Shown here: piece by piece, positions 1 to 64,000 of the stretch | How positions within the stretch are numbered: the stretch's first letter is position 1 | Layout of the letters: the number at the start of each line of letters is the position of its first letter | NCBI RefSeq assembly: GCF_004369205.1 | Contig: NZ_QFGA01000001.1 | Coordinates: 930,001-994,000 of the forward strand | From: Pelotomaculum schinkii | Lineage (GTDB): Bacteria > Bacillota > Desulfotomaculia > Desulfotomaculales > Pelotomaculaceae | Length of the DNA: 64,000 bases | Reading direction: 5' to 3' | Notes under the pieces: generated by a model | What the model saw: only the letters and a program-made list of their open reading frames with translations | Told to the model about the DNA's origin: nothing | Database searches by the model: none | Translations under genes and position numbers: made by a program

Positions 1-20
1 GATAAATACTTTGTATAAAT

Positions 21-61
21 AAAAAGCAACACCCCGTTGATTGATGGGGGTGTTGCTTTTT
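21..61 (-). terminator. Rho-independent terminator
   Basis: A long perfect stem has arms 21-35 and 46-60 around a loop of about 10 nt. Read on the minus strand it ends in a T-run and sits just after the stop of the 101-residue gene at 70-375. Confidence 0.85.
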
Positions 62-69
62 ATTAGGCC

Positions 70-375
70 TTAGGTCAAGCTTACGTATAAGGCTCTCTCT
101 TCTTCCTCAAACCTTGCCTCGTATCTGCCCTTCTTATTGATACCAAAGTGATTGAAGAAACCCCTGGCAAAGACTTTGGTCTTCTTGACAGTCTGACCTT
201 CACTTGCTGCCTTGATCCTGATCGTGTTGGTGTCATTATCAAAGGCCAACTCAACATTATCGGCTTTGAGTTTTTCACGTGAAATCTTGTTGAGCACAAT
301 CGAATTTTTAGAAAGTGAGACCAGGGGCACCTTTCCCACTTTCTCGCCGCGCGGTTTGTATACTTCAAATGCCAT
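70..375 (-). CDS. Conserved hypothetical 101-residue protein
   Basis: No function is recognised. The protein is small, basic in its middle (KAASEGQTVKKTKVF) and acidic near the end (RFEEEERALYV). No signal peptide, membrane segment or cysteine is present. The ATG follows a good ribosome site (ggaggg, minus strand), and the gene has its own consensus promoter at 413-441 and terminator at 21-61, so it is a monocistronic, probably well-expressed unit. The N-terminal part (SLSKNSIVLNK) loosely recalls short DNA-binding beta-strand proteins, but this is not strong enough for a call. Confidence 0.75.
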   Translation of the reverse strand: MAFEVYKPRGEKVGKVPLVSLSKNSIVLNKISREKLKADNVELAFDNDTNTIRIKAASEGQTVKKTKVFARGFFNHFGINKKGRYEARFEEEERALYVSLT

Positions 376-412
376 GATTTACCCTCCATTACGTAATATA
401 GAACTAATAGGT

Positions 413-441
413 ATTATAGATCATTGTTTTGCTTGTGTCAA
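413..441 (-). promoter_or_regulatory. Sigma-A promoter of the 101-residue gene
   Basis: On the minus strand a perfect -35 TTGACA (436-441) and a perfect -10 TATAAT (413-418) are separated by exactly 17 nt. The ATG lies about 38 nt downstream of the -10 box. Confidence 0.85.
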
Positions 442-580
442 TTTTTGCCTTCAATAATTATAAAAACCGGCTATTGAAGGAGCCTTACACCATCTAGTTT
501 GCCCGGATTTTAATGTTAATATATGATTCAGCCCTAAATTATATGCCTATTCGTAATAATTTTGCAATAATAACAAGATA

Positions 581-2076
581 TTATTGATAAACCATCTCAA
601 CACCGAGCAGTTCCGCTATCCGGCCCAGCGGCAACATTAAATAGCCGCCCTTATCGTAAGGTATAATTTCCTGGTAAACTGTCTGACCATTTACTAAAAA
701 TTCCGCTTTTCCAGCGCTCACCCGGACAGTTTTCCCTGCCTACATCAGGGTAACAGCTCCGGTTGTTTGATCCTGTTCTATTGTTGTTTCCAGCGCATCG
801 GCAAGTGAGATGGCTAAATGTATCACTTGTTTTGATGTCGGCGGTAACCGGGTAAACTACCTTTCTTCCGTTGACTGTCAAATAATCAATGTTTACTGAT
901 ATTCTTCTGGCGCCGTTTTTTGCGGGACCAGTCAGCTGGTTATACAGTTTGTTGATAATAGTTTCTTCTATACTTGTAAAACCGCTTTCTGTATACCTGT
1001 AATGTCCTCCGTTGATGATAAGGATCACACCGCTATTCTCGTCACGGTCAAAATACATATCACTGATAAGGCCGTAACTCTGCCCGGCATGACCGGTAAG
1101 CCTCCGGCCGGCCAAACTATCAGTAATATAGAAGTTCAGACCTTTTTGCTTGTAAAAACCCTCAAGCCCACTGCCAAACCACTGCATCTGCTGCATTAAA
1201 TCCACGGTGTCCGGGTTTAAAATACAGCGATATAATCACACGCGGGTACGAATCCCCCCTCGCTGTCCGGTGTATAGAGCACGGCAACCCTGTCGAGTTG
1301 GGCTATGCCGGCAAGATCATAACTCGCCTCCATCCCCAAAGGCCGAAAGATGCGGTCATTACAGTAGTCATTGAACCTTTCGCCTGAAATCTTTTCCACC
1401 AGGCTGGCGATAATTCCGGAGCCGAAGTTGGAATAAGTAAAACCAGCGCCGGGTCTGTAGGCAGCCCAAGTTGCGCTATCGTTAAAACTTCCGCCAGGCA
1501 ACAGGATATCCTGAAGCAGGGGTGTATTGGCAGAATTTATCGCCACATTATAACCACCCTTGCCGCCGTTGTCCAAAATGCTGGAAGTATGAGTGAGCAG
1601 CATGCGAAAAGTGATTTTATCATCCGGATAGTTGGGATTTCTAACTGTGAATCCAAGGTAGTCGCTGATTCGTCGTCCAGTCCAAACCTGCCCTGCTCCC
1701 AGAGTTGCATCAGAGCAGTGGCTACCACTGTTTTGGATAGCGAGGCGATACGGTAAATGGTATCGGCGCCCGCCGGCCTATCCCTTTCCAGATCGGAGAA
1801 GCCATAACCTTTTGACCAGACGACCTTGCCGTCCTTGACAAAGACGGCGGATAGCCCCACAATCTGGTCTTGCTCCATGGCTGTTAAAATTTCAGCGTCC
1901 AGATCGCCGCCCAAAATATTGGTATAAGGGCTCAAAGCAACTTCACCGGAAACGGGATTATGAGGCACAATATCAGGCTTTTCCCCAAACATCGGTGTTA
2001 TAGTTGTTATCAGCATCAACTGCGCCAAAAATAACAGAATTGCCATTTTGAACCGGGAATTATTGTAATACTTCAT
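581..2076 (-). pseudogene. Decayed serine beta-lactamase-family hydrolase with copper-amine-oxidase-like domain
   Basis: Consecutive pieces in changing frames together make one secreted protein. Piece one (1537-2076) has an N-terminal signal sequence and the catalytic SLSK (SxxK) motif. Piece two (about 1217-1603) has the YSN motif of the class C beta-lactamase/DD-peptidase fold. Piece three (about 830-1205) has HAGQSYG in place of the third motif, then starts a stalk with VNGRKVVYPV. The tail continues in another frame to a stop at 581 and reads like the copper-amine-oxidase N-terminal repeat (LPLGRIAELLGVE). At least three frameshifts and an in-frame TAG near 750 rule out a full-length product. 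Before decay it was probably an exported peptidase or esterase acting at the cell wall. All the catalytic motifs survive, so the decay looks recent. Confidence 0.8.
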
Positions 2077-2321
2077 AGATATTTACTACCTTTCCCGCCA
2101 ATTAAACGCTTACTTGGCATTATTACTTTATTATTCAGATTCCTCTTGTTTAAAAAATTCGTCCCGCCCTTAACAGGTCCCTGCGCAATGCATTTGAAAA
2201 TTATTGCCTGTTTAACCATTACACAAGAATTAGTCCAAATATGACAAAAAAATACCCTCTCCAACAATTGTTTTCAAGGATATTATCAATTCAAACTATT
2301 GATAGCTACAGACGGGCTCAT

Positions 2322-2804
2322 TTACTGCAGGATTTTTAACGACTCCTTCAACTTCTTAAAGGTTACCTCCAGGGACTCAGAAATCACCCTGACATTTCCG
2401 ATTACCGGCATAAAATTGGTATCACCGCCCCAGCGGGGGACAACATGGATATGAAAATGTCCGGGCACCCCGGCGCCGGCAGCTTTGCCGATGTTTGCGC
2501 CCACATTAAAGCCTTCGGGATTAAAAACCCGCAGGACCTTGACCATTTTTTGAGTCATCAGAACAAGCTCAGCCGCTTCTTCCCCGGTCAGGTCTTCGAT
2601 GTCCGCCACATGCCTTTTGGGCATTATTAAAAGGTGCCCGTTGTTGTAAGGGTAGAGGTTCATTAAGACAATTGTTTTGTCTCCCCGCAGCAATACGAGA
2701 TTTGCCTCATCCTCATCAGACTGCAATTTTTGACAAAAAACACAGCCCTCCCCGTGGCTGCCTCCTACATAAACCGATCGCCACGGCGCCCAAATACAAT
2801 CCAA
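2322..2804 (-). CDS. HIT family nucleotide hydrolase/transferase
   Basis: The 160-residue protein carries the histidine triad HFHIHVV near residue 120, followed by PRWGGDTNF as in the Ap4A phosphorylase/FHIT-like branch. HIT proteins hydrolyse or transfer nucleotidyl groups on dinucleoside polyphosphates or AMP-conjugates. A CVFC pair near residue 22 and the opening WAPWRSVY are typical of the bacterial long HIT form. Length is normal. It is a single gene, separated from neighbours by terminators. The exact substrate cannot be read from sequence. Confidence 0.9.
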   Translation of the reverse strand: MDCIWAPWRSVYVGGSHGEGCVFCQKLQSDEDEANLVLLRGDKTIVLMNLYPYNNGHLLIMPKRHVADIEDLTGEEAAELVLMTQKMVKVLRVFNPEGFNVGANIGKAAGAGVPGHFHIHVVPRWGGDTNFMPVIGNVRVISESLEVTFKKLKESLKILQ

Positions 2805-2834
2805 AAGCCCTGCCTCCCTACGTGTGAATTAAAG

Positions 2835-2853
2835 AAAAAGCCCGGAGGCTTTT
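2835..2853 (-). terminator. Terminator after the 65-residue gene
   Basis: A 7-bp stem AAAAGCC/GGCTTTT with a short loop, followed on the minus strand by a T-run. It lies between the stop at 2928 and the HIT gene. Confidence 0.65.
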
Positions 2854-2927
2854 CCTTGATACTTTCTTTTTGAAGGATAAACCTATAATATATTCAGATC
2901 ATACCACTTCCGCATTGTCATCGCAAC

Positions 2928-3125
2928 TCACTTACTTTCTGCGGCAATTTGCATGCTAATCTTTTTTAATAAACCCTCTTTGGATACTGCATAACAGAGT
3001 TTTGTTAAACCGGACTCCAGCCCTTTTCCATACCAAAGTATATCTCTACTTTTGTACCACACGGAGCATAAATATCTTTTGCCCCCCACTTCAATCTGTA
3101 CATACTCCTCCTTTTTAGCCAGCAT
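2928..3125 (-). CDS. Hypothetical 65-residue protein
   Basis: Small soluble protein with no recognised family. The ATG is preceded on the minus strand by a purine-rich ribosome site (aggaaggggg) about 8 nt away, and a terminator follows the stop, which supports a real gene. The sequence alternates short hydrophobic and charged stretches (VQIEVGGKRYLC) and has two cysteines. No function can be assigned. Confidence 0.55.
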   Translation of the reverse strand: MLAKKEEYVQIEVGGKRYLCSVWYKSRDILWYGKGLESGLTKLCYAVSKEGLLKKISMQIAAESK

Positions 3126-3354
3126 CAGAAAGCCCCCTTCCTAACATTAGCTTCCTACCATTAGTTAATTCATTCGCCAAAATAATGGATAATCCTTTAG
3201 GAATTTTCCGACAATTCTCAACATTTAAACACTATTTCCGCCATTTATCTCTGATTGTCGGGGGGGGGGAAGGGGTGATTCTTCCTGCGTCTAAAAAGCG
3301 TCCCTCCTAATTTTTAATTTGGACAGCCTCCATTTATGACATCTTTTTTAATCC

Positions 3355-4233
3355 TTATTTTACCGTCTCAACATTAATATTTTTTCCGTCAGTGGTAAAA
3401 ACAATTGTCCCTCTCTCGTCAGTACGTAAGATGTCCACGCCGGCTTTTTTCAACTTAGCCAGGGTAGTCGGGTGGGGATGGTGGTAATCGTTATCTGCCC
3501 CGAGTGAAATGACGGCGTATTCAGGCTTAACTATACTTAAAAAAGCCGGAGAAGTGGAGGAATTGCTGCCATGATGGCCAACCTTGAGGACATCAGCCCT
3601 GACGTCGGCGCCACTGTTGAGCATCTCTTTCTCGGACTCCGATTCAGCATCGCCTTCCAGAAGGAACGATACCTCACGGTAGGTGATCTTGATTACCGCT
3701 GAATAATTGTTCAGGTCATTATAGGAAGAGCCAATAGGGGCCAGGACTTTCACCGAAAGCCCCTCTTCCTCCAGGATATTCACGCCGGCTTTGGCCGTAG
3801 TTACCTGCAGCCCTTTGCCGGCAATCGCTTCCAGCAGTTCCCGAAAAGTCCTGGTATTGGCCGTAACTTTGGGCAACAGGATTTCGCCAACAGGGAATTC
3901 CTGAATAACTGTATCAAGCGAGCCGATATGGTCTTCATGAGGATGGGTGCCAACCAGGTAGTCCAGCCTGGCAATTCCTCGTGCTTCTAAATAGTCAATA
4001 ATTGCGACGGCGCTGTCATTCTTTCCTGCATCCACCAGCATGTTCCGCCCGTCTGGAAACTGTACGAGTATGCAGTCTCCTTGCCCAACATCTAAAAAAT
4101 GGACGCGTAAAGCGCCGGGGGAAACCTCCCGCTCCGACAACCCGTTGGACTGTTCGGGGGGTGTGGTTAACCCGCAGCCGGCCAACCCAAAGGCTAAAAA
4201 CAAAATCAACAACAAGATCGATAATCTTTTCAC
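3355..4233 (-). CDS. Metallo-beta-lactamase-fold lipoprotein, ComEC C-domain-like
   Basis: The 292-residue protein starts with a lipoprotein signal ending in LAGC (residues 17-20) and should be anchored outside the membrane. It continues with a metallo-beta-lactamase fold: FLDVGQGDCILVQ near 50, the metal motif THPHEDH near 96-102, and a later DVLKVGHHGSNSS. This is the fold of the ComEC/Rec2 C-terminal nuclease domain without the channel part. Family members act as stand-alone nucleases or phosphodiesterases; the substrate here is inferred only. The gene lies downstream of a DUF3006 gene, a common pairing for this group. Confidence 0.85.
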   Translation of the reverse strand: MKRLSILLLILFLAFGLAGCGLTTPPEQSNGLSEREVSPGALRVHFLDVGQGDCILVQFPDGRNMLVDAGKNDSAVAIIDYLEARGIARLDYLVGTHPHEDHIGSLDTVIQEFPVGEILLPKVTANTRTFRELLEAIAGKGLQVTTAKAGVNILEEEGLSVKVLAPIGSSYNDLNNYSAVIKITYREVSFLLEGDAESESEKEMLNSGADVRADVLKVGHHGSNSSTSPAFLSIVKPEYAVISLGADNDYHHPHPTTLAKLKKAGVDILRTDERGTIVFTTDGKNINVETVK

Positions 4234-4342
4234 ACTATACCTCTATCTTAAACTGCTACGCAGTTTTGCGCGATTGAAATCGTACCCGTATGGCAAAGTC
4301 TTCATACTCTGCTGGCGCCGGACAAGCGGTACGAGGCTATCT

Positions 4343-4543
4343 TTAATCTTTAAATACCTGGCGCGCCAGCCTTTTGATATCCTCCTTAACAGTGGCTGTA
4401 GCCTTGGCGTCGACGCCAATGGAAATTGTAACCACATCCCCCTCCAATGCTTCCGGGGGCAGAAGTTGTCTCGGCAGGTTGAATGTCTGCCGTTCATACT
4501 CAATTACAACCCAGTCACCTTCAAAGCGGTCAATTATGTACAT
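4343..4543 (-). CDS. DUF3006 family protein
   Basis: The 66-residue protein beginning MYIIDRFEGDWVV matches the DUF3006 opening. The start at 4543 is chosen because GGAGGT lies 5 nt upstream; the ATG ten codons earlier has no such site. DUF3006 proteins are small, of unknown function, and very often sit next to MBL-fold ComEC-like genes, as here (the MBL gene is about 110 nt downstream on the same strand). Co-transcription is likely. Confidence 0.85.
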   Translation of the reverse strand: MYIIDRFEGDWVVIEYERQTFNLPRQLLPPEALEGDVVTISIGVDAKATATVKEDIKRLARQVFKD

Positions 4544-4620
4544 AAGGGACCTCCGGTTATTGATTCTTAACATTTTATTTTAATTTTTACTTCGCCAGAG
4601 TTATGTCTTTGTCCTTCCTC

Positions 4621-4645
4621 AAAAAAAGAAGTCCCCGCTTCTTTT
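4621..4645 (-). terminator. Terminator-like hairpin upstream of DUF3006
   Basis: AAAAGAAG/CTTCTTTT stem with a GC-rich loop, followed by a T-run only on the minus strand. No minus-strand gene lies upstream, so it could be a leader attenuator for the DUF3006/MBL unit or a relic. Apart from this hairpin nothing is recognised in the gap 4544-4905, although the frame of the next gene stays open leftwards to 4663 without a ribosome site. Confidence 0.4.
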
Positions 4646-4905
4646 GAGCGAGGCATGAAAAAGTGGCATACACAATAAATGTACCCGGTTCTAGACCTTT
4701 TTATACAATAACACCATCTCGCTGCCCACCGCCTTATGAACAAAAAGTCCCGGCGTCAGCCGGGTCCATTAATACAGATTCCTTAAAAAATTTTGCTATT
4801 TATATTGACATCACCCCAAGGGCAACTTATAAACTAAAGATGTGCCCTGAAGCAGCAGTTATTAAACGCTTGCCTGGCAGCAAAAAAACATTGGAGGTAA
4901 TGAAT

Positions 4906-5379
4906 TTGACTGAAGAAAAACGTTATGATATACGTGCAAAAGATTTAGATGAAATCCCTGTGCGAACTATGCGCGGGAAGGTTACAGAATATCCCAACGA
5001 CCTCGCCACTTTGATGACGGCCAGTTTAGAAGAAATTATTTCTATGGGCGGTAATTGTTCAGGACCTCCGATCGTACTCTATGATAAGGAAGTAGATTTC
5101 AATTCCATGGAGACAGAGCTGGAAGTTGCCTGGCCGGTAACAGACAAAGCCCTGGCCAATAAGGTCTTGCCGCCTGTCCATGCGGCGTCGGTAATAGAAC
5201 ATCTGGACCCGGATAATAGCCTGGAAGGCGCTTACGGGGCCTTGTACGCCTGGATCAAAAAAAATGGTTACCATCCGGCTTACCCTATTCGTGAAATATA
5301 TGATACTGATCCGCAGGCAACATCACCCGAACAACTTTTGATTGAGATCATCCTGCCACTTAAAAAAGAACACGATTAA
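4906..5379 (+). CDS. GyrI-like/AraC effector-binding-domain protein
   Basis: A single-domain protein of about 157 residues. YDIRAKDLDEIPVRTMRG at the N-terminus and the end (EQLLIEIILPLKK) are typical of the GyrI-like small-molecule-binding fold, which binds cationic hydrophobic compounds in stand-alone proteins and regulator C-domains. The frame is open from 4663, but GGAGGT at 4893-4898 fits a TTG start at 4906 (spacing 7); the ATG at 4900 lies only 1 nt from it. No DNA-binding domain is present. A strong terminator follows. Confidence 0.8.
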   Translation: MTEEKRYDIRAKDLDEIPVRTMRGKVTEYPNDLATLMTASLEEIISMGGNCSGPPIVLYDKEVDFNSMETELEVAWPVTDKALANKVLPPVHAASVIEHLDPDNSLEGAYGALYAWIKKNGYHPAYPIREIYDTDPQATSPEQLLIEIILPLKKEHD

Positions 5380-5386
5380 AAAATAT

Positions 5387-5428
5387 GGGAGTCCAGGTAT
5401 GCTCAAAATACCAGGACTCCCTTTTTTT
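5387..5428 (+). terminator. Terminator of the GyrI-like gene
   Basis: The gggagtcc and ggta arms pair with tacc and ggactccc around one A/A mismatch, followed by seven T. It lies 8 nt after the stop. Confidence 0.9.
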
Positions 5429-5508
5429 GCAACACTCATATGGACGCAATTTAATCGTACTTGCTCTACACAGTTTTGAGGGTTTATTAAGCAATATTTT
5501 GGGGTCTT

Positions 5509-5526
5509 GTGCGAATGAATTCGCAC
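5509..5526. repeat. Short palindrome GTGCGAATGAATTCGCAC, copy 1
   Basis: Perfect 8-bp inverted repeat around a GA centre, in an otherwise empty stretch (5429-5583). Related copies occur at 56681-56698 and 59641-59657, all intergenic. Confidence 0.7.
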
Positions 5527-5583
5527 CCAAATTATGGAATATTTTTGTATTAATTTGCAATTATAATTGAATGTTTTAGAAGA

Positions 5584-5985
5584 TTAAATCAGCGCCGGGA
5601 TAAATTTAGCCAGGATGTACACATCCCCTCTATTGGCGACAATCTTATGTTCAACGCTGTCAGGCACTACAACGGTGACACCCGGCTCATAGACTATTTT
5701 CCGGCCTGCCATGTACCCCAAACCGGTTCCGCCCACTACCTCATGCAGTTCCCATCTTCCTTCATGGATATGGTCCCCGATTTCAAAACCGTCTTCTATT
5801 TTCACAAGGTGGCAGCTGAATTTACCACCGTTGGTATCCCCTTTGACCATGTTCTTCTGAAAAACCCCTTTGAATTTGGCGTGTGGATACCACTCCAGGT
5901 CTTCAACAACTAAATCCTCCTGGCCGAGATAACCTATCTTTCCGGCCAGTATCCGTTCGACAAAATGGTAGTCTCCGCTCATCAT
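5584..5985 (-). CDS. Cupin-domain protein
   Basis: The 133-residue single-domain protein has the cupin metal motif (HIHEGRWELHEVVGG, residues about 70-85) and the second motif around VPDSVEHKIV, a complete six-stranded cupin core. Such small cupins bind a divalent metal and act as isomerases, dioxygenases or small-molecule sensors; substrate unknown. It stands alone on its strand. The start may be either of the two adjacent ATG codons. Confidence 0.85.
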   Translation of the reverse strand: MMSGDYHFVERILAGKIGYLGQEDLVVEDLEWYPHAKFKGVFQKNMVKGDTNGGKFSCHLVKIEDGFEIGDHIHEGRWELHEVVGGTGLGYMAGRKIVYEPGVTVVVPDSVEHKIVANRGDVYILAKFIPALI

Positions 5986-6175
5986 TTAAAACCTCCCCTT
6001 GCTTATTAATAGAATCCGTTTCCTGCTTAACCTCTTATCCTACCTATTATCAGCAGAAAACCGGGCTTATCGCTATAGTACCATATAATTCACACAATAT
6101 CAGCCTGTCTTATCCATCTGTTGCAAAATTTTGATAATGTTAAAGGGTAAGCGCTGCCGTTATCGCATAATGATG

Positions 6176-6214
6176 AAAAACACCCCCTGCATAATGACGA
6201 CAGAAGGTGTTTTT
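6176..6214 (-). terminator. Terminator of the YndM-like gene
   Basis: AAAAACACC pairs with GGTGTTTTT. On the minus strand a T-run follows; it lies 30 nt after the stop at 6245. Confidence 0.75.
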
Positions 6215-6244
6215 GTGAACTTTAGGCCTTTTGCAGATTTTCCC

Positions 6245-6625
6245 TTAAACGGGTGGCTCATTGCCCACCGTTTTCATAGGAATAACCAGGTACTTATGGA
6301 AATACCATTCTCCGAATGCAATCAGGGCAAGTGTGATAATCCAGCCTGCCGCCGTTATCGTCATCGTGTAGTGCAGTATTTGATCGGCTATCCCTATTAC
6401 CAGGGCTGCCATAACCACATCTGCAATAGTTGTATAAACATTCCCGTAGCGATGCAGTATCCACAAATCACCTGCTAAGTAGGCCACTATCGTCAGGACC
6501 AGAGCTATAACAAAAGCCTGGATGGCGGTTATTTGGCTGAATAGAGGCAATAACACGATGCTTATGATAGCAATCATAACAAATTTTATTAACAGTGCTG
6601 TAACATGTCTACTAAATATCATCAT
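6245..6625 (-). CDS. DUF2512 (YndM-like) membrane protein
   Basis: The 126-residue protein is almost entirely membrane-embedded, with four predicted helices (about 10-30, 35-55, 65-85, 92-112). The GDLWILHRYGN loop after helix 2 is characteristic of the DUF2512/YndM family of spore-forming Firmicutes. B. subtilis yndM is linked to sporulation-phase expression, but its function is unknown. It is monocistronic with its own terminator. Confidence 0.85.
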   Translation of the reverse strand: MMIFSRHVTALLIKFVMIAIISIVLLPLFSQITAIQAFVIALVLTIVAYLAGDLWILHRYGNVYTTIADVVMAALVIGIADQILHYTMTITAAGWIITLALIAFGEWYFHKYLVIPMKTVGNEPPV

Positions 6626-6672
6626 TTCACCTCCTTTTTTTTAGTATGAATCATTTTTTGTTTTTTATACAT

Positions 6673-6693
6673 AAAAAACCCCATCATTGGGGT
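6673..6693 (-). terminator. Terminator of cysE
   Basis: ACCCC-atcatt-GGGGT stem followed on the minus strand by six T. It lies about 130 nt downstream of the cysE stop. Confidence 0.7.
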
Positions 6694-6820
6694 CCATAAC
6701 CAACATGTATTCTGGTTTGTTAACTCGACTATTCTTTTATAATGAGTATAAAGTTATTATCAGCACATAGCAACTATTCTGCTTTGGCGGATCATTTCCG
6801 CCCGGCAATATTTAGCTTTA

Positions 6821-7579
6821 TTATGCCGAACGCCCGCTGCCGGCCAAACGTTCTTCGCCGTGGTCTGCCGGATTATCCTCAATCTGTCTGAAGCGCTGCG
6901 CAGAGAGCTGGATATTCTGGCGCTCCAGTTCCAGGACACGTTTCTCCAACTTTTCAATATTTAATTGCAGACAAGAGAGCACGTCTGCTACCGGGTCGGG
7001 GAGCAGGTCGTGACGCAGGTCAATTTCTTTTTCCCCGCTTCTTTTTTCATCTAATACCTTTTTCCCATTTTGAACTACCACCCTACCAGGTACCCCCACA
7101 ACTGTACTGTCCGGTGGAATGGCTTTTAGAACAACCGATCCGGCGCCAATTTTAACGTTATCACCAACGGTAAAGGAACCTAAAACTTTGGCGCCCGAAC
7201 TTACTACAACGTTATCGCCTATGGTTGGATGCCTCTTGCCCTTTTCTTTACCCGTGCCCCCCAGAGTGACACCCTGGTATAGGGTAACGTTATTGCCGAT
7301 TTCAGCGGTTTCGCCAATAACCACGCCCGAACCGTGGTCAATGAAAAGGCCCTCCCCTATTTTCGCTCCAGGGTGGATTTCTATCCCGGTCAAAAAGCGC
7401 CCAAACTGGGAAATCAACCTGGCCGTAACAAACCAGCGCCTCTGATAAAAGGCGTGCGCTACCCTGTATATCAACAGGGCGTGCAAACCAGGGTAGCAAA
7501 GAATTACTTCCAGTGTTGATTTTGCGGCAGGATCCCGTTCCATTACTGCACTTATGTCCTTTCTAAGCCGGCTAAACAT
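6821..7579 (-). CDS. cysE: Serine O-acetyltransferase
   Basis: Transfers acetyl from acetyl-CoA to L-serine, giving O-acetylserine for cysteine synthesis. The protein has the alpha-helical N-domain (about 1-60) and a left-handed beta-helix of hexapeptide repeats with [22 protein letters not shown] and [12 protein letters not shown]. The C-terminal tail (about 190-252) has a coiled-coil-like stretch ([17 protein letters not shown]), longer than in the shortest Firmicute forms. The ATG at 7579 is preferred over 7588 because ggagg abuts the earlier one but lies 9 nt before this one. It is the partner of cysK at 10615, not in the same operon, and has its own promoter. Confidence 0.95.
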
Positions 7580-7732
7580 AGCTGTCATCCTCCCAAGTGA
7601 GATAGTTGAAAATAATCACACTATTTAGATTGATTTAATAATAATTATTCCGGCAGTCGATCCTTATCTTGAGTGGTAGGTCGGCCTGCGACGGAAATAT
7701 ATGGTTAGTTTAGTAACCTAATTGAAAAAGTA

Positions 7733-7768
7733 TACTTTAATCATATTAAAGTACTAGGTTTTTGTCAA
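7733..7768 (-). promoter_or_regulatory. cysE promoter with dyad operator on the -10 box
   Basis: On the minus strand TTGACA (7763-7768), a 17-nt spacer and TATGAT (7740-7745) form a strong promoter. A perfect dyad TACTTTAA-N5-TTAAAGTA (7733-7753) sits on the -10 box and would let a repressor block it. The leader from here to the cysE start is about 150 nt with no T-box signature. The rest of the 7580-8030 gap shows only a possible TTGACA at 7867 for the divergent cassette, without a convincing -10. Confidence 0.7.
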
Positions 7769-8030
7769 CTACAATAATGCTCGCCACAATAAAAAAGTCA
7801 CCGTGGTTAGCACTCACAGGAGTGCAGAAAAGAAGGTACCAATTATGTTAATATCTACTACCTTAATTGACAAAAACAAGCAATAGGCCGCAATAATTAC
7901 GTTTTATAACATCTATTTCAAATGATACCGCTGGATGTATATATTACCACCAAATATTGTGGGCATTACAGAACACAAATGTATAAAAAATACATATTTT
8001 ACAGAGACGAAGATGAAAGGAGCGAGACAG

Positions 8031-8810
8031 TTGATAAACGAAATAACAATTCTTCCCGGTTTGGATAAAAGAGGGTTAAGAGAAAAATTTGATCAAATTA
8101 CGCTTGCTGCCGGAGAAACCATATCGATCGTCGGCCCTACCGGCAGCGGTAAAACTGCTTTTATAACCGACATCGAGCTTCTTGCCCAGGGGGATACCTC
8201 TACCAAGCGCCGCTTGCTGGTCAACGGCCAGGTTCCCGGTGATGATGTCAGAAGCAATCCCTCTCTTAAGCCAATCGCCATGATTACGCAAAATACCAAA
8301 TGTTTTGCAGACGTCTCAACTGAAGAGTTTTTGGGGATCCATGCCCGTGCCCGTGGAATTCATGATCATATGGTTGTCTATGAAACCATAGACCTGGCCA
8401 ACAAGTTTACAGGAGAAAAAATCGAAAAAGATAGCAGAGTTACCGTCCTGTCCGGCGGACAAACCAGATCCCTTTTGGTGGCCGACGCCATGTTAATTGG
8501 CGCTGCTCCTGTAATCCTGCTGGATGAAATCGAGAACGCCGGGATTTTCAAGCGTGAGGTCGTCAGAATGATTCAGGATACCGGGAAAATAGTTGTTTTC
8601 GTGACCCACGACCCGGTCATTGCCCTGTTAACCCAAAAGCGCATCATCATGGAGAACGGGGCGGTCAAAAGAATCATCCACCGCAGCGACCTGGAGGTTA
8701 AAGCTGCGCACAACCTGCTCGAACTTGATGATAGGGTAGATATCATCAGAGAGAAATTAAGAGCAGGAAAAATGATTACCAAAGAACTTATTGCAGTAAA
8801 TTTCGCGTAA
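8031..8810 (+). CDS. Soluble ABC-type ATPase of a three-gene metallocluster-like cassette
   Basis: A single ABC nucleotide-binding domain of about 259 residues: Walker A GPTGSGKT, Q-loop MITQNT, signature LSGGQ, Walker B VILLDEIE and H-loop VTHDP. No transmembrane gene accompanies it, so it is probably not a transporter. The start is taken as TTG 8031 because AAAGGAG ends 8 nt upstream; the frame is open back to 7935 but lacks ribosome sites. It is 28 nt upstream of a P-loop GTPase and a 4Fe-4S protein on the same strand. This set suggests nucleotide-driven assembly or activation of a metalloenzyme (inference). Confidence 0.85.
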   Translation: MINEITILPGLDKRGLREKFDQITLAAGETISIVGPTGSGKTAFITDIELLAQGDTSTKRRLLVNGQVPGDDVRSNPSLKPIAMITQNTKCFADVSTEEFLGIHARARGIHDHMVVYETIDLANKFTGEKIEKDSRVTVLSGGQTRSLLVADAMLIGAAPVILLDEIENAGIFKREVVRMIQDTGKIVVFVTHDPVIALLTQKRIIMENGAVKRIIHRSDLEVKAAHNLLELDDRVDIIREKLRAGKMITKELIAVNFA

Positions 8811-8838
8811 TACTTAAGATTAGTGGAGGTGCCTTTTT

Positions 8839-9549
8839 TTGAAACTTCTGGTTATCGCCGGGCCCCCCTCAGCCGGTAAAACTGCGCTGGTGAAACAGAT
8901 TGTCAGGCGACTGCAGGGTGAAATGCGTATTGCTTTTTTAAAAATTGACGTGGTAAAAGCCTTTGAGGATATCGAATTGCGAAAAGAATTCAATATCATA
9001 ACCAGGAAATGGTATTCCGGCGACCTGTGTCCCGACCATGCCGGTGTTATGATTATGGCTGACGCTATCGAGTGGGCGGCCTCTAACTACTCGGACCTGT
9101 TAATTATAGAAAGCGCAGGTCTATGCCTCCGCTGTTCGCCCTACCTGAACCAGGGTCTGGGCGTGGTCGTGCTCAGCTCAATTTCCGGCATCCACACCCC
9201 GGAAAAAATGGGCGCCATGGTAAGCCTCGCGGACATAGCCATCGTTACCAAAATTGACCTGATCAGCCAGGCCGAACGGGAAGTGATGACCCAGAAAATC
9301 AAGGAGGTCCACCCCGGGGTCATTCTAATGGAAACAAACGCCCTGCAGGGTACTTCCCTGCACCACCTGTATGCTTTGATTAAAGATTCACCGGATATTG
9401 AGGAGGAAAACCTGCTCCTCAAGGGTAACCCGCCTCTTGGAACCTGTACCATCTGTATTGGCAAAAAAGAAATTGGCTGGAAGCATCACTTTGGCATCAT
9501 CCAGAAACTGGATGGTCAAACTGCCGAATACCTGTACCGAGGTGAATGA
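8839..9549 (+). CDS. P-loop GTPase, HypB/CobW (G3E)-like
   Basis: The 236-residue protein has Walker A GPPSAGKT at residues 8-15, IIESAG around 92-97 and the guanine-specificity motif TKID near 133, as in SIMIBI-class G3E metallochaperone GTPases (HypB, UreG, CobW). CxxC pairs (CLRC near 98; CTIC followed by WKHH near 210) could bind metal or a cluster. HypB and UreG relatives drive nickel insertion and CobW zinc/cobalt handling; the client here is unknown. It starts 28 nt after the ABC ATPase and ends 1 nt before the Fe-S gene, so translation is likely coupled. Confidence 0.85.
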   Translation: MKLLVIAGPPSAGKTALVKQIVRRLQGEMRIAFLKIDVVKAFEDIELRKEFNIITRKWYSGDLCPDHAGVMIMADAIEWAASNYSDLLIIESAGLCLRCSPYLNQGLGVVVLSSISGIHTPEKMGAMVSLADIAIVTKIDLISQAEREVMTQKIKEVHPGVILMETNALQGTSLHHLYALIKDSPDIEEENLLLKGNPPLGTCTICIGKKEIGWKHHFGIIQKLDGQTAEYLYRGE

Positions 9550-9550
9550 T

Positions 9551-10201
9551 ATGCCGCCACTGGAGTCTTGGCTTCCGCCGGGGAAAAACTGCGGGCTATG
9601 TGGTGAAAGCAGCTGTAAAAGCTTTCTGCGCATGATCAATACAGGACAGAAAAATTATAACGACTGCCCTTTTTACAGTGACAGGCAAACGTGCCGGCAG
9701 TCTGAACATTCAAGTGAAGCAATTTATACGGGTAAAGATATTTTGGGCCATCCTTACGATTTTGTACTGGGCCCTCTGCCGGGTGAAATCTCAGCCCGTA
9801 AAATTGTCCTGCCTTTCCGTTCAGATTTGGTAGAAAAAATGAATATCCAAAAAGGTGACCTGGTCCTCGGCCGCCCGATGGGGGCCGGTTGCCCGATACC
9901 GCATGTACTGAAGGTCATCAAGGCGGAAAAAGTCACCGGGCTTTTATATACTTGGGTGGTCGGTCCCAAGTACTCCAGGGAACAAGAAGTCAAGGACGTT
10001 AACGCTTATCATATGATTGGGTTTGAGGGAATTGCCAACAGAGTAACCAGGGAACCCGCCTTTGGTTGCCGGGTCACTTTTCTACCGGGCTTTTGTATGA
10101 TGGCTTTAAACCATACCGGACTTATTAACATGATTTTACAAAAGAGCTGCGGCATGCATGTGCGTATCGAAGATATCCGCATTCTGGCCGGTATGGATTA
10201 G
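9551..10201 (+). CDS. 4Fe-4S domain protein, third gene of the cassette
   Basis: The 216-residue protein opens with a Cys pattern (CGLCGESSC, then a later Cys before PFY) of the PF04060-type 4Fe-4S domain found in RnfB and in the corrinoid Fe-S protein of acetyl-CoA synthesis. The remaining 150 residues contain conserved-looking Cys and His ([31 protein letters not shown]) and no family I can name. ATG 9551 has GAGGTG 6 nt upstream within the end of the GTPase gene. A strong terminator follows, closing a three-gene operon. It may be the client-facing or electron-donating part (inference). Confidence 0.85.
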
Positions 10202-10216
10202 TGAAGCACAACTACA

Positions 10217-10258
10217 GATGATAAGAAGCCATTCCTTTGTGAACAGCTTCTTATCATC
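10217..10258 (+). terminator. Terminator of the ABC/GTPase/Fe-S operon
   Basis: Perfect 13-bp stem GATGATAAGAAGC/GCTTCTTATCATC, 15 nt after the stop. The T-run is weak. Confidence 0.7.
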
Positions 10259-10281
10259 TTCAAACCTGGAAAACAACACTT

Positions 10282-10567
10282 TCAAAGACCATGCATGGCC
10301 TCGCCCAGGTCGCGGGAAACTTCGGGCAAAACATGTGGGTCGTTGTAATGGGTGGTGGCTGCGACAATGGCCTTGGCCCTGGCCGGTGCCATGCGGGCAC
10401 ACCGCCGCCCGGATATCGGCCGGAACCCTCTCCAGCGCCATTACGGCGCAGGCTCCGGCCTCCTCGGCAATTTTGGCCTGTTCGGGTGAGGTGACATCCA
10501 TGAGCACACCATTTTTGAACATTTCGGCCAAGCCTTTTTTCAAGGTCAAGGTCCCGTTTTCTACCAA
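10282..10567 (-). pseudogene. pdxS: pdxS relic with large internal deletion
   Basis: The first 53 codons are the PdxS N-terminus ([12 protein letters not shown], then [20 protein letters not shown]). After a frame change the remaining 38 codons are the PdxS C-terminus ([16 protein letters not shown], then [13 protein letters not shown] and stop at 10282). About 200 central residues, including most of the TIM barrel and the catalytic lysines, are missing. Intact PdxS (about 294 residues) makes pyridoxal phosphate with PdxT, and no pdxT is nearby. This looks like a deletion within a duplicate or displaced copy; a functional copy is expected elsewhere. Confidence 0.9.
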
Positions 10568-10614
10568 CTATAACCCTCCCGTTCGTATCCCCCCAACTTA
10601 TGCTTAACCGGTTA

Positions 10615-11544
10615 TTACGGCTCCTGGAAGAGTGGTGTGCTCAAATAACGTTCACCTGTGTCAGGTAATATTGCTACAATAAGTTTGCCTTTATTCTCGG
10701 GTCTTTTCGCAAGCTGGATGGCGGCAAAAGCAGAGGCACCCGAAGAAATCCCCACTAAAAGTCCTTCTTCCCTGGCTAAACGACGGCCAATTTCAAAAGC
10801 CTCTTCATTTTTGACTTTAAATATCTCATCGACAAGCTTTAAATCCAATACATCCGGTACAAAGCCGGCGCCAATTCCCTGTATCTTATGCGGTCCCGGA
10901 TTTCCCCCGGAAAGCACCGGCGAGTCAAATGGTTCCACTGCTACCACCTTGAAGTCTGGTTTACGGGACTTAATAACTTCTCCCACACCAGTGATGGTCC
11001 CGCCGGTACCTACCCCGCCGACCACAATATCCACCTTGCCGTCTGTGTCGTTCCAGATCTCTTCGGCAGTCGTGGCGCGGTGAATGGCCGGGTTGGACGG
11101 GTTTTTAAACTGCTGGGGAATAAAGGAATTGGGGATTTGGGCGGCAAGTTCCTCGGCCTTGCGGATAGCGCCTTTCATGCCGTCTGACCCGGGGGTCAGG
11201 ACCAGTTCAGCGCCGTAGGCTTTTAAGAGGCTGCGTCTTTCTATACTCATTGTGTCCGGCATGGTCAGGATTAAGCGGTATCCCCTGGCCGCGGCTACAA
11301 AAGCAAGGGCTATCCCCGTATTACCGCTGGTAGGTTCAATAATAACACTATCCTTGTTGAGCAAGCCTTTGTCTTCCGCGTCTTTAATCATGCTGTAGCC
11401 GATACGGTCCTTGACGCTGCCGGCGGGGTTAAGGCCTTCCACTTTAACAACTACTTCTGCTTCCAACCCGGCCGCAACTCGCTGCAACCTGAGTAATGGG
11501 GTCCTGCCGATTAACTCCGTAAGGTTATTTGCAATTTTAGCCAT
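10615..11544 (-). CDS. cysK: Cysteine synthase A
   Basis: PLP enzyme making L-cysteine from O-acetylserine and sulfide. The 309-residue length is typical. The PLP lysine is K45 in NPAGSVKDR, the substrate loop is [12 protein letters not shown], the phosphate-binding loop [10 protein letters not shown], and SSGAS lies near 265. All key residues are present. It ends 47 nt from the pdxS relic and sits 430 nt from metY. It works with cysE at 6821. The leader carries no recognisable T-box. Confidence 0.96.
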
Positions 11545-11894
11545 GTTTCATCTGCCTCCTGTGTTTTTTACTTATTTAATTTGTTAAATTTAATTTGTTA
11601 AAATTTTTGCTCCTGAAAGTTCTTTTCCTTCGTTTAGCGCTGGTGCAAATTGGTGTACACACCGGTCGGCGCAAACGATCAGAACTGTCATGTCTGCCAT
11701 TCCTCTTACGATTTGAATCCTAAAAATATAGCAACATCCAAAACATAGTATTATTATATGAATACTAATTTTATATCACATACAATAACTTCAGTCAATA
11801 GCTGTATAAGAGAATTTTTGTGGCGAATACTTTCCTGTACCTCTTGATATCCGGTCATTCCACGAGCAACATGTTTATTCAACCAGTTGCTTAT
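11545..11894. other. Intergenic leader of cysK
   Basis: An AT-rich stretch with two overlapping copies of aatttgttaaa near 11578-11602. No coding potential, T-box or S-box is seen. The cysK promoter should lie here but no consensus pair stands out. Confidence 0.5.
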
Positions 11895-11955
11895 AAAAAA
11901 GGCCGTATCTCATAATTAATGAGACACAGCCCTTGATTAACCAGTTAGCAGTTTT
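11895..11955 (-). terminator. metY terminator, member of a dispersed hairpin family
   Basis: GGCCGTATCTCAT (11901-11913) pairs with ATGAGACACAGCC (11919-11931), followed on the minus strand by a six-T run, 43 nt after the metY stop. The hairpin and about 20 flanking bases recur, diverged, at 22816-22876. Confidence 0.8.
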
Positions 11956-11973
11956 ATCCTTTATTATTGAAAT

Positions 11974-13275
<1,302 letters not shown>

Positions 13276-13425
13276 TTAATAATATCTTTAAGACATACTA
13301 TCATAAACCATAATTATTAAGTATTTTCCTCAAATTAGAGACATACGTCTTAACCTCAGTATAATATGATAACAACACTCTCCCTTCACCCGCATAGCCA
13401 TATGATTTATTCTCAAAAACCTCCT

Positions 13426-14343
13426 TTATCCAATTTCGTTTATGTTATAAGGTGTTTCCTGATATACGTAATAATTGAGCCAGTTTGAAAACAGCAGGTT
13501 GGCATGACCCCTCCACTTTACGACAGGTGTCTTTTCCGGATCATCATCCGGAAAATAATTTTTGGGAATATTAATTGGAAGCCCTTTTGCCACATCCCGG
13601 TCATACTCTGATTTCAATGATAGTGGGTCGTATTCCGAATGTCCCATAACAAAAATTTGGCGGCCACCTTTAGATGACACTATATAAACACCAGACTCTC
13701 TTGATTCAGACAGTATTTCCAGCTCTTTTACTTTCTCAATGTCATCTCTTCTCACTTCTGTGTGTCTTGAGTGGGGTGCAAAGAAAATATCATCAAATCC
13801 CCTGAGCAGCCTGATATTCTTTTTGTTTACTACATGGGGAAAAACACCAAACATCTTTGCCGGAAGTTGATACTTGGGAACACCAAAATGGTGGTATAAC
13901 CCGGCCTGCGCTCCCCAGCATATGTGAAATGTTGAGTATACATGGTGCAGGCTCCATTCCATAATCTTGACCAACTCCGGCCAGTAATCAACCCCCTCAT
14001 AATCCATCTGTTCAACGGGGGCGCCGGTTATGATCATACCGTCGAATTTCTTTTCTTTGATCTCTTCAAATTTTTCATAGAACTTAAGTAAATGTTCCCT
14101 AGGGGTATTCTTTGAAGAATGAGTTTCCGGGTGCAGTAGAGTTACATCCACCTGCAAAGGTGAATTACTCAAATGTCTTAGTATCTGTGTTTCAGTTGTG
14201 ATTTTGTTGGGCATCAGGTTTAACAAAACAATACTGAGCGGTCTTATATCCTGGTGGACTGCACGCTCTTCATTCATAACGAAAATGTTTTCATTATTTA
14301 AAATCTCTGATGATGGAAGATCATCAGGAATATTAATAGGCAC
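13426..14343 (-). CDS. metA: Homoserine O-acetyltransferase (MetA type)
   Basis: The 305-residue protein has the MetA glutamine-amidotransferase-like fold: catalytic Cys142 in HICWGAQAG, then the His and Glu of VMGHSEYDP near 235-237. The residue that sets acyl-CoA choice is Glu111 ([10 protein letters not shown]), the form known to favour acetyl-CoA over succinyl-CoA, which suits the downstream O-acetylhomoserine enzyme metY. The gene is preceded by a SAM-I riboswitch with terminator, so transcription should stop when S-adenosylmethionine is plentiful. Confidence 0.95.
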
Positions 14344-14365
14344 CTAACACACCCCTTTCAAAATT

Positions 14366-14524
14366 AAAAATCCTCTTTCCTAATGAAAGAGGATAAATTT
14401 GGCATAATCTCTCTCTCATCTCTCAATGTTTCCATTGCAGGAATTGGCACCGCTGTATTTTTAACAAAATACCGGTTGCCGGGCTTCATCGGGCCAGTCC
14501 CTCCACCTCTCTGGATAAGAGTCC
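14366..14524 (-). promoter_or_regulatory. SAM-I (S-box) riboswitch with terminator
   Basis: On the minus strand the leader starts with CTTATCCAGAGAGGTGGAGG, followed by GACTGGCCCGATGAAGCC, CGGCAACC and GGTGCCAATTCC, the conserved core of the S-box aptamer (about 14410-14524). It ends in a hairpin CCTCTTTC/GAAAGAGG with five T (14366-14393) just before the metA ribosome site. Binding of SAM should favour the terminator. Confidence 0.97.
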
Positions 14525-14642
14525 TAATATTAAATTATCGATTGAATTCCTACTAATGATATTTCATTAGTGTTATTAATTGAGATTTATTTTATTGCTT
14601 TTATCAAGGTTTGTCAATAACTTTTTTAGGAGGTGTGTGTTC

Positions 14643-14692
14643 ATTCTGTGATAATGTCACCCTGAAATATTTCTGAGAAAATGTCACCCTGT
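14643..14692 (+). mobile_element. Solitary IS end
   Basis: About 46 bases, with tgtgataatgtcaccctg and then tgagaaaatgtcacc, are identical to the left end of the decayed IS at 21969. Here no transposase follows; the broken nifB fragment begins immediately. It is a solo end left by deletion or recombination. Confidence 0.75.
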
Positions 14693-14696
14693 AAGT

Positions 14697-15108
14697 GGTC
14701 TGAGGTTTTTTGGAGGAGTGACTGGTCAGTAGCGAGAGGGTCCCCGGGACCAGCTATGGCCAACTACCGTTATCTCGGGCAGAGTTCCAGAGCCTGGCTT
14801 ACCTTATCCAGGGACTCCTCCGGCGTGAGAACCGCACGGCATACCACGGGCCTTTTTTCCCACTTATTGAAACCGTGCTTGCAGAAGCGGCACTGGATGT
14901 TGCAGGACAGGCTGACCGGCAGGTGAATCCTTCCGTATTTATGGTGGGCTTCTCCGTTGAAGCAAGGATGCTTTTTAATCAGGTGATTGTGGACTGATAA
15001 CTCCACCTTATGCGAAGCTTTGCATAACCCGCCCTGAGGTGTGCCGAAATCAGTAGATGGAATTTGCCTTCTTCCATGTATCCGGCTTTGAGCCATGCCC
15101 ATTATCAT
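14697..15108 (-). pseudogene. nifB-like radical SAM gene, N-terminal relic
   Basis: The readable part has HPCFNGEAHHKYGRIHLPV and the cluster motif CNIQCRFC (CxxxCxxC), then VLTPEESLDKVSQALELCP, all typical of NifB. After a frame change near 14760 the next conserved NifB piece, AIAGPGDPLA, can be read. The homology then ends at the IS-derived end at 14692, so well over half of the enzyme is gone. NifB builds the NifB-cofactor precursor of nitrogenase; no nif genes are seen nearby. It could also be a NifB-like protein of another pathway. Confidence 0.8.
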
Positions 15109-15166
15109 GTCTAGTACTGTTCCATCTGCAATGTGTATTTTGTAAGCAGGTTATTAAAGTAGTAAC

Positions 15167-16219
15167 TCAGTGTATTTTATTTATAAGCTTCTTCCTATCA
15201 ACAAGACGTGGCGGCTCCTCAAACCAGCTGTTGTCTATCATAATATTTGTTCCGTCCTCTGCAAAGTCTCCGGCTTCAGTCATGATAAGAAGATACTTCG
15301 CCTTGAGGTCATGTCTAAAGTTCAAGGTCATAAGATAAGCATATTCCATTGCACCGCAGGTACTTATCAATCCGATGTGAAACATCATCAATTTATCCGA
15401 AACGGGAGGTTCAATTGAGTCTGTCACCATAGCGTCCCAAAACATGGGGACAGGAATATCTTCTTCTCTTAAATGAGCGCTAAATATGCCCATTATTTTA
15501 TCTGAAAGTTTTATACCTCTTTCAATGTAATTCCTAACCTGCTTCGACTTGGCTACCTGCCTGAACCCGGTCATAAGATTCTTCCCCACGGAGTTTAAGA
15601 AAACTATGTGAAAAGACGTAGCAATCTCTTGAGCGAGAGAAGGTCTCTTCATGCCGAGGAACCCGGTTAAGAAGTTTTGTTTTTTAACAAAATCAGTTAC
15701 TTTAGAAATAGTAACATTAGGATACCTGATATAAAGGCCCTTAGAAAGCAGGGTGTTAGTAACCTTGTCAAAATACTCCATAGACGAGACGATACTCTTA
15801 TTGAAGACCTCCCTTACATCAGAACGGGTTAATAGCCCCCATGTAAGGGTATTTCTGGGCATAATAAATCTTTCAAGACAAAATAAATAGTAAATACAGA
15901 AGATATCGGAATAGAGACGAGGCGCCCCTAGGTTAATATCTTCTGCAGTAAAACCTACCGGTTGTGGTAAGTTATCCTGTTCCATGATATTTCTAATGTC
16001 TTTTGCCCTCTGCTCATATAACTGGACGGCTTCTTCAACTAAAGGTTTAATATCACTATCCTCAACGTGCCGGGAAAGGTGTTTTACGAAGACGGAAACC
16101 ATATCGACATTCAGATATGTGTTCCAAAGGTTACCGATTTCCGATGAATTTAATCCAGGGTAACAACAAAAAGGTTCTTCATTAATAATGTTACTACTAC
16201 CTATTAAAGGTGTTTCCAT
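15167..16219 (-). CDS. DUF3231 family protein, two-repeat
   Basis: The 350-residue soluble protein is made of two related all-helical halves. Each has an entry like IGNLWNTYLNVDM or LAQEIATSFHIVF, a central LYEQRAKDIRN-type helix, and a proline-containing PQPVGF / PVPMFW segment followed by D and further helices. This is the DUF3231 pattern of spore-forming Firmicutes, thought from its shape to be four-helix/ferritin-like; function is not established. It is monocistronic, convergent to the nifB relic. Confidence 0.85.
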   Translation of the reverse strand: METPLIGSSNIINEEPFCCYPGLNSSEIGNLWNTYLNVDMVSVFVKHLSRHVEDSDIKPLVEEAVQLYEQRAKDIRNIMEQDNLPQPVGFTAEDINLGAPRLYSDIFCIYYLFCLERFIMPRNTLTWGLLTRSDVREVFNKSIVSSMEYFDKVTNTLLSKGLYIRYPNVTISKVTDFVKKQNFLTGFLGMKRPSLAQEIATSFHIVFLNSVGKNLMTGFRQVAKSKQVRNYIERGIKLSDKIMGIFSAHLREEDIPVPMFWDAMVTDSIEPPVSDKLMMFHIGLISTCGAMEYAYLMTLNFRHDLKAKYLLIMTEAGDFAEDGTNIMIDNSWFEEPPRLVDRKKLINKIH

Positions 16220-16995
16220 TTAATGGGCCATCCTCCCACCGTGATGTAAGTCAATAGCTATATTTTTTTCTTTACTTATTTTGCCGTTGTCTGTAGCTAT
16301 TATGCGTTATTTGTATTTGGACCCGCAAACCCAGATGACCTAGGAGGCTTCCGGTAGCAGCCGAGATTTAACCAACAGGGATAGTACAGCTTCTTTCACT
16401 GTGATGTGTTGCAGGTAGAGCCTTGCTCGAGGCGAGGAACTATGTTTCGTAGCGATTTTCAAAAAAACAGGTAATCATGAACCAAACTTAGCCCGCCTAT
16501 CTGGTTTCCGTTAAATACTACGTCGAACTTTAACTAGTAAGGCCCCCTTTAATACAAAATATCCCTATTTCTCCCCCCCTTCCGATATGGCTGAATTCAT
16601 TATAAGAAAAACTTTTTACGAAACCATCTCAAAGATGTTACATTTCTATCACATTTCAGGCCTATTACTTAAAGTCAAAAAATTGGGACGGGAGTTTAAT
16701 CTCCCCGCCCCTGGCTTGTTGATATTATTCTTATATTTGGTCTCCTTCTGCCGTCACACCCCCACCGCAATGGTTGATAAAGAGCCATCTTTCGTGCTAT
16801 TCATCCATACAGTTCATCGGGCCAAGACCGTTCTTGCTGTGAAACTTATGCATCAAAAATTTGTTCCAGATATTAGCAATTAAGCCATAGTCTGCATAAC
16901 ATAATAGAAACCTGACGGTGAGGGGGTATTACATGGATATCCATTGAAGATTGTCGGCTTGCATAATAGTTTCATTTATAGAAAGGAGAATTGTT
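16220..16995. other. Long intergenic region before the copper-storage-like gene
   Basis: No convincing gene. A 98-codon frame at 16587-16883 lacks a ribosome site and any protein character. On the minus strand about 16320-16465 reads smoothly for some 40 codons up to a TAG, possibly relic coding sequence. A GC-rich hairpin lies near 16684-16712. The ribosome site gaaaggag for the next gene is at 16981-16988. Confidence 0.4.
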
Positions 16996-17460
16996 ATGTC
17001 TGAAAACCTCTCTAGTTATGCCTACTACCCCATCGCTTCCCATGAAGGTGTATTGAAAACCGTCCAGAACTGCGAAGCTGTCTGCGAAAATACCTTCACC
17101 GCCGTCCTCTGTATGCATGACTGCCGCATGAGGGTAATGCAGCTCCAACTTTTACGCGACTGCGCGGACATCTGCACCCTTACCGCAAAGTACATCGCCC
17201 GCTGCAGCATGTATGCCAGACCCCTGGCCGGCTTATGCGCGCAAATTTGTCAAGATTGTGGAACCCACTGCTTACAGCATCCCGATCAGCAATCGCAGTT
17301 TTGTGGTCAGGTTTGTCTGAAATGCGCTCAAGAATGTGCCGCTTTTGCCGGAATGGCAATGCCTTGTCCCGGTGGTGTCCAAACCGGTCCCTGCATGCCT
17401 GGTATGCCTGGTATGCCGGGCATGTTTTCCCAAGCGGAAAAGAAAGAAGAGAAGGAATAG
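16996..17460 (+). CDS. Cysteine-rich four-helix-bundle copper-binding protein (DUF326/Csp-like)
   Basis: The 154-residue protein has about 20 cysteines spaced along helices (NCEAVCENTF, CMHDCRM, CADICTL, CAQICQDCGTHC, CGQVCLKCAQEC), the DUF326 pattern also seen in Csp copper-storage proteins, whose bundle core binds many Cu(I) ions. The tail is Met/Pro/Gly-rich (MPGMPGMPGM) and may be an extra copper site. No signal peptide is seen, so a cytosolic Csp3-like role is likely. The ATG at 16996 has AAAGGAG 7-8 nt upstream. Confidence 0.88.
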   Translation: MSENLSSYAYYPIASHEGVLKTVQNCEAVCENTFTAVLCMHDCRMRVMQLQLLRDCADICTLTAKYIARCSMYARPLAGLCAQICQDCGTHCLQHPDQQSQFCGQVCLKCAQECAAFAGMAMPCPGGVQTGPCMPGMPGMPGMFSQAEKKEEKE

Positions 17461-17560
17461 GGTTGCAACATAAACACACTTACCTTTGTCTAACAAAACT
17501 GTACCCTGAACCGTTCAGGACACTTGCGCCCTCAAGATAACTTATATGGCCGGGCTCACA

Positions 17561-17600
17561 AAATATAGGGGTGTTGGACCTCCCCCACCCCTATATTTTT
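17561..17600 (+). terminator. Terminator of the Csp-like gene
   Basis: Perfect 13-bp stem AAATATAGGGGTG/CACCCCTATATTT with a T-run, about 100 nt after the stop. Confidence 0.8.
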
Positions 17601-18005
17601 GATATGATTGAACATAATGCTAAATAGTGTTAGGAGGAATCCATTGGCATTAATTCAACCCAAGCCGGCATATACGAAAATCATGCTTGCTCCTAATGGA
17701 ATTGTGTGATATATTTATTTGAAAATCAAAGTATATGAAAAACAAGATGTTTGGTTCTCTAATGATTCATTTGCAAAGTCCTTATATAATGCATTACCTC
17801 ATACTAATTAAATATGATATCGTTCAGAATTCATTCATATATACAGGAAGAGACAAGCTTCAATTCACCAAGCTTGCCTGATATTCTTAACCCCCATGCT
17901 AAATCACCTCCAGCTCTTTTTGCAGGAGCTCCCAACCAACTCTATCAAGGGTATTTCTAAAACGTTCACCCGGTTTTCCAAAATTATAAAAATTGAAAAA
18001 TAGTG
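17601..18005. other. Gene-poor stretch with small relics
   Basis: Three things are visible. A 21-codon ORF with a good ribosome site (taggagg, TTG 17644) stops at a TGA at 17707 and is followed in frame by about 34 open codons. A degenerate copy of the gaggcaagct terminator hairpin is at about 17848-17880. A 25-codon minus-strand fragment (17898-17985, ending LDRVGWELLQKELEVI) looks like the end of a lost protein. None is assigned a function. Confidence 0.35.
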
Positions 18006-18127
18006 TTTACTTTTTATTATTAAAGAAGGTACAATATTGTAAACCTGGCTTAGGTTCTTGGTTGACACAATGGACATGCAAATTTTTTTATTATTAATGT
18101 CAACCTAATCTTTTAGGTTAGTTGACA
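18006..18127 (+). promoter_or_regulatory. bioB promoter and BirA-like operator
   Basis: TTTACT (18006-18011) and TACAAT (18030-18035) form a candidate promoter with an 18-nt spacer. Immediately before the ribosome site is TGTCAAC-N16-GTTGACA (18098-18127), with the spacing and half-site type of BirA biotin-repressor operators. A further half-site GTTGACA lies at 18061-18067. This predicts repression of bioB by biotin. Confidence 0.6.
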
Positions 18128-18141
18128 AGGAGGGACGGTCT

Positions 18142-19149
18142 GTGGATTTTGAAAGTTACAATTTAATATTCTCGTTGGGAAGGAAGGTCTTGGACGGAGG
18201 AGATATATCCTGCGACGAAGCCTTGGCACTCACCGAACTTGAAGACTGCGACGCTCCAATACTTTTAGGGATTGCAAATAAGATCCGGTATTACTTTACG
18301 GGCAATCAGATTGACACGTGTGAAATCATCAACGCACGCTCAGGCGGCTGCACTGAAAATTGCAAATTTTGCGCTCAGTCGGACCACTATATCACGGAAG
18401 CTCCCTGCTACTCCCTATTAAGCGAGGATCAAATACTTGAAGCTGCCAACAAAGCTGAAGCCGACGGCGCTTTTCGATTCTGCATCGTTACTTCGGGCCT
18501 GGGTATGAACGGCGATTCGGACTTTGAGCAAATAATCAGAGCAATCAGGCTTGTTGGTCAAAAAACTTCACTTAACCAATGTTGTTCTCTGGGTACATTA
18601 AGGGATGAACATGTTGAAGCCTTAAAGGATGCCGGAATCACACGTTACCATCATAACTTGGAAACAAGTCAAAATTTTTTCAAGGAGATATGTACCACAC
18701 ATACTTACGGGGAGAGGATTTCTACAATAAAGAAGGTGAAAGCTGCAGGACTTCAAGTTTGTTCAGGCGGCATTATAGGGATGGGTGAATCCTGGCAAGA
18801 ACGTATTGAAATGGCTTTCCTGCTCAAAGAACTTGATGTGGATTCAATTCCCATTAATATTCTCAATCCGGTGAAAGGGACAGCCCTTGAAAACCAGGAC
18901 AGGTTAAAACCTATGGATATACTCAAAACCTTTGCGGTTTACCGCTTAATTCTTCCTGATAAAATAATTCGCTTTGCTGGGGGACGTGAACAGAATCTAG
19001 GCGAACTAATGCCTCTCGGCCTGCTGTCCGGTATCAACGGTATGCTTATTGGAAATTACCTCACAACTAGTGGACGAGGCGCCGCTAAGGATATAGAAAC
19101 GCTGGCAGGCCTTGGTTTTAATCCTTGTACTCCCATAGAAAAATTATGA
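18142..19149 (+). CDS. bioB: Biotin synthase
   Basis: Radical SAM enzyme inserting sulfur into dethiobiotin. The 335-residue protein has the cluster cysteines C70, C74 and C77 (GGCTENCKFCAQS), and a YHHNLETS region and RFAGGREQ near 280 as in BioB. GTG start at 18142 with aaggaggg 7-8 nt upstream. No other bio genes are adjacent, so biotin intermediates must come from genes elsewhere. Regulation is likely through the operator just upstream. Confidence 0.95.
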   Translation: MDFESYNLIFSLGRKVLDGGDISCDEALALTELEDCDAPILLGIANKIRYYFTGNQIDTCEIINARSGGCTENCKFCAQSDHYITEAPCYSLLSEDQILEAANKAEADGAFRFCIVTSGLGMNGDSDFEQIIRAIRLVGQKTSLNQCCSLGTLRDEHVEALKDAGITRYHHNLETSQNFFKEICTTHTYGERISTIKKVKAAGLQVCSGGIIGMGESWQERIEMAFLLKELDVDSIPINILNPVKGTALENQDRLKPMDILKTFAVYRLILPDKIIRFAGGREQNLGELMPLGLLSGINGMLIGNYLTTSGRGAAKDIETLAGLGFNPCTPIEKL

Positions 19150-19157
19150 AAATTAAC

Positions 19158-20143
19158 CTAGTATATTATCAACATTAAAACTATAATATAAATTGTTTTC
19201 ATGGTATACTCTCCATAGAGGGGAGTGATATGCCTTGCCGAAAGTGAGATACCATGTCCGTCTTCCTGAGAGTGAACGGAAAACCCTGCTCAAGATGGTT
19301 TCCAAGGGTTCCGCCTCAGCAAAATCCATCATGCACGCCAATGTGCTGTTGGGTGCTGATGAGAACAGTGAGGGCGGTAGAAAGAGCGAAGCCGAGATAG
19401 CACAACTCTTTCATGTTCACCCCCAGACTGTTCACACCATTCGGCAAATGTATTCTGAAAAAGGGCTACAGGCTGCGCTCGGCAGAAAGAAGCGGGAGAC
19501 ACCGCCCGTTGCACCCAAGATTACCGGCGAGATAGAGGCCAAGATCATTGCGCTCAGTTGCAGCTCTCCGCCACCGGGACGATCCAGATGGTCATTAAGG
19601 CTGCTGGCAGACAAGGCGGTTGAACTACAGTACATTGACAGTATCTCCTATGAGGCCGTGGGACGGCTTTTAAAAAAACGAACTAAAACCTCATCTTCGT
19701 AAGTGTTGGTGCATTCCGCCTGAACAGAACGCCGCCTTCGTCTCCTGTATGGAAGACATTCTGGACCTGTACCAGAAGCAATATTGTAGACTATATCCGG
19801 TCATCTGCTTAGTGATGGATAACCTGAACACTCATACCCTGGCATCGCTCTACGAAGCATTTACGCCGGATGTGGCCAGAAGGCTGGCCAAACGTTTGGA
19901 AATCCACTATACACCGAAGCACGGAAGTTGGCTCAACATAGCCGAAATCGAACTGAGCGTAATGACCAAACAGTGCCTGGAATGCCGGATTTCTTCAATC
20001 GATTCCCTCCGCCTTGAACTGGCGGAATGGGAAACTACAAGAAACAGAAACCAAAAAGCTGTTGACTGGCAGTTCACGACCGATGATGCAAGAATCAAGC
20101 TAAAGCGGCTTTATCCACAGTTTAAGAGTTGACACTATACTAG
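19158..20143 (+). mobile_element. IS630-family element, internally deleted
   Basis: A 986-bp element bounded by 16-bp terminal inverted repeats matching at 14 of 16 positions (ctagtatattatcaac at 19158-19173; gttgacactatactag at 20128-20143). It carries one broken IS630-type transposase and lies directly after the bioB stop. Confidence 0.85.
19235..20132 (+). pseudogene. IS630 transposase, frameshifted and missing a core segment
   Basis: The N-terminal part (TTG 19235 to 19702) has the helix-turn-helix region of IS630 transposases (HVHPQTVHTIRQMYSEKGL). After an A-tract frame change (LLKK) the second part (19749-20132) resumes with MEDILDLYQ and VMDNLNTHT (second catalytic Asp) and HGSWLNIAEIELS (catalytic Glu). 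Between YPVIC and LVMDNLN about 60 residues, including the first catalytic Asp (FDEKP region), are absent. The frame change alone could be programmed, but the deletion makes it inactive. Confidence 0.85.
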
Positions 20144-20157
20144 ATTCCCTGTTAAGA

Positions 20158-21528
20158 CTACTTAAAGCTGATGATCAACTTTCCATCTTCAAATTTTATA
20201 AATCTTCTGGAATTACTTACAGGAATCTTCGTGGTTGAACCTACCAAATCATTCCTACGCCAAACGGATAAAATGATTCCCACAAATGCCATGTTTACGA
20301 CATATCCTGTACCGCCGTATGATACGAATGGCATGTTCATACCAAGTATAGGGGAGAGGTTGAAGTTCGATAAAATGTTAATTATAAACTGCACCGACAA
20401 AGCTGTAGATGCTGCCAGTGAAAGATAAAAACCATAATCGTTTTTGATTTTTTTGGTTGTCATAAACATTCTGATTATAAATAAGGATATTATAAGCACA
20501 AGTGCAATTCCAACCATCCAGCCAAGAGTCGCTATCACATTTACAAGTACATAGCCCGTAGTAACTTCCGGCATTCCCAACCCTAAACCATAACCGCTGA
20601 CCGTTGCCGGTGTTTTGCCAAACCAATTCGAAACCGCAAGCCACTTGTCTACTCTATCGTATATAAAGCCACTACTTGATAAAAAAGCTGTTATGCGATC
20701 AAATTTATACGGATTTAATAAAATATCATTAACTGCAAGAAAAATGGCTATAGCACCCAGACCGCTCAAATATAACAACTGTTTTTTTCTATTGCCAGCA
20801 AAATAATTTTTTATAACTGCCGCTATAATCAATACTGTATACCCTATCAGTAAAATAACTGTTTGTGAAAGGTGTGGCAACATCATAATGGGAATAACAG
20901 AGACAAACGCAAGCACAAGCAACTCCACAATTGCTAAGCCCCCTTTACCGCGTCTTTTTTCCATAAATCCTGAAAAAGCAATCAAAAACAGTATTGTTAG
21001 GTAATCCGACGATATCAAAACGCCACCGAGCACTAAAAACTTCCTTCCGTTGACTTCTGCACCACCAAGCAGTGTAAAAATTAACAATGCAAATGCAATA
21101 AGGTACATTGGCAACGCCAGTTTTTTAAGTCTTGTATAGTCAAAAAAGTAAAATCCGATCATAACCCCTATTCCAATTAGTGCAAATAATAAATATTTTT
21201 CAAAGCTCACGGTTTGGGCCGTTTCAAATTTACTGCTTGCAAACATGATAATACCGCCAATGACTACAATCATGGAACCCAACCCAATCAATGACCATTC
21301 GGTTTTTGGCTTATGCTGCTTATTAAGCCTGGTACCTATTTCTTCACAGTCCCCCATCGCAGTTATTGCCATATCAAGCGCCTTTTCATCGTCCTGTCCC
21401 TGCCTCAGATATTCAGCCTTTAAATCCTCAATATGATGCGTAAGCTCGTCACGAATATCCTTATGTACCGCTTTGCAGTGTATATACATACACACATTAT
21501 CCAAAAAAGCGGTTATCCTTTTATTCAT
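20158..21528 (-). CDS. FtsW/RodA/SpoVE-family protein with N-terminal permease-prefix domain
   Basis: About 456 residues. The first 90 are a soluble helical domain (CKAVHKDIRDELTHHIEDLK) of the permease-prefix/DUF1700 type, followed by around ten membrane helices with the SEDS-family end MPFVSYGGTGYVVNM. SEDS proteins polymerise peptidoglycan glycan strands. The prefix domain and the overlapping padR gene mark a subgroup of PadR-controlled SEDS-like proteins of Firmicutes whose role is unclear. ATG 21528 overlaps the padR stop by 8 nt (ATGAATAA), implying coupled translation. Confidence 0.85.
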   Translation of the reverse strand: MNKRITAFLDNVCMYIHCKAVHKDIRDELTHHIEDLKAEYLRQGQDDEKALDMAITAMGDCEEIGTRLNKQHKPKTEWSLIGLGSMIVVIGGIIMFASSKFETAQTVSFEKYLLFALIGIGVMIGFYFFDYTRLKKLALPMYLIAFALLIFTLLGGAEVNGRKFLVLGGVLISSDYLTILFLIAFSGFMEKRRGKGGLAIVELLVLAFVSVIPIMMLPHLSQTVILLIGYTVLIIAAVIKNYFAGNRKKQLLYLSGLGAIAIFLAVNDILLNPYKFDRITAFLSSSGFIYDRVDKWLAVSNWFGKTPATVSGYGLGLGMPEVTTGYVLVNVIATLGWMVGIALVLIISLFIIRMFMTTKKIKNDYGFYLSLAASTALSVQFIINILSNFNLSPILGMNMPFVSYGGTGYVVNMAFVGIILSVWRRNDLVGSTTKIPVSNSRRFIKFEDGKLIISFK

Positions 21529-21859
21529 AGCAAACATCTCCGATAACAGAATTAACCGCATTGATATAAGTTTGCCACTCGGCTTTTTTGTACATTAATA
21601 ATTTTCTGCCTTCTTTGGTGATTTTATAATACTTTCTGCGTTTACCGTTGTCAGCGTCAAACCAAAAAGACTCAATGGCTTTTTCGTTTTCAAGCCGATG
21701 GAGCATGGGATATAATGTACCCTCTTTTAACTCAAAAACATTTTTTGATGCCTTTTTGAGTTCTTGCGTGATTTTGTAACCGTACATATCCTCCTTGTCA
21801 AGCAGGGAAAGGATAAGAATTGACGTACTGCCCTTCATAAGTTCCTTATCAATTTTCAT
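21521..21859 (-). CDS. PadR-family transcriptional regulator
   Basis: The 112-residue winged-helix protein has LLDKEDMYGYKITQELKK and LKEGTLYPMLHRLE, the PadR signature, then a short C-terminal dimerisation helix. ATG 21859 is preferred (ggggtg 7 nt upstream) over an earlier ATG at 21895. A dyad lies 18-32 nt upstream and is a likely autoregulatory operator. It forms a two-gene operon with the SEDS-like protein. Confidence 0.9.
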   Translation of the reverse strand: MKIDKELMKGSTSILILSLLDKEDMYGYKITQELKKASKNVFELKEGTLYPMLHRLENEKAIESFWFDADNGKRRKYYKITKEGRKLLMYKKAEWQTYINAVNSVIGDVCYE

Positions 21860-21876
21860 GCATAACACCCCAATAC

Positions 21877-21891
21877 ATATAGCTTCTATAT
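21877..21891. promoter_or_regulatory. Candidate PadR operator
   Basis: Perfect dyad ATATAG-N3-CTATAT directly upstream of padR, within a longer AT-rich region containing further gtatac-type steps. Position fits repression of the padR/SEDS operon. Confidence 0.45.
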
Positions 21892-21968
21892 ACAACTAGT
21901 ATCTATGTATACAGAATAACATTATGAAACTATATTTGTCAATAGGTCCTTCCTAATTTTGTGTTTGT

Positions 21969-22650
21969 TCTGTGATAATGTCACCCTGAAATATTTCTGA
22001 GAAAATGTCACCTCTAGGGGTACAATGGAAGGATGATATTATTAATGACACAGGACGAACGAAACAAGCTTTATGTTGCCAGGTGCTTACTAGACGGGAA
22101 AATGCCACCAGTGAAGCAGCAGAGATTCTCGCCTCAGTGAACGCCAGGTAAAACGCCTTAAAAAGGGCTCAAAGAAAACGGCGAGTCGTTCGTAATCCAT
22201 AAAAACAGGGGCCGGAAACCTCCATATGCTTTGACTGATAAAATTCGAAACTTAGTGGTTAATCATAAGAAATCGGAGAAATATTCCAAGCCAATTTTTC
22301 GCATTTTCAGGAGTTACTTGGAGCATGAGTCTATCAGCCTTAGCAAGCCTTCGGTGTATAGAATACTTGTTTCCAATAGGTTTACAAGCCCCAAGAAGCA
22401 TAGCAAAGTAAAACGTCACAAGCACAGGAAAAGAAAATCCCAAACAGGTATGCTGGTGATTATTGATGCCAGTCCCCACACCTGATTTTTTAACAATGAG
22501 CAATGTTCACTGCATGGCGCCGTTGATGCTGCCACAGGGGAAATTTTAGCCCTATTCTTTACGCCTAACGAATGCCTTGCAGGGTATTTCCGGCTTATGG
22601 AAAATATAATTTTGAAAAGTATTCCTGTCATACTTTACAAATTTTTTTAA
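21969..22650 (+). mobile_element. Decayed IS with integrase-type transposase
   Basis: It begins with the same 46-base end as at 14643 and then holds a degraded transposase. The right end is not recognised. Confidence 0.7.
22045..22650 (+). pseudogene. Integrase-core transposase relic, probably ISNCY/IS1202 type
   Basis: Pieces in several frames read as one protein: MTQDERNKLYVARCLLDGK, a helix-turn-helix with ERQVKRLKKG, then RKPPYALTDKIRNLVV and RFTSPKKHSK, then IIDASPH. The DASPH motif is followed by a TGA where a Trp is expected, then FFNNEQCSLHGAVDAATGE and TPNECLAGYFR. There are frameshifts near 22110-22150 and before 22640, plus the nonsense change. The C-terminal third is missing. The family call is from motif memory. 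Confidence 0.7.
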
Positions 22651-23029
22651 ATCACCGTGTCTATACCATGATAAACGCCTCCTCATCCCGCGCAAAATCT
22701 CCGGCAATTGTAAAAGATACTTATTGGAACACGATTCCGGCTTACCGCTTTAACACTTTTTTCTTTTGGATGGACTCACTTACCAATGCTGAATCAAAAG
22801 CCCTTTCCCCTTACATCAAAAGGCTGCATCCCATAATGAATGGGACACAGCCTCTAGTCAACCAGCCAGCAGTCTTTCCCCGGTTTTATACAAAGAGTTT
22901 GTCAAATGGCAGGCAGACGCATACGGTTACATTCTTTCAAACGGCATTAAAATATCAGCCATAGCAACTGTTCATGTTCATCACTGGTCTGGAACAGGGG
23001 AGTTGGTCGTCCACCCCCCGGTTTTTGTC
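22651..23029. other. Intergenic region after larE with dispersed hairpin repeat
   Basis: Contains the second copy of the GGCTGcaTCCCAT/ATGGGAcaCAGCC hairpin (22822-22852, repeat 22816-22876), which on the minus strand ends in TTTTG and could terminate larE. No gene is supported, although a 130-codon plus frame (22572-22964) crosses the IS relic. Confidence 0.5.
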
Positions 23030-23881
23030 TTATTTCTCAGATGATACTGACACGGTAAACAATGGCTCCGGGCTGTGAACGTTAAGAGTCTCGTTCATAC
23101 TCCCTGTCCGGTAACCTAAAAGGTCAAGCGCTACATAAGTATAGCCCAATACCCTCAGTTTGCTTTCTATCTCAACTGCATGTTCCACCACAAACTTTAA
23201 ATACGCGCTCGGCGCCTCAATGCGGGCCAGGTTTCCGTGGTGTCTCACCCGTACCTGCGGGATGCCCAGCTTGCGCAAGAAATTTTCAGCCGCCCCGACT
23301 TGCCGTAAACCCTGTGTGGTAATTGGGGTTCCATACGGAAAGCGTGAGGCAAGGCAGGGGTTGGCAGGCTTGTCAGCGGTGGGAAGACCTAATTTTCTTG
23401 AGAGCGCCCGGATTTCTTCCTTCCTGAGGCCGGCGTCTTTTAACGGGCTGGAGACTCCCAGCTCAATTCCGGCGCGGATTCCCGGCCGGTAGTCGTTTAA
23501 ATCGTCGGCGTTGACCCCGTCAATAACCACCTTGACGTCCCGGGCACCAGCCACCGCAAGGATTTCCCCGTATTCTTTTTTCTTACAATGGTAGCACCGG
23601 TCGGGCGGGTTACTGGTAAACACAGGGTTATCCAGCTCGCTGCCGGCAATAATAAGGTGCTCCGCGCCAATGAAGCGGGCCAGTTCGACAGCTTCTTCAA
23701 TTTCACCGGGCGAATATAGTTCCCCGGTGCTGGTAACAGCTATCGCTTTTTCTTTAAGAGTATCGACTGCAACCTTTAGGAGCAGTGTGCTGTCAACACC
23801 TCCCGAAAAAGCGACCATTACACTCCCGTAGCCCTGAAGGATTTCTTTTAGGTGTCCGTACTTCTGTTCCAGGCAATCCAT
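23030..23881 (-). CDS. larE: Sacrificial sulfur transferase LarE
   Basis: PP-loop ATPase (FSGGVDST near residue 26) that adenylates and thiolates the pyridinium biscarboxylate precursor of the nickel-pincer nucleotide cofactor, donating sulfur from its own cysteine. With the ATG at 23881 the Cys of NPCLASRFPYG is residue 176, the position known for the sacrificial Cys of L. plantarum LarE, which supports this start over 23911. A second motif, RCYHCKKKEYGE, precedes it. larB, larC and larA are not adjacent. Confidence 0.92.
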   Translation of the reverse strand: MDCLEQKYGHLKEILQGYGSVMVAFSGGVDSTLLLKVAVDTLKEKAIAVTSTGELYSPGEIEEAVELARFIGAEHLIIAGSELDNPVFTSNPPDRCYHCKKKEYGEILAVAGARDVKVVIDGVNADDLNDYRPGIRAGIELGVSSPLKDAGLRKEEIRALSRKLGLPTADKPANPCLASRFPYGTPITTQGLRQVGAAENFLRKLGIPQVRVRHHGNLARIEAPSAYLKFVVEHAVEIESKLRVLGYTYVALDLLGYRTGSMNETLNVHSPEPLFTVSVSSEK

Positions 23882-24149
23882 TATACTCCAAAGCACCCCA
23901 CTAAACATCAACTTTTTTTAGAAATTCATGAGCTGAAGCAACGCCAGTAGATTAGCACCCACATTTTTTGGGTTATCGCTTTAGGTATCCAACGGAAAAT
24001 ATTACATCGCTAGTTTTACTTCAGATCGCACACCGGCTGTTCATAGTCAACCAGTTCGAGAATCGATGCAACTCCTTTAACTGTTCAGAGTCCGTTCCTT
24101 TCTTCATAGAAGAATATTTCTGCTATGAAATTCCTGCATCATCGATCCG

Positions 24150-24250
24150 TGACTAGATGGTTTCCCATCCCCGACAGAGGGATCTCTACAGGCGTTAATT
24201 CCCGGAGAACTTCCGGTACTCAAATTTTAAGCAACGCTTATTGCATATTT
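24150..24250 (-). ncRNA. Candidate omega/reRNA at the tnpB 3' end
   Basis: The minus-strand sequence after the tnpB stop is rich in stems: TACCGGAAGTTCTCCGGGAA, then GTAGAGATCCC, GGGGATGGGAAACC. TnpB systems process their guide RNA from exactly this overlap of tnpB 3' end and element right end, the guide being the flanking DNA. Placement is by analogy and structure only. Confidence 0.45.
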
Positions 24251-25327
24251 CTTCAGGTTGACAGCTGCATTAACGTCACGGTCATGATGAACTCCGCAGC
24301 AAGGACAGTCCCATTCACGAATAGACAGGGGCATGCTATCCATTACATAACCGCAAGATGAGCATGTCTTGCTGCTGGGATAAAATCGGGGAGCGACTAT
24401 CAGTGTTGACCCGTACCACACAGTCTTATATGCTAATTGCCGCCGGAATTCTCCCCAGCCCACGTCCGTGATATGCCTGGACAACCGGTCATTTTGCAAC
24501 ATCCCGCGGACATTCAAATCTTCGATCACGATCCCCGACTTGGTTTTCGCCAGAGCTGTCGTGAGCTTGTGCATGAAGTCCTGCCGGCTGTTGCGGATGC
24601 GCCGGTGCAGCCGGGCTAATCCAAGAGCGCTTTTCTTCCGGTTGTTGGAGCCTTTTTGCATCCTGCTGTGTTTCCTGGATAATCTCTTGAGTCTTTTCAG
24701 ATACTTGCCCAGAGGTTTAGGGGCTTCGATCTTTGTCCCGTCAGAAATGATCACAAAATGATTAAGTCCAACATCCATACCGATAACTTCGCCGGTGACT
24801 TGTTCTGGTTCTGGAATCTCCACCTCGCAGGTTAAACTGACAAACCAGCGATCCGCTTCCCGGCTGACAGTGGCCGAAAGAATCCGGCCGGCTATCCCTG
24901 TTTCTTCTTTGAGGCGGAGCACCCCCAGACGGGGAAGCTGGACGGCCTTGTCTTCAACTCTGATCGCTCCCGTCAATCGAAAAGAGTCATGCACGCCCTT
25001 CTTTTTGAACTTGGGAAAGCCAACACGCTCTCCAGCTTTCAGGCCGGCGAAGAAGTTCTTGAAAGCCCGGTCCAGATCCCGAAGGGCTTCTTGGGGAGCG
25101 CACTTGGATACCTCGTACATCCAGGGAAAATTCGTTTTCTTGAGTTTATTCAATTCCCGGTGTTGCGTTATGGCATTGGTAGACTTCTTTTCCGTTTGAT
25201 ATAACGCTATCCGGCGGGCTAAACCCCAGTTGTAGGCGAAGCGGGCGCATCCGGCATGTTTGGCCAGGAGGATTCGCTCTCGCACATTTGGCTTTACCTC
25301 ATACCTATAGGCACGGTTAATGATCAT
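24227..25327 (-). CDS. tnpB: TnpB RNA-guided nuclease (IS607-associated)
   Basis: The 366-residue protein has an N-terminal HTH/wedge region (YRYEVKPN, CARFAYNWGLARR) and a RuvC nuclease with Asp in GMDVGLNHFV near 195, Glu in GIVIEDLNVRGM near 275 and Asp in DRDVNAAVNLKKYA at the end. The zinc ribbon CSSCGY...CPCCG separates the last two. All catalytic residues are present. ATG 25327 overlaps the end of tnpA by 11 nt. Confidence 0.92.
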   Translation of the reverse strand: MIINRAYRYEVKPNVRERILLAKHAGCARFAYNWGLARRIALYQTEKKSTNAITQHRELNKLKKTNFPWMYEVSKCAPQEALRDLDRAFKNFFAGLKAGERVGFPKFKKKGVHDSFRLTGAIRVEDKAVQLPRLGVLRLKEETGIAGRILSATVSREADRWFVSLTCEVEIPEPEQVTGEVIGMDVGLNHFVIISDGTKIEAPKPLGKYLKRLKRLSRKHSRMQKGSNNRKKSALGLARLHRRIRNSRQDFMHKLTTALAKTKSGIVIEDLNVRGMLQNDRLSRHITDVGWGEFRRQLAYKTVWYGSTLIVAPRFYPSSKTCSSCGYVMDSMPLSIREWDCPCCGVHHDRDVNAAVNLKKYAISVA

Positions 25328-25883
25328 GCTCTATAGCCTCCATTGCTTTTTTGGCCTTGTTTTTAGCTGCTCTGCGGCCATACAGCCTGGCACAGAAAGA
25401 TGTCAGGACTTCAATCATATCCTGAACTAAGTCATCTTTCATTTCAGACTGATCCATCACGATCACACGTCTACCCTGGGCGGAAAGACAGCTTTCCACG
25501 TATTCAAAGCCAAATCGCATGAGACGCTCACGATGTTCCACCACGATCACTCGGACCTTTGGATCTGACAGCAATTTCATTAATTTCGGGCGGCGCCCAT
25601 TCAGGCCGGAACCGATCTCTGTTACGGCTTTACCGATTTCCCAACCTTGTCCGTTGGCATAGGTTAGCAGGCGGGAAATTTGACCGTCCAGATCGCTTTT
25701 CTGGTCTGCGCTGGATACTCTCGCATACAAAGCGACTGTTCCTGATGATTCTCCGCTTTCTTTGATCAGGATTGTTCCTGTTGGGGTTTGTTCCGCGGGA
25801 ACAGGTAATTTTCCTGACTTGAACCATTTCCAGGCAGTCCTGTAGGTAATTCCGTTTTTCTTTGCCCATTCACTTAGCTTCAT
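25317..25883 (-). CDS. tnpA: TnpA serine recombinase of IS607
   Basis: The 188-residue protein begins with a MerR-like HTH (LSEWAKKNGITYRTAWKWFKSG, residues about 3-24) followed by a resolvase catalytic domain with YARVSSADQK (active Ser near 58) and GRRPKLMKLL and VVEHRERLMRFG further on. The fused N-terminal HTH is the hallmark of IS607 TnpA. It moves the element as a circular intermediate with little target specificity. Frame and key residues are intact. Confidence 0.92.
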   Translation of the reverse strand: MKLSEWAKKNGITYRTAWKWFKSGKLPVPAEQTPTGTILIKESGESSGTVALYARVSSADQKSDLDGQISRLLTYANGQGWEIGKAVTEIGSGLNGRRPKLMKLLSDPKVRVIVVEHRERLMRFGFEYVESCLSAQGRRVIVMDQSEMKDDLVQDMIEVLTSFCARLYGRRAAKNKAKKAMEAIEHDH

Positions 25884-25982
25884 GGAAGCATTGTACCATG
25901 CAAGGCAATATATTTCTATATGTTAATTAACAGCTTGGTACCCTATTGATATTTGGAACTACTAATTGCACTGGGGTGATTT

Positions 25983-26447
25983 TCAAATACAGTACATGTC
26001 AGCTTCGTTAGATCGCCGTATTTTTTCAGCCTCCCGGCAAAGGTCCTCAAGAGTTGTGCCATCCAGGACCTCAGCCACCGACTCCCTTACTCTCTCCCAG
26101 AGCACTCTGGTTACACAGAAATCAGCCCGCGAGCATTGTTCCGGGTTTTCCTCACTAACACAACCTGTTGGGCTAAGCGGCCCTTCCAGGCATCTGATAA
26201 TCTCTCCCGCTGTAATCCTGTCTGGCTCCCTGGCCAGAATATAGCCGCCCAGAGCTCCTCTGACACTTCGCACCAGCCCCCCTTTGCGCAAAAAACTCAT
26301 CATCTGTTCCAGGTATCCTTCTGATATACCCTGCCTTTCAGCCACCTGAACCAGCGGTATGGGTTCATTGGGATTATAGTGCAGGGCCAGTTCCAACATT
26401 GCCCGCAACCCGTATCTTGCTCTTGTAGAAAACCTCAAATCCCGCAA
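25983..26447 (-). CDS. Rrf2/IscR-family regulator
   Basis: The 154-residue winged-helix regulator has the Rrf2 opening FSTRARYGLRAMLELA and EGYLEQMMSFLRKGGLV. Three cysteines in CVSEENPEQC and RADFC (about 99-114) match the Fe-S ligand region of IscR/NsrR types, so it probably senses Fe-S status or redox state. CymR-type cysteine regulators of the same family lack these ligands. It has its own promoter at 26559-26587. The target genes are unknown; no isc operon follows. Confidence 0.9.
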   Translation of the reverse strand: MRDLRFSTRARYGLRAMLELALHYNPNEPIPLVQVAERQGISEGYLEQMMSFLRKGGLVRSVRGALGGYILAREPDRITAGEIIRCLEGPLSPTGCVSEENPEQCSRADFCVTRVLWERVRESVAEVLDGTTLEDLCREAEKIRRSNEADMYCI

Positions 26448-26558
26448 CTCCCCTCTTATCGTTGGTCTACAGTCAAGGCAATTTTATACAGCGCCAGCGC
26501 TAATAGCCTATTTAACACAATACCTTTAATTCCTATTGATTTAATGTTGTTTGTTTAT

Positions 26559-26587
26559 ATATTATTGCATTAATAGGGGTTTGTCAA
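26559..26587 (-). promoter_or_regulatory. Promoter of the Rrf2 gene
   Basis: Minus-strand TTGACA (26582-26587) and TAATAT (26559-26564) with a 17-nt spacer. Confidence 0.7.
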
Positions 26588-26847
26588 AATATTTATTTGA
26601 CATTAAACGATTTCCGTATCAAACCAGCGATGGAAAAAATGTTATTTTTTAGCTATGATGTATGCCTGTATCCTTAAACCTTGCTGGTTTCCTACAGAAT
26701 GTAGTACCATAGAAAGGTATGCTAAAGGATGCGAGGTAAAATAAATAGTTGTACTGCTCTGTTAAATAAGCGGATTCTACGTTAGAATAGAGTATTGAGA
26801 AAAAACTTGCTGAATACAATTAAGATGTTTTTCGGGAGGGATATATT
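26588..26847. other. Leader region of ilvD
   Basis: No ORF and no T-box sequence is seen. CCTT (about 26671) and aaaggatgcgagg (about 26725) could pair across a 60-nt leader. The ilvD ribosome site gggaggg is at 26834-26840. Confidence 0.35.
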
Positions 26848-28542
26848 TTGGAAACAAAACCTGGAGTTTTGAACAGCAGTCAAGTAACGGAAGGGGTGGC
26901 CAGGGCGCCGCACAGATCCCTTTTTTACGCGATGGGGTATACCCCGGAGGACCTCAAGAAGCCGATTATCGGCATCGTCAACGGCTTCAACGAGATTGTC
27001 CCCGGCCATGTCCACCTCAGGGATTTGGCTCAGGCCGCTAAAATGGGAGTTGCGGCCGCCGGAGGGACACCGGTGGAATTTCCGGTCATCGGCATCTGCG
27101 ACGGGATCTCCATGAACCACGACGGCATGAAGTACCCGCTGGCCAGCCGCGAACTGATAGCCGATTCTATCGAAACCATGGTCATGGCCCACAAGTTTGA
27201 CGGACTGGTCCTCATCGGCAACTGTGACAAGACTGTCCCCGGCATGCTTATGGCGGCCTGCCGGCTCAATATCCCGGCTGTTTACGTGAGCGGCGGCCCT
27301 ATGCTGACAGGTAGGCACGACGGTGAAAAAGCCGATCTAGTACGGGGCCTGTTCGAGGCCGTGGGCCAGTACGCGGCAGGGACCATCGGCGCAGAGGAAC
27401 TTGAAGCTATGGAATTAAGCGCCTGCCCCAGCTGCGGCAGCTGTGCCGGTCTCTTTACCGCCAACAGCATGAACTGCCTGGCCGAAGCGCTCGGGATCGG
27501 CCTGCCGGGCAACGGCGCCATTCCGGCCCCTTACGGACAGCGCAAGGCACTGGCCAAACTGGCCGGACAGCGGGTTGTGGCCCTGTCTCAAAACGGAGTA
27601 CGGCCGCGGGACATCATGACTCTCAATGCTTTTCGCAACGCTATTACCTTGGACATGGCCATAGGAGGCTCCAGCAACACCGTCCTGCACCTATTGGCTA
27701 TCGCCCACGAGGCGGACGTGCCGCTGCAACTGGAGACCTTTGATGAAATCAGTAAAAGTGTGCCGAACATCTGCAAGCTGAGCCCGAGCGGGTCGCACCG
27801 GCTCTTTGACCTTTACGAGGCGGGGGGGATATCCGCCGTGCTGAAGCAGCTGGCCGACCAGGGGCTGTTGGAACTGGGAGAGAAAACTGTTACGGGCAAA
27901 ACTCTTGGCGAAAATATAAGCCGGGCTTTTGTCCGCAATGCCGAGGTAATCCGGCCCCTTAACGCCCCCTATGCCCATGAGGGAGGCATTGCCGTCCTGC
28001 GCGGCAACCTGGCCCCGGACGGAGCGGTGGTCAAACAATCGGCGGTGGCCAAGGAAATGCTGTCGCACTCCGGTCCGGCCAGGGTATTTGACGGCGAGGA
28101 AGAGGCGTTCGACGCTATTATGGACGGCAAAATCAATAAGGGTGACGTGCTGATCATCCGTTACGAGGGTCCCAAGGGCGGCCCCGGCATGCGGGAAATG
28201 CTGAGCCCCACTGCGGCGATTTCAGGGATGGGCCTTGACAAGGACGTCGCGCTGATCACCGACGGCCGTTTTTCAGGAGGGACACGGGGCGCCAGCATCG
28301 GCCACGTGTCACCGGAGGCGTCCGAAGGCGGCCCCATTGCTCTGGTACATGAAGGTGACATTATCGAAATAGACATACCCGGGCGGCGACTGAACGTCCG
28401 GATTTCCGACGCCGAGCTGGCTAAAAGGCACGAGCTTTGGCAGCAGCCTGCTCCCAAAGTCACCGGGAAAAGCTACCTGGCGCGTTACGCCGCACAGGTT
28501 ACCTCGGCCAGCAGCGGAGCCGTCTTTAAGGTAATTAAATAG
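26848..28542 (+). CDS. ilvD: Dihydroxy-acid dehydratase
   Basis: Iron-sulfur enzyme that dehydrates dihydroxy-isovalerate and -methylvalerate in valine/isoleucine synthesis. The 564-residue length is normal. GNCDKTVPG near 125 and PSCGSCAGL near 193 carry cluster cysteines. ERAPHRS-like [12 protein letters not shown] at the start, GRFSGGTRG and [11 protein letters not shown] near 480 are family signatures. TTG start at 26848 with gggaggg 7 nt upstream. GC is higher than in its neighbours. No other ilv gene is in the window. Confidence 0.96.
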
Positions 28543-28653
28543 CGCCACTAACAACTTGTAAAATGCGAGTCATGGCAGCAGGCAACGGCAGTCTAAAAAA
28601 TGCGCCCTACGCCCTGCGGCTTACGGCAACCTGGAATGAAACCATAAATTAGA

Positions 28654-28690
28654 AAAGAGGCAAGCTCAAATTCATCAAGCTTGCCTCTTT
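28654..28690. terminator. Bidirectional terminator between ilvD and the flavodoxin gene
   Basis: AAAGAGGCAAGCT pairs with AAGCTTGCCTCTTT. It lies between convergent genes. Sequence relatives are at 29717-29746 and, degenerate, about 17848. Confidence 0.8.
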
Positions 28691-28713
28691 GATATCACAG
28701 CCGGCTATATGGA

Positions 28714-29559
28714 TCATTTTTGTTCCGGGGTTAGCCAATTGCCTATTTTTCGGTAGGGATTCTGCAGTTCTTTGTAAAGACTCCTCTTGGCAAGAAACTC
28801 CTGTTTCTTATCGTTTAGAAAATCAAGGTGCTGCTGTATGCCTGCTTTACTCCAACGATAATCCTCTTCAGGGAAAAATTTAAGTTTAACCTCGTCACCC
28901 TCCATACCTATTTCACCTTTTGTCCCGCAGAAGGGGCAAATCACGTTTTTTCCATCATATCTTAGTATATCGCTCCAACAGACCGGGCACTCGTTTGCCC
29001 TGGGGGTGCGTTGATATCCCGGAGCAAAAAGAGCCTTGCCCATCTGCTGCGCCCTTTTCAGGTTAGCCGGATCCTCTAAAACTGAAGCAGGATTTGCTCC
29101 CAAAAAGCTCTCACTATCAACAAGTCGCCAGTTGAAAAGTTTTGCCGTAAGGTTTAAAGCCGCCTCAGTGTAACCACTCCAACCAGACACTCCGTAAGTA
29201 GTAATCGTTATACAGGCTTTACCGCCGTATTGCTCATGTTTATTTTCCACCGATAAAAACCTGTCCTGGAAAGCTTTAATCCTGCTATTTGGTCCCAGAG
29301 AATAAGCCGGCGCGGCCAGGACTATGGCATCAGCCAGCCAGATTTTTTCCAGCAGGAAACTGAGATCATCTTCAATACGGCAAGGTTTATCCTTGGGCAA
29401 ACAAGCGTAACAAGCTTTACACGGTCTTATGTCCAGGTCTGTCAATCTGATCAATTCCAGCTGATTGTCTGCTCCGGTTGCCTCCATTGCCGCCTTCGCC
29501 AGTATCTCCGAATTCCCTAAATTCCTTGGTGAAGCTACAATCCCCAAGACTCGTTTCAT
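28714..29559 (-). CDS. Flavodoxin-fold FMN reductase with C-terminal zinc ribbon
   Basis: About 281 residues. The first 180 form an NADPH-dependent FMN-reductase/iron-sulfur-flavoprotein fold (GIVASPRNLGNSE; CKACYACLPKDKPC, a possible cluster site; APAYSLGPNS). A zinc-ribbon follows (CPVCWSDIL...CPFCG, about 192-215) with a charged helical tail. ATG 29559 has AGGAGGGG 9-10 nt upstream; the longer frame to 29583 has none. It probably moves electrons to an unknown partner. Confidence 0.85.
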   Translation of the reverse strand: MKRVLGIVASPRNLGNSEILAKAAMEATGADNQLELIRLTDLDIRPCKACYACLPKDKPCRIEDDLSFLLEKIWLADAIVLAAPAYSLGPNSRIKAFQDRFLSVENKHEQYGGKACITITTYGVSGWSGYTEAALNLTAKLFNWRLVDSESFLGANPASVLEDPANLKRAQQMGKALFAPGYQRTPRANECPVCWSDILRYDGKNVICPFCGTKGEIGMEGDEVKLKFFPEEDYRWSKAGIQQHLDFLNDKKQEFLAKRSLYKELQNPYRKIGNWLTPEQK

Positions 29560-29716
29560 AACAGCTTTCCCCTCCTTATGCATTCAGTATAATGCTATAT
29601 TCTTTGTTGCTTTTTCTTCACATTTCCGTATTTTCCTCCTTGCCGTTTATTATAGCTCCGCTCATTTCTTCCCCTATGGGTGAAATGAGAGGGCAGTAGC
29701 TATCAAAAAAAGCAAA

Positions 29717-29746
29717 GAGGCAAGCTCAATTTAATGAGTTTGCCTC
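29717..29746 (-). terminator. aguB terminator
   Basis: GAGGCAAGCTCA/TGAGTTTGCCTC stem followed on the minus strand by T-runs. It starts 8 nt after the aguB stop. Confidence 0.8.
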
Positions 29747-29753
29747 CAGGTGA

Positions 29754-30626
29754 CTATCTATTGGCGCCGTCGATGGTAAGCAACGGCCCGTACAGATCCG
29801 GCCGGCGATCCCTGAAAACACCCCAGACGGCCCGCTGCATTTCAACTTGCTCGAGGTCAAATTCCACTACTAGAACAGTTTCAGAACTGTGGTCCGCTTC
29901 TTTTACTACCTCCCCCTGCTGATTGGCAATAAAGGAGGAGCCGTAAAAGTTAATTTTAGAGCCGCAGATAACCTCCACACCCACCCGGTTGGAAGCGATC
30001 ACCGGTACCAGGTTGGCTGCGGCATGTCCCCGCATGCAAATCTGCCAATGTTCTTTGGAATCAATATGGTCGTCCTGTGGCTCCGAGCCGATCGCAGTGG
30101 GGTACAAAAGCATCTCGGCTCCCTGCAGGACCATGCAGCGGGCAGCCTCGGGAAACCACTGGTCCCAGCAGACACCCACTCCAATTTTTGCATAGCGGGT
30201 ATTCCATACCTTAAACCCCGTGTCACCAGGATTGAAATAAAATTTCTCTTCGTACCCCGGACCGTCCGGGATATGGCTTTTTCGGTATACCCCCAGCACC
30301 TCTCCATCAGCATCAAGCACCGCCACAGAATTGAACATGGCATTGTTCTTTTTTTCGAAGAAGCTGACCGGTAGCACCACTTCCAGTTCCTTGGCCACCT
30401 CCTGAAAATGCCGGATCGTCTCCTGATTCTCTACTTCCCTGGCCAGTTTGAAATATGCCGGATCCTCCACCTGGCAGAAATAAGGGGCTTCGAAAAGTTC
30501 CTGGAGAAGGATGACCTGCGCCCCCTGTGAGGCGGCATCCCTGACCAGCCTTTCCGCCTTGGCGATATTCTCCTTGCCGTCACTCGTACAACTCATCTGC
30601 GTGGCAGCAACAACAACCTTACGCAT
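29754..30626 (-). CDS. aguB: N-carbamoylputrescine amidohydrolase
   Basis: Nitrilase-superfamily enzyme converting N-carbamoylputrescine to putrescine, CO2 and ammonia. The 290-residue protein has the catalytic triad: Glu in LLQELFEAPYF near 43, Lys in YRKSHIPDGPGY near 118, Cys in GVGVCWDQWFPE near 154. The surrounding motifs match AguB rather than general nitrilases. The ATG overlaps the end of aguA by 8 nt, so the two are translated together. Confidence 0.95.
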   Translation of the reverse strand: MRKVVVAATQMSCTSDGKENIAKAERLVRDAASQGAQVILLQELFEAPYFCQVEDPAYFKLAREVENQETIRHFQEVAKELEVVLPVSFFEKKNNAMFNSVAVLDADGEVLGVYRKSHIPDGPGYEEKFYFNPGDTGFKVWNTRYAKIGVGVCWDQWFPEAARCMVLQGAEMLLYPTAIGSEPQDDHIDSKEHWQICMRGHAAANLVPVIASNRVGVEVICGSKINFYGSSFIANQQGEVVKEADHSSETVLVVEFDLEQVEMQRAVWGVFRDRRPDLYGPLLTIDGANR

Positions 30627-31671
30627 ATGAATACCTCCGGGTTTCTTCCAGCATTCTCGCGGGCATCTGCTGGGTAATGCAGTGCACGTTGCCGCCGCCC
30701 TTGATAATGGGCATCCCGTATATGGGCGCCACTTTCCTGTCCGGAAAGATATCCCTCAACAATGCGGCGGCAAATTCATCGGTTGCGCAACAACATTCCC
30801 CGAAACAGGGCAAAATGATACCGCCATTTACAAAGTAGAAGTTGACATAGCTCAAAGGCAAACGGGTACCGTCCATATATACTGGATTAGGTTGCTGAAA
30901 TTCCATTATTTCCAGCTTCCTGCCCCTGGCGTCGGTTGATTCTTGCAGGATCGCAATATTCTCCTCCATAATATCGTAATTGGGATCTGCCGGGTCCGGG
31001 CAATTCTGAACCAATACCAGGCCCGGCTTGACAAAGCAGGCCACGTTATCCACGTGCCCGTCTGTTTCATCCCCCTCAAGCCCCTGTTTCAACCAGATAA
31101 TTTTTTTGATTCCGAGATACTGCTTCAGGACATTTTCAATTTCTTTCCTGCCCAGACGGGGGTTTCGGTTTTTGTTAAGAAGGCACTGCTCGGTTGTTAT
31201 TAAGGTGCCTTCTCCGTCAACATGGATGGAGCCGCCTTCCAGTACGATGGGCGCGTCAAAACAAGGCAGCTTAAGATGGCTCAAAAGCCTTGGGGCAACC
31301 AGGTTGTCCCCTTCCCAAGGGCTGAACTTTTCGCCCCAGGCGTTAAACTTCCAGTTAACTCCTGCCACTTGGCCCTTCTGGTTCACAACAAAAGTCGGCC
31401 CGTTGTCACGTAGCCAGGCATCATCATGCTCCATAGGCAGGATGTCCACAGCAGGCCCGCATAAAAGGGCGGCTTCCTCAACCAGCTCAGGCCTGGCAAT
31501 CATTGTTACGGGCTCAAAACCTGCTATTGCCCTGGCCACTTCGGCGTACGCCCTGCAGGCGTCTTGATAGCCGTCAGGCCATTGTTCCTCGCTGGCGGGC
31601 CAACCCATAAAGGTGCGAGCATGTGCGCCCCACTCGGGTGGCATTCTATAATTCAGCTCCTGCGGCGTCAT
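30619..31671 (-). CDS. aguA: Agmatine deiminase
   Basis: Converts agmatine to N-carbamoylputrescine and ammonia; with aguB it makes putrescine. About 350 residues. Substrate and catalytic signatures are RMPPEWGAHARTFMGWP, DDAWLRDNGPTF, EGGSIHVDGEGT, DETDGHVDN and the active Cys in KGGGNVHCITQQMP. ATG 31671 has aggagaggtg 6 nt upstream; the frame extends to 31743 without a ribosome site and without family homology. Confidence 0.95.
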   Translation of the reverse strand: MTPQELNYRMPPEWGAHARTFMGWPASEEQWPDGYQDACRAYAEVARAIAGFEPVTMIARPELVEEAALLCGPAVDILPMEHDDAWLRDNGPTFVVNQKGQVAGVNWKFNAWGEKFSPWEGDNLVAPRLLSHLKLPCFDAPIVLEGGSIHVDGEGTLITTEQCLLNKNRNPRLGRKEIENVLKQYLGIKKIIWLKQGLEGDETDGHVDNVACFVKPGLVLVQNCPDPADPNYDIMEENIAILQESTDARGRKLEIMEFQQPNPVYMDGTRLPLSYVNFYFVNGGIILPCFGECCCATDEFAAALLRDIFPDRKVAPIYGMPIIKGGGNVHCITQQMPARMLEETRRYSYA

Positions 31672-31878
31672 AGCAAAACACCTCTCCTTAGCAGCAGCTT
31701 TCAGCTTCATGGCCAGGGGCGCCTGAGCCTGAAAGCAGTACATTTTTATTTTGGAGGGTTAATAAAATAGTTATGTTCTATCTTAAGCAGTTCTAATCCT
31801 GTCAATAAATAAAAGATTATGCCGTGTAATCGCAGCTATTTCTAAGTATCCGGCACGGTTCAGTTTTAACTGCATAAT

Positions 31879-31906
31879 AAAAGGACAGGTTTTGCCTGTC
31901 CTTTTT
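31879..31906 (-). terminator. arsM terminator
   Basis: AAAAGGACAGG/CCTGTCCTTTTT stem. It lies about 40 nt after the arsM stop and could act in both directions. Confidence 0.8.
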
Positions 31907-31943
31907 GCTAAAGAAACCAGTTATGATTTCTCAAACACAAAAA

Positions 31944-32765
31944 TCAGCAGACCGGTTTACTCGCCCTGATAAAGGCGCTGACGACCGAACCGTTTGCTTC
32001 AACGCGCTTGTCTTCCGACACACTTGGAAAGAGCTGACCTACGATCATATCGGTCAAATCGTAAACTCTGGTTACTTCCACTTCAACCCCTGTGAAACCC
32101 GCGGCAGCCAGCTTGGCCCGGTATTCCTCATCCAGCAGCGCGCCACCCAGGCAGCCCGCCCAAGCCAGCAGGTCCTCCCGCACCTTGTCGGGCAGTGGTC
32201 TGGTTAACACTATATCCGACACAGCAAAGCGGCCGCCCGGCTTTAAAACCCGGAAAGCTTCACGCAGGACCAGGTCTTTGTCGGCCGAGAGGTTGATGAC
32301 ACAGTTGGAAATAATGACGTCAATACTGTTGTCCGGCAGAGGGATGTCTTCAAGGTGCCCTTTTAGAAATTCCACGTTCTCCAGCCCCGCTTTGGCCTGG
32401 TTATTTCGTGCTTCAGCCAGCATTTCATCGGTCATGTCCAGTCCGTAGGCCTTGCCCGACGGCCCAACCCGGCGTGCCGACAGCAGGACGTCCAGTCCTG
32501 CCCCGCTGCCCAGGTCAAGCACAACCTCACCCTCATGCAGCTGGGCCAGAGCCGTTGGATTACCACAACCAAATGTTGCCGCCACCGCCTCTGCCGGCAG
32601 CCCCTCGACCTCCTCCGGCCGGTACAGCCCCCCGGTGATCATATCAGTCGCATTACCAGGCGTGCCGCAGCAGCACGAGCTTCCTCCGGGGCTACAACAA
32701 CCGGTTTTTCGAGTAATGGCTTCGGCGTACTTTTGCCGTACAGTTTCCCTGATATCCTTACTCAT
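31944..32765 (-). CDS. arsM: Arsenite methyltransferase
   Basis: SAM-dependent enzyme methylating As(III) to volatile or less retained species. The 273-residue protein has the SAM site [12 protein letters not shown] near 83, the arsenic-binding Cys in ISNCVINLS near 155 and Cys in WAGCLGGAL near 205, all standard in ArsM. The N-terminal cluster [12 protein letters not shown] (about 23-34) adds likely metal-binding cysteines. It is preceded by its own copy of the ArsR operator with a -10 box and by aggagg. Confidence 0.94.
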
Positions 32766-32778
32766 TAAAAGATCCTCC

Positions 32779-32799
32779 TATATATCAAATTATTTTGAT
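32779..32799 (-). promoter_or_regulatory. ArsR operator/promoter in front of arsM
   Basis: ATCAAATTATTTTGAT (32784-32799) is identical to the operator upstream of arsR. It abuts a TATATA -10 box (32779-32784). It lies in the short gap between arsR and arsM, so arsM can be expressed separately from arsR. Confidence 0.75.
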
Positions 32800-32816
32800 T
32801 CTCACGGCTAAAAAAA

Positions 32817-33131
32817 TTACTCCAGCATGAGATCCTGATAAAGCTGTTGGACAAACTGCTGCAATGTCTTACTATTAATGGAGTAAAATTTCCACCTGCC
32901 TCGCGGCTCCTCTGTAACCAACCCGGCTTCGGTCAATTCTTTCATGTGGTAGGAAACCCTGGACTGGATCATGCCCAGCTCGGCCATCAGCTCACAGTTG
33001 CACAAACCCGGCCGGGACCCTTCACTGCCGGGCAGGGCACAGCAGCCAGACTCACTACGGGCCAAGATCTTCATGATGTTATAACGGATGGGGTCGCCCA
33101 ACGCTCTGGCAATTATTTCCGGATTGATCAT
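32817..33131 (-). CDS. arsR: ArsR-family arsenic-responsive repressor
   Basis: The 104-residue winged-helix protein has ALGDPIRYNIMKILA, the recognition helix SRVSYHMKELTEAGLV and the end RGRWKFYSIN. The metal site is probably Cys in GCCAL and LCNCELM, close to the classical ArsR CVC type, with an added Cys-rich loop of about 15 residues. Arsenite binding should release it from the two identical operators. The ATG is only 6 nt from the -10 box, so the mRNA may be leaderless. Confidence 0.93.
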   Translation of the reverse strand: MINPEIIARALGDPIRYNIMKILARSESGCCALPGSEGSRPGLCNCELMAELGMIQSRVSYHMKELTEAGLVTEEPRGRWKFYSINSKTLQQFVQQLYQDLMLE

Positions 33132-33137
33132 GACTAT

Positions 33138-33166
33138 ATTATATCAAATTATTTTGATGAATACAA
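33138..33166 (-). promoter_or_regulatory. arsR promoter with ArsR operator
   Basis: TTGTAT (33161-33166), 17 nt, TATAAT (33138-33143); the operator ATCAAATTATTTTGAT fills the spacer (33143-33158). Confidence 0.8.
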
Positions 33167-33280
33167 GCAGTTCCTTTCCCGGAACTCAAAAAGCAAACAA
33201 AACCCTTGGTCTCACCTTCTAGTGGGAACAAGGGCGTAAGACTTTTATTCGAACGGTACATAGCCCTGCTATGAATACTT

Positions 33281-34288
33281 TTATTGTCTCTGCGGATTTT
33301 TACTTCTGTCGTACCTTTTATTGTCCAGCCAGTGCCAAAAGTTGGATCGGTACATATCGTAAGGTGTTTTTTGGGGTTTTCTATCCCGTCTCAGGTTCCT
33401 CCGGCTGCTTTCCGCCTCTGCAGCGGTCACTTGCACCGGCGCCTCCGGGAAGGCTGCTGTAAAAGTTGTTACACTCCCTTCGCCCCAACCTGCCAAGTTG
33501 TGCGCCATTGCTTTGAATTCATAGGTGGCGTCCGGAATAAGCCCGGTGATGGTGAAGCTGAATGACTCAGGGCCGAATGAACCAGTCTCGATTCCGGCAT
33601 CGGTCCAGCTTTCGTTGCCCTGTTCCCTAATTCGAAACTTTCTTTGGTCGCAATGCTCCCAATTGGTATTATTTATGCGCCCATTCAAAGTAACAGCGTT
33701 CGTGCTGACATTTGTGGCTGCATCTGTCTGAACAGTTGGCGCCACTACCACTGGAAGTGAATTTTCATCAACCCGGCTTATCGATACAGTTAAACCCTTT
33801 TCTTCCCGTGTTTTTGTATATTCATCTGCAGCCTTTTCAATGCCTGATTCCACGTTCTTGCTTTCATCTGTCTCACCTTCTGTTACGGGATCATCAGCGT
33901 GACGTTCCGCCAACACACCGACTGTTTTATCATCAAGAATTTCTTCTTCCGGCGCACATTCTTCATCTGGACGTTCCTTGAAATTAACCGGATTATCAAC
34001 TCCATAAGGCAGTATATATGCCTTGCCGGCCCTCACTTTAAACCCAATCAGCCCATGATAATCCGGTATCTTTGGTATACTGATAAAATACATACCTTCC
34101 CTATCGGTGAAAGTGGATCCCAGCAATCTTTCAGTCCCCCCGATATAGCAGGAGAATACGATCACTACCGCACCTTCCACAGCAGCAGTGTCGGTATCCT
34201 TCACTACACCATAGAAATTCAATAAACCATCCACTTTCTGACCCTCAAAAAACTCTCCGGGGTCCGGCCTTATCAAACTATTCTCCAT
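33281..34288 (-). CDS. Probable surface protein: CarboxypepD_reg-like + fibronectin-III-like domains
   Basis: About 335 residues without a signal peptide. Residues about 20-100 are a beta-sandwich of the carboxypeptidase-regulatory type (GVVKDTDTAAVEGAVVIVF, DREGMYFISIP). A charged linker follows (EERHADDP... to TREEKG), then a fibronectin-III-like domain about 190-285 (TNAVTLNGRINN, ITGLIPDATYEFKAMAHN). The last 50 residues are strongly basic (RRNLRRDRKPQK). The start at 34288 has gggggag 9 nt upstream. A paralogue of the first domain is the next gene upstream. No signal peptide plus beta-rich repeats suggests a spore coat protein. Confidence 0.65.
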   Translation of the reverse strand: MENSLIRPDPGEFFEGQKVDGLLNFYGVVKDTDTAAVEGAVVIVFSCYIGGTERLLGSTFTDREGMYFISIPKIPDYHGLIGFKVRAGKAYILPYGVDNPVNFKERPDEECAPEEEILDDKTVGVLAERHADDPVTEGETDESKNVESGIEKAADEYTKTREEKGLTVSISRVDENSLPVVVAPTVQTDAATNVSTNAVTLNGRINNTNWEHCDQRKFRIREQGNESWTDAGIETGSFGPESFSFTITGLIPDATYEFKAMAHNLAGWGEGSVTTFTAAFPEAPVQVTAAEAESSRRNLRRDRKPQKTPYDMYRSNFWHWLDNKRYDRSKNPQRQ

Positions 34289-34426
34289 ACATATCCGCTC
34301 CCCCAAAATTGATTTGCTGCAACCCCACCTTTACTGGAAAATTATAAAAATCCTTCAAACTCAACCGGCGGAGCCGCCATTTCACAGGAAGCTCCGCTCA
34401 GGTCGAATCGAATCCGGACCCGGCAT

Positions 34427-34747
34427 TTAAATGCTGGATGAATGTTCGTTGGCGCTGGCCCTGATAATTATTGCAGTGGAATCTCCAGATATTTTCGTCT
34501 TATCAATATGCAGCAAGTAATGGCCGTCTCTGCTGCTGAAAGTTTGGCAAAGCGGCTCTTCTTTGCCATCGTTTACACGGGCATATACCATTACCAGCGC
34601 TCCCGGAACAGGTTTCTTTCCTTCGCTTTCCGTTACAAAGCCCTGTAATACCAGCGCGTCTACCTTTGTCAACACAATGTTGCCCTCAAAATACTCCTGA
34701 TTTTCCGATGGATTCTCAAATTCGATAGCGCCCGACACCCAAGCCAT
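34427..34747 (-). CDS. CarboxypepD_reg-like single-domain protein
   Basis: The 106-residue protein shares its plan with the first domain of the neighbour at 33281: N-terminal FENPSENQEYFEGN (compare PGEFFEGQKVDG), then GFVTESEGKKPVPGALVMVYA and FSSRDGHYLLHID. The pair are clear paralogues. No signal peptide. Likely a self-assembling surface or spore-layer component (inference). AGGAGG precedes the ATG on the minus strand. Confidence 0.65.
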   Translation of the reverse strand: MAWVSGAIEFENPSENQEYFEGNIVLTKVDALVLQGFVTESEGKKPVPGALVMVYARVNDGKEEPLCQTFSSRDGHYLLHIDKTKISGDSTAIIIRASANEHSSSI

Positions 34748-35097
34748 TGAAATACCTCCTTAATAAATTGGTAACTGTTAACAGAAATACATTTGTTAGT
34801 TAGCTCTGTCTTTAAAATATTCAGAAGGCATTAAAGTCGTTACGCAGGAATGGTGGGTTTGTTAAAAAACATATCTAATTTTCTTTCCTAATTATGTTTT
34901 AATAGTTCAAATAACATAAATTACATTAAATAACAAATTCTGCACCTATGAAAAATGTCTTTGTATTATAATGTCAATAATGGTCGCGTTATCATAATAT
35001 GGTACAGGCGAGCAAGAAAATGGAAAAAACTATAGAAATTCCATTCCTCCTTATTTCTAGCCCGTCAAAATTCTATATTTCAAGGAGGAGAAAAATA
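34748..35097. other. AT-rich divergent intergenic region
   Basis: No gene is seen. It separates divergent probable spore-surface genes and should hold their promoters; AT-rich -10-like boxes occur near 34965-35000, but none matches a sporulation sigma consensus well enough to call. aaggagg lies at 35081-35087. Confidence 0.3.
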
Positions 35098-35346
35098 ATG
35101 CGAGATAAGAACCTACAAGCAGAAAGGATAATAGTACTCAATGGACAAAAAGATCTTGATAATATTTCCAATCTAAATCTAGATCTTCATCTTTTAGAGA
35201 GCCGAACGAACAACAAGAGTAATTTGCTGGAAACCATGCAGGTAACAAAACCGGAAACCAGATCACCAATTAAGACGCACCCAACAGCATCTGTCAAAGT
35301 AAACTCTATAATAGCAAAAGCGAAAGTAAAGCATGTAAGAAGATAG
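35098..35346 (+). CDS. Hypothetical 82-residue basic protein
   Basis: The ATG at 35098 follows aaggaggag at good spacing, while the longer upstream frame has none. Acidic/neutral first half with a Leu/Asn/Asp repeat (DNISNLNLDLHLLE) and strongly basic second half (IIAKAKVKHVRR). A terminator-like hairpin follows. Small, basic, Asn-rich proteins are common in spores, but no family is recognised. Confidence 0.6.
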   Translation: MRDKNLQAERIIVLNGQKDLDNISNLNLDLHLLESRTNNKSNLLETMQVTKPETRSPIKTHPTASVKVNSIIAKAKVKHVRR

Positions 35347-35356
35347 TATTAAAACA

Positions 35357-35394
35357 GAGTCCTTGATGCTACCTGCCGGCAGTATCAAGGACTC
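35357..35394 (+). terminator. Terminator-like hairpin after the 82-residue gene
   Basis: Perfect 11-bp stem GAGTCCTTGAT/ATCAAGGACTC with a GC-rich inner loop. The T-run is poor. Confidence 0.6.
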
Positions 35395-35461
35395 TTGAGG
35401 TTTGCGTTTGGCTTTTTACGACATCACTACAAATATTGAATTACGAAGGATCCTTTCTTTC

Positions 35462-36247
35462 TTAACAATCGGTGCAAACTGTACTGGGGGGTATGCAAAC
35501 CTGCTGGTTTTGCAGTACTTTGAATACTAGTCTGATAACGCTTTTCTCGTCAAATTCAGTAAAGGTTCTTTCTTCAAAAGGACCACCAGTGACAGGTATC
35601 CGGTTGATGAACTCATCGAACTCAGTAATGGTGCTACTGATTAATTCACAGAATGGAAGCTCATTAAAGAATTCAGTGCTTTCCTGGTTGAACTCAGACA
35701 GGTCGCCGGCCAGCAAACTATCCTTTTCTGGAAAATCTGTAGTTGGAAGAGGGGTAGTTGCGAGATACTCAAACTCAGTGTTAAAACTGGGCATGGCATC
35801 AAGTGGTGGACTAATAAATGCTTCAATTTCTGTTACACATCTGAAGGGGGCATCAAGAACGCAATGGCGAATTACTCCGCACACGCTATTCATGCTTACA
35901 CATTGTTCAGTTGTGGCATACTCGATATTCTTGCGGATAAATCCTTCCAGGAATAACTTATTGGTGTTCTGGATAAGCCTGCATTGGGTGATTTTTAAAC
36001 GTTTTTTAATTCGCTTGATCTCAAGTGCAGGTGTAGGCAGGGTAATTGTGGAAAAGAGATCGATCTGTACATCCAAATTCGCAAGAACAACCGGTATTTT
36101 CCCTATTACAAAATTGGTTGTGTTTACTACAGTTGGAGTTACCGGGTCGCTTTCACACAAAGGTACGGTTTCGGATGCAACTGTCGCACACACTTGCACC
36201 GGTTTCGGACACGCCAACGCATCGATTTGGTCATTTTTGACTGCCAT
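35462..36247 (-). CDS. Cys-containing probable spore coat/exosporium protein (SPOCS/DUF3794-like)
   Basis: The 261-residue soluble protein has a central stretch (about 80-115) KKRLKITQCRLIQNTNKLF followed by GFIRKNIEYAT, which matches the core strand pattern of SPOCS/DUF3794 domains of spore coat and exosporium proteins. Cysteines are scattered (11), with an end VCTDC. The middle is Ser/Thr/Phe/Glu-rich. No signal peptide, consistent with deposition from the mother cell. It may be a partner of the similar protein at 39408. Confidence 0.65.
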   Translation of the reverse strand: MAVKNDQIDALACPKPVQVCATVASETVPLCESDPVTPTVVNTTNFVIGKIPVVLANLDVQIDLFSTITLPTPALEIKRIKKRLKITQCRLIQNTNKLFLEGFIRKNIEYATTEQCVSMNSVCGVIRHCVLDAPFRCVTEIEAFISPPLDAMPSFNTEFEYLATTPLPTTDFPEKDSLLAGDLSEFNQESTEFFNELPFCELISSTITEFDEFINRIPVTGGPFEERTFTEFDEKSVIRLVFKVLQNQQVCIPPSTVCTDC

Positions 36248-36691
36248 TTTTATTCCTCCATTTTTTTAATTTAAGATGGCAGGTAAACTATAAAGCATTG
36301 ATACGTAGAACCAAGTATTACCAAAGCTTTGATTTACTTACCAGCCCTAGTTCATATTAAATAATATTCAATATGGATTTACGCTGCTACTATTTAATGT
36401 TAAAATATCCAAATTAATAAATTAGTAACTTAATTTAACACCAGCGGACAACTCTGAGTTATCTAACCGATAAATAAGATTAGCAATAAAAGAAAAACGC
36501 CCTTTAAGAGCGTCCCAGATATAGTACATAGGCGGGTGTTTTAAGCCTTGCCCGGGAATCGATAAATCCACTGTATAGGCATACTGACCACAGGACATGA
36601 TTGCTTGATGTAATTTTGTGTCGTGGCAAAATAGTTCTCAGGATGGCATTTTGCACATGGTTTTAACCTAACCATGCTTACTTTTTCCTTA
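36248..36691. other. Intergenic region between spore-surface gene and flavoprotein
   Basis: No gene is seen. A weak hairpin CGCCCT/AGAGCG with a T-run on the minus strand (about 36496-36512) could terminate the flavoprotein transcript. Confidence 0.35.
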
Positions 36692-38110
36692 CTAGTGGGT
36701 AACAACTGGTACTGACTCTTTGTTCATTATGCCTATACGTTCAAAGCCGTTGAAAAACATCTCCTGGTTTTCCGGCGAAACGTAACCCAGGTCAATGTTC
36801 AGTGCTTTCGACAGGAACGGGTCGAGAGCAACAAGGTCGTTACGGTCAATGTCGCTCAAAGAAACCTTGCCTGTGGTAACGGCCACCATTTCCATTTCAC
36901 GTACGCAGGCATTCAGGAAATAAAAAACGTTCTGTACGGCTTTGTCGATATCGAGGAGGCCTGTCCTTTTACCCGTGTACACCACCATGTCTGTGGGCGG
37001 CTCAAAGGGCAGCGCTTTGGTAGACTGGTCAGACAGCATCGCCATTACCGCGGCGGTCCCGATGTAAACAGCGTCGGCGCCCAGGGCCATTGCCTTAAGC
37101 ATGTAGCCGGGAGTGACCAGGCCGCCCGTGGCGATCAGGCTCACCTCCCGGTTGGCGCCCTTTTTAGTCAGGAACTGGGCCGCGCGGCTGACAGCGAACA
37201 TGGTGGGCAGTCCTACGTCATCCTCAAGAATCGGGGCGCCCCCGTGCGTTCCTCCCTCTGCTCCGTCCACCGTGATGAAGTCACATTCGGCCTCCAAGGC
37301 AATCTCTATTTCCTTTTCCAGGTAATGTGTCGCCGCTATTTTCAATCCCACGGGAACACCGGCCTCATTTTTCAGTTCCCTGACCAGATTGATAAAGTCC
37401 TCTTTGGTATGAACACCCTCCAAACGGGAATGGATGACCGCGTCCTGGCCTCCCGTTAGTTCGAAAACCTCCCGGTAATCCTCCCCAATATTTTTAGCTG
37501 CCGTCCGCTGGTTAGTTGAGCCCTGGGCTCCCTGCCCGAGCTGGATTTCGATGGCGTCAAGCCTTTTGTACTTTTCCGGAGTGTTGAGCCATCCCCCACG
37601 GTTGTACTGCCCGATCAATAACTGAGCGGCTTCTCTTTCTTCTTCGAGAAGGCCGGCTTCACCGGTATTGGTGGCAGTGCCGGCCAGAGTTGCGGCGCGA
37701 GCCAGGGCTATTTTGGCGCTTTTACTCAACGCTCCGCCGAACGACATGCCGGCAAACATAATGGGAATTGTAAGTCTGAGCGGTTTCCTGGCCTTCGGGC
37801 CGATCTGAACGGAGGTATTGATGCCGACGTTTTCAGGCGTCGGGAACCTGAACAAATGGACAGGATTGAACATAAGCTTGTCCCAGGCGGAAAACCGGAT
37901 ATGGCTGCCAAGCGGGCGGGACACAGGTATACCCTGCTTTGCCCTCATCATTATTTCCGCAAGATAGATGGGGTTGACCTTCTTTGCCGCCGGCGCCATT
38001 TCGAAAATGTTCTCGATATATTGGTCTCTGGCCAGAGTCCGGACAGCGTCGTCAGCTACCTCGTTGATGACTCCTCTAAAAAGCCTGGCTAGTATGCCCA
38101 AGGTTCGCAC
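36692..38110 (-). CDS. FMN-binding glutamate-synthase-like protein
   Basis: The 472-residue protein corresponds to the FMN/synthase half of glutamate synthase: MFAGMSFGGALSKSAKIALARAA, QLGQGAQGS, GLKIAATHYLEKE, TVDGAEGGTHGGAP and LIATGGLVTPGYMLKAMALGADAV. No amidotransferase domain and no cysteine set for the 3Fe-4S cluster are seen. Stand-alone forms of this kind are common in anaerobes and their true reaction is unsettled; a glutamate synthase role should not be assumed. Its ATG is 3 nt after a small coiled-coil gene. Confidence 0.85.
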   Translation of the reverse strand: MRTLGILARLFRGVINEVADDAVRTLARDQYIENIFEMAPAAKKVNPIYLAEIMMRAKQGIPVSRPLGSHIRFSAWDKLMFNPVHLFRFPTPENVGINTSVQIGPKARKPLRLTIPIMFAGMSFGGALSKSAKIALARAATLAGTATNTGEAGLLEEEREAAQLLIGQYNRGGWLNTPEKYKRLDAIEIQLGQGAQGSTNQRTAAKNIGEDYREVFELTGGQDAVIHSRLEGVHTKEDFINLVRELKNEAGVPVGLKIAATHYLEKEIEIALEAECDFITVDGAEGGTHGGAPILEDDVGLPTMFAVSRAAQFLTKKGANREVSLIATGGLVTPGYMLKAMALGADAVYIGTAAVMAMLSDQSTKALPFEPPTDMVVYTGKRTGLLDIDKAVQNVFYFLNACVREMEMVAVTTGKVSLSDIDRNDLVALDPFLSKALNIDLGYVSPENQEMFFNGFERIGIMNKESVPVVTH

Positions 38111-38113
38111 CCC

Positions 38114-38371
38114 CTATTTCTTACCTATTGAATGCTGAATTTCATCTATTTTCTGGGCCATGGAAATACAAATCTGCTTGATTTCACCCAGTTGCCTGGC
38201 GCTGCTCTGCTCCGCCACGGCAATGCTGGAAAGTTTCTCGTCCTCATACTTGGTTAAATCAGTGTAATGCTGGCGTTCAATCTGCGAAAGGGTCCCGGCC
38301 ACGGTCTGAATCCGGTTCAAATCAGAGTGAAAAGACGCAAGTGTTTCAGCAAGGTTTGGCAGGTTTGCCAA
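38114..38371 (-). CDS. Small coiled-coil protein coupled to the flavoprotein
   Basis: About 85 residues, mostly one long amphipathic helix pair (LAETLASFHSDLNRIQTVAGTL and QSSARQLGEIKQICISMAQKI by pattern), soluble, one Cys. TTG 38371 is chosen because GGAGGT lies 7 nt upstream; the longer frame to 38434 lacks a site and holds GGAGG inside it. It ends 3 nt before the flavoprotein ATG, so it is probably a partner or regulator. No family is recognised. Confidence 0.6.
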   Translation of the reverse strand: MANLPNLAETLASFHSDLNRIQTVAGTLSQIERQHYTDLTKYEDEKLSSIAVAEQSSARQLGEIKQICISMAQKIDEIQHSIGKK

Positions 38372-38455
38372 ATTAAAGACCTCCTTTTTAGCATTTGTTA
38401 CATTATCCTCTCCATTACCCGGGAACTCATACAATAAATTAAGGATTTATGGCCT

Positions 38456-38505
38456 AAAATAACAACACAACCGGCTACAGACGTCGCCGGTTGTGTTGTT
38501 ATTTT
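38456..38505. terminator. Very strong bidirectional hairpin
   Basis: A perfect 20-bp stem (38456-38475 with 38486-38505) around a 10-nt loop, A-run on one side and T-run on the other. It insulates the divergent genes. Confidence 0.7.
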
Positions 38506-38916
38506 ATAGGCAGTTTAAAGTCTTGCCCGGGACTCAGTTCGGCACCCTCCTTTGCAGTGGGCAACCTCTCTAAGCATCCATTGTCTTCTCAGCAACTTAC
38601 ACACCACCCTTCGTAGAAATTTTGTTTAGACCAGTCGATAAATTTGCATGGCTGCTCTTGAAAGCTTCTAAGCCGCTTGCTATATTCTACGAAATTAAGA
38701 TTACGAAAATATATCGAAAGTATCACAAAATTATTACGAAAACTTTGTAAAAATTTCCTGGCTACACTGCCAGGTAGCATTATTTAAAGACAGATAAATA
38801 TCAGAATATTTATAAATTTATTTATCAACCCAATTTCGAATTCTGGTAATTTTTAATATTATATTTAGTAAGAGCAGTTGGGTTCCGATTGATATTATTG
38901 AAAAGAGGGTGGTAAG
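38506..38916. other. Intergenic region before the GNAT-like gene
   Basis: No supported gene. A 63-codon minus-strand frame (38589-38780) lacks a ribosome site. AT-rich sequence at 38790-38880 precedes the GNAT gene; its ribosome site agagggtgg is near 38903. Confidence 0.35.
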
Positions 38917-39303
38917 ATGCAGCCGCTCTATAAAATATTTGAATATAATTTTTTATACGGAGCAAGACTTGCCACTGCTTATGAACTGGGACAGGGTGTT
39001 AAAATAATTGGTTTTGAAGAGCGGGACAGCTTTGAGGTCAGAGTATTGTCCATCGGCAAAAATCCAAAGAGAACAGGTCTTGGGAAAAAAGCCTTGCAGT
39101 TCCTGCGTTCGAAATTCAATAAAATCACGGTTTCTGAAATTTATGAGGGAGCGCTCCCTTTCTGGCTTAAGATGATGGAATGCGGTTTGGTTGATGAACT
39201 GCTGTCAATTAAGGATGGAAGCTCTATATACCGGTTGGTTGAGACAAACATTGACAGGATGCAGGACGATTCAAATAATGGCCTGCTTGTTCATGAAATA
39301 TGA
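38917..39303 (+). CDS. GNAT-like N-acetyltransferase-fold protein
   Basis: The 128-residue protein has FEVRVLSIGKNPKRTGLGKKALQFL, resembling strand beta-4 and the acetyl-CoA pyrophosphate loop (R/Q-x-x-G-x-G) of GNAT enzymes, followed by a short C-terminal half. It is slightly shorter than usual (about 140-170). It ends 105 nt before a probable spore-surface gene on the same strand and may be co-expressed. Substrate unknown. Confidence 0.6.
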   Translation: MQPLYKIFEYNFLYGARLATAYELGQGVKIIGFEERDSFEVRVLSIGKNPKRTGLGKKALQFLRSKFNKITVSEIYEGALPFWLKMMECGLVDELLSIKDGSSIYRLVETNIDRMQDDSNNGLLVHEI

Positions 39304-39407
39304 AGAAACTAAAAAGTAACCTGAACCAAAATAATAATTTCCAATATGTAACAAACGCAACACTATCCACATACACTAAAAAAAAGAAAATATTGGGAGG
39401 CTTTTTT

Positions 39408-39998
39408 GTGAGTGAAAATATTGTTGCTGAAGGTTTACCAACTTTTGAAACCGTCTGTATCGAAGTGCCCAAGGTCTATGATTTTTGTTTTGAGGCTGAC
39501 CGGCGTGAAAACATCTGCACACCATTAGGTACCTGTATGCCGTCGGAAGGGGCAACGGTCAACTGCATTATCACCTCCGCCACCTGTACCGAGGTAAGCC
39601 GGACCACGCCGGATGCTACGGGGCGGGCCAACGTGACTTTCGCCATTGTGGTTACCTACACTCTTGAGGTACTCTGTCCTAACGGAGAGGTCGATTGCAG
39701 GTTTGAGGATCTGATGTTCACCTTTACGAAAACGATAGTTCTCTGTGCGCCGGAAGGGACCTTTACCAACTGTGAAATCGTTAGCTCCGCATGTGTCTGC
39801 CTGATTCTCGGCGAACAAATCTGCTGCAACTTCGACCTCTGTATCATCGTCCAATCCCTGGCCATAGTCAAATTACTCGTCCCGAGCTTTGGTTTCTGCA
39901 CTCCGGCAATGTGCGAACAGGTTTCACCCGAACCCCCGTTTGTCTGCCCGCCGACCTTATTCCCACCACAGTGCACACCCGTAACGGGAAGCAGGTAA
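39408..39998 (+). CDS. Cysteine-rich probable spore coat/exosporium protein
   Basis: The 196-residue protein has about 22 cysteines arranged in short beta-strand-like units (ETVCIEVPKVYDFCFEA, VNCIITSATCTEV, NCEIVSSACVCL, CCNFDLC) and a Pro/Cys-rich end. The opening with VPKVYDFC recalls SPOCS-like surface proteins. No signal peptide. GTG start 39408 has gggagg 7 nt upstream. It is probably cross-linked by disulfides in a spore layer (inference), like the protein at 35462. Confidence 0.65.
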   Translation: MSENIVAEGLPTFETVCIEVPKVYDFCFEADRRENICTPLGTCMPSEGATVNCIITSATCTEVSRTTPDATGRANVTFAIVVTYTLEVLCPNGEVDCRFEDLMFTFTKTIVLCAPEGTFTNCEIVSSACVCLILGEQICCNFDLCIIVQSLAIVKLLVPSFGFCTPAMCEQVSPEPPFVCPPTLFPPQCTPVTGSR

Positions 39999-40005
39999 GA
40001 TATTT

Positions 40006-40037
40006 GGAAGGGTGGTTGAGCCACCCTTCCTTTTTTT
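40006..40037 (+). terminator. Terminator of the Cys-rich gene
   Basis: Perfect 10-bp stem GGAAGGGTGG/CCACCCTTCC, 5-nt loop, seven T. It lies 7 nt after the stop. Confidence 0.95.
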
Positions 40038-40059
40038 CCAGCGCTAATGTGTAAATACA

Positions 40060-41169
40060 TTATAAATCAGTTCCCTTGTTCTTGCTCCCCAATCCCCGGG
40101 CCATCGCTAGCACCAGCAGCAAAAGAGGGATCCCCGCCTCAAAGGTCAGGGCGTAAAAAGGCCAGACATCCGATACAAATGCAGCAGTTACGGTAACATC
40201 CTGGTACATGTGCAGAGATCCTGCCACCACAACCGCCCCTACCGGCAGCACCAGCGGGCGGTAATCTTCAAGCCCCAGGCACTGAGCGGCGCCCAGAACT
40301 GCAGCGTAGCGCAAAATACACACTTTAATAATACCTCCGGCTATCCAAATAACGACTGGAATTGCTTCCAACCGCTCCAGGAAATTGGCGATGGAGATAA
40401 GTCTGACCGCGCTATATATAGGGTAAAAAAATGAAGCGGTCAGGTCGGGTCCGAAAATAGCCAAAGGATACACCACATTTAAAGTCATTATAAAACCGCT
40501 CACCAGCGTAGCCAGGAATGCCACCCGCAACGCCCTACCCGGTTTGTTCAGATAGGGGATGATCACGGCCAGGACGATAACTTCACCCAACCAAGCAATT
40601 TGGGCAGCGGAGCCCTTCATGATAGTAGCCACCCCGTCATCAAAAACCGGGAGCAGTCTCGTTGACTCCATGTCCTTAAAGGCAAGCAAAGCCAAGAACG
40701 TCATTGAGAACAAGAAAAACGGCAGGAACAGCCCGTTGAACCGGCTTATTACTTCCAGTCCGTTGCGGGTGATGTAGGCTATCATGACCGCCGCCACTAC
40801 ATCGTTAACAACCATGGGTGTACCGGGCAATACTGAAGAAAGCATAAAGTTTCCGAATTCCGAAAATACAAGGATCTCAATGTGAATAAGCCACAAAACA
40901 AAAAGGAACGCGATTATTTTGCCAGGCACTTTACCTAATACCAGTTCCGGAATTTCAAAAATGGTTTTCCCCGGAAAACGCAAAATTAGCCTCACGATCA
41001 TCCAGGCTATGAGCAGCGCCGCCAGTGTGGCGAAGATTACGGAAAGCCAGGCGTCCTGCCTGGCCGCATTGACCGCAACGACCGGAGCATAAACACCTGC
41101 TGTTGCAACGACAAGGGTAATCATCAGCCAAATAGCCTGCCGGCTGTTGATTTTGCCGGATTCAAGCAT
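40060..41169 (-). CDS. Spore germination receptor B subunit, second copy
   Basis: The 369-residue GerAB/APC-superfamily protein has ten predicted helices. Its start INSRQAIWLMITLVVATAGVY parallels that of the B subunit at 42790 (ISSRQAVFLMITMIFATVIL), and both end in ALTFEAGIPLLLLVLAMARG-like sequence. B subunits bind the germinant in the spore inner membrane. It is the last gene of the operon. A second B in one operon may allow two germinant specificities with a shared A and C. Confidence 0.92.
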   Translation of the reverse strand: MLESGKINSRQAIWLMITLVVATAGVYAPVVAVNAARQDAWLSVIFATLAALLIAWMIVRLILRFPGKTIFEIPELVLGKVPGKIIAFLFVLWLIHIEILVFSEFGNFMLSSVLPGTPMVVNDVVAAVMIAYITRNGLEVISRFNGLFLPFFLFSMTFLALLAFKDMESTRLLPVFDDGVATIMKGSAAQIAWLGEVIVLAVIIPYLNKPGRALRVAFLATLVSGFIMTLNVVYPLAIFGPDLTASFFYPIYSAVRLISIANFLERLEAIPVVIWIAGGIIKVCILRYAAVLGAAQCLGLEDYRPLVLPVGAVVVAGSLHMYQDVTVTAAFVSDVWPFYALTFEAGIPLLLLVLAMARGLGSKNKGTDL

Positions 41170-41188
41170 GACATTTCTCCTATTTTCA

Positions 41189-41413
41189 TTATTTCAGCCA
41201 CTCCGAAAGGGGCTTATATAACGCTTCAATTGCATCGGTCGGGTTGGGCGCCTCTAAACCCAGCACCTGGGACAGCGCCAGAGCGAAGCCCAAAAGCAGG
41301 AAGAAAGAAAAAGCCGCCAGTTCCCGCCACGCCTTCTTTTTGACCAGACCCGGCACTTCCAGCGCAATCATGATCAGAAACGCCAAAACCAATAATACGA
41401 CATAACCGAGCAT
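41189..41413 (-). CDS. Germination receptor D-subunit-like small membrane protein
   Basis: The 74-residue protein has two hydrophobic helices (about 2-22 and 34-52) joined by LVKKKAWRELAA. Size, topology and place in a gerA-type operon fit the D subunits known in Bacillus, which modulate receptor activity. A decayed duplicate follows at 41427-41597. It is 19 nt upstream of the second B subunit. Confidence 0.75.
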   Translation of the reverse strand: MLGYVVLLVLAFLIMIALEVPGLVKKKAWRELAAFSFFLLLGFALALSQVLGLEAPNPTDAIEALYKPLSEWLK

Positions 41414-41426
41414 ATCTAGTCCCTCC

Positions 41427-41597
41427 GTTTAAGCCCAGCGGTCCTTTAAAATCTTTCCAGTTCCCAACACCTCTAAACCCAATACCTGGGGAAAGGCCAG
41501 GGCGCAGTCCAAAAGCAGGAAGAAAGAAAAAACCGCCGGTTACCGCCACTCCTTCTTTTTAACCACCCCCGGCACTTCCAACGCAATGATTAAGGCC
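41427..41597 (-). pseudogene. Decayed tandem copy of the D-subunit gene
   Basis: Translation reads LIIALEVPGVVKKKEW, then a TAA, then PAVFSFFLLLDCALAF and QVLGLEV, aligning with the intact D gene at 41189. The N-terminus and a start codon are missing. It lies directly after the gerAC stop. Confidence 0.85.
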
Positions 41598-41599
41598 GG

Positions 41600-42793
41600 C
41601 TATTTCTTTACAGAAGCTGGCTTACTCAGCAGGCCGGTACGCCGCAGGTGAGCCTCCACAGAGATGTTGACCTGTGCCTTGGCAAAAGCATCGTTCCATT
41701 GGTACTTTAATTCTTTCCAGTCCTTTTTGTACTTGCGGTGGAAGGCTTCCCCGAATTTGAAGATATCCACCCCGTATTCCCCCTGGGCTTTTTCCAGGGT
41801 AGCCGAACATTTTCTAAATACATCCCCGGCCGCCGCCGTCTCGATTTCTTCAACCTTGTCCGGTGTTGTTAGCTCCTCGCTGGACTGCTGCTCTAAAAGC
41901 TCCCCTTCAAAGGTCATGGTAACATTAAAACTGATGTTTTCCCCGTCATACTCCGGCTCCACCCTGGTCTTAGCGCGGGCAACATTGATCGAGATCAGTT
42001 TGTCCGGCTGGCCGGGTGAGGGAACAGTAATAATGCCCTTATTTATTTCACCCCGCAGCCACAAAAGGCCCCTGGTTTCAGAAGTGTCCAGCCACCCCAC
42101 CAGGTATTCATCTTTGAAAACCCCCGTGCCGGTAATAACCACCTCTTCGTGCTGCTTCTTATCTTCCATACCTGACCCCTGGGGTTCTCCCAATTTTTGC
42201 AGTTCCACCCCTGGTAAGGCGGGGTTGGTTCCCCGGGAAGCCAGCGCCATGGCAAAGTCCTTTAACATCACAGAAAAGCCGGCTTTGTTCCTGGCAAGAA
42301 AACCAATTGACTGGGCCGAGGTTTTTTCCAGCTCCGAGTGGCTCTCCAGGAGTTTCTTGGCCTCCCCCCTGGTTACCAGCACCCAGGTGGTTTCCCGTGG
42401 CAGGGGATCGCGCATAAAGAAATCGATATAATCGCGCACCCCCGCTTTAGCCGCTTCTTCCCCCAACACCAGGATGATGTCATGCGCCCAGTAAATGCGG
42501 CGGGATATTTTCAGGGCCAGATTCCGTTCGGCTTCGAAGATGGTGTCGCCCGTCTCGGATAACACCCAGGTAATGTTCTGCCTTTCTGCGGTCCCGGCGC
42601 CAGTTTCGGCTCCGCCGCCAAAGGCGCCAGGCCTGGCCAACTGCAGGGTGAGCCGGATCCTGTTGTCCGGCGTGCGGTCCACCCCGGCTCCCATGACAAT
42701 GGCCAGTTCGGACATCTCCCGGCGGCTCCAGCAGCCGCTTAAGCACACCAGGGTCAGCAGGATCAATAACAGGGAAACGGCCTTTCTGGTCAT
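41600..42793 (-). CDS. gerAC: Spore germination receptor C subunit, lipoprotein
   Basis: The 397-residue Ger(x)C protein has the lipobox LSGC (about 18-21) followed by WSRREMSELAIVMGAGVDR, the family opening. Three domains follow, ending with KKDWKELKYQWNDAFA. It is anchored by lipid to the outer face of the spore inner membrane, with A and B subunits. It overlaps gerAB by 4 nt. Length is normal. Confidence 0.94.
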   Translation of the reverse strand: MTRKAVSLLLILLTLVCLSGCWSRREMSELAIVMGAGVDRTPDNRIRLTLQLARPGAFGGGAETGAGTAERQNITWVLSETGDTIFEAERNLALKISRRIYWAHDIILVLGEEAAKAGVRDYIDFFMRDPLPRETTWVLVTRGEAKKLLESHSELEKTSAQSIGFLARNKAGFSVMLKDFAMALASRGTNPALPGVELQKLGEPQGSGMEDKKQHEEVVITGTGVFKDEYLVGWLDTSETRGLLWLRGEINKGIITVPSPGQPDKLISINVARAKTRVEPEYDGENISFNVTMTFEGELLEQQSSEELTTPDKVEEIETAAAGDVFRKCSATLEKAQGEYGVDIFKFGEAFHRKYKKDWKELKYQWNDAFAKAQVNISVEAHLRRTGLLSKPASVKK

Positions 42794-43896
42794 CCAAGCT
42801 TCTCCCCCTTCCCCCTGGCCAGGGCTGCAAGCAGCAGCAACAGCGGTATGGCTGCTTCGAAAGTGAGGGCAAAAAAAGGAAATACCTGAGCCACAAAGTG
42901 CTGCAAGTGAATCGCGCTGGGGTGATCCAGGATGGACATGGCCATCAGTACCCCCCCTACAGGAAGCACCAGCGGGCGATAGTCTTTTAGCTCCAGCACC
43001 TGGGATATGCCCAGCGCAGCTGCCCAGTAAAATATGGAGATCTTCACAAAACCAGCGGTAACCCAGGCTGTCATTGCCAATGCCTCCAACCGCCCGAGGA
43101 AATTGGCGACATTTACCATCCGGTACTTGTTTAGACCTGGAAATACCATTGCGTCGATGAGGTCCGGTCCAAAAATGGCTATGGCATTAGACACAACCAA
43201 CATAAAAATAACGCCACTGACCAAAACGGCCGTCACCGCCGCCTGGTGGGACTCCCGCGGCTTGCTGAGATAGGGGATTACCAAAGCGATTGCAACAATC
43301 TGGCCGAACCAGGCTAAAGGGACCATCGCTCCCTTAAAAATACTCATCGCGTCAACATCTGCAACAGGAAGCAGTCTTTGTATATCGGTTTCCCTACTTA
43401 CTAAAATAGAGGTAATAATTATTAACCCCATGATTAAGGGAAAAAAGATTTCATTGGCCCGGGTAAAGACTTCCAGGCCGTTTCTGACTGTATAGGCGGC
43501 AATAGCCACAGCCACAAGGTTAAAAACAATAAGAGGGGTTGCCATCCTAAAAGCAGTTACTAGAAATTCGCCGTATTCCCTGATTACCCCCGCGTTAATA
43601 TCCAGGAACCACATGATATATAAAAAGCCCACCAGCTTACCCGGCCACCTGCCCAGGATTTCAGCGGGATATTCAAATATGGTCCGGTCCGGGAAACGCA
43701 AACCCAGGCTTGTCACCAGACGCGCGATGAAAAGCCCGGCCACGATGGCCAGACCAATTGAAATCCAGGCGTCCTGCCGGGCGTGTTTGACGGTGATGGC
43801 CGGAACAGAGAGAATAACCGTGGCAAAGATCATAGTGATCATCAAAAATACGGCCTGTCTACTGCTGATTTTACCCTCTTCCAGTATTTCCCTCAC
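42790..43896 (-). CDS. gerAB: Spore germination receptor B subunit
   Basis: The 368-residue GerAB-family membrane protein has about ten helices and belongs to the APC transporter fold. It binds a small germinant (amino acid or other) in the spore inner membrane. It overlaps gerAA by 26 nt and gerAC by 4 nt. It is related to the second B subunit at 40060 but clearly diverged, so the duplication is not recent. Confidence 0.94.
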   Translation of the reverse strand: MREILEEGKISSRQAVFLMITMIFATVILSVPAITVKHARQDAWISIGLAIVAGLFIARLVTSLGLRFPDRTIFEYPAEILGRWPGKLVGFLYIMWFLDINAGVIREYGEFLVTAFRMATPLIVFNLVAVAIAAYTVRNGLEVFTRANEIFFPLIMGLIIITSILVSRETDIQRLLPVADVDAMSIFKGAMVPLAWFGQIVAIALVIPYLSKPRESHQAAVTAVLVSGVIFMLVVSNAIAIFGPDLIDAMVFPGLNKYRMVNVANFLGRLEALAMTAWVTAGFVKISIFYWAAALGISQVLELKDYRPLVLPVGGVLMAMSILDHPSAIHLQHFVAQVFPFFALTFEAAIPLLLLLAALARGKGEKLG

Positions 43897-45538
43897 CGCC
43901 TTTCTTCCCGGTCCGGGTTTCCGGCGGGACGGGTTCTTGGCCCGGTTCCTGCCTCTTTAAGTTTTTCCACCCGATTAACCTGGGTCGGGTGAACATGGCC
44001 CACCAGGGCGCCCGGACGACCAGGTCTTTCATATCCCCAAGACTCATCGGGGCTATTGGCGACAGGTAAGGTGTCCCGAAGGAACGCAGGGCGCACAGGT
44101 GCACCACAATGATGATCAAGACGGAAATCAGCCCATACAGCCCCAGGGTGGCCGACAGGACTATCATCGGGAAACGCAGCAACCGGATGGCAAAACTTGC
44201 CGAATAAAAATATACAAAGGAAGAGATTCCGGTAAAGGCTACCACAATCACTGTGGCCGGAGCCACCAGACCGGCCTGCACGGCGGCCTCCCCGACAATC
44301 AAGGCGCCTACAATACTGACCGCCTGGCCCACCTGCCGGGGCAGCCTGATCCCGGCTTCCCTTAATATTTCAAAGGTGAGCTCCATCAGCAGTGTTTCCA
44401 CGAAAGCCGGAAAAGGAACCGCCTCCCGCTGGGCGGCCAGGCTCAACAGGAGCGCGGTGGGCAGCATCTCCTGGTGAAAGGTGATAATGGCAATATAAAA
44501 GGATGGCATTACCAGGGACAGGAACATCGACAGAAAACGGACTATTCTTACAGCCGTCGCGATTTGGAACCGCTCGTAGTAATCCTCCGCTGCATGCAAA
44601 AATTCAACAAACACTGTAGGAACGGTAAGAACTATAGGTGTCCCGTCCACCATAATACCCACCCGGCCCTCCAGGAGCCGCGCCGCCAACCTGTCCGGTT
44701 TCTCGGTATGGTTGATTTGAGGAAAGGGGCTCCAGGTGTTGTCCTCGATCAACTCCTCGACATACCCGCTTTCCAGGACGGAGTCAAGCTCAATCCCCTG
44801 CAGCCGGCTCTTCACCTCTTCCACCAGTTTATCGTTAGCGATCCCTTTTACGTAGACCACAGCCACATCGGTCTTCGTTAGCCGGCCCAGCTGCATCATT
44901 TCGAGCTTAAGGTCGGAATTTTTGATTTTGCGGCGGAGCAGCGCCGTATTGGTCCGTAAAGTTTCCACAAAGGATTCCCGGGGTCCCCGCACAACCATCT
45001 CGTTTTCCGACTCAGAAACTGGACGGGCTTCCCCACCCCGCATCCCGTTAATAATAGCAAACGGGTGTCCTTCCACCAGGAGCACGGTATCACCGGACAG
45101 GACGGCCTCAATCACGTCTTCCAGCCTGTCCGTTTCTTTAACCTGGTGGACGCAAAGGCCCCGCTCCTTGATCAAATGGTAGGCGCTGGCTTTCGTGATG
45201 TCGGCGTCCGGCGCTGCCATGGGCGCCTCCAGGGACAGGGCGCGCATGATCTGCTCGCTGACCTGGTGTTTGTCGGCCAGTCCATCGGTGTAAATCAGGA
45301 CCAGCCGGATATCTTCCCGCTGGGCAAAGAGGAATTCCCGGTAAACGATATCGCTGCAGTTTTGAAAAATCCCCTTTATCCTCGCCAGGTTGCTTGCCAG
45401 GTCTGCATCAAGAAAAGAAGAAGCTTTATCCGGATCCGTGTTGTCTTTAGGTTTTTCTACCGGGGCTTCACCAGCGCCGCCTGTATTTTTTTTTGCAGCC
45501 AGCAGCTTAGCCCTAACCGGCCTAATCAATTTCCGCAT
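43871..45538 (-). CDS. gerAA: Spore germination receptor A subunit
   Basis: The 555-residue GerA protein has an N-terminal soluble part of about 300 residues (including DTVLLVEGHPFAIING and VYVKGIANDKLVEEVKSRL) and a C-terminal membrane part of about five helices with LLEGRVGIMVDGTPIVLTVP and APWWAMFTRP. An extra N-terminal extension (residues about 10-40) is rich in Lys, Gly, Pro and Asp. First gene of the operon. Ribosome site gagggg. The promoter must lie in the 100 nt behind ktrB. Confidence 0.94.
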   Translation of the reverse strand: MRKLIRPVRAKLLAAKKNTGGAGEAPVEKPKDNTDPDKASSFLDADLASNLARIKGIFQNCSDIVYREFLFAQREDIRLVLIYTDGLADKHQVSEQIMRALSLEAPMAAPDADITKASAYHLIKERGLCVHQVKETDRLEDVIEAVLSGDTVLLVEGHPFAIINGMRGGEARPVSESENEMVVRGPRESFVETLRTNTALLRRKIKNSDLKLEMMQLGRLTKTDVAVVYVKGIANDKLVEEVKSRLQGIELDSVLESGYVEELIEDNTWSPFPQINHTEKPDRLAARLLEGRVGIMVDGTPIVLTVPTVFVEFLHAAEDYYERFQIATAVRIVRFLSMFLSLVMPSFYIAIITFHQEMLPTALLLSLAAQREAVPFPAFVETLLMELTFEILREAGIRLPRQVGQAVSIVGALIVGEAAVQAGLVAPATVIVVAFTGISSFVYFYSASFAIRLLRFPMIVLSATLGLYGLISVLIIIVVHLCALRSFGTPYLSPIAPMSLGDMKDLVVRAPWWAMFTRPRLIGWKNLKRQEPGQEPVPPETRTGKKGGEGNTGRG

Positions 45539-45551
45539 CTTTTTCCCCTCT

Positions 45552-45597
45552 AAAAAACGAAATGACCATGGTTATTATTAACAACCATGGTCATTTC
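45552..45597 (-). terminator. ktrB terminator
   Basis: Perfect 15-bp stem (45559-45573 with 45583-45597) followed on the minus strand by six T (45552-45557). The first gerA codon is only 13 nt further on. Confidence 0.85.
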
Positions 45598-45601
45598 ATA
45601 C
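45573..45601 (-). promoter_or_regulatory. Candidate sigma-G promoter of the germination operon
   Basis: Minus-strand GTATG (45597-45601), 17 nt, AATAATA (45573-45579) fits the forespore sigma-G pattern (gnATr / cATnnTA) and lies inside the ktrB terminator hairpin. Sigma-G drives gerA-type operons in Bacillus. Confidence 0.4.
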
Positions 45602-45639
45602 ATCACAGGATTTTTTCAACCTGCTTACCCCGACAATTT

Positions 45640-46962
45640 TTAACCTATCATTATTTTACCTTCCGGATAACGTACTTGAGCTTGCTGTTGACGGAAAACC
45701 AACGCGTAACCTATGGTGATAGGTCCTAAACGTCCCAGGAACATGGTAATAATAATTATTATCCGGCCAAATTCGTTTAATTCAGTCGTTAAACCAAGGG
45801 ATAAACCCACAGTGCCTAAAGCGGAAACGACCTCAAATAATATTCTAACAAGGTCGGATTGATTTGTTAAAGAAATTAAAAAGGTCATGAGAAAGACTAC
45901 AAATATTGATAGTAATGTAATTGCCAGCGCCCTGGAAACCTCATGGGATTCAATTCTACGCTTAAATATTTCAGTATCTCTCTTGCCCCGCAATATGCTG
46001 TAAATGGCAACCCACAACAATGTAAAAGTCGCTGTTTTTATACCGCCTGCCGTAGACCCAGGTGAACCACCAATAAACATAAGGAACATGATCAATAATT
46101 GTGTGGGTAATAGCAGCGTGGTAAGGTCTATTGTATTAAACCCGGCAGTTCTTGGTGTTACAGCCTGAAAATAGGAGGCTAATAATTTATGCGATGGTGT
46201 TAATCCATGCAAAGCATGGTTATACTCCGACGCAAGTATCAATACTGTTCCCAAAACAATCAAAGCGCCTGTAGTTATAAGGACAACCCTTGAATGCAAC
46301 GATAGCTTTCTTGTTTTCTTATACGTGTATATTTCATATATGACTACAAAGCCTAACCCTCCTAAAATAAATAGGCTTGAGATAACCATATTGGCTACAC
46401 CGTCAACAGTAAATTCAGTAAGACTTTTAAAGTTACCAAACAAATCGAAACCTGCGTTATTAAAAGCAGAAATAGCATGAAAAATTCCAAACCATATGGC
46501 TTTCGTAATACCCATAATGGGTATCCAATGCAAAGCCAATATTACAGCGCCTATTATTTCAAATGAAAATGAGAAAATTAATAGATATTTAAAAATATTT
46601 ACGATTCCTTGCACAGTCAAGTTGCCTAAAGCTTGTTGCATTATTATCCTTTGTCTGAATAATATTTTCTTACCTAATAACAAGGCAAATAAAGTTGAGA
46701 AAGACATTATTCCCAAGCCGCCTATTTGTATCAGAAGCATTATTACAATCTGCCCAAAAACCGACCAGTTCGTTGCGGTGTCTACTACAACTAAGCCGGT
46801 AACGCATACTGCTGAGGTAGCGGTAAACAAAGCTGTCAACCAATCCCTGGGCATTCCTTCGTTTGATGCCCAGGGTGTAGACAGTAGTATGCTACCCAAT
46901 AGAATTACAGCCATAAAACCCAGCACCAATAATTGGGATGGTTTCAACGCCGAAATTTTCAT
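45640..46962 (-). CDS. ktrB: Potassium uptake channel subunit KtrB/TrkH
   Basis: About 440 residues with four M1-P-M2 repeats. Selectivity loops include TSAVCVTGL in the first and SAFNNAGFDLF in the second, TPRTAGFNTID in the third and SALGTVGLSLG in the fourth. ATG 46962 is chosen (GAGGTG about 10 nt upstream, homology begins here); the frame extends to 47001. It works with KtrA, encoded just upstream with a gap of 25 nt, to import K+. Confidence 0.94.
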   Translation of the reverse strand: MKISALKPSQLLVLGFMAVILLGSILLSTPWASNEGMPRDWLTALFTATSAVCVTGLVVVDTATNWSVFGQIVIMLLIQIGGLGIMSFSTLFALLLGKKILFRQRIIMQQALGNLTVQGIVNIFKYLLIFSFSFEIIGAVILALHWIPIMGITKAIWFGIFHAISAFNNAGFDLFGNFKSLTEFTVDGVANMVISSLFILGGLGFVVIYEIYTYKKTRKLSLHSRVVLITTGALIVLGTVLILASEYNHALHGLTPSHKLLASYFQAVTPRTAGFNTIDLTTLLLPTQLLIMFLMFIGGSPGSTAGGIKTATFTLLWVAIYSILRGKRDTEIFKRRIESHEVSRALAITLLSIFVVFLMTFLISLTNQSDLVRILFEVVSALGTVGLSLGLTTELNEFGRIIIIITMFLGRLGPITIGYALVFRQQQAQVRYPEGKIMIG

Positions 46963-46987
46963 TTTTGCCAAGCACCTCAAAAAATTA

Positions 46988-47638
46988 TTATTCCATATCA
47001 TAAAGTTTCTTTAAATCAGCGTTTTTACCTACCGCTACCAGCACGTCCCCCCTATCTATAACTTGAGCCGCACGAGGAGCGACGATAATTTGCTCACCTC
47101 TTTTAATTGCTAAAATGGTAATCCCCATCATTTTTCTCACACCTAACTGATCGAGGGTTTTCCCGATATAAATTTCCGGGGCCCTGAACTCCATGATACT
47201 GTAATGAGGTGAGAGTTCTATGTGGTCCATGATGTTTTGAGAAACCAGCATGCGGGCGAGTCTTTTCCCCATGTCCCGTTCCGGGAAAATCACGGTTGCC
47301 CCAATTTTTTCCAACACCTTACCATGCAGGTTGTTTTTTGCTTTGGCTACAACTTTTTTAACGCCTAACTCCTGTAAAATAATCGCAGCTAAAATATTGG
47401 CCTGGACATCCTCACCAATAGATACTACCACTACGTCAAAATTTCGGATGCCCAGAGACTTTAGAGCCTGCTCGTCCATCGCGTCAGCCTGTACCGCATG
47501 GGTACACGTATTAACCACGCTATTAACCTTTTCGCTATCATTATCGATGGCTAAAACATCGTAGCCCAGGAGGGTCAGTTCTTCTATTAGACTAATACCG
47601 AAGCGGCCCAGACCAATTACTGCAATTTGTTTTTTCAT
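46988..47638 (-). CDS. ktrA: Potassium channel regulator KtrA
   Basis: The 216-residue RCK protein has an N-terminal Rossmann domain (VIGLGRFGISLIEEL, residues 7-21, for ATP/NAD(H)) and a C-terminal RCK_C domain from about 135 (ELSPHYSIMEFRAPEIYIGKT). It forms an octameric ring gating KtrB. It is the first gene of the ktrAB operon, behind a consensus promoter. Confidence 0.95.
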   Translation of the reverse strand: MKKQIAVIGLGRFGISLIEELTLLGYDVLAIDNDSEKVNSVVNTCTHAVQADAMDEQALKSLGIRNFDVVVVSIGEDVQANILAAIILQELGVKKVVAKAKNNLHGKVLEKIGATVIFPERDMGKRLARMLVSQNIMDHIELSPHYSIMEFRAPEIYIGKTLDQLGVRKMMGITILAIKRGEQIIVAPRAAQVIDRGDVLVAVGKNADLKKLYDME

Positions 47639-47682
47639 ATTATAACCTCATTTGCATATATTTTTGACTTTCACTATATTAG

Positions 47683-47711
47683 TTTATAGCTTCTATTATG
47701 ATACTTGTCAA
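47683..47711 (-). promoter_or_regulatory. ktrAB promoter
   Basis: Minus-strand TTGACA (47706-47711), 17 nt, TATAAA (47683-47688). Confidence 0.8.
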
Positions 47712-47809
47712 TAAAAATAAAACTGGCAGAAAAACGATGGTATAATAAATAGTAGTGTGATGGAAGAACTGGTATACAGTAAAACATCTATATCAAGAAG
47801 GGATGTTTG

Positions 47810-48928
47810 ATGATGACGCTAACCTTTGAACAGGGACCAATCAGACCGCCCAGTGAGGCCAACAGTCTTTTAATCAGGCTGACCAGGAACTGCCCGTGGA
47901 ACAGGTGCGCTTTCTGCAACGCCTACAAGGGCACAACTTTTTCGGTGCGAACAGTTGAAGATATTAAGAAGGATATTGATACTATAGCAGAGATGTGCCG
48001 TTTAATTGGTCAGGTATCCCGCGCTGGTGAAATGCCTTCTGAACTGTACCAGGCAAATGAATACCAGGTCTACCACATTGCCGACTGGCTCGCCCACGGC
48101 GGTAAAACGGTTTTTTTACAGGACGGAAATTCAATACTGATGAAAACTGCCGACCTTATTGAAATCCTTGAATATTTAAAAAAGAAGCTGCCCTCTGTGG
48201 AGCGCATCACCAGTTACGCCCGCTCCAGTTCTCTGATCAGGAAGAGTGTTGATGAACTGGCCCAACTGAAGGAGGCCGGGATTTCCCGTCTCCATGTGGG
48301 TCTGGAATCGGGCTGTGATGAAGTGCTGAAATTCATGGACAAGGGAGTTACTGCCGAACAGCACATTGATGCCGGCAAACGGGTCAAAAAAGCGGGAATT
48401 TCCCTCTCGGAGTATGTTTTGTTGGGTCTGGGCGGGCGAAAATGGGCCCAGGAACATCCGTTTGAAACGGCTAGAGTGCTAAATGCCATCAATCCCGACT
48501 ATATCCGCCTGCGCACCCTGGCCATCGTCGAAAACACGCCCCTCTACACTAAATTGCAGCAGGGTGAATGGGAAGAACAACCCGATGAGGAAACTGTAAA
48601 AGAAGAAAAGATTTTAATCGAGAACCTGGGCGGCATTAAGAGCAGGCTTCTTTCCGACCATTCCATGAACTTGCTGGGAGAAATCAACGGCAGGCTGCCG
48701 GAAGATAAACCTGCCATGCTTAAGGTCATTGACCATTTTCTGGCCCTTCCGCAGGCAGAAAAAGAAAACTTCATCCTGGGCAAAAGGTGGGGCTTGTATA
48801 ACAGACTCAATGACTTGCAGGACCCGGAACGGCACGGGCGGGTTGAAAACACCCTAAACAAGCTAAAAAGCCAGGGCCTGCTTGAAGCAACCATAGCCAA
48901 CCTGAAGTACCAGATGGTCAGGGTATAA
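47810..48928 (+). CDS. Radical SAM protein with CX4CX2C cluster motif
   Basis: About 372 residues. The cluster motif is NCPWNRCAFC: four residues separate the first two cysteines, not the usual three. The barrel continues with FLQDGNSILMK, RLHVGLESGCDEVLKFMDKG and ISLSEYVLLGLGG, as in Elp3/HemN-like radical SAM proteins. No extra cluster or cobalamin domain is seen. The start could be ATG 47810 or 47813; aagaaggg precedes. A downstream ABM-fold gene is 50 nt away on the same strand. Reaction unknown. Confidence 0.85.
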   Translation: MMTLTFEQGPIRPPSEANSLLIRLTRNCPWNRCAFCNAYKGTTFSVRTVEDIKKDIDTIAEMCRLIGQVSRAGEMPSELYQANEYQVYHIADWLAHGGKTVFLQDGNSILMKTADLIEILEYLKKKLPSVERITSYARSSSLIRKSVDELAQLKEAGISRLHVGLESGCDEVLKFMDKGVTAEQHIDAGKRVKKAGISLSEYVLLGLGGRKWAQEHPFETARVLNAINPDYIRLRTLAIVENTPLYTKLQQGEWEEQPDEETVKEEKILIENLGGIKSRLLSDHSMNLLGEINGRLPEDKPAMLKVIDHFLALPQAEKENFILGKRWGLYNRLNDLQDPERHGRVENTLNKLKSQGLLEATIANLKYQMVRV

Positions 48929-48978
48929 GCCATGCAAAAGGGTATAATAAACGAAAACTTTTTGGAAAGGAATAAATT

Positions 48979-49269
48979 ATGATTACATTAATTGCAAAAC
49001 TTAAAGCGCAACCAGGTAAAGAAGCTTTGCTGGCCGATGAATGTGTAAAGCTGGCAAAAAATGTCCGGGAACACGAGCAGGGGTGTTTAATGTATATACC
49101 CCACGTTTCCACAGAAAACCCCGCAGAAATAGTCTTTTTCGAAAAATATATCGACCAGGAAGCATTTCACGCCCACGGCCAAACCCCATATTTTAAGGCG
49201 TACAAAGAAAAATGTGGTGAGTTGGCAGAAGGAAATTCTCAAATACAATTTATTAAGGAATTGATTTGA
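48979..49269 (+). CDS. ABM-domain protein (putative quinol monooxygenase)
   Basis: The 96-residue ferredoxin-like protein has VREHEQGCLMYIPHVS and FEKYIDQEAFHAHGQTPYF, the pattern of antibiotic-biosynthesis-monooxygenase/YgiN proteins. In an anaerobe it may act as a small-molecule binding or isomerising protein instead of an oxygenase. aaaggaat precedes the ATG. It probably shares a transcript with the radical SAM gene. Confidence 0.85.
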   Translation: MITLIAKLKAQPGKEALLADECVKLAKNVREHEQGCLMYIPHVSTENPAEIVFFEKYIDQEAFHAHGQTPYFKAYKEKCGELAEGNSQIQFIKELI

Positions 49270-49459
49270 GTTTTTTTGACACCTGGTTGTCCAGTCTTCA
49301 ACGTTCCACATGTCAGTTACCCGGTCCTGATAAAAATCCGGGTCACGGGACACTAAAACAACAGTCCCTTAAATTCTTTTAGCGCTTTTTCAACGCATCT
49401 TTTTTCAACGCATCTTTAGTTAAGCAAATAGAAATTTAAGAAAGGTCGCTTCCAGCATA

Positions 49460-49948
49460 ATGGCCAAGGACAAAACTCCCGTTACTCCAGCTATCCGTTT
49501 TCTAAAAAAGGAAAAGGTAGCCTTCACAGGCCACCTGTACGACTACGAGGAACATGGTGGAACAGCGGCTTCCGCACGTGAGCTGGGTGTGGATGAACAC
49601 AGCGTCATTAAAACCCTTGTTATGGAAGATGAAAACAAGAAACCTCTGGTTGTCTTAATGCATGGGGACCTTCAGGTATCGACCAAGAACCTGGCCCGGC
49701 GCCTTGGAGTTAAATCCATTACCCCTTGTACCCCGGAAACAGCTACAAAGCATACCGGGTATCTGGTGGGCGGGACTTCCCCCTTCGGCACTGTAAAGAG
49801 AATGCCGGTTTACCTGGAGGAAACCATCCTTGACCTTCCCCAAATCCATATTAACGGCGGGAAACGGGGCTTTCTTGTGATCATCGACCCCAAGGAACTG
49901 GTGCGGGTTTTAAACCCCATATTGGTAAAGGTTGGTATCAATCACTAG
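49460..49948 (+). CDS. ybaK: Cys-tRNA(Pro) deacylase YbaK
   Basis: The 162-residue YbaK/EbsC-domain protein hydrolyses Cys mis-charged onto tRNA-Pro. Motifs include EEHGGTAASARELGV, VIKTLVMED, LARRLGVKSI and GYLVGGTSPFGTVKRMPVYL, with the key Lys near 50. Length is typical. The end overlaps the convergent DUF2284 gene by 4 nt. Confidence 0.94.
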   Translation: MAKDKTPVTPAIRFLKKEKVAFTGHLYDYEEHGGTAASARELGVDEHSVIKTLVMEDENKKPLVVLMHGDLQVSTKNLARRLGVKSITPCTPETATKHTGYLVGGTSPFGTVKRMPVYLEETILDLPQIHINGGKRGFLVIIDPKELVRVLNPILVKVGINH

Positions 49949-50454
49949 TCGATTAATAACAAACCATAATAGTTTCCGTCGCTTTCAAAGTCCTTTAAGA
50001 CCATGATAGGCCAACCATTTGTTCTCACTGTTTCAAACACATCAATACCACACGCTTCCATTGACGGCCTTGCATTTTTGGGCTGTGCGCATTTCTCCGG
50101 ATTGCAGGTTTTACATATCATGCAGGGTCCGGCCCCGAACCCTATCACTTTATAATATCCGGCTAAAAAAATCTCTCTTTCCAGTTTTAAAACCACTTCT
50201 GAAGGATCATTCCAATTTGCTTTGCAATGCACCAGCAGAGCACGCTTATAGCAGTCAATCATTTCTTGGGTTTCTTTATGTGTCGGCGTATTGGGAGGAC
50301 AACAGTGCCTTCTTCTGGGGCCATATTTACAACCGAAGCTGCATTTCATTCTGACCCACGCCGCGGTTTTGATGGTGCCTGGATCAATAATTTTCGCATC
50401 AACAGAGCCAAGTTCTTTAGCTAAATTAATGAAGCCCGATAAATCGCTGCCCAT
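49945..50454 (-). CDS. DUF2284 metal-binding protein
   Basis: The 169-residue protein has cysteine groups: CSFGCKYGPRRRHCCPPNTP at about 38-57 and GPCMICKTCNPEKCAQP at about 109-125, the DUF2284 pattern (predicted metal or Fe-S binding). Function unknown. Convergent with ybaK. Confidence 0.9.
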   Translation of the reverse strand: MGSDLSGFINLAKELGSVDAKIIDPGTIKTAAWVRMKCSFGCKYGPRRRHCCPPNTPTHKETQEMIDCYKRALLVHCKANWNDPSEVVLKLEREIFLAGYYKVIGFGAGPCMICKTCNPEKCAQPKNARPSMEACGIDVFETVRTNGWPIMVLKDFESDGNYYGLLLID

Positions 50455-50663
50455 AATATATTCGCCCCCATACCATTATCTTGAGTGTATCATACATTAA
50501 GTTGGGCAAGCCGTAAATACTGCGGCTATTAAAAACACGAGCATGGTAATGGAGTTTATTATTAACAGTGATGAAGAAGAAGGAACATGTAGGGAATTAC
50601 CAAAAGGATTTTTATTAACAATGTATAATAAATAAGCAAAAACAGTGAGGGTGTGATATTGCT

Positions 50664-50846
50664 ATGTTTTGGTGGATTGCGGCCGCTGTAGTATGGGTAA
50701 TATCTGCTGCTTGAATTTTTTATATCATGGCGGACGTGATCCGCGGTAAAGCCCCGGTCTTAAGCTCTAAATTATGGCCCGGTTATATATTTCATGGTGT
50801 TACTGCTATTTTAGTAATCGTTTTTATCTTTAAGGCTTTAAATTAA
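50664..50846 (+). CDS. Putative small membrane selenoprotein 1 (in-frame UGA)
   Basis: ATG 50664 opens a 60-codon frame ending at TAA 50844-50846 with one TGA at codon 17 (50712-50714). Before it lies MFWWIAAAVVWVISAA, a membrane helix that continues past the UGA as IFYIMADVIRG. A second hydrophobic helix (GVTAILVIVFIFKAL) ends the protein. Two TM segments are predicted with a short loop. A hairpin with loop G at +22 follows the UGA. The next ORF has the same plan. UGA is used as a normal stop elsewhere (for example bioB), so recoding must be local. Decay of a normal gene is the alternative, but two matching cases side by side speak against it. Weak ribosome site (gagggtg); TATAAT at 50624. 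Confidence 0.7.
50730..50744 (+). promoter_or_regulatory. Bacterial SECIS-like hairpin 1
   Basis: GCGGA (50730-50734) pairs with TCCGC (50740-50744) around loop CGTGA; G is the second loop base, at +22 from the UGA. Bacterial SECIS elements have a short stem with a G in the first two loop positions about 16-37 nt after UGA. Confidence 0.6.
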
Positions 50847-50885
50847 TCATTGAAAATAAAATTCAGGCTGCAGGAGGGGCTGAAC

Positions 50886-51077
50886 TTGTTGAGAATAGCT
50901 GGTTACCTACTCCTATTGTTAGGTATTGTTTGAATTGTCACGATCATGGGAGGAGTCTTCTCTCACACTTATTCCAGTATCAACCAACTATGGGGTGCGT
51001 TTGCTTTCCACCTAATTGCCATGATTGCAGGGTTAATGTGCATTGCTAAAAGCATGAACCGTCAGCAAAAAGCTTAA
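50886..51077 (+). CDS. Putative small membrane selenoprotein 2 (in-frame UGA)
   Basis: TTG 50886 (or 50889) follows ggagggg at 50873-50879. The 63-codon frame ends at TAA 51075-51077 and has one TGA at codon 16 (50931-50933). It reads AGYLLLLGIV, UGA, then IVTIMGGVFSH, followed by a second helix (AFAFHLIAMIAGLMCIAKS) with a Cys near 52 and a basic end. Around the UGA it matches the ORF 40 nt upstream (UGA then I-x-x-I-M). A SECIS-like hairpin with loop G at +22 follows. The two are probably co-transcribed and might act as a heteromer; a thiol/selenol partner for the Sec could be this Cys (inference). A terminator-like hairpin follows. Confidence 0.7.
50948..50964 (+). promoter_or_regulatory. 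Bacterial SECIS-like hairpin 2
   Basis: GGGAGGA (50948-50954) pairs with TTCTCTC (50958-50964), two G-U pairs included, around loop GTC whose first base is G at +22 from the UGA. Confidence 0.6.
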
Positions 51078-51113
51078 TCAGAGGTAGAGATCGCACTTTT
51101 ATGAGCTTGGCTC

Positions 51114-51144
51114 AGTGAGTCAGAGAGGAATCTCTGACTCACTT
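51114..51144 (+). terminator. Terminator after the UGA-containing ORFs
   Basis: AGTGAGTCAGAGA pairs with TCTCTGACTCACT around loop GGAA, 36 nt after the stop of ORF 2. T-rich tail is modest. Confidence 0.75.
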
Positions 51145-51225
51145 CATTAGCTGTCGCAAATATCAGCGCTCAATATAATTTCCTGATAAATTGTTCATTG
51201 ACGGAACAACCCCTTTGTCCCAACC

Positions 51226-51990
51226 TTATTTCTTAAAACCAGTATATACATGGATGGCGTCTCTCAGAAATTCCGCCGTACCCGGTTGCTTTTCGTCGTA
51301 GTACGCCTTAAACCGTTCGTCATCCATATACATTTGAGCAAGACCCGCATGTGCTTCTTTACTGTACTCGCTCCAGAAATAAGTTAACCATTGCTTATGC
51401 AAATCCGCCGCTTTTTGAGCAATAGCGCCGGCAGGGTCGCCAGTTTTGAAAGCTTCGGCTAAAGTGACGTTTACTTCATTTGCCAGTCTAGTTGCCTCTT
51501 CATACTCTTCTTGTGTCATATTCTTCAGCTTTGCATTGGACTTGTTTACAGTATCAGCGCCATATTTATTACGAATTTCTTTACCGTATTTTATCTCGTT
51601 ATCATCAATCAGCTTTTGCTTAAAACCTTCGAACTTTTCTTTATCGGTCATGCTCATTCTCCCTTCGGTTAAAGCCATTGTTTTTTCCACATTAGCAATT
51701 AGTAAATCTAACTGCTTTCTTTTTTCGAGGAGTTGGGCGCGATGTTCCTTAAGTGCTTCAACTCCATTGAAGGAAGGGGCGGTCACAATTTTTTTAATAC
51801 TTTCCAGACTGATTCCCAGTTCTTTGTAAAACAGGATTTGTTGCAGCATGTTAACTTCCGCTTGACCATAGATCCGGTATCCCGACGAGTTCATTCTTGC
51901 CGGCTTAAGAATACCAATCTCATCATAATACCGGAGCGTTCTGGCGCTGATCCCTGCCAATCGGGCCAACTTCTGCACTGTGTATTCCAT
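51226..51990 (-). CDS. MerR-family regulator with TipAS antibiotic-recognition domain
   Basis: The 254-residue protein has a MerR HTH (VQKLARLAGISARTLRYYDEIG, residues 5-26), a dimerisation coiled coil (about 75-110), and a TipAS domain (about 125-250: WLTYFWSEYSKEAHAGLAQMYMDDERFKAYYD by pattern). TipAL/Mta-type regulators bind cationic or thiopeptide drugs and activate efflux genes, twisting promoters with 19-nt spacers. No efflux gene adjoins; its targets may be elsewhere. Confidence 0.92.
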   Translation of the reverse strand: MEYTVQKLARLAGISARTLRYYDEIGILKPARMNSSGYRIYGQAEVNMLQQILFYKELGISLESIKKIVTAPSFNGVEALKEHRAQLLEKRKQLDLLIANVEKTMALTEGRMSMTDKEKFEGFKQKLIDDNEIKYGKEIRNKYGADTVNKSNAKLKNMTQEEYEEATRLANEVNVTLAEAFKTGDPAGAIAQKAADLHKQWLTYFWSEYSKEAHAGLAQMYMDDERFKAYYDEKQPGTAEFLRDAIHVYTGFKK

Positions 51991-52117
51991 GTGGCTACCC
52001 TCCCGACAACATAACTATACACCTTTACGCAACGTCAAGGTCAATCATTTTTTCGCAGAAAAAATGACTCACAAAAGCTCATTCTGTCTAGAAAGTATTT
52101 TAGTCCTATACTACCCG

Positions 52118-52142
52118 AAAGCCCACAATCACTTGTGGGCTT
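52118..52142 (-). terminator. Terminator after the thioesterase gene
   Basis: AAGCCCACAA/TTGTGGGCTT stem with loop tcac, 27 nt after the stop. It has the same layout as the hairpin at 53571 with compensating base changes. Confidence 0.65.
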
Positions 52143-52168
52143 GACATTCTAAGGTGCAAACTTATCCT

Positions 52169-52600
52169 TCAAGGAGCGCAACCTTCATACACTTCTATAG
52201 CATGGCGGAGAAAGTCAGGGATCGGTCTTGTCGCTTGATTGGTAAAGTCATAGCTGACATAAACATTTTCCGCCTTTAGCAACGGTTTATCTTCTCCATC
52301 TCGCGTAATAAGAAACCTCATCACAAAACTGGTATTGCCCATTTCAACAGTTTTACACCATATATTCAACCAATCATTAACGACAGCCGGGGTGTCAAAC
52401 TCCAAAGTGACCTTTTTGACGATATAAGCAAATTTACCACTTTTGGCCATTTCAACCCGTTCAAGTTTCAGTCCCTCGCTAAAATACTCGCTCACAGCAA
52501 TATCAAGGTAATTAAGGAAATGTGCGTGAAATACGATTTGCGCAGAATCAACTTCAGAGAAACGGACCTTCAATCTATGCTTAAAACGATAACCTGGCAT
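52169..52600 (-). CDS. Acyl-CoA thioesterase, 4HBT/YbgC type
   Basis: About 143 residues of hotdog fold: VRFSEVDSAQIVFHAHFLNYLDIAVSEYF by pattern, with the catalytic Asp in EVDSAQ and His in VFHAHF as in YbgC/FadM thioesterases. It hydrolyses acyl-CoA; chain preference unknown. ATG 52600 is chosen (ggtggtg nearby, homology starts here); the frame extends to 52675 without family similarity. Confidence 0.88.
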   Translation of the reverse strand: MPGYRFKHRLKVRFSEVDSAQIVFHAHFLNYLDIAVSEYFSEGLKLERVEMAKSGKFAYIVKKVTLEFDTPAVVNDWLNIWCKTVEMGNTSFVMRFLITRDGEDKPLLKAENVYVSYDFTNQATRPIPDFLRHAIEVYEGCAP

Positions 52601-52904
52601 TATAACACCACCACTTGTTTTTATATGGTATACTATAAACCACCTTTCCTTGTGATAAAAGCGTTTATGAGACAATTTTTTCTGATGAAGATAAAACTCT
52701 GCCCGGCAGGAGTCATGTAATGATGATGAAATCTTAATCTACTTTCATCCTCCCCTATGATCCTGCATTCCTGGAAGTTTGCCGTGAAATTGAAAAAATC
52801 TATTTATGTTTATTTATAAAGTTGACTATATATTTGCATACTGCTAATATAATTTTCATAAACATTTTTCAAGGTTTAATCAATTCTCCCAGGAGGCGAT
52901 ATAC
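52601..52904. other. Intergenic region between thioesterase and flavodoxin genes
   Basis: Divergent AT-rich region. No gene is supported; the next gene's ribosome site caggaggcg is at 52890-52898. Confidence 0.4.
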
Positions 52905-53540
52905 ATGAAAGTGGTTGCGTTTAACGGAAGTCCACACAAAAACGGCAACACATATGCAGCAATAAAAATGGTCGCACAGGAACTGGAAAAAGAAAATATT
53001 GAAGTTGTAATCATTAATGTGGGCAACAAAGCAATAAGCGGATGTATCGCCTGTAACGAATGTATAAAGAACCAAAATGAAAGATGTGCAATAACCAATG
53101 ACCCTGTCAATGAATGGATTCAGGAAATGAAAAATGCAGACGGCATTATATTAGGCTCTCCGGTACATTATTCGGCCATAGCAGGGACAATGAAATCATT
53201 TTTAGACCGTGCCTTTTTCGTGGCTTCTGTAAATGGCGGGATGCTCAGACACAAGATAGGCGCCAGTGTTGTAGCCGTCAGGCGCTCGGGGGGACTGCCC
53301 GCCTTCAACCAGCTCAATAATTTCATTAATTATTCTGAAATGCTGATGCCGACATCGAATTATTGGAATATAGTATATGGCACAGCACCAGGAGAAGCTG
53401 AACAGGACGAAGAAGGAAAACAAATCATGAGGGTGCTTGGAAAAAATATGGCATGGTTGATGAAACTTGTTGAGTTCGGCAAAGATAAAATCACAGCACC
53501 ACCAAGAGAAAAAAAGGTGTTTACAAATTTCATAAGATAA
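52905..53540 (+). CDS. Flavodoxin-fold NAD(P)H-dependent reductase
   Basis: The 211-residue FMN-binding protein has FNGSPHKNGNTYAA (phosphate loop, residues 5-18), CIACNECIKNQNERC (possible 4Fe-4S or redox cysteines, about 47-61) and GSPVHYSAIAGTMKSFLDR near 85, as in iron-sulfur flavoproteins. It transfers electrons in an anaerobic redox reaction; partner unknown. It resembles the first part of the protein at 28714. Confidence 0.88.
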   Translation: MKVVAFNGSPHKNGNTYAAIKMVAQELEKENIEVVIINVGNKAISGCIACNECIKNQNERCAITNDPVNEWIQEMKNADGIILGSPVHYSAIAGTMKSFLDRAFFVASVNGGMLRHKIGASVVAVRRSGGLPAFNQLNNFINYSEMLMPTSNYWNIVYGTAPGEAEQDEEGKQIMRVLGKNMAWLMKLVEFGKDKITAPPREKKVFTNFIR

Positions 53541-53570
53541 AATGTGCTTATTATAAGAAGAAGAAATCGA

Positions 53571-53606
53571 AAGCCCCGCAATCGCTTGCGGGGCTTGATT
53601 GTTTTT
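53571..53606 (+). terminator. Terminator after the flavodoxin gene
   Basis: AAGCCCCGCAA/TTGCGGGGCTT with loop tcgc, then a T-rich tail. It is a covarying relative of the hairpin at 52118. Confidence 0.85.
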
Positions 53607-53935
53607 AAAACGACCAAAAAACAATCGGTTGCTGGCCGGATCGCAGACCAGAAATCTTTTTCATACCCGCCTCTTGAGGCGGGTAAGTTTTGTTGGGTGT
53701 CTGCGGATGGACTAAACGGCCTCCCCCATTCTATTGATTTTCATTGGAACCTTTTTCTATTTTTATATTAATCTCCGATTTTTATGCAACACTAGCGACA
53801 CACAAGCTAAAGTTTACTTAGATTTTGACGAATATTATAGTAGTATCAAGTAAGGGAGCAAATTTGGGGAAAACATTAGTGAAACGATATTCCAGTTAGA
53901 GTTGGACAACAAACCATAATTAATGGAGATTAACT
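53607..53935. other. Intergenic region with a second hairpin
   Basis: A perfect short stem acccgcctc/gaggcgggt is at about 53664-53683. The rest becomes AT-rich towards the next gene. No gene is seen. Confidence 0.4.
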
Positions 53936-54448
53936 ATGAAAAAATTTATCATGGTTTTAGTCGTTTTTTTAGTTATGGCCTTTTCTATGTCTTGTGAAGC
54001 AATTGAAAAACCGCAGTATTATAATCAACCAGATTCTTTCTTAGTTTCATATATGTCCACATTCCCAGATACAGAAACTAAGATTATTAAAGCACTTAAT
54101 ATAATTGATATTATGTATCCTAATTGGCAAAATAATTATGAGTATGGAATTTTCGATTGTTCAGAAACGACTGAATTTGTCTGGTATTTTTTTAATAAAT
54201 GTGGTATTGAATCAACTTATTGTCAAAGTAATAAATTATGGCATTGTTGGTTGGAAGTTAAAGATAATAACAAAAAAATAATTATTGAAACCACAACATT
54301 AAGTATAGTGTCTGAAGAAAACTCTGGATGGTATTATAGTGGACGCGATGTAAAATATAATAGCCATATGCGTATTGATGAAATTGATTGGTGGAATAGT
54401 AAGATTTTTAATGGTAGCTTATTATCGAGTGATTTGCTATATAGATAG
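53936..54448 (+). CDS. AT-rich orphan, exported protein with Cys-His-Glu pattern
   Basis: The 170-residue protein starts with a signal sequence ending MAFSMSC, a possible lipobox. The body has FDCSETTEFVWYFFNKCG near 80, LWHCWLEV near 105 and IIIETTTLSI near 120, which resembles the Cys-His-acid order of transglutaminase-like or other papain-fold enzymes. The codon use (AAA, AAT, TTA, ATA) is far more AT-rich than its neighbours, suggesting recent gain. Function not assigned. Confidence 0.7.
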   Translation: MKKFIMVLVVFLVMAFSMSCEAIEKPQYYNQPDSFLVSYMSTFPDTETKIIKALNIIDIMYPNWQNNYEYGIFDCSETTEFVWYFFNKCGIESTYCQSNKLWHCWLEVKDNNKKIIIETTTLSIVSEENSGWYYSGRDVKYNSHMRIDEIDWWNSKIFNGSLLSSDLLYR

Positions 54449-54536
54449 CTAAAATGGGCTCTACCGACCTCTTTTCCCATCCATGTGTACATTTTATATT
54501 GCGGGAGACAGATTACTTTTCCGCTATTATTATTAA

Positions 54537-54570
54537 AAGCATATCTCTCCCTTAGCGGAAAGATATGCTT
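54537..54570 (-). terminator. Terminator of the tRNA operon
   Basis: AAGCATATCT/AGATATGCTT stem directly after tRNA-Arg on the minus strand, with a T-rich tail. Confidence 0.75.
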
Positions 54571-54573
54571 ATC

Positions 54574-54650
<77 letters not shown>

Positions 54651-54655
54651 ATATA

Positions 54656-54729
54656 TGGAGCGGGTGAAGGGAATCGAACCCTCGTAATCGGCTTGGAAGG
54701 CCGACGCTCTACCATTGAGCTACACCCGC
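54656..54729 (-). tRNA. tRNA-Gly (anticodon TCC)
   Basis: Acceptor stem GCGGGTG/CACCCGC, anticodon loop CTTCCAA with TCC, T-loop GTTCGATTC, encoded CCA. It lies 5 nt upstream of tRNA-Arg in one transcript. Confidence 0.97.
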
Positions 54730-54767
54730 TTGGGAAAACATCCATCCTGTTTATCGATGCATATAAC

Positions 54768-54796
54768 ATTATAACTAAAAACCGGCTCCACGTCAA
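54768..54796 (-). promoter_or_regulatory. Promoter of the tRNA-Gly/tRNA-Arg unit
   Basis: Minus-strand TTGACG (54791-54796), 17 nt, TATAAT (54768-54773), 38 nt before tRNA-Gly. Confidence 0.85.
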
Positions 54797-54829
54797 AGTT
54801 ATTTTACTCCAGACATCAAGCTTTTTATT

Positions 54830-55312
54830 TCAGACGCGGTAAATGGCCGGCCTGACCCCGTCCTCGTCAAACTCCAGGATACCGTAGCTGGGACGGTCAT
54901 GGTCGCGTGGTCTGGAGATGCTGCCCGGGTTGAACAGCAGCACGCCGGCCTCCCTGGTAAACCCGGCGGTGTGGCTGTGCCCGAACACAACTATATCAGC
55001 GCCGGCCTCCAACGCCTGGAGCACCAGTTTGTCAACCCGGTACTTTGATACAAAAGTGTGACCATGCAGTAAAAGGACACGGTGGCCGGCCAGTTCGAAG
55101 ACCTCCTCCAGCTGTCTCTCATCAGGGAAGTCACAATTACCCCTTACCGCCTTGACCGGCAAAGCAGTTTCGGCGGCCAGCCTGAGAGCATCCTGGTAAA
55201 AATCCCCGGCATGTATGATTAAATCCAGTGGTCCCGCTTCTTTGAGAGCACGGATGCCATTGGCCAGGTGGCCGTGGCTGTCGCTAAACACTATCACCCG
55301 CAAGCTCTTCAC
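54830..55312 (-). CDS. YfcE/MJ0936-family metallophosphoesterase
   Basis: The 160-residue phosphodiesterase has FSDSHGH at residues 9-15, HAGDFY near 35, RGNCDFP near 58, LLHGHTF near 80 and FGHSHTA near 112, all metal ligands of the calcineurin fold. It overlaps rdgB by 29 nt. The start is GTG 55312, or TTG 55303, which has better spacing from aggag. Last gene of the rph-rdgB operon. Confidence 0.92.
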   Translation of the reverse strand: MKSLRVIVFSDSHGHLANGIRALKEAGPLDLIIHAGDFYQDALRLAAETALPVKAVRGNCDFPDERQLEEVFELAGHRVLLLHGHTFVSKYRVDKLVLQALEAGADIVVFGHSHTAGFTREAGVLLFNPGSISRPRDHDRPSYGILEFDEDGVRPAIYRV

Positions 55313-55916
55313 TCCTCGCCGCCATTTTTTTGAGGTCGGACAGGATGTCTACCGCTCCCTCCAATGCCTTGGCCCGGTGGCTTATTTTGTTTTTAATAGT
55401 AGGGTCCAGTTCGGCAAAGGTCCGATCATATGCCGGGACATAAAACAACGGGTCATAACCAAACCCCCTTTGACCACGTGGCTCCTCCGCGATAACCCCC
55501 TCGCAGGAACCCTCGGCGATATGCACCCAACCATCCGGCTCGGCAATGGCGACCACACATTGAAAGCGCGCGGTCCTGCGTTCAGCCGGAATGTCTGACA
55601 ACAGTTCCAGCAGTTTACGGTTATTGGCCTGGTCGTCTTTTTCCTCCCCGGCAAAACGGGATGAGTAGATTCCCGGCGCCCCGTCCAACGCGTCGACCTC
55701 CAGACCGGAATCGTCGGCCAGCGCCAGCAGGCCGGTGTGCCCGGAGACCGCTGTTGCTTTAATCATGGCGTTTTCTCTGAAGGTGGCGCCGTCTTCGGTG
55801 ATTTCACCGAGCTCCGGAAATTCACGCAGGGAGACCACCTCGAACCCGTGCGGGGCCAGTATATCTGCTATCTCCCGGACTTTACCCTCATTGCGGGTTG
55901 CCAAAACCACTTTCAA
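55284..55916 (-). CDS. rdgB: XTP/dITP diphosphatase
   Basis: The 210-residue HAM1-family enzyme removes deaminated purine nucleotides such as dITP and XTP. It begins with LATRNEGKVREI (substrate loop), then DSGLEVDALDGAPGIYSSRFAG and GFGYDPLFYVP, with metal ligands present. TTG start at 55916 (LKVVLATRN), 3 nt after the rph stop, hence coupled. Confidence 0.95.
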   Translation of the reverse strand: MKVVLATRNEGKVREIADILAPHGFEVVSLREFPELGEITEDGATFRENAMIKATAVSGHTGLLALADDSGLEVDALDGAPGIYSSRFAGEEKDDQANNRKLLELLSDIPAERRTARFQCVVAIAEPDGWVHIAEGSCEGVIAEEPRGQRGFGYDPLFYVPAYDRTFAELDPTIKNKISHRAKALEGAVDILSDLKKMAARSEELAGDSV

Positions 55917-55919
55917 TAT

Positions 55920-56663
55920 CTAAACCTCCCCGATGCCTTTTGCGGCCGCCCCTAGTACTTCTTTCTGGTAGTTGATCAGCCATTCAATCCCCTGTTGTGC
56001 TAAATCGATCATCTCGTTTATTTCCTGGCGGCTAAAAGACGCTTCCTCGCCGGTGCCCTGCACCTCCACGAAGCGGCCGCCGCCGGTCATGACAATATTC
56101 ATGTCCACCTCCGCGGCAGAGTCCTCCTCGTAACAAAGGTCCAGTATGACCTGCCCGGCACAACGTCCCACGCTGGTGGCGGCAATAAAGTCCTTTACCG
56201 GCATTGTCTTAATCAGACCCTGCGCCCTGAGGTTGTTGACCGCGTCTACCAGGGCTACAAAAGCGCCGGTGATCGAGGCGGTTCTGGTGCCCCCGTCCGC
56301 CTGGATAACATCACAGTCCAAAGTGATCGTGCGCTCACCCAGCGCCGGCAGGTCCATCACCGACCGCAGAGCGCGGCCGATCAGCCGCTGGATTTCATGA
56401 GTGCGGCCGCCGATCTTTCCCCTGACTGCTTCCCTGGCGGTCCTGGTCCCGGTGGCGCGGGGCAGCATACCGTACTCTGCAGTGACCCAGCCCTTCCCCG
56501 CTCCTCTGAGAAAAAGGGGCGGTTTGTCCTCGACCGACGCCGTGCAGATCACCCTGGTGTCCCCAACTTCAACCAGCACCGAGCCTTCTGCGTGTTTATT
56601 GTATTGTCTGGTTATACGGACCGGTCGCAATTGGTCCGGCTTTCTTCCATCAATTCTGTGCAT
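55920..56663 (-). CDS. rph: Ribonuclease PH
   Basis: Phosphorolytic 3' exonuclease that trims tRNA precursors. The 247-residue protein has [48 protein letters not shown] and the phosphate site with [19 protein letters not shown]. First gene of the operon with rdgB and yfcE, a common arrangement in Firmicutes. Confidence 0.95.
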
Positions 56664-56680
56664 GATATTCTCCTTTTTTT

Positions 56681-56698
56681 GTGCGAATGAATGCGCAC
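56681..56698. repeat. Short palindrome GTGCGAATGAATGCGCAC, copy 2
   Basis: One base from the copy at 5509. It lies just upstream of rph; a T-run is on its left side. Confidence 0.65.
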
Positions 56699-56829
56699 CT
56701 CATTGGTTCCCTATTTTTACATTACATCGTCAAATATTTCATGGACAGCCTTATACGCTTGTCACTGCCGCTTCAACCATCCCAAAGAATTGCTATTTCG
56801 AAACAATATCGAGACTATATCGATTTTTA

Positions 56830-57600
56830 TTATACCTTATAAATTACCCTTTCTACAGCAGCCAGAGCCGGCTTGCCGAAACCGCCGGTAGCCTGCCGGC
56901 ACAGTTCTGCAGGCTCATACTCAGGCCAAAAGTGGGTCAGTACAAGACGTTTTACCCCCGCCTGTCCGGCGATTTCACCGGCTTGTCTTGCAGTCAGGTG
57001 AGAGTCGCGCAGATATTCCGCATCGCTATCCAGTCCGCTTGCTTCACACAGGAAAAGGTCGGCGCCGGCGGCCAGCTTTACGAGCTCTTCAGTCCTTGCC
57101 GTGTCACCGGAAAAGACGAACTTGCCCGGCCCCTCCACTGCTATGGAATAGGCGGGTACAGAGTGCCTGGCTCTAACAAAGCGGAACGCCATTCCGCCCC
57201 AATCCAGCCTTTGAGCCTGGAGACCACTGTCAAGCGTTTCCCAGGTCAGGGATTCAATTGAAGTAACCTCATAAGCAGCTTTATAGCATGCCAGCTCCTG
57301 ATATGCCTGATCCGGGAAAGAAGGCGCCACCAGCCTGACGGGTCCGGATCTTTTACCTTCCCGCCTGGCGCCTTCTACCGCATGACGCAGCGGAAAGAGG
57401 TCCAGATAGTGGTCGTGGTGCAGGTGGGTGATAATCACGCCGTCCAGCAGTCTGAAGTCCACAAATTCCCTCAACCTGCTCAAGCTCCCATTGCCTGCCT
57501 CCAGTAATATGTTCAGCCCGCCCGCGCGGAGCAGGTAGCCCGAGCAGGCTCCTCCTCCCTTGGGATAAGGCGCCCAACAGCCCAGGATAATGATTTCCAC
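56830..57600 (-). CDS. MBL-fold hydrolase, RNase Z/cyclic phosphodiesterase-like
   Basis: About 256 residues. It has the metal motif THLHHDH near 63-69, FSGDTARTEELVKLAAGADLFLCEAS near 190 and LTHFWPEYEP near 222, as in the RNase Z/ribonuclease-like branch of the MBL superfamily. GTG 57600 is chosen (ggggggag just upstream; homology begins VEIIILG). It overlaps nothing but starts 18 nt after the ATPase gene upstream, so it may share its transcript. Confidence 0.85.
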   Translation of the reverse strand: MEIIILGCWAPYPKGGGACSGYLLRAGGLNILLEAGNGSLSRLREFVDFRLLDGVIITHLHHDHYLDLFPLRHAVEGARREGKRSGPVRLVAPSFPDQAYQELACYKAAYEVTSIESLTWETLDSGLQAQRLDWGGMAFRFVRARHSVPAYSIAVEGPGKFVFSGDTARTEELVKLAAGADLFLCEASGLDSDAEYLRDSHLTARQAGEIAGQAGVKRLVLTHFWPEYEPAELCRQATGGFGKPALAAVERVIYKV

Positions 57601-57617
57601 AGTCTCCCCCCGCGAGG

Positions 57618-58394
57618 TTATTTTTTGCTGCTCCTGCTTGCGGCAGCGTCGACACAACAGCCCACCGCCCCGGCGTACTGCGGGTGTTCAGGGACGATCA
57701 CTTGCATGCCCAGTTCCTCCCTGATGATTTTAACAAGCGCGCCGTTATGAGCCACCCCTCCTGTAAATACTATAATTTCACTGGAGAGTTTGACCAGCAT
57801 GGGCTTGATCCTTTTAAATATGCTGTAATTTACGCCGGCAGCCAGGCTGGCGGTGGAATAGCCGTCAACCACGAAACCGATTAGTTCGCTTTCTCCAAAA
57901 ACAGCGCAGGTGGAGGTGAGTTCCGCCGGGTCACGGCGATGCCGGCTCAATTCCTCCAAACTTATATTCAATGCCGCGGCCATATTCTCCAAGTAGCGGC
58001 CGGTGCTGGCGGCGCATTTATCGTTGGTCAAAAAATCAATCATGCGCCCCTGCCGCACCAGGGCTACCTTGCTGTCCTGGCCTCCCAAGTCCAGCAGGGT
58101 AAAATCGGACAGTCCGGTCAAGTAGGCGGCGCCAAGTACGTGGGCCTTGATTTCGGGAATAATCCGCGCTCCCTTTACGTTTACTGCCTGACGCCCGTAG
58201 CCGGTGGCAGTTATGGTTGGTTTTTCGCCGGATAAGGCTAAACCGCCGGCGTCGATGACCAGACGACCGTCTTCCCTTTTGCCATGCTCACGATAAAACC
58301 GCATTGTATCAAACTTATCCAGCCGCACTAACAAATCATCCTCCAGCAGCGCCAGTTTCACACTGCGGCTGCCGAGGTCAAGACCGATAAACAC
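57618..58394 (-). CDS. 2-Hydroxyacyl-CoA-dehydratase-type activator ATPase (BadF/HgdC family)
   Basis: The 258-residue ASKHA-fold ATPase has GLDLGSRSVKLAL at 4-16, DLGGQDSKVAL near 102 and FTGGVAHNGALV near 217. Cluster cysteines are in NDKCAASTGRY near 127 and TSTCAVFGESE near 163, as in dimeric [4Fe-4S] activators that push a low-potential electron into a partner with ATP. The partner lies 6 nt upstream. Together they match the layout of archerase systems and of the double-cubane-cluster protein/reductase pair. Confidence 0.9.
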   Translation of the reverse strand: MFIGLDLGSRSVKLALLEDDLLVRLDKFDTMRFYREHGKREDGRLVIDAGGLALSGEKPTITATGYGRQAVNVKGARIIPEIKAHVLGAAYLTGLSDFTLLDLGGQDSKVALVRQGRMIDFLTNDKCAASTGRYLENMAAALNISLEELSRHRRDPAELTSTCAVFGESELIGFVVDGYSTASLAAGVNYSIFKRIKPMLVKLSSEIIVFTGGVAHNGALVKIIREELGMQVIVPEHPQYAGAVGCCVDAAASRSSKK

Positions 58395-58400
58395 CAGGGA

Positions 58401-59402
58401 TCACCTCAACATATCGAGAAAGACATCCAGGCGCAAGCGCGTGCGCGCGTCCAGACGGGTAGGCTTGTCGCCCTCCAGGGTCAAAACAGGCAGGTCAAGC
58501 TTCTGCCTGATAATCAGGTCTTCAATTTGGCGGAAGCAGAAGCTCTGGGCGTAGTGGATAATCCCGTCCAGCCTCCTTCTGTCCGCTTCGCGCCGGATTT
58601 CTTCGAGACGGAAGAAAATACCGTAGGGATAGGTGTAAAGCTGGTACTGCTCGACTATGTCAAGGGTAGCAAAGGGCATGGTAAACTGCCTCTGGGTCTC
58701 ATTGTAGACCACGCGCGCGCCTCGTTCTTCCAGGTAACCATACAATTCCCCGACGATTGGCGGAACACCGATATAGCCCAGGCGGAGCTCCCCCTGCCGT
58801 GGTGGTTGTGATCGCGCCTTTTGCAGAAAAACCGACGCCTCATCTGCAAATTTCTCAGGCTCTCCGTTGAAATCACTGCAGCTTACCTGGTAGATATGGT
58901 TATCCCAACCACCCACAAGGTTTTCCTGCCAGGTCAACCGGTCAATTTCCCATACCTTGCTCCTGACAAAATCCAGGCGCTCCTTCTGTTCATTAACCTG
59001 ATCCCAGGATACGCCAAAGCGTGACATCATCTTTTCCATCTGCAGGCGCAGCATGTCGGGATCCCGGTCATAGGGATAGGCAAACGGCACGACTTCCAAA
59101 CCGGCCAACTGCAAGGTCTCCATGAGGGCATGGGTATTGCTGCAGTCGCCCTGTGTAACAGCGATGATGGTCCGGATATCCGTATTGTTTAAGACAGTGC
59201 TGTAAATACCCTTGATCCAGGCGCAAAGGTTGCGGGGATAGCCGGCCAGTTCGGCTTCCTCCACCAGCGCCTGGGGGTTTTTATCAGTTATAAAGACGTT
59301 GTTTAAATCCACGGGAACCCAACCGGCCGCATAGATTATTTCCACCGGGACGGTCGTGGTTATTCCAACCTTAGGCAAGCTCTCAGCCCCATTCTTATGC
59401 AA
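58401..59402 (-). CDS. 2-Hydroxyacyl-CoA dehydratase D-component-like / double-cubane-cluster-like protein
   Basis: The 333-residue protein begins GITTTVPVEIIYAAGWVPVDLNN, as in HgdB/FldB/BcrB subunits. Candidate cluster cysteines are in RNLCAWIKG near 60, TQGDCSNTHAL near 87 and YAQSFCFRQIED near 292. It has one subunit only, while dehydratases need two; a single subunit with an activator is the arrangement of the double-cubane-cluster protein (DCCP), which reduces small molecules. No CoA-pathway genes lie nearby. Exact substrate unknown. Confidence 0.85.
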   Translation of the reverse strand: MHKNGAESLPKVGITTTVPVEIIYAAGWVPVDLNNVFITDKNPQALVEEAELAGYPRNLCAWIKGIYSTVLNNTDIRTIIAVTQGDCSNTHALMETLQLAGLEVVPFAYPYDRDPDMLRLQMEKMMSRFGVSWDQVNEQKERLDFVRSKVWEIDRLTWQENLVGGWDNHIYQVSCSDFNGEPEKFADEASVFLQKARSQPPRQGELRLGYIGVPPIVGELYGYLEERGARVVYNETQRQFTMPFATLDIVEQYQLYTYPYGIFFRLEEIRREADRRRLDGIIHYAQSFCFRQIEDLIIRQKLDLPVLTLEGDKPTRLDARTRLRLDVFLDMLR

Positions 59403-59577
59403 CAGTTAAGGATGTATACGCGGGCTTTAGGCAATTTCCTATCATTATGCCCCCGCTTAACTGTAGTAATGCTGTCGGATTATCCTTTAGTTGTTGGATC
59501 CAAAATATAGATATAAAGCCAAGCCTTTTTTAATATTCACGGACAAAAGGCTGTGTTCCTCTTTTTTTCAAAAAAAT

Positions 59578-59615
59578 AACCGGCCTGTCCCGCCTGAAAG
59601 CGGAAAAGACCGGTT
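59578..59615 (-). terminator. Terminator of the amidase gene
   Basis: AACCGG/CCGGTT outer stem with inner CGC/GCG pairing, followed on the minus strand by a T-run. The rest of the gap 59403-59763 holds a palindrome copy at 59641 and nothing else recognised. Confidence 0.7.
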
Positions 59616-59640
59616 CCTTGATAAAAAAATGTCCGGTACA

Positions 59641-59657
59641 TGCAAATTCATTCGCAC
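59641..59657. repeat. Short palindrome copy 3 (tgcaaattcattcgcac)
   Basis: Reverse complement of the GTGCGAATGAAT motif with a degenerate right arm. Confidence 0.5.
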
Positions 59658-59763
59658 ATCACCCCAGAGAAATGCAGTATCGGTCTTAGCTGAATCCCAC
59701 GTGTCATTACCCACATCGATTAGTTTATTCTTCAACTGGTGCTATCGATAACAATATGGGTGT

Positions 59764-61566
59764 CTAAGCTGTTCTTTTCTGAGCAAAATAAGTACCAATA
59801 CCCTTGACGATGGCTTCAGCCGCCTTATTCTTGAAGCTGTCGGTTTTGAGCAGTTTTTCTTCCGCCTGGTTAGAAATAAACGCCAGTTCCAGCAGCACTG
59901 CCGGCATATTGGAGGTACGCAATACCGCAAAGTTGGCTTGTTTGACACCGATGTCACGCAGCCCCAGGGACTTGACCATCTCAGTCTGGATGGAGCGCGC
60001 CAGCTTATTGCTTTCTTGCAGCCTGGGCGCTTCACTGGAACTGCCGGTACCACTATATATATAGGAGGTGGTGCCGCCTATGGACGGGTCCGTGTGAGCG
60101 TTGATATGGATGCTGACAAATATGTCGGCCTTGTTTTTATTGGCGATGTCGGTCCGGGCAGCCAGGCTGACATCCGTATCAGCGCTCCTGGCCATGATGA
60201 CCTTGGCTTCCTGTGCTTCCAGCAGCTTGGACACTCGTTTGGCGATATCAAGCGTAACGGCCTTTTCCTGGATGCCGCTCGTCCCGATAGCGCCGGGGTC
60301 GGGGCCGCCATGCCCCGGGTCGAGCACAATGATCTTGTTTTTATAGGCTCCGTCCAGCTTGGGGATGTAAGTATCGACAGTTAGCGTCTTGTTGTTGCTG
60401 GAAAGTGAGACCTCATACTGAACCCCGCTGCACAGTTCAAACACCAGCCTGGTCACATCGGGATTCTTTTGAAAATGCCCGGACCTCACCTTGCTGACTG
60501 TTTTAGAAGACACATCTTTCGTTTGAGGGAGATCTCCGGGGGACACTCCCTCAATATCTACAACCAGCCGGTCAGGGTTACTCAGGAAAAAGGAGTTGTA
60601 GCTAACCGGAGTATCAGTCTTAATAGTGAAGGTGGTCTGGTCGGAAGCTGTTTTCTGCACATTCATTGACAGCACCTTGCCGGTGTCGCTATCATCGCTA
60701 TCATTGTCATCGTCACTGTCGCCACTATCGTCTGGCCTGTCGCGACCCCTGGATACTTCACTGCCGCCAGTTTGTCCGGTCGCAGGCTGTGTAGGCGCCG
60801 ACACAACATCCTTAAGCGCCACCAGCCATCCGGCCACCCAACCGTTCCCGCCGGTCGGCAGACTGACCTGGAGCCAGTCGCTCGACTGGCTTAATACCGG
60901 CAGGCTGTTCCCCTGCGTAACCGTGCCGACCACCGCGTTGGACGTACCCGGACCGCTGCGGACATTGACCACACTGCCGCTGACCACAGCCACTTTTGAC
61001 CCGCCGACCGCTGTGGACGGCGCCGGCCCGGCGGCAGCCGGTTGGGAAGCCGCGGGCTGTGCGGTTTCAAGGCTGACCAGCCATCCGGCCACCCAACCGG
61101 TACCCGAACTCAACTGAATTTTGACCCAATCGCCGCTGCTTTCCAGGACCGGGAAACGTTCTCCGCTCCCGCCCTGCGTAATTACCCCGTAACTGGTGCC
61201 AGGCCCCTCCCTGACATTGATACCATTGCCGTTCAATACGGCTACCTGCCCGGCGCCTGCCGAATCAGCCCTGGGTTGCTGGATATCAACCAGCCAGCCG
61301 GCTACCCAACCCTGCCCGCCGTTGCTCAGACTAACGTTATACCAGTCGATTGATTGGCCCAGGACAGTTAGCTGGTCACCCAGATTAGCCTGGGCGATGA
61401 CTCCGTAGTTGGTACCGGGTCCGTTTCGCACGTTGACTGAACTACCCGCCACTACAGCGGTTTCTCCGGCGGCCCCCGCCGGGTTTGTGCCAGAAAGGAC
61501 GGCTCCAACCAGAAAGGCCAGTCCTATTAATATTGATAAAAGACAAGGTTGTGTCTTGAGTTTCAT
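59764..61566 (-). CDS. Secreted N-acetylmuramoyl-L-alanine amidase with SH3b and AMIN domains
   Basis: The 600-residue cell-wall hydrolase has a signal peptide (about 1-33, ending GAAG), three SH3b repeats (about 36-95, 106-165, 190-250, each with VNVRxGPGT), an acidic linker (about 268-292), an AMIN domain (about 298-400) and a C-terminal Amidase_3 domain from about 413. The zinc ligands are His in DPGHGGPDPG, Glu in IQEKAVTLD and His in HINAHTDP. It cleaves the bond between MurNAc and stem peptide. Well-conserved, likely active. Monocistronic. Confidence 0.95.
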   Translation of the reverse strand: MKLKTQPCLLSILIGLAFLVGAVLSGTNPAGAAGETAVVAGSSVNVRNGPGTNYGVIAQANLGDQLTVLGQSIDWYNVSLSNGGQGWVAGWLVDIQQPRADSAGAGQVAVLNGNGINVREGPGTSYGVITQGGSGERFPVLESSGDWVKIQLSSGTGWVAGWLVSLETAQPAASQPAAAGPAPSTAVGGSKVAVVSGSVVNVRSGPGTSNAVVGTVTQGNSLPVLSQSSDWLQVSLPTGGNGWVAGWLVALKDVVSAPTQPATGQTGGSEVSRGRDRPDDSGDSDDDNDSDDSDTGKVLSMNVQKTASDQTTFTIKTDTPVSYNSFFLSNPDRLVVDIEGVSPGDLPQTKDVSSKTVSKVRSGHFQKNPDVTRLVFELCSGVQYEVSLSSNNKTLTVDTYIPKLDGAYKNKIIVLDPGHGGPDPGAIGTSGIQEKAVTLDIAKRVSKLLEAQEAKVIMARSADTDVSLAARTDIANKNKADIFVSIHINAHTDPSIGGTTSYIYSGTGSSSEAPRLQESNKLARSIQTEMVKSLGLRDIGVKQANFAVLRTSNMPAVLLELAFISNQAEEKLLKTDSFKNKAAEAIVKGIGTYFAQKRTA

Positions 61567-61707
61567 AAATAATAATACCTCCGCTTAAAACCGGTTAATT
61601 AGTTAAGATAGTTAACCTTAAATTTCTACATAATCACCCAGCATTCCTCTTGTCTGGGCAAATTTTTTTACAATAATAATATTTAGATGCCAGAGGAAAA
61701 ACAAAAA

Positions 61708-61761
61708 AACCATATGCTGTTGAAGTTTGGCTAATCCTGCAACTTCAACTCTCATATGGTT
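61708..61761 (-). terminator. Terminator of the permease operon
   Basis: AACCATATG/CATATGGTT outer stem plus GTTGAAGTT/AACTTCAAC inner stem, followed on the minus strand by two T-runs. Confidence 0.9.
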
Positions 61762-61819
61762 AGACACTGCAAAATATCATTTGGTTCGAACTAATATCAG
61801 GTTTTTAGATAATCTTCGG

Positions 61820-63187
61820 CTATTTTCCTTCTACTCCCTCCGCGGTACGGGATGGACGGCGCCTTGCAGAAGGCCTGCGGGCCTGGTGTTTCTTTTTCAG
61901 GTAAGGCACTGCTGTATTCACGTAGACCAGGCAAACCATCAGGGAGACAGACAGATAAGCCAGCACCCACAGATTGGAGGCCAGGAGGGCCACGGCTAGA
62001 AATGCAAAAACTAGTGTGGTAAGTACCGGTATCAGATACCCGTAGGGAATCAGATAGGGGCGTGGCTCTTCCGGCATGCGGCGGCGCAGGCTGATTACCG
62101 CCAGACCTACCAGCGCATAGACGATGGATGTCACGGCTGCCGCCAGATTAACCAGCGCCATGTAGCGGTTGGTAGCCAGGGTCACCGCAGATACAGTCAG
62201 TCCGATAGCAAAAAGGGCCAAGATAGACACCCAGGGGGTAAAATAGCGCGTGCTGACCCGGCTGAAAATAGCCGGCAGGACATGTTCCCTGGCGGAGGAA
62301 TACATAAAGCGGGAAACGCTGATGATACCGGCGTTAAACGTTTTCAAGGAGGTTGCCAGGATGACAACGATCATCAAGGAAGCGCCAAAGTCCCCCAGAA
62401 TGGTCCGGGCAAATAACAGTTGGGGAGCAGGAGCGGCGAGCAGCGCCTCTTTGGGTACAACAGCGGTCATGGCCACTGTAAATATGGCGTAAACTACACT
62501 TAATACCCCCAGCGCAATCATCATGCCCCTGGAAATCTGCTTGACCTGGGTGACTTCTTCGACCAGCGGCGTTACCCATTCGAAACCCACGAAGAGGAAC
62601 ACACCCACCGCAACGGCTTGCACTACCCCCACAGCGCCACCAGGCGACAAGGGAGCTTCTAATTGAAAGCCAGTCTTATACAAGGCAAAGACGCCGATAA
62701 AAACCAGGACGGCGAGCAGACTGTAAGTCACCACATCCTGGAATACACCTGCAAGCTTAATTCCCCTAAGGTTCATTGCGGTGACCAGCGAAAGCATCAC
62801 GACAATCCAGGCATAGGGCGGTATGGCAGGAAAAGCTTCATTCAATACTCTGGACAGGATATAGCTTTCCACCCCTACGACCCCGAGCACCACGATGAGC
62901 ATATAAACCAATGATACAGCAATCGAGACCTGATCGTTGAAGGCGCGGCTAAAATACAGGCGTATGCCGGCTGCTGTAGGCAAAATTCCGTTCAACTCGG
63001 AAAAACAGGCTGCCGCCAGAAAACAGAGCGCCCCGCCAATCAAAATGGCAATCCAGGCAGTATCTCCCAAAACATAATTTGCTACCATTGTGGCCGCTAC
63101 AAAAGACGAACTGGCCAAGCACAGGCCAGCACTGGTAGCGACTATGGTGCGCAGCGTCAGCACCCTTTTTAACTGCAAACTATTCAC
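61820..63187 (-). CDS. APC-family amino-acid permease
   Basis: The 455-residue protein has about 12 transmembrane helices with APC features: GLCLASSSFVAATMVANYV near helix 1, FSELNGILPTAAGIRLYFSRAF in helix 2 to 3, FVGFEWVTPLVEEV near helix 6 and SARE(H)VLPAIFSRV before helix 9. The last 25 residues are strongly basic. Amino acid specificity cannot be read. It overlaps the SCP2-like gene by 8 nt. Confidence 0.9.
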   Translation of the reverse strand: MNSLQLKRVLTLRTIVATSAGLCLASSSFVAATMVANYVLGDTAWIAILIGGALCFLAAACFSELNGILPTAAGIRLYFSRAFNDQVSIAVSLVYMLIVVLGVVGVESYILSRVLNEAFPAIPPYAWIVVMLSLVTAMNLRGIKLAGVFQDVVTYSLLAVLVFIGVFALYKTGFQLEAPLSPGGAVGVVQAVAVGVFLFVGFEWVTPLVEEVTQVKQISRGMMIALGVLSVVYAIFTVAMTAVVPKEALLAAPAPQLLFARTILGDFGASLMIVVILATSLKTFNAGIISVSRFMYSSAREHVLPAIFSRVSTRYFTPWVSILALFAIGLTVSAVTLATNRYMALVNLAAAVTSIVYALVGLAVISLRRRMPEEPRPYLIPYGYLIPVLTTLVFAFLAVALLASNLWVLAYLSVSLMVCLVYVNTAVPYLKKKHQARRPSARRRPSRTAEGVEGK

Positions 63188-63533
63188 CCCAGATCATCAG
63201 GGAGATGAAATCAAGCCTGACAATATCGTCTTCGGAGCCCATGATACGCAGGGTACCGTTGTTATAAGGTTCGGTTGGCGTAATATCCCCATAAAACATA
63301 TCAGCCAGCGTTTCACTGTCGGAAATGACCGTGAGGTCAGGCGGGTCAGATGCGCCTTCCCGTATCGAAACAACTCCGTCCTGCACGGTTAATGTGTGCA
63401 AGGATTCAATATCGTTGGCCTTGACCACGACCACGCGGTTCCAGTCCCGGTTCATTACTTTCAATCGCTCGTTTTTATTATAACTGTCCGTAAAAGCCTT
63501 GAGGCTTTCCGTTAATTCATCATGCGTAGCCAT
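63180..63533 (-). CDS. SCP2-like sterol-carrier-fold protein
   Basis: About 117 residues, with VVVKANDIESLHTLTVQDG, DLTVISDSETLADMFYG and MGSEDDIVRLDFISL, the pattern of SCP2-fold proteins that hold hydrophobic ligands. ATG 63533 is chosen (aaggagg 9 nt upstream); the longer frame to 63572 lacks a site. It overlaps the permease start, suggesting a common operon. Confidence 0.8.
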   Translation of the reverse strand: MATHDELTESLKAFTDSYNKNERLKVMNRDWNRVVVVKANDIESLHTLTVQDGVVSIREGASDPPDLTVISDSETLADMFYGDITPTEPYNNGTLRIMGSEDDIVRLDFISLMIWGE

Positions 63534-63583
63534 ATTCACAAACCTCCTTCGCTCTGGGCAACAAGCAGCCACACCCCTAAATT

Positions 63584-64000
63584 TTACAACCTCAATATGC
63601 GGGGCTTGAAATTCAGCCTGTGCAGCAGGTTAAGGTATTCTTGCGGGGTGATTTCTTCCCAGGGTTTACCCAGTACAGCCAACAAGGCCGCTTCCATGAC
63701 ATTGGTCCCGAAGGACCTGCCTCCATACTCCGGGGTAGTGGTCACCAGGGCGCCCGCCCCCTTTGATTTCAGGAAGTCGATATCGTCCCGCGTGGTGGTA
63801 TTGGTGAGAATGGTCTGCCCCTTCAGGCCCGCCGGCATGAAGCGCCGGATCAGGTGAAAATCGCCGGCGATAACTTCAGCGTCCAGGTAATAGCCGGTAA
63901 ATTTTTCGACCTTGGCGTCATCCTGCGTATCCTGCTTTTTACCTGTGGGGTAAAGCATATGGAAGGGCATTTTCGTAAATTCAGGTAGAAGCCGGTTGGC
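63584..64000 (-). CDS. C-terminal part of a larger protein running off the window
   Basis: The frame is open to the window edge (reading ANRLLPEFTK before the first Met), so the start lies outside. The visible 138 residues include YYLDAEVIAGDFHLIRRFM, TILTNTTTRDDIDFLK, ALVTTTPEYGGRSFGTNVME and end ILRL. A similar sequence is annotated in related genomes as quinate 5-dehydrogenase, as far as I recall, but this cannot be confirmed here. Probably the first gene of the SCP2/permease operon. Confidence 0.5.
   Translation of the reverse strand, partial: ANRLLPEFTKMPFHMLYPTGKKQDTQDDAKVEKFTGYYLDAEVIAGDFHLIRRFMPAGLKGQTILTNTTTRDDIDFLKSKGAGALVTTTPEYGGRSFGTNVMEAALLAVLGKPWEEITPQEYLNLLHRLNFKPRILRL

Follow-up and report, generated by a model that had tools for sequence, protein, structure and literature searches.

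A 64,000-nucleotide stretch of the Pelotomaculum schinkii genome (the window, the whole stretch analyzed here) contains what is very probably a two-gene operon in which two in-frame UGA codons are read as selenocysteine (Sec), giving two paralogous two-helix membrane proteins. The first gene, ORF1, occupies positions 50664 to 50846 of the forward strand (60 codons followed by TAA) and contains a single TGA at codon 17 (50712 to 50714), after which the translation continues with IFYIM. With TGA translated as Sec, its predicted product is a two-helix membrane selenoprotein of 60 residues, MFWWIAAAVVWVISAAUIFYIMADVIRGKAPVLSSKLWPGYIFHGVTAILVIVFIFKALN. Its paralogue, ORF2, follows on the same strand after 39 nt (50886 to 51077; 63 codons followed by TAA), starts with TTG at either 50886 or 50889 (TTG TTG), and has its only TGA at codon 16 (50931 to 50933), followed by IVTIM. 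The 63-residue product is LLRIAGYLLLLLGIVUIVTIMGGVFSHTYSSINQLWGAFAFHLIAMIAGLMCIAKSMNRQQKA. The region of the putative ribosome-binding site of ORF2, GCAGGAGGGG, was located at 50872 to 50880 on the forward strand, and most of the relatives inspected have an AGGAGG-like motif ahead of ORF2.

The first-pass annotation, which was made from the sequence alone, had described both frames (60 and 63 codons, a lone TGA at codon 17 or 16, then I-x-x-I-M) correctly to the base. It had also recognized their tandem arrangement, although the 40 nt that it gave for the gap should read 39. It had expected standard annotation to miss both genes, and no ordinary ORF in the ORF list of the window covers either frame. 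Neither a sigma-70 promoter nor an intrinsic terminator scored above chance at the locus. An inverted repeat, GAGTCAGAGA-GGAA-TCTCTGACTC, is present at 51115 to 51145, approximately 40 nt 3' of ORF2, and has no T run; it is a possible terminator for the pair or for the converging MerR gene, and it was not seen in the near relative L003.

Conservation and distribution of the pair

A search with ORF1 in 60 related genomes retrieved the same gene, including the TGA, from four relatives at 62 to 95% identity. Profile searches then covered a class set of 113 genomes and a phylum set of 398. In total, 22 intact copies (10 of ORF1 and 12 of ORF2) were found in 12 genomes of one phylum, TGA-containing homologues being present in 9 genomes besides that of the window for ORF1 and in 11 for ORF2. 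Ten genomes carry intact copies of both genes (G000, which is that of the window, G002, G003, G004, G016, G065, G109, G111, G123, and G240), and in 10/10 of them ORF1 precedes ORF2 with a gap of 16 to 76 nt; ORF2 was additionally found in G036, close to a contig edge, and in G037. The carriers include Pelotomaculum terephthalicicum JT, two Pelotomaculum metagenome-assembled genomes (MAGs), a Desulfotomaculaceae MAG, and Peptococcaceae BRH_c8a. Two carriers, G123 and G240, belong to a different class; they lie outside the 113-genome set and were found in the phylum search. The pair is thus conserved across two classes of anaerobic bacteria in one phylum, and the intact copies span 50 to 97% protein identity. 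Its occurrence is patchy, and a sister species of the same genus (G001) lacks the pair. Viral contigs and plasmids gave no matches. Weak matches devoid of the TGA in G030, G034, G440, G171, G304, G344, G362, and G412 (E values of 0.001 to 0.007) were either located in longer frames or short, and were judged to be due to chance.

The UGA codons and the coding sequence beyond them

TGA was found at the same site in 22 of the 22 intact copies (10/10 for ORF1 and 12/12 for ORF2), and Cys, Trp, or any other codon in none. For the part of ORF1 that is 3' of the TGA, comparison of the window with P. terephthalicicum resulted in a dN of 0.053 and a dS of 0.42. In comparisons with distant relatives, dS was near or at saturation, and dN after the TGA was 0.3 to 0.4. 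As dN is much below dS, coding constraint persists beyond the UGA. Homologues with Trp or a true stop at the site, or relatives that had lost the downstream frame and the hairpin, had been named at the outset as findings that would speak against Sec; all intact copies have the TGA, and every intact relative retains both frame and hairpin.

TGA also serves as an ordinary stop codon, closing 9 of the 46 long open frames in the window. It terminates ORF1 of G109 as well as ORF2 of G109, G036, and BRH_c8a, and none of these terminal TGAs is followed by an in-register hairpin, so that the pair of G109 holds putative Sec UGAs with a hairpin plus stop UGAs without one. Decoding of the UGA as Trp, or by unspecific readthrough, would make a Sec insertion sequence (SECIS) unnecessary, and Trp would be tolerable in a membrane helix; however, this is very improbable given the TGA stops just described, the finding of TGG at the site in no homologue, the encoding of the other Trp residues of the family by TGG, and a hairpin in fixed register, which is a requirement of SelB and not of readthrough.

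The genome of the window contains selA, an adjoining selB, selD, and a tRNA-Sec with anticodon TCA, and hence the selA, selB, selC, and selD genes on which decoding as Sec depends; its selD has one in-frame TGA of its own. SelD was found in all carriers, although the G109 match, from an incomplete MAG, was weak, and tRNA-Sec in all carriers except the incomplete MAGs G109 and G111, where nothing scored above the cutoff. SelB was detected in 113/113 genomes of the class (109 above the cutoff), so co-occurrence with the Sec machinery does not discriminate. Two full-length selD genes, each with an in-frame TGA, were observed in G036, G065, G123, G207, and G240, and G065 has, besides, two strong tRNA-Sec matches. 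Judging from the conservation of the site and its surroundings, both UGAs almost certainly specify Sec.

A hairpin in fixed register downstream of each UGA

Numbering the T of the TGA as base 1, bases 19 to 23 are paired with bases 29 to 33 in both families and enclose a loop of bases 24 to 28, in which G25-U26 was found in 22/22 intact copies. The ORF1 hairpin, GCGGA-CGUGA-UCCGC, is located at 50730 to 50744 on the forward strand, has its G-U at loop positions 2 and 3, and is present in 10/10 intact copies. The core of the ORF2 hairpin, GGAGG-AGUCU-UCUCU, is located at 50949 to 50963 on the same strand, in the same register as that of ORF1; it is present in 12/12 copies and extended by two additional pairs, U17-A35 and G18-C34. 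The family patterns are GCGGA-CGUGN-UCCGC for ORF1 (loop CGUUU in one copy) and GGAGG-NGUYU-UCUCC for ORF2. The spacing from the UGA to the loop is 20 nt, and G25 lies 22 nt past the A of the UGA in both hairpins, in agreement with the loop G at exactly +22 in the first-pass annotation.

The limits published for bacterial SECIS (bSECIS) elements are a loop of 3 to 9 nt, a stem of 4 to 16 bp, a G within the first two loop bases, and a spacing of 16 to 37 nt (PMC13188914). The loop of 5 nt, the stem of 5 (ORF1) or 7 bp (ORF2), the spacing, and the G, which occupies loop base 2 in all copies and also base 1 in most ORF2 copies, all lie within these limits, in line with the initial assignment to the bacterial SECIS pattern. 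The pair resembles the bSECIS selenoproteins of the Zhang-Gladyshev model (PMC13188914) in its in-frame UGA, the adjacent downstream stem-loop at an allowed spacing, the G-U at the start of a small apical loop, and the full selABCD set. For bSECIS elements, the minimum free energy should not exceed -7.5 kcal/mol; folds of 48 nt gave -11.0 for ORF1 of the window, with an optimum that differs from the conserved hairpin, and -7.2 for ORF2 of the window, and the whole-stretch fold energies of the relatives ranged from -7.9 to -23.8.

Over 20 distinct sequences, 100 of 100 pair cells were standard, as compared to 54 to 80% when the partner was slid by 1 to 3 columns. Pairs 20-32 and 21-31 are swapped between the paralogues (C-G/G-C and G-C/A-U). 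Every pair of the ORF1 hairpin is kept, with changes from G-C to G-U and from A-U to G-U. The changes within families are exclusively of the wobble type (G-U in ORF2 of the window, in UBA3103, and in G123, where it coincides with a change from D to G in the protein). This covariation amounts to few events because most of the double changes represent the single split between ORF1 and ORF2. Independent of covariation is the evidence from synonymous suppression, which is about 3-fold and confined to the hairpin codons: the synonymous rate over codons +6 to +11 was 0.18 in ORF1 and 0.19 in ORF2, whereas it was 0.69 and 0.56, respectively, upstream and 0.55 and 0.64 further downstream.

A hairpin occurs at this position after 0.7% of the TGAs in the window (15 of 2,140), and synonymous recoding of the same peptides generated one in 4.7% (ORF1) and 15% (ORF2) of the trials. 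The hairpin in one genome is thus moderate evidence only, and we consider that its conservation among the relatives makes the evidence strong. Folding of both RNAs had been proposed as a check. The stretches of the window were not more stable than shuffled sequences (z scores of -0.14 and +0.49), so that folding energy alone carries no signal, and the global fold of some copies favors another structure; the in-register hairpin is conserved in all intact copies. The unremarkable fold energy would suit a scenario in which the UGAs are real stops, leaving decayed genes or leader peptides of 15 to 16 residues with the downstream frames as remnants, and some copies are indeed decayed (remnants of ORF2 in two genomes and truncated ORF1 in two others). 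This scenario is nevertheless hardly credible: in the 22 intact copies the reading frame stays open beyond the UGA, with dN well under dS, and the C-terminal Phe-His and the hairpin are retained. Decay would not fix an identical TGA and an identical hairpin in members of two classes of one phylum.

Paralogy, predicted fold, and membrane orientation

Profile-profile comparison aligned ORF1 with ORF2 over their full length (59 columns; probability, 96.5%; E value, 9.6e-10), so that the two Sec residues coincide and so do the two Phe-His motifs. This paralogy points to the duplication of an ancestral selenoprotein gene with retention of Sec in both copies. It takes the place of the original argument that two independent nonsense mutations would be improbable, which cannot stand in that form, since paralogues are not independent of each other. 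AlphaFold2, with Cys modeled in place of Sec, predicted a helical hairpin for ORF1 (helices 2-26 and 35-59; pLDDT of 94) and for ORF2 (helices 2-25 and 32-62; pLDDT of 87). Each protein carries Sec in its first helix, and its second helix contains an invariant Phe-His. The distance to the loop end of the helix is 9 residues for Sec17 and His44 of ORF1 and 9 to 10 residues for Sec16 and His42 of ORF2. From these equal distances we infer that Sec and His are at one depth, and they are likely to be side by side within the membrane. No Cys is conserved in the ORF1 or ORF2 proteins.

According to the positive-inside rule, the placement of Lys and Arg is linked to membrane orientation. Every ORF1 sequence has 2 to 4 of these residues in the loop and 1 at the termini, whereas every ORF2 sequence has 2 to 6 at the termini and 0 to 1 in the loop, which is the opposite bias in two tandem paralogues by which dual topology is recognized. 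The reversed pattern predicts opposite orientations, and on this sequence-based ground the two proteins are somewhat more apt to insert in opposite directions than in the same one. Their products probably form a heteromeric pair. The paired membrane system proposed in the first-pass annotation is backed by the paralogy, the constant gene order, and the short gap wherever both genes are present. In being tandem paralogues with a reversed charge bias and a predicted heterodimer, ORF1 and ORF2 are similar to EbrAB and YkkCD of the SMR family and to paired Fluc channels; they differ from these in the lack of a sequence match, in having two helices, and in the Sec-His couple.

Gene surroundings and proposed function

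In the window, the genes on either side of the pair encode a DUF2284 protein and a TipA-like MerR protein and lie on the opposite strand. An FMN reductase gene ends approximately 50 nt upstream of the pair at locus L012, and FAD amine-oxidase-type genes start 114 to 135 nt downstream at L011 and L013. The neighbors are an alpha/beta hydrolase and a MalT-like regulator in G123 and G240 and a DUF4389 gene in G109. A conserved neighborhood was sought among the relatives and none was found; the variation of the neighbors by lineage argues against a fixed functional partner, and the pair looks like a self-contained module.

In the mechanism that we propose, SelB and tRNA-Sec would read each UGA as Sec, aided by the hairpin that lies in frame 20 nt further on. 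This would yield two paralogous two-helix membrane proteins, each with a Sec-His couple inside the bilayer, and their opposite insertion would give a heteromer, obligate and possibly antiparallel, in which two Sec-His sites lie within the membrane. As a conserved Cys is absent and there is thus no selenenylsulfide partner, Sec would most likely be either a ligand of a metal or cofactor or a selenolate redox center, perhaps of the Sec-Sec type; a link between the Sec residues of the partners would be possible only with both selenium atoms at one depth. The absence of a conserved Cys also argues against classic UxxC-type thiol exchange within one chain.

In the redox variant, which would operate in strict anaerobes, electrons would be passed between carriers in the membrane and in solution (quinone, flavoprotein). 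Sec would react with an oxidant within the bilayer, be it a quinone, a lipid, or a thiol, and would give electrons to a flavoprotein or take them from it. Most characterized bacterial selenoproteins are redox enzymes (PMC13188914), the hosts are anaerobic, and the likely redox role named at first is one that we infer from Sec chemistry and from the FMN reductase and FAD amine-oxidase-type genes beside the pair in three relatives. Flavoproteins are common, however, the neighbors depend on the lineage, and both a resolving Cys and a cofactor motif are absent, so this variant is plausible at somewhat less than even odds.

In size and layout, a small two-helix protein whose first helix bears a chalcogen ligand is reminiscent of MerF. 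In an alternative reading, the two Sec-His sites would bind a soft metal ion (Hg, Cu, Ag, or the like) or a metal cofactor and pass it across or within the membrane, as a soft-metal site or transporter comparable to the Cys pairs of the small mercury transporters MerF and MerT. These transporters are likewise small membrane proteins with Cys or Sec in the first helix, and the Sec form of the mercuric transport protein (PF02411) is on the 2026 selenoprotein list (PMC13188914). The lack of a conserved Cys as redox partner and the MerR-type regulator downstream in the window are in line with this alternative. However, Pfam gave no hit for the pair among transporters, MerF and MerT included, and the pair has a lone Sec instead of a vicinal Cys pair and differs in its invariant Phe-His in helix 2 and its two paralogous genes; furthermore, the MerR neighbor is TipA-like (with a drug-sensing domain), is on the other strand, and is not conserved in most relatives. 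We consider a soft-metal or cofactor function somewhat less probable than the redox variant, and chemistry of yet another kind may apply.

Relation to known selenoproteins

Pfam and NCBIfam returned nothing above the cutoff for ORF1 or ORF2, with only chance matches below threshold, and an Rfam scan of the locus gave no match. Sequence searches of the PDB gave no match, and a Foldseek search was not informative, as two-helix hairpins yield no telling fold match. Among the 119 prokaryotic selenoprotein families and subfamilies listed in 2026 there is no such entry, and the Sec motifs tabulated there do not fit (PMC13188914). In most of these families there is either a UxxC/CxxU-type redox motif or a known domain, whereas the pair has a single Sec in a membrane helix and no conserved Cys. 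Adjacent, co-oriented selenoprotein genes are shared with the operons GrdA-GrdB, SAO, and Tso, the small proteins of the last having been compared through NCBIfam models only; in contrast to these, the pair consists of paralogues of approximately 60 residues that stand alone among lineage-specific neighbors. We could not find a description of this selenoprotein family and file it as a new family pair.

Translated searches had been suggested with U and with Cys at the site. The former led to the homologues reported above, and no Cys homologue was found in the 113 class genomes, the 398 phylum genomes, plasmids, or viral contigs, or, across 84,980 species, with an exact 8-residue pattern in which the Sec position was written as Cys, coverage beyond the phylum being by this pattern only. 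A Cys homologue is the usual supporting criterion for a selenoprotein and not a defining feature. According to the authors of deep-Sep, every known selenoprotein appears to possess a Cys homologue, and any that lack one may be lost in their filtering step (PMC12013277). Standard gene calling ends at the UGA and selenoprotein finders discard candidates without Cys homologues, and the pair falls into this gap, which suggests that further small Sec-only proteins go unnoticed; synonymous suppression limited to the hairpin offers a route to such genes. A tentative picture, to which we give roughly one chance in three, is that of a Sec-only family forming an antiparallel heterodimer with two Sec-His redox or metal sites, without a Cys version and with selenium indispensable. 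A membrane-helix Sec that was duplicated and never replaced by Cys across two classes of anaerobes would allow selenium and sulfur chemistry to be tested against each other directly.

Broken copies of the pair

Truncated copies of ORF1 were observed in G037 (L007, contig C8, 9350 to 9418, minus strand) and G111 (L022, contig C124, 3893 to 3973). In both, the TGA is retained but the hairpin and helix 2 are gone, and both are located immediately 5' of a DUF4389-like gene, the one that follows the intact pair in G109; they look like deletion remnants or leader peptides of 15 residues. In G207 (L041, contig C13, 78887 to 78976), a deletion has removed ORF1 and most of ORF2, leaving the ORF2 tail, and G015 has a degraded ORF2 fragment behind an apparent fliN C terminus (L033, contig C11, 46576 to 46665). 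At a further locus of G037 (L030, contig C8, 485 to 700), a C-terminal fragment of ORF1 (VGAIAFHGAT) runs directly into ORF2, so that both pair loci of G037 appear to be broken.
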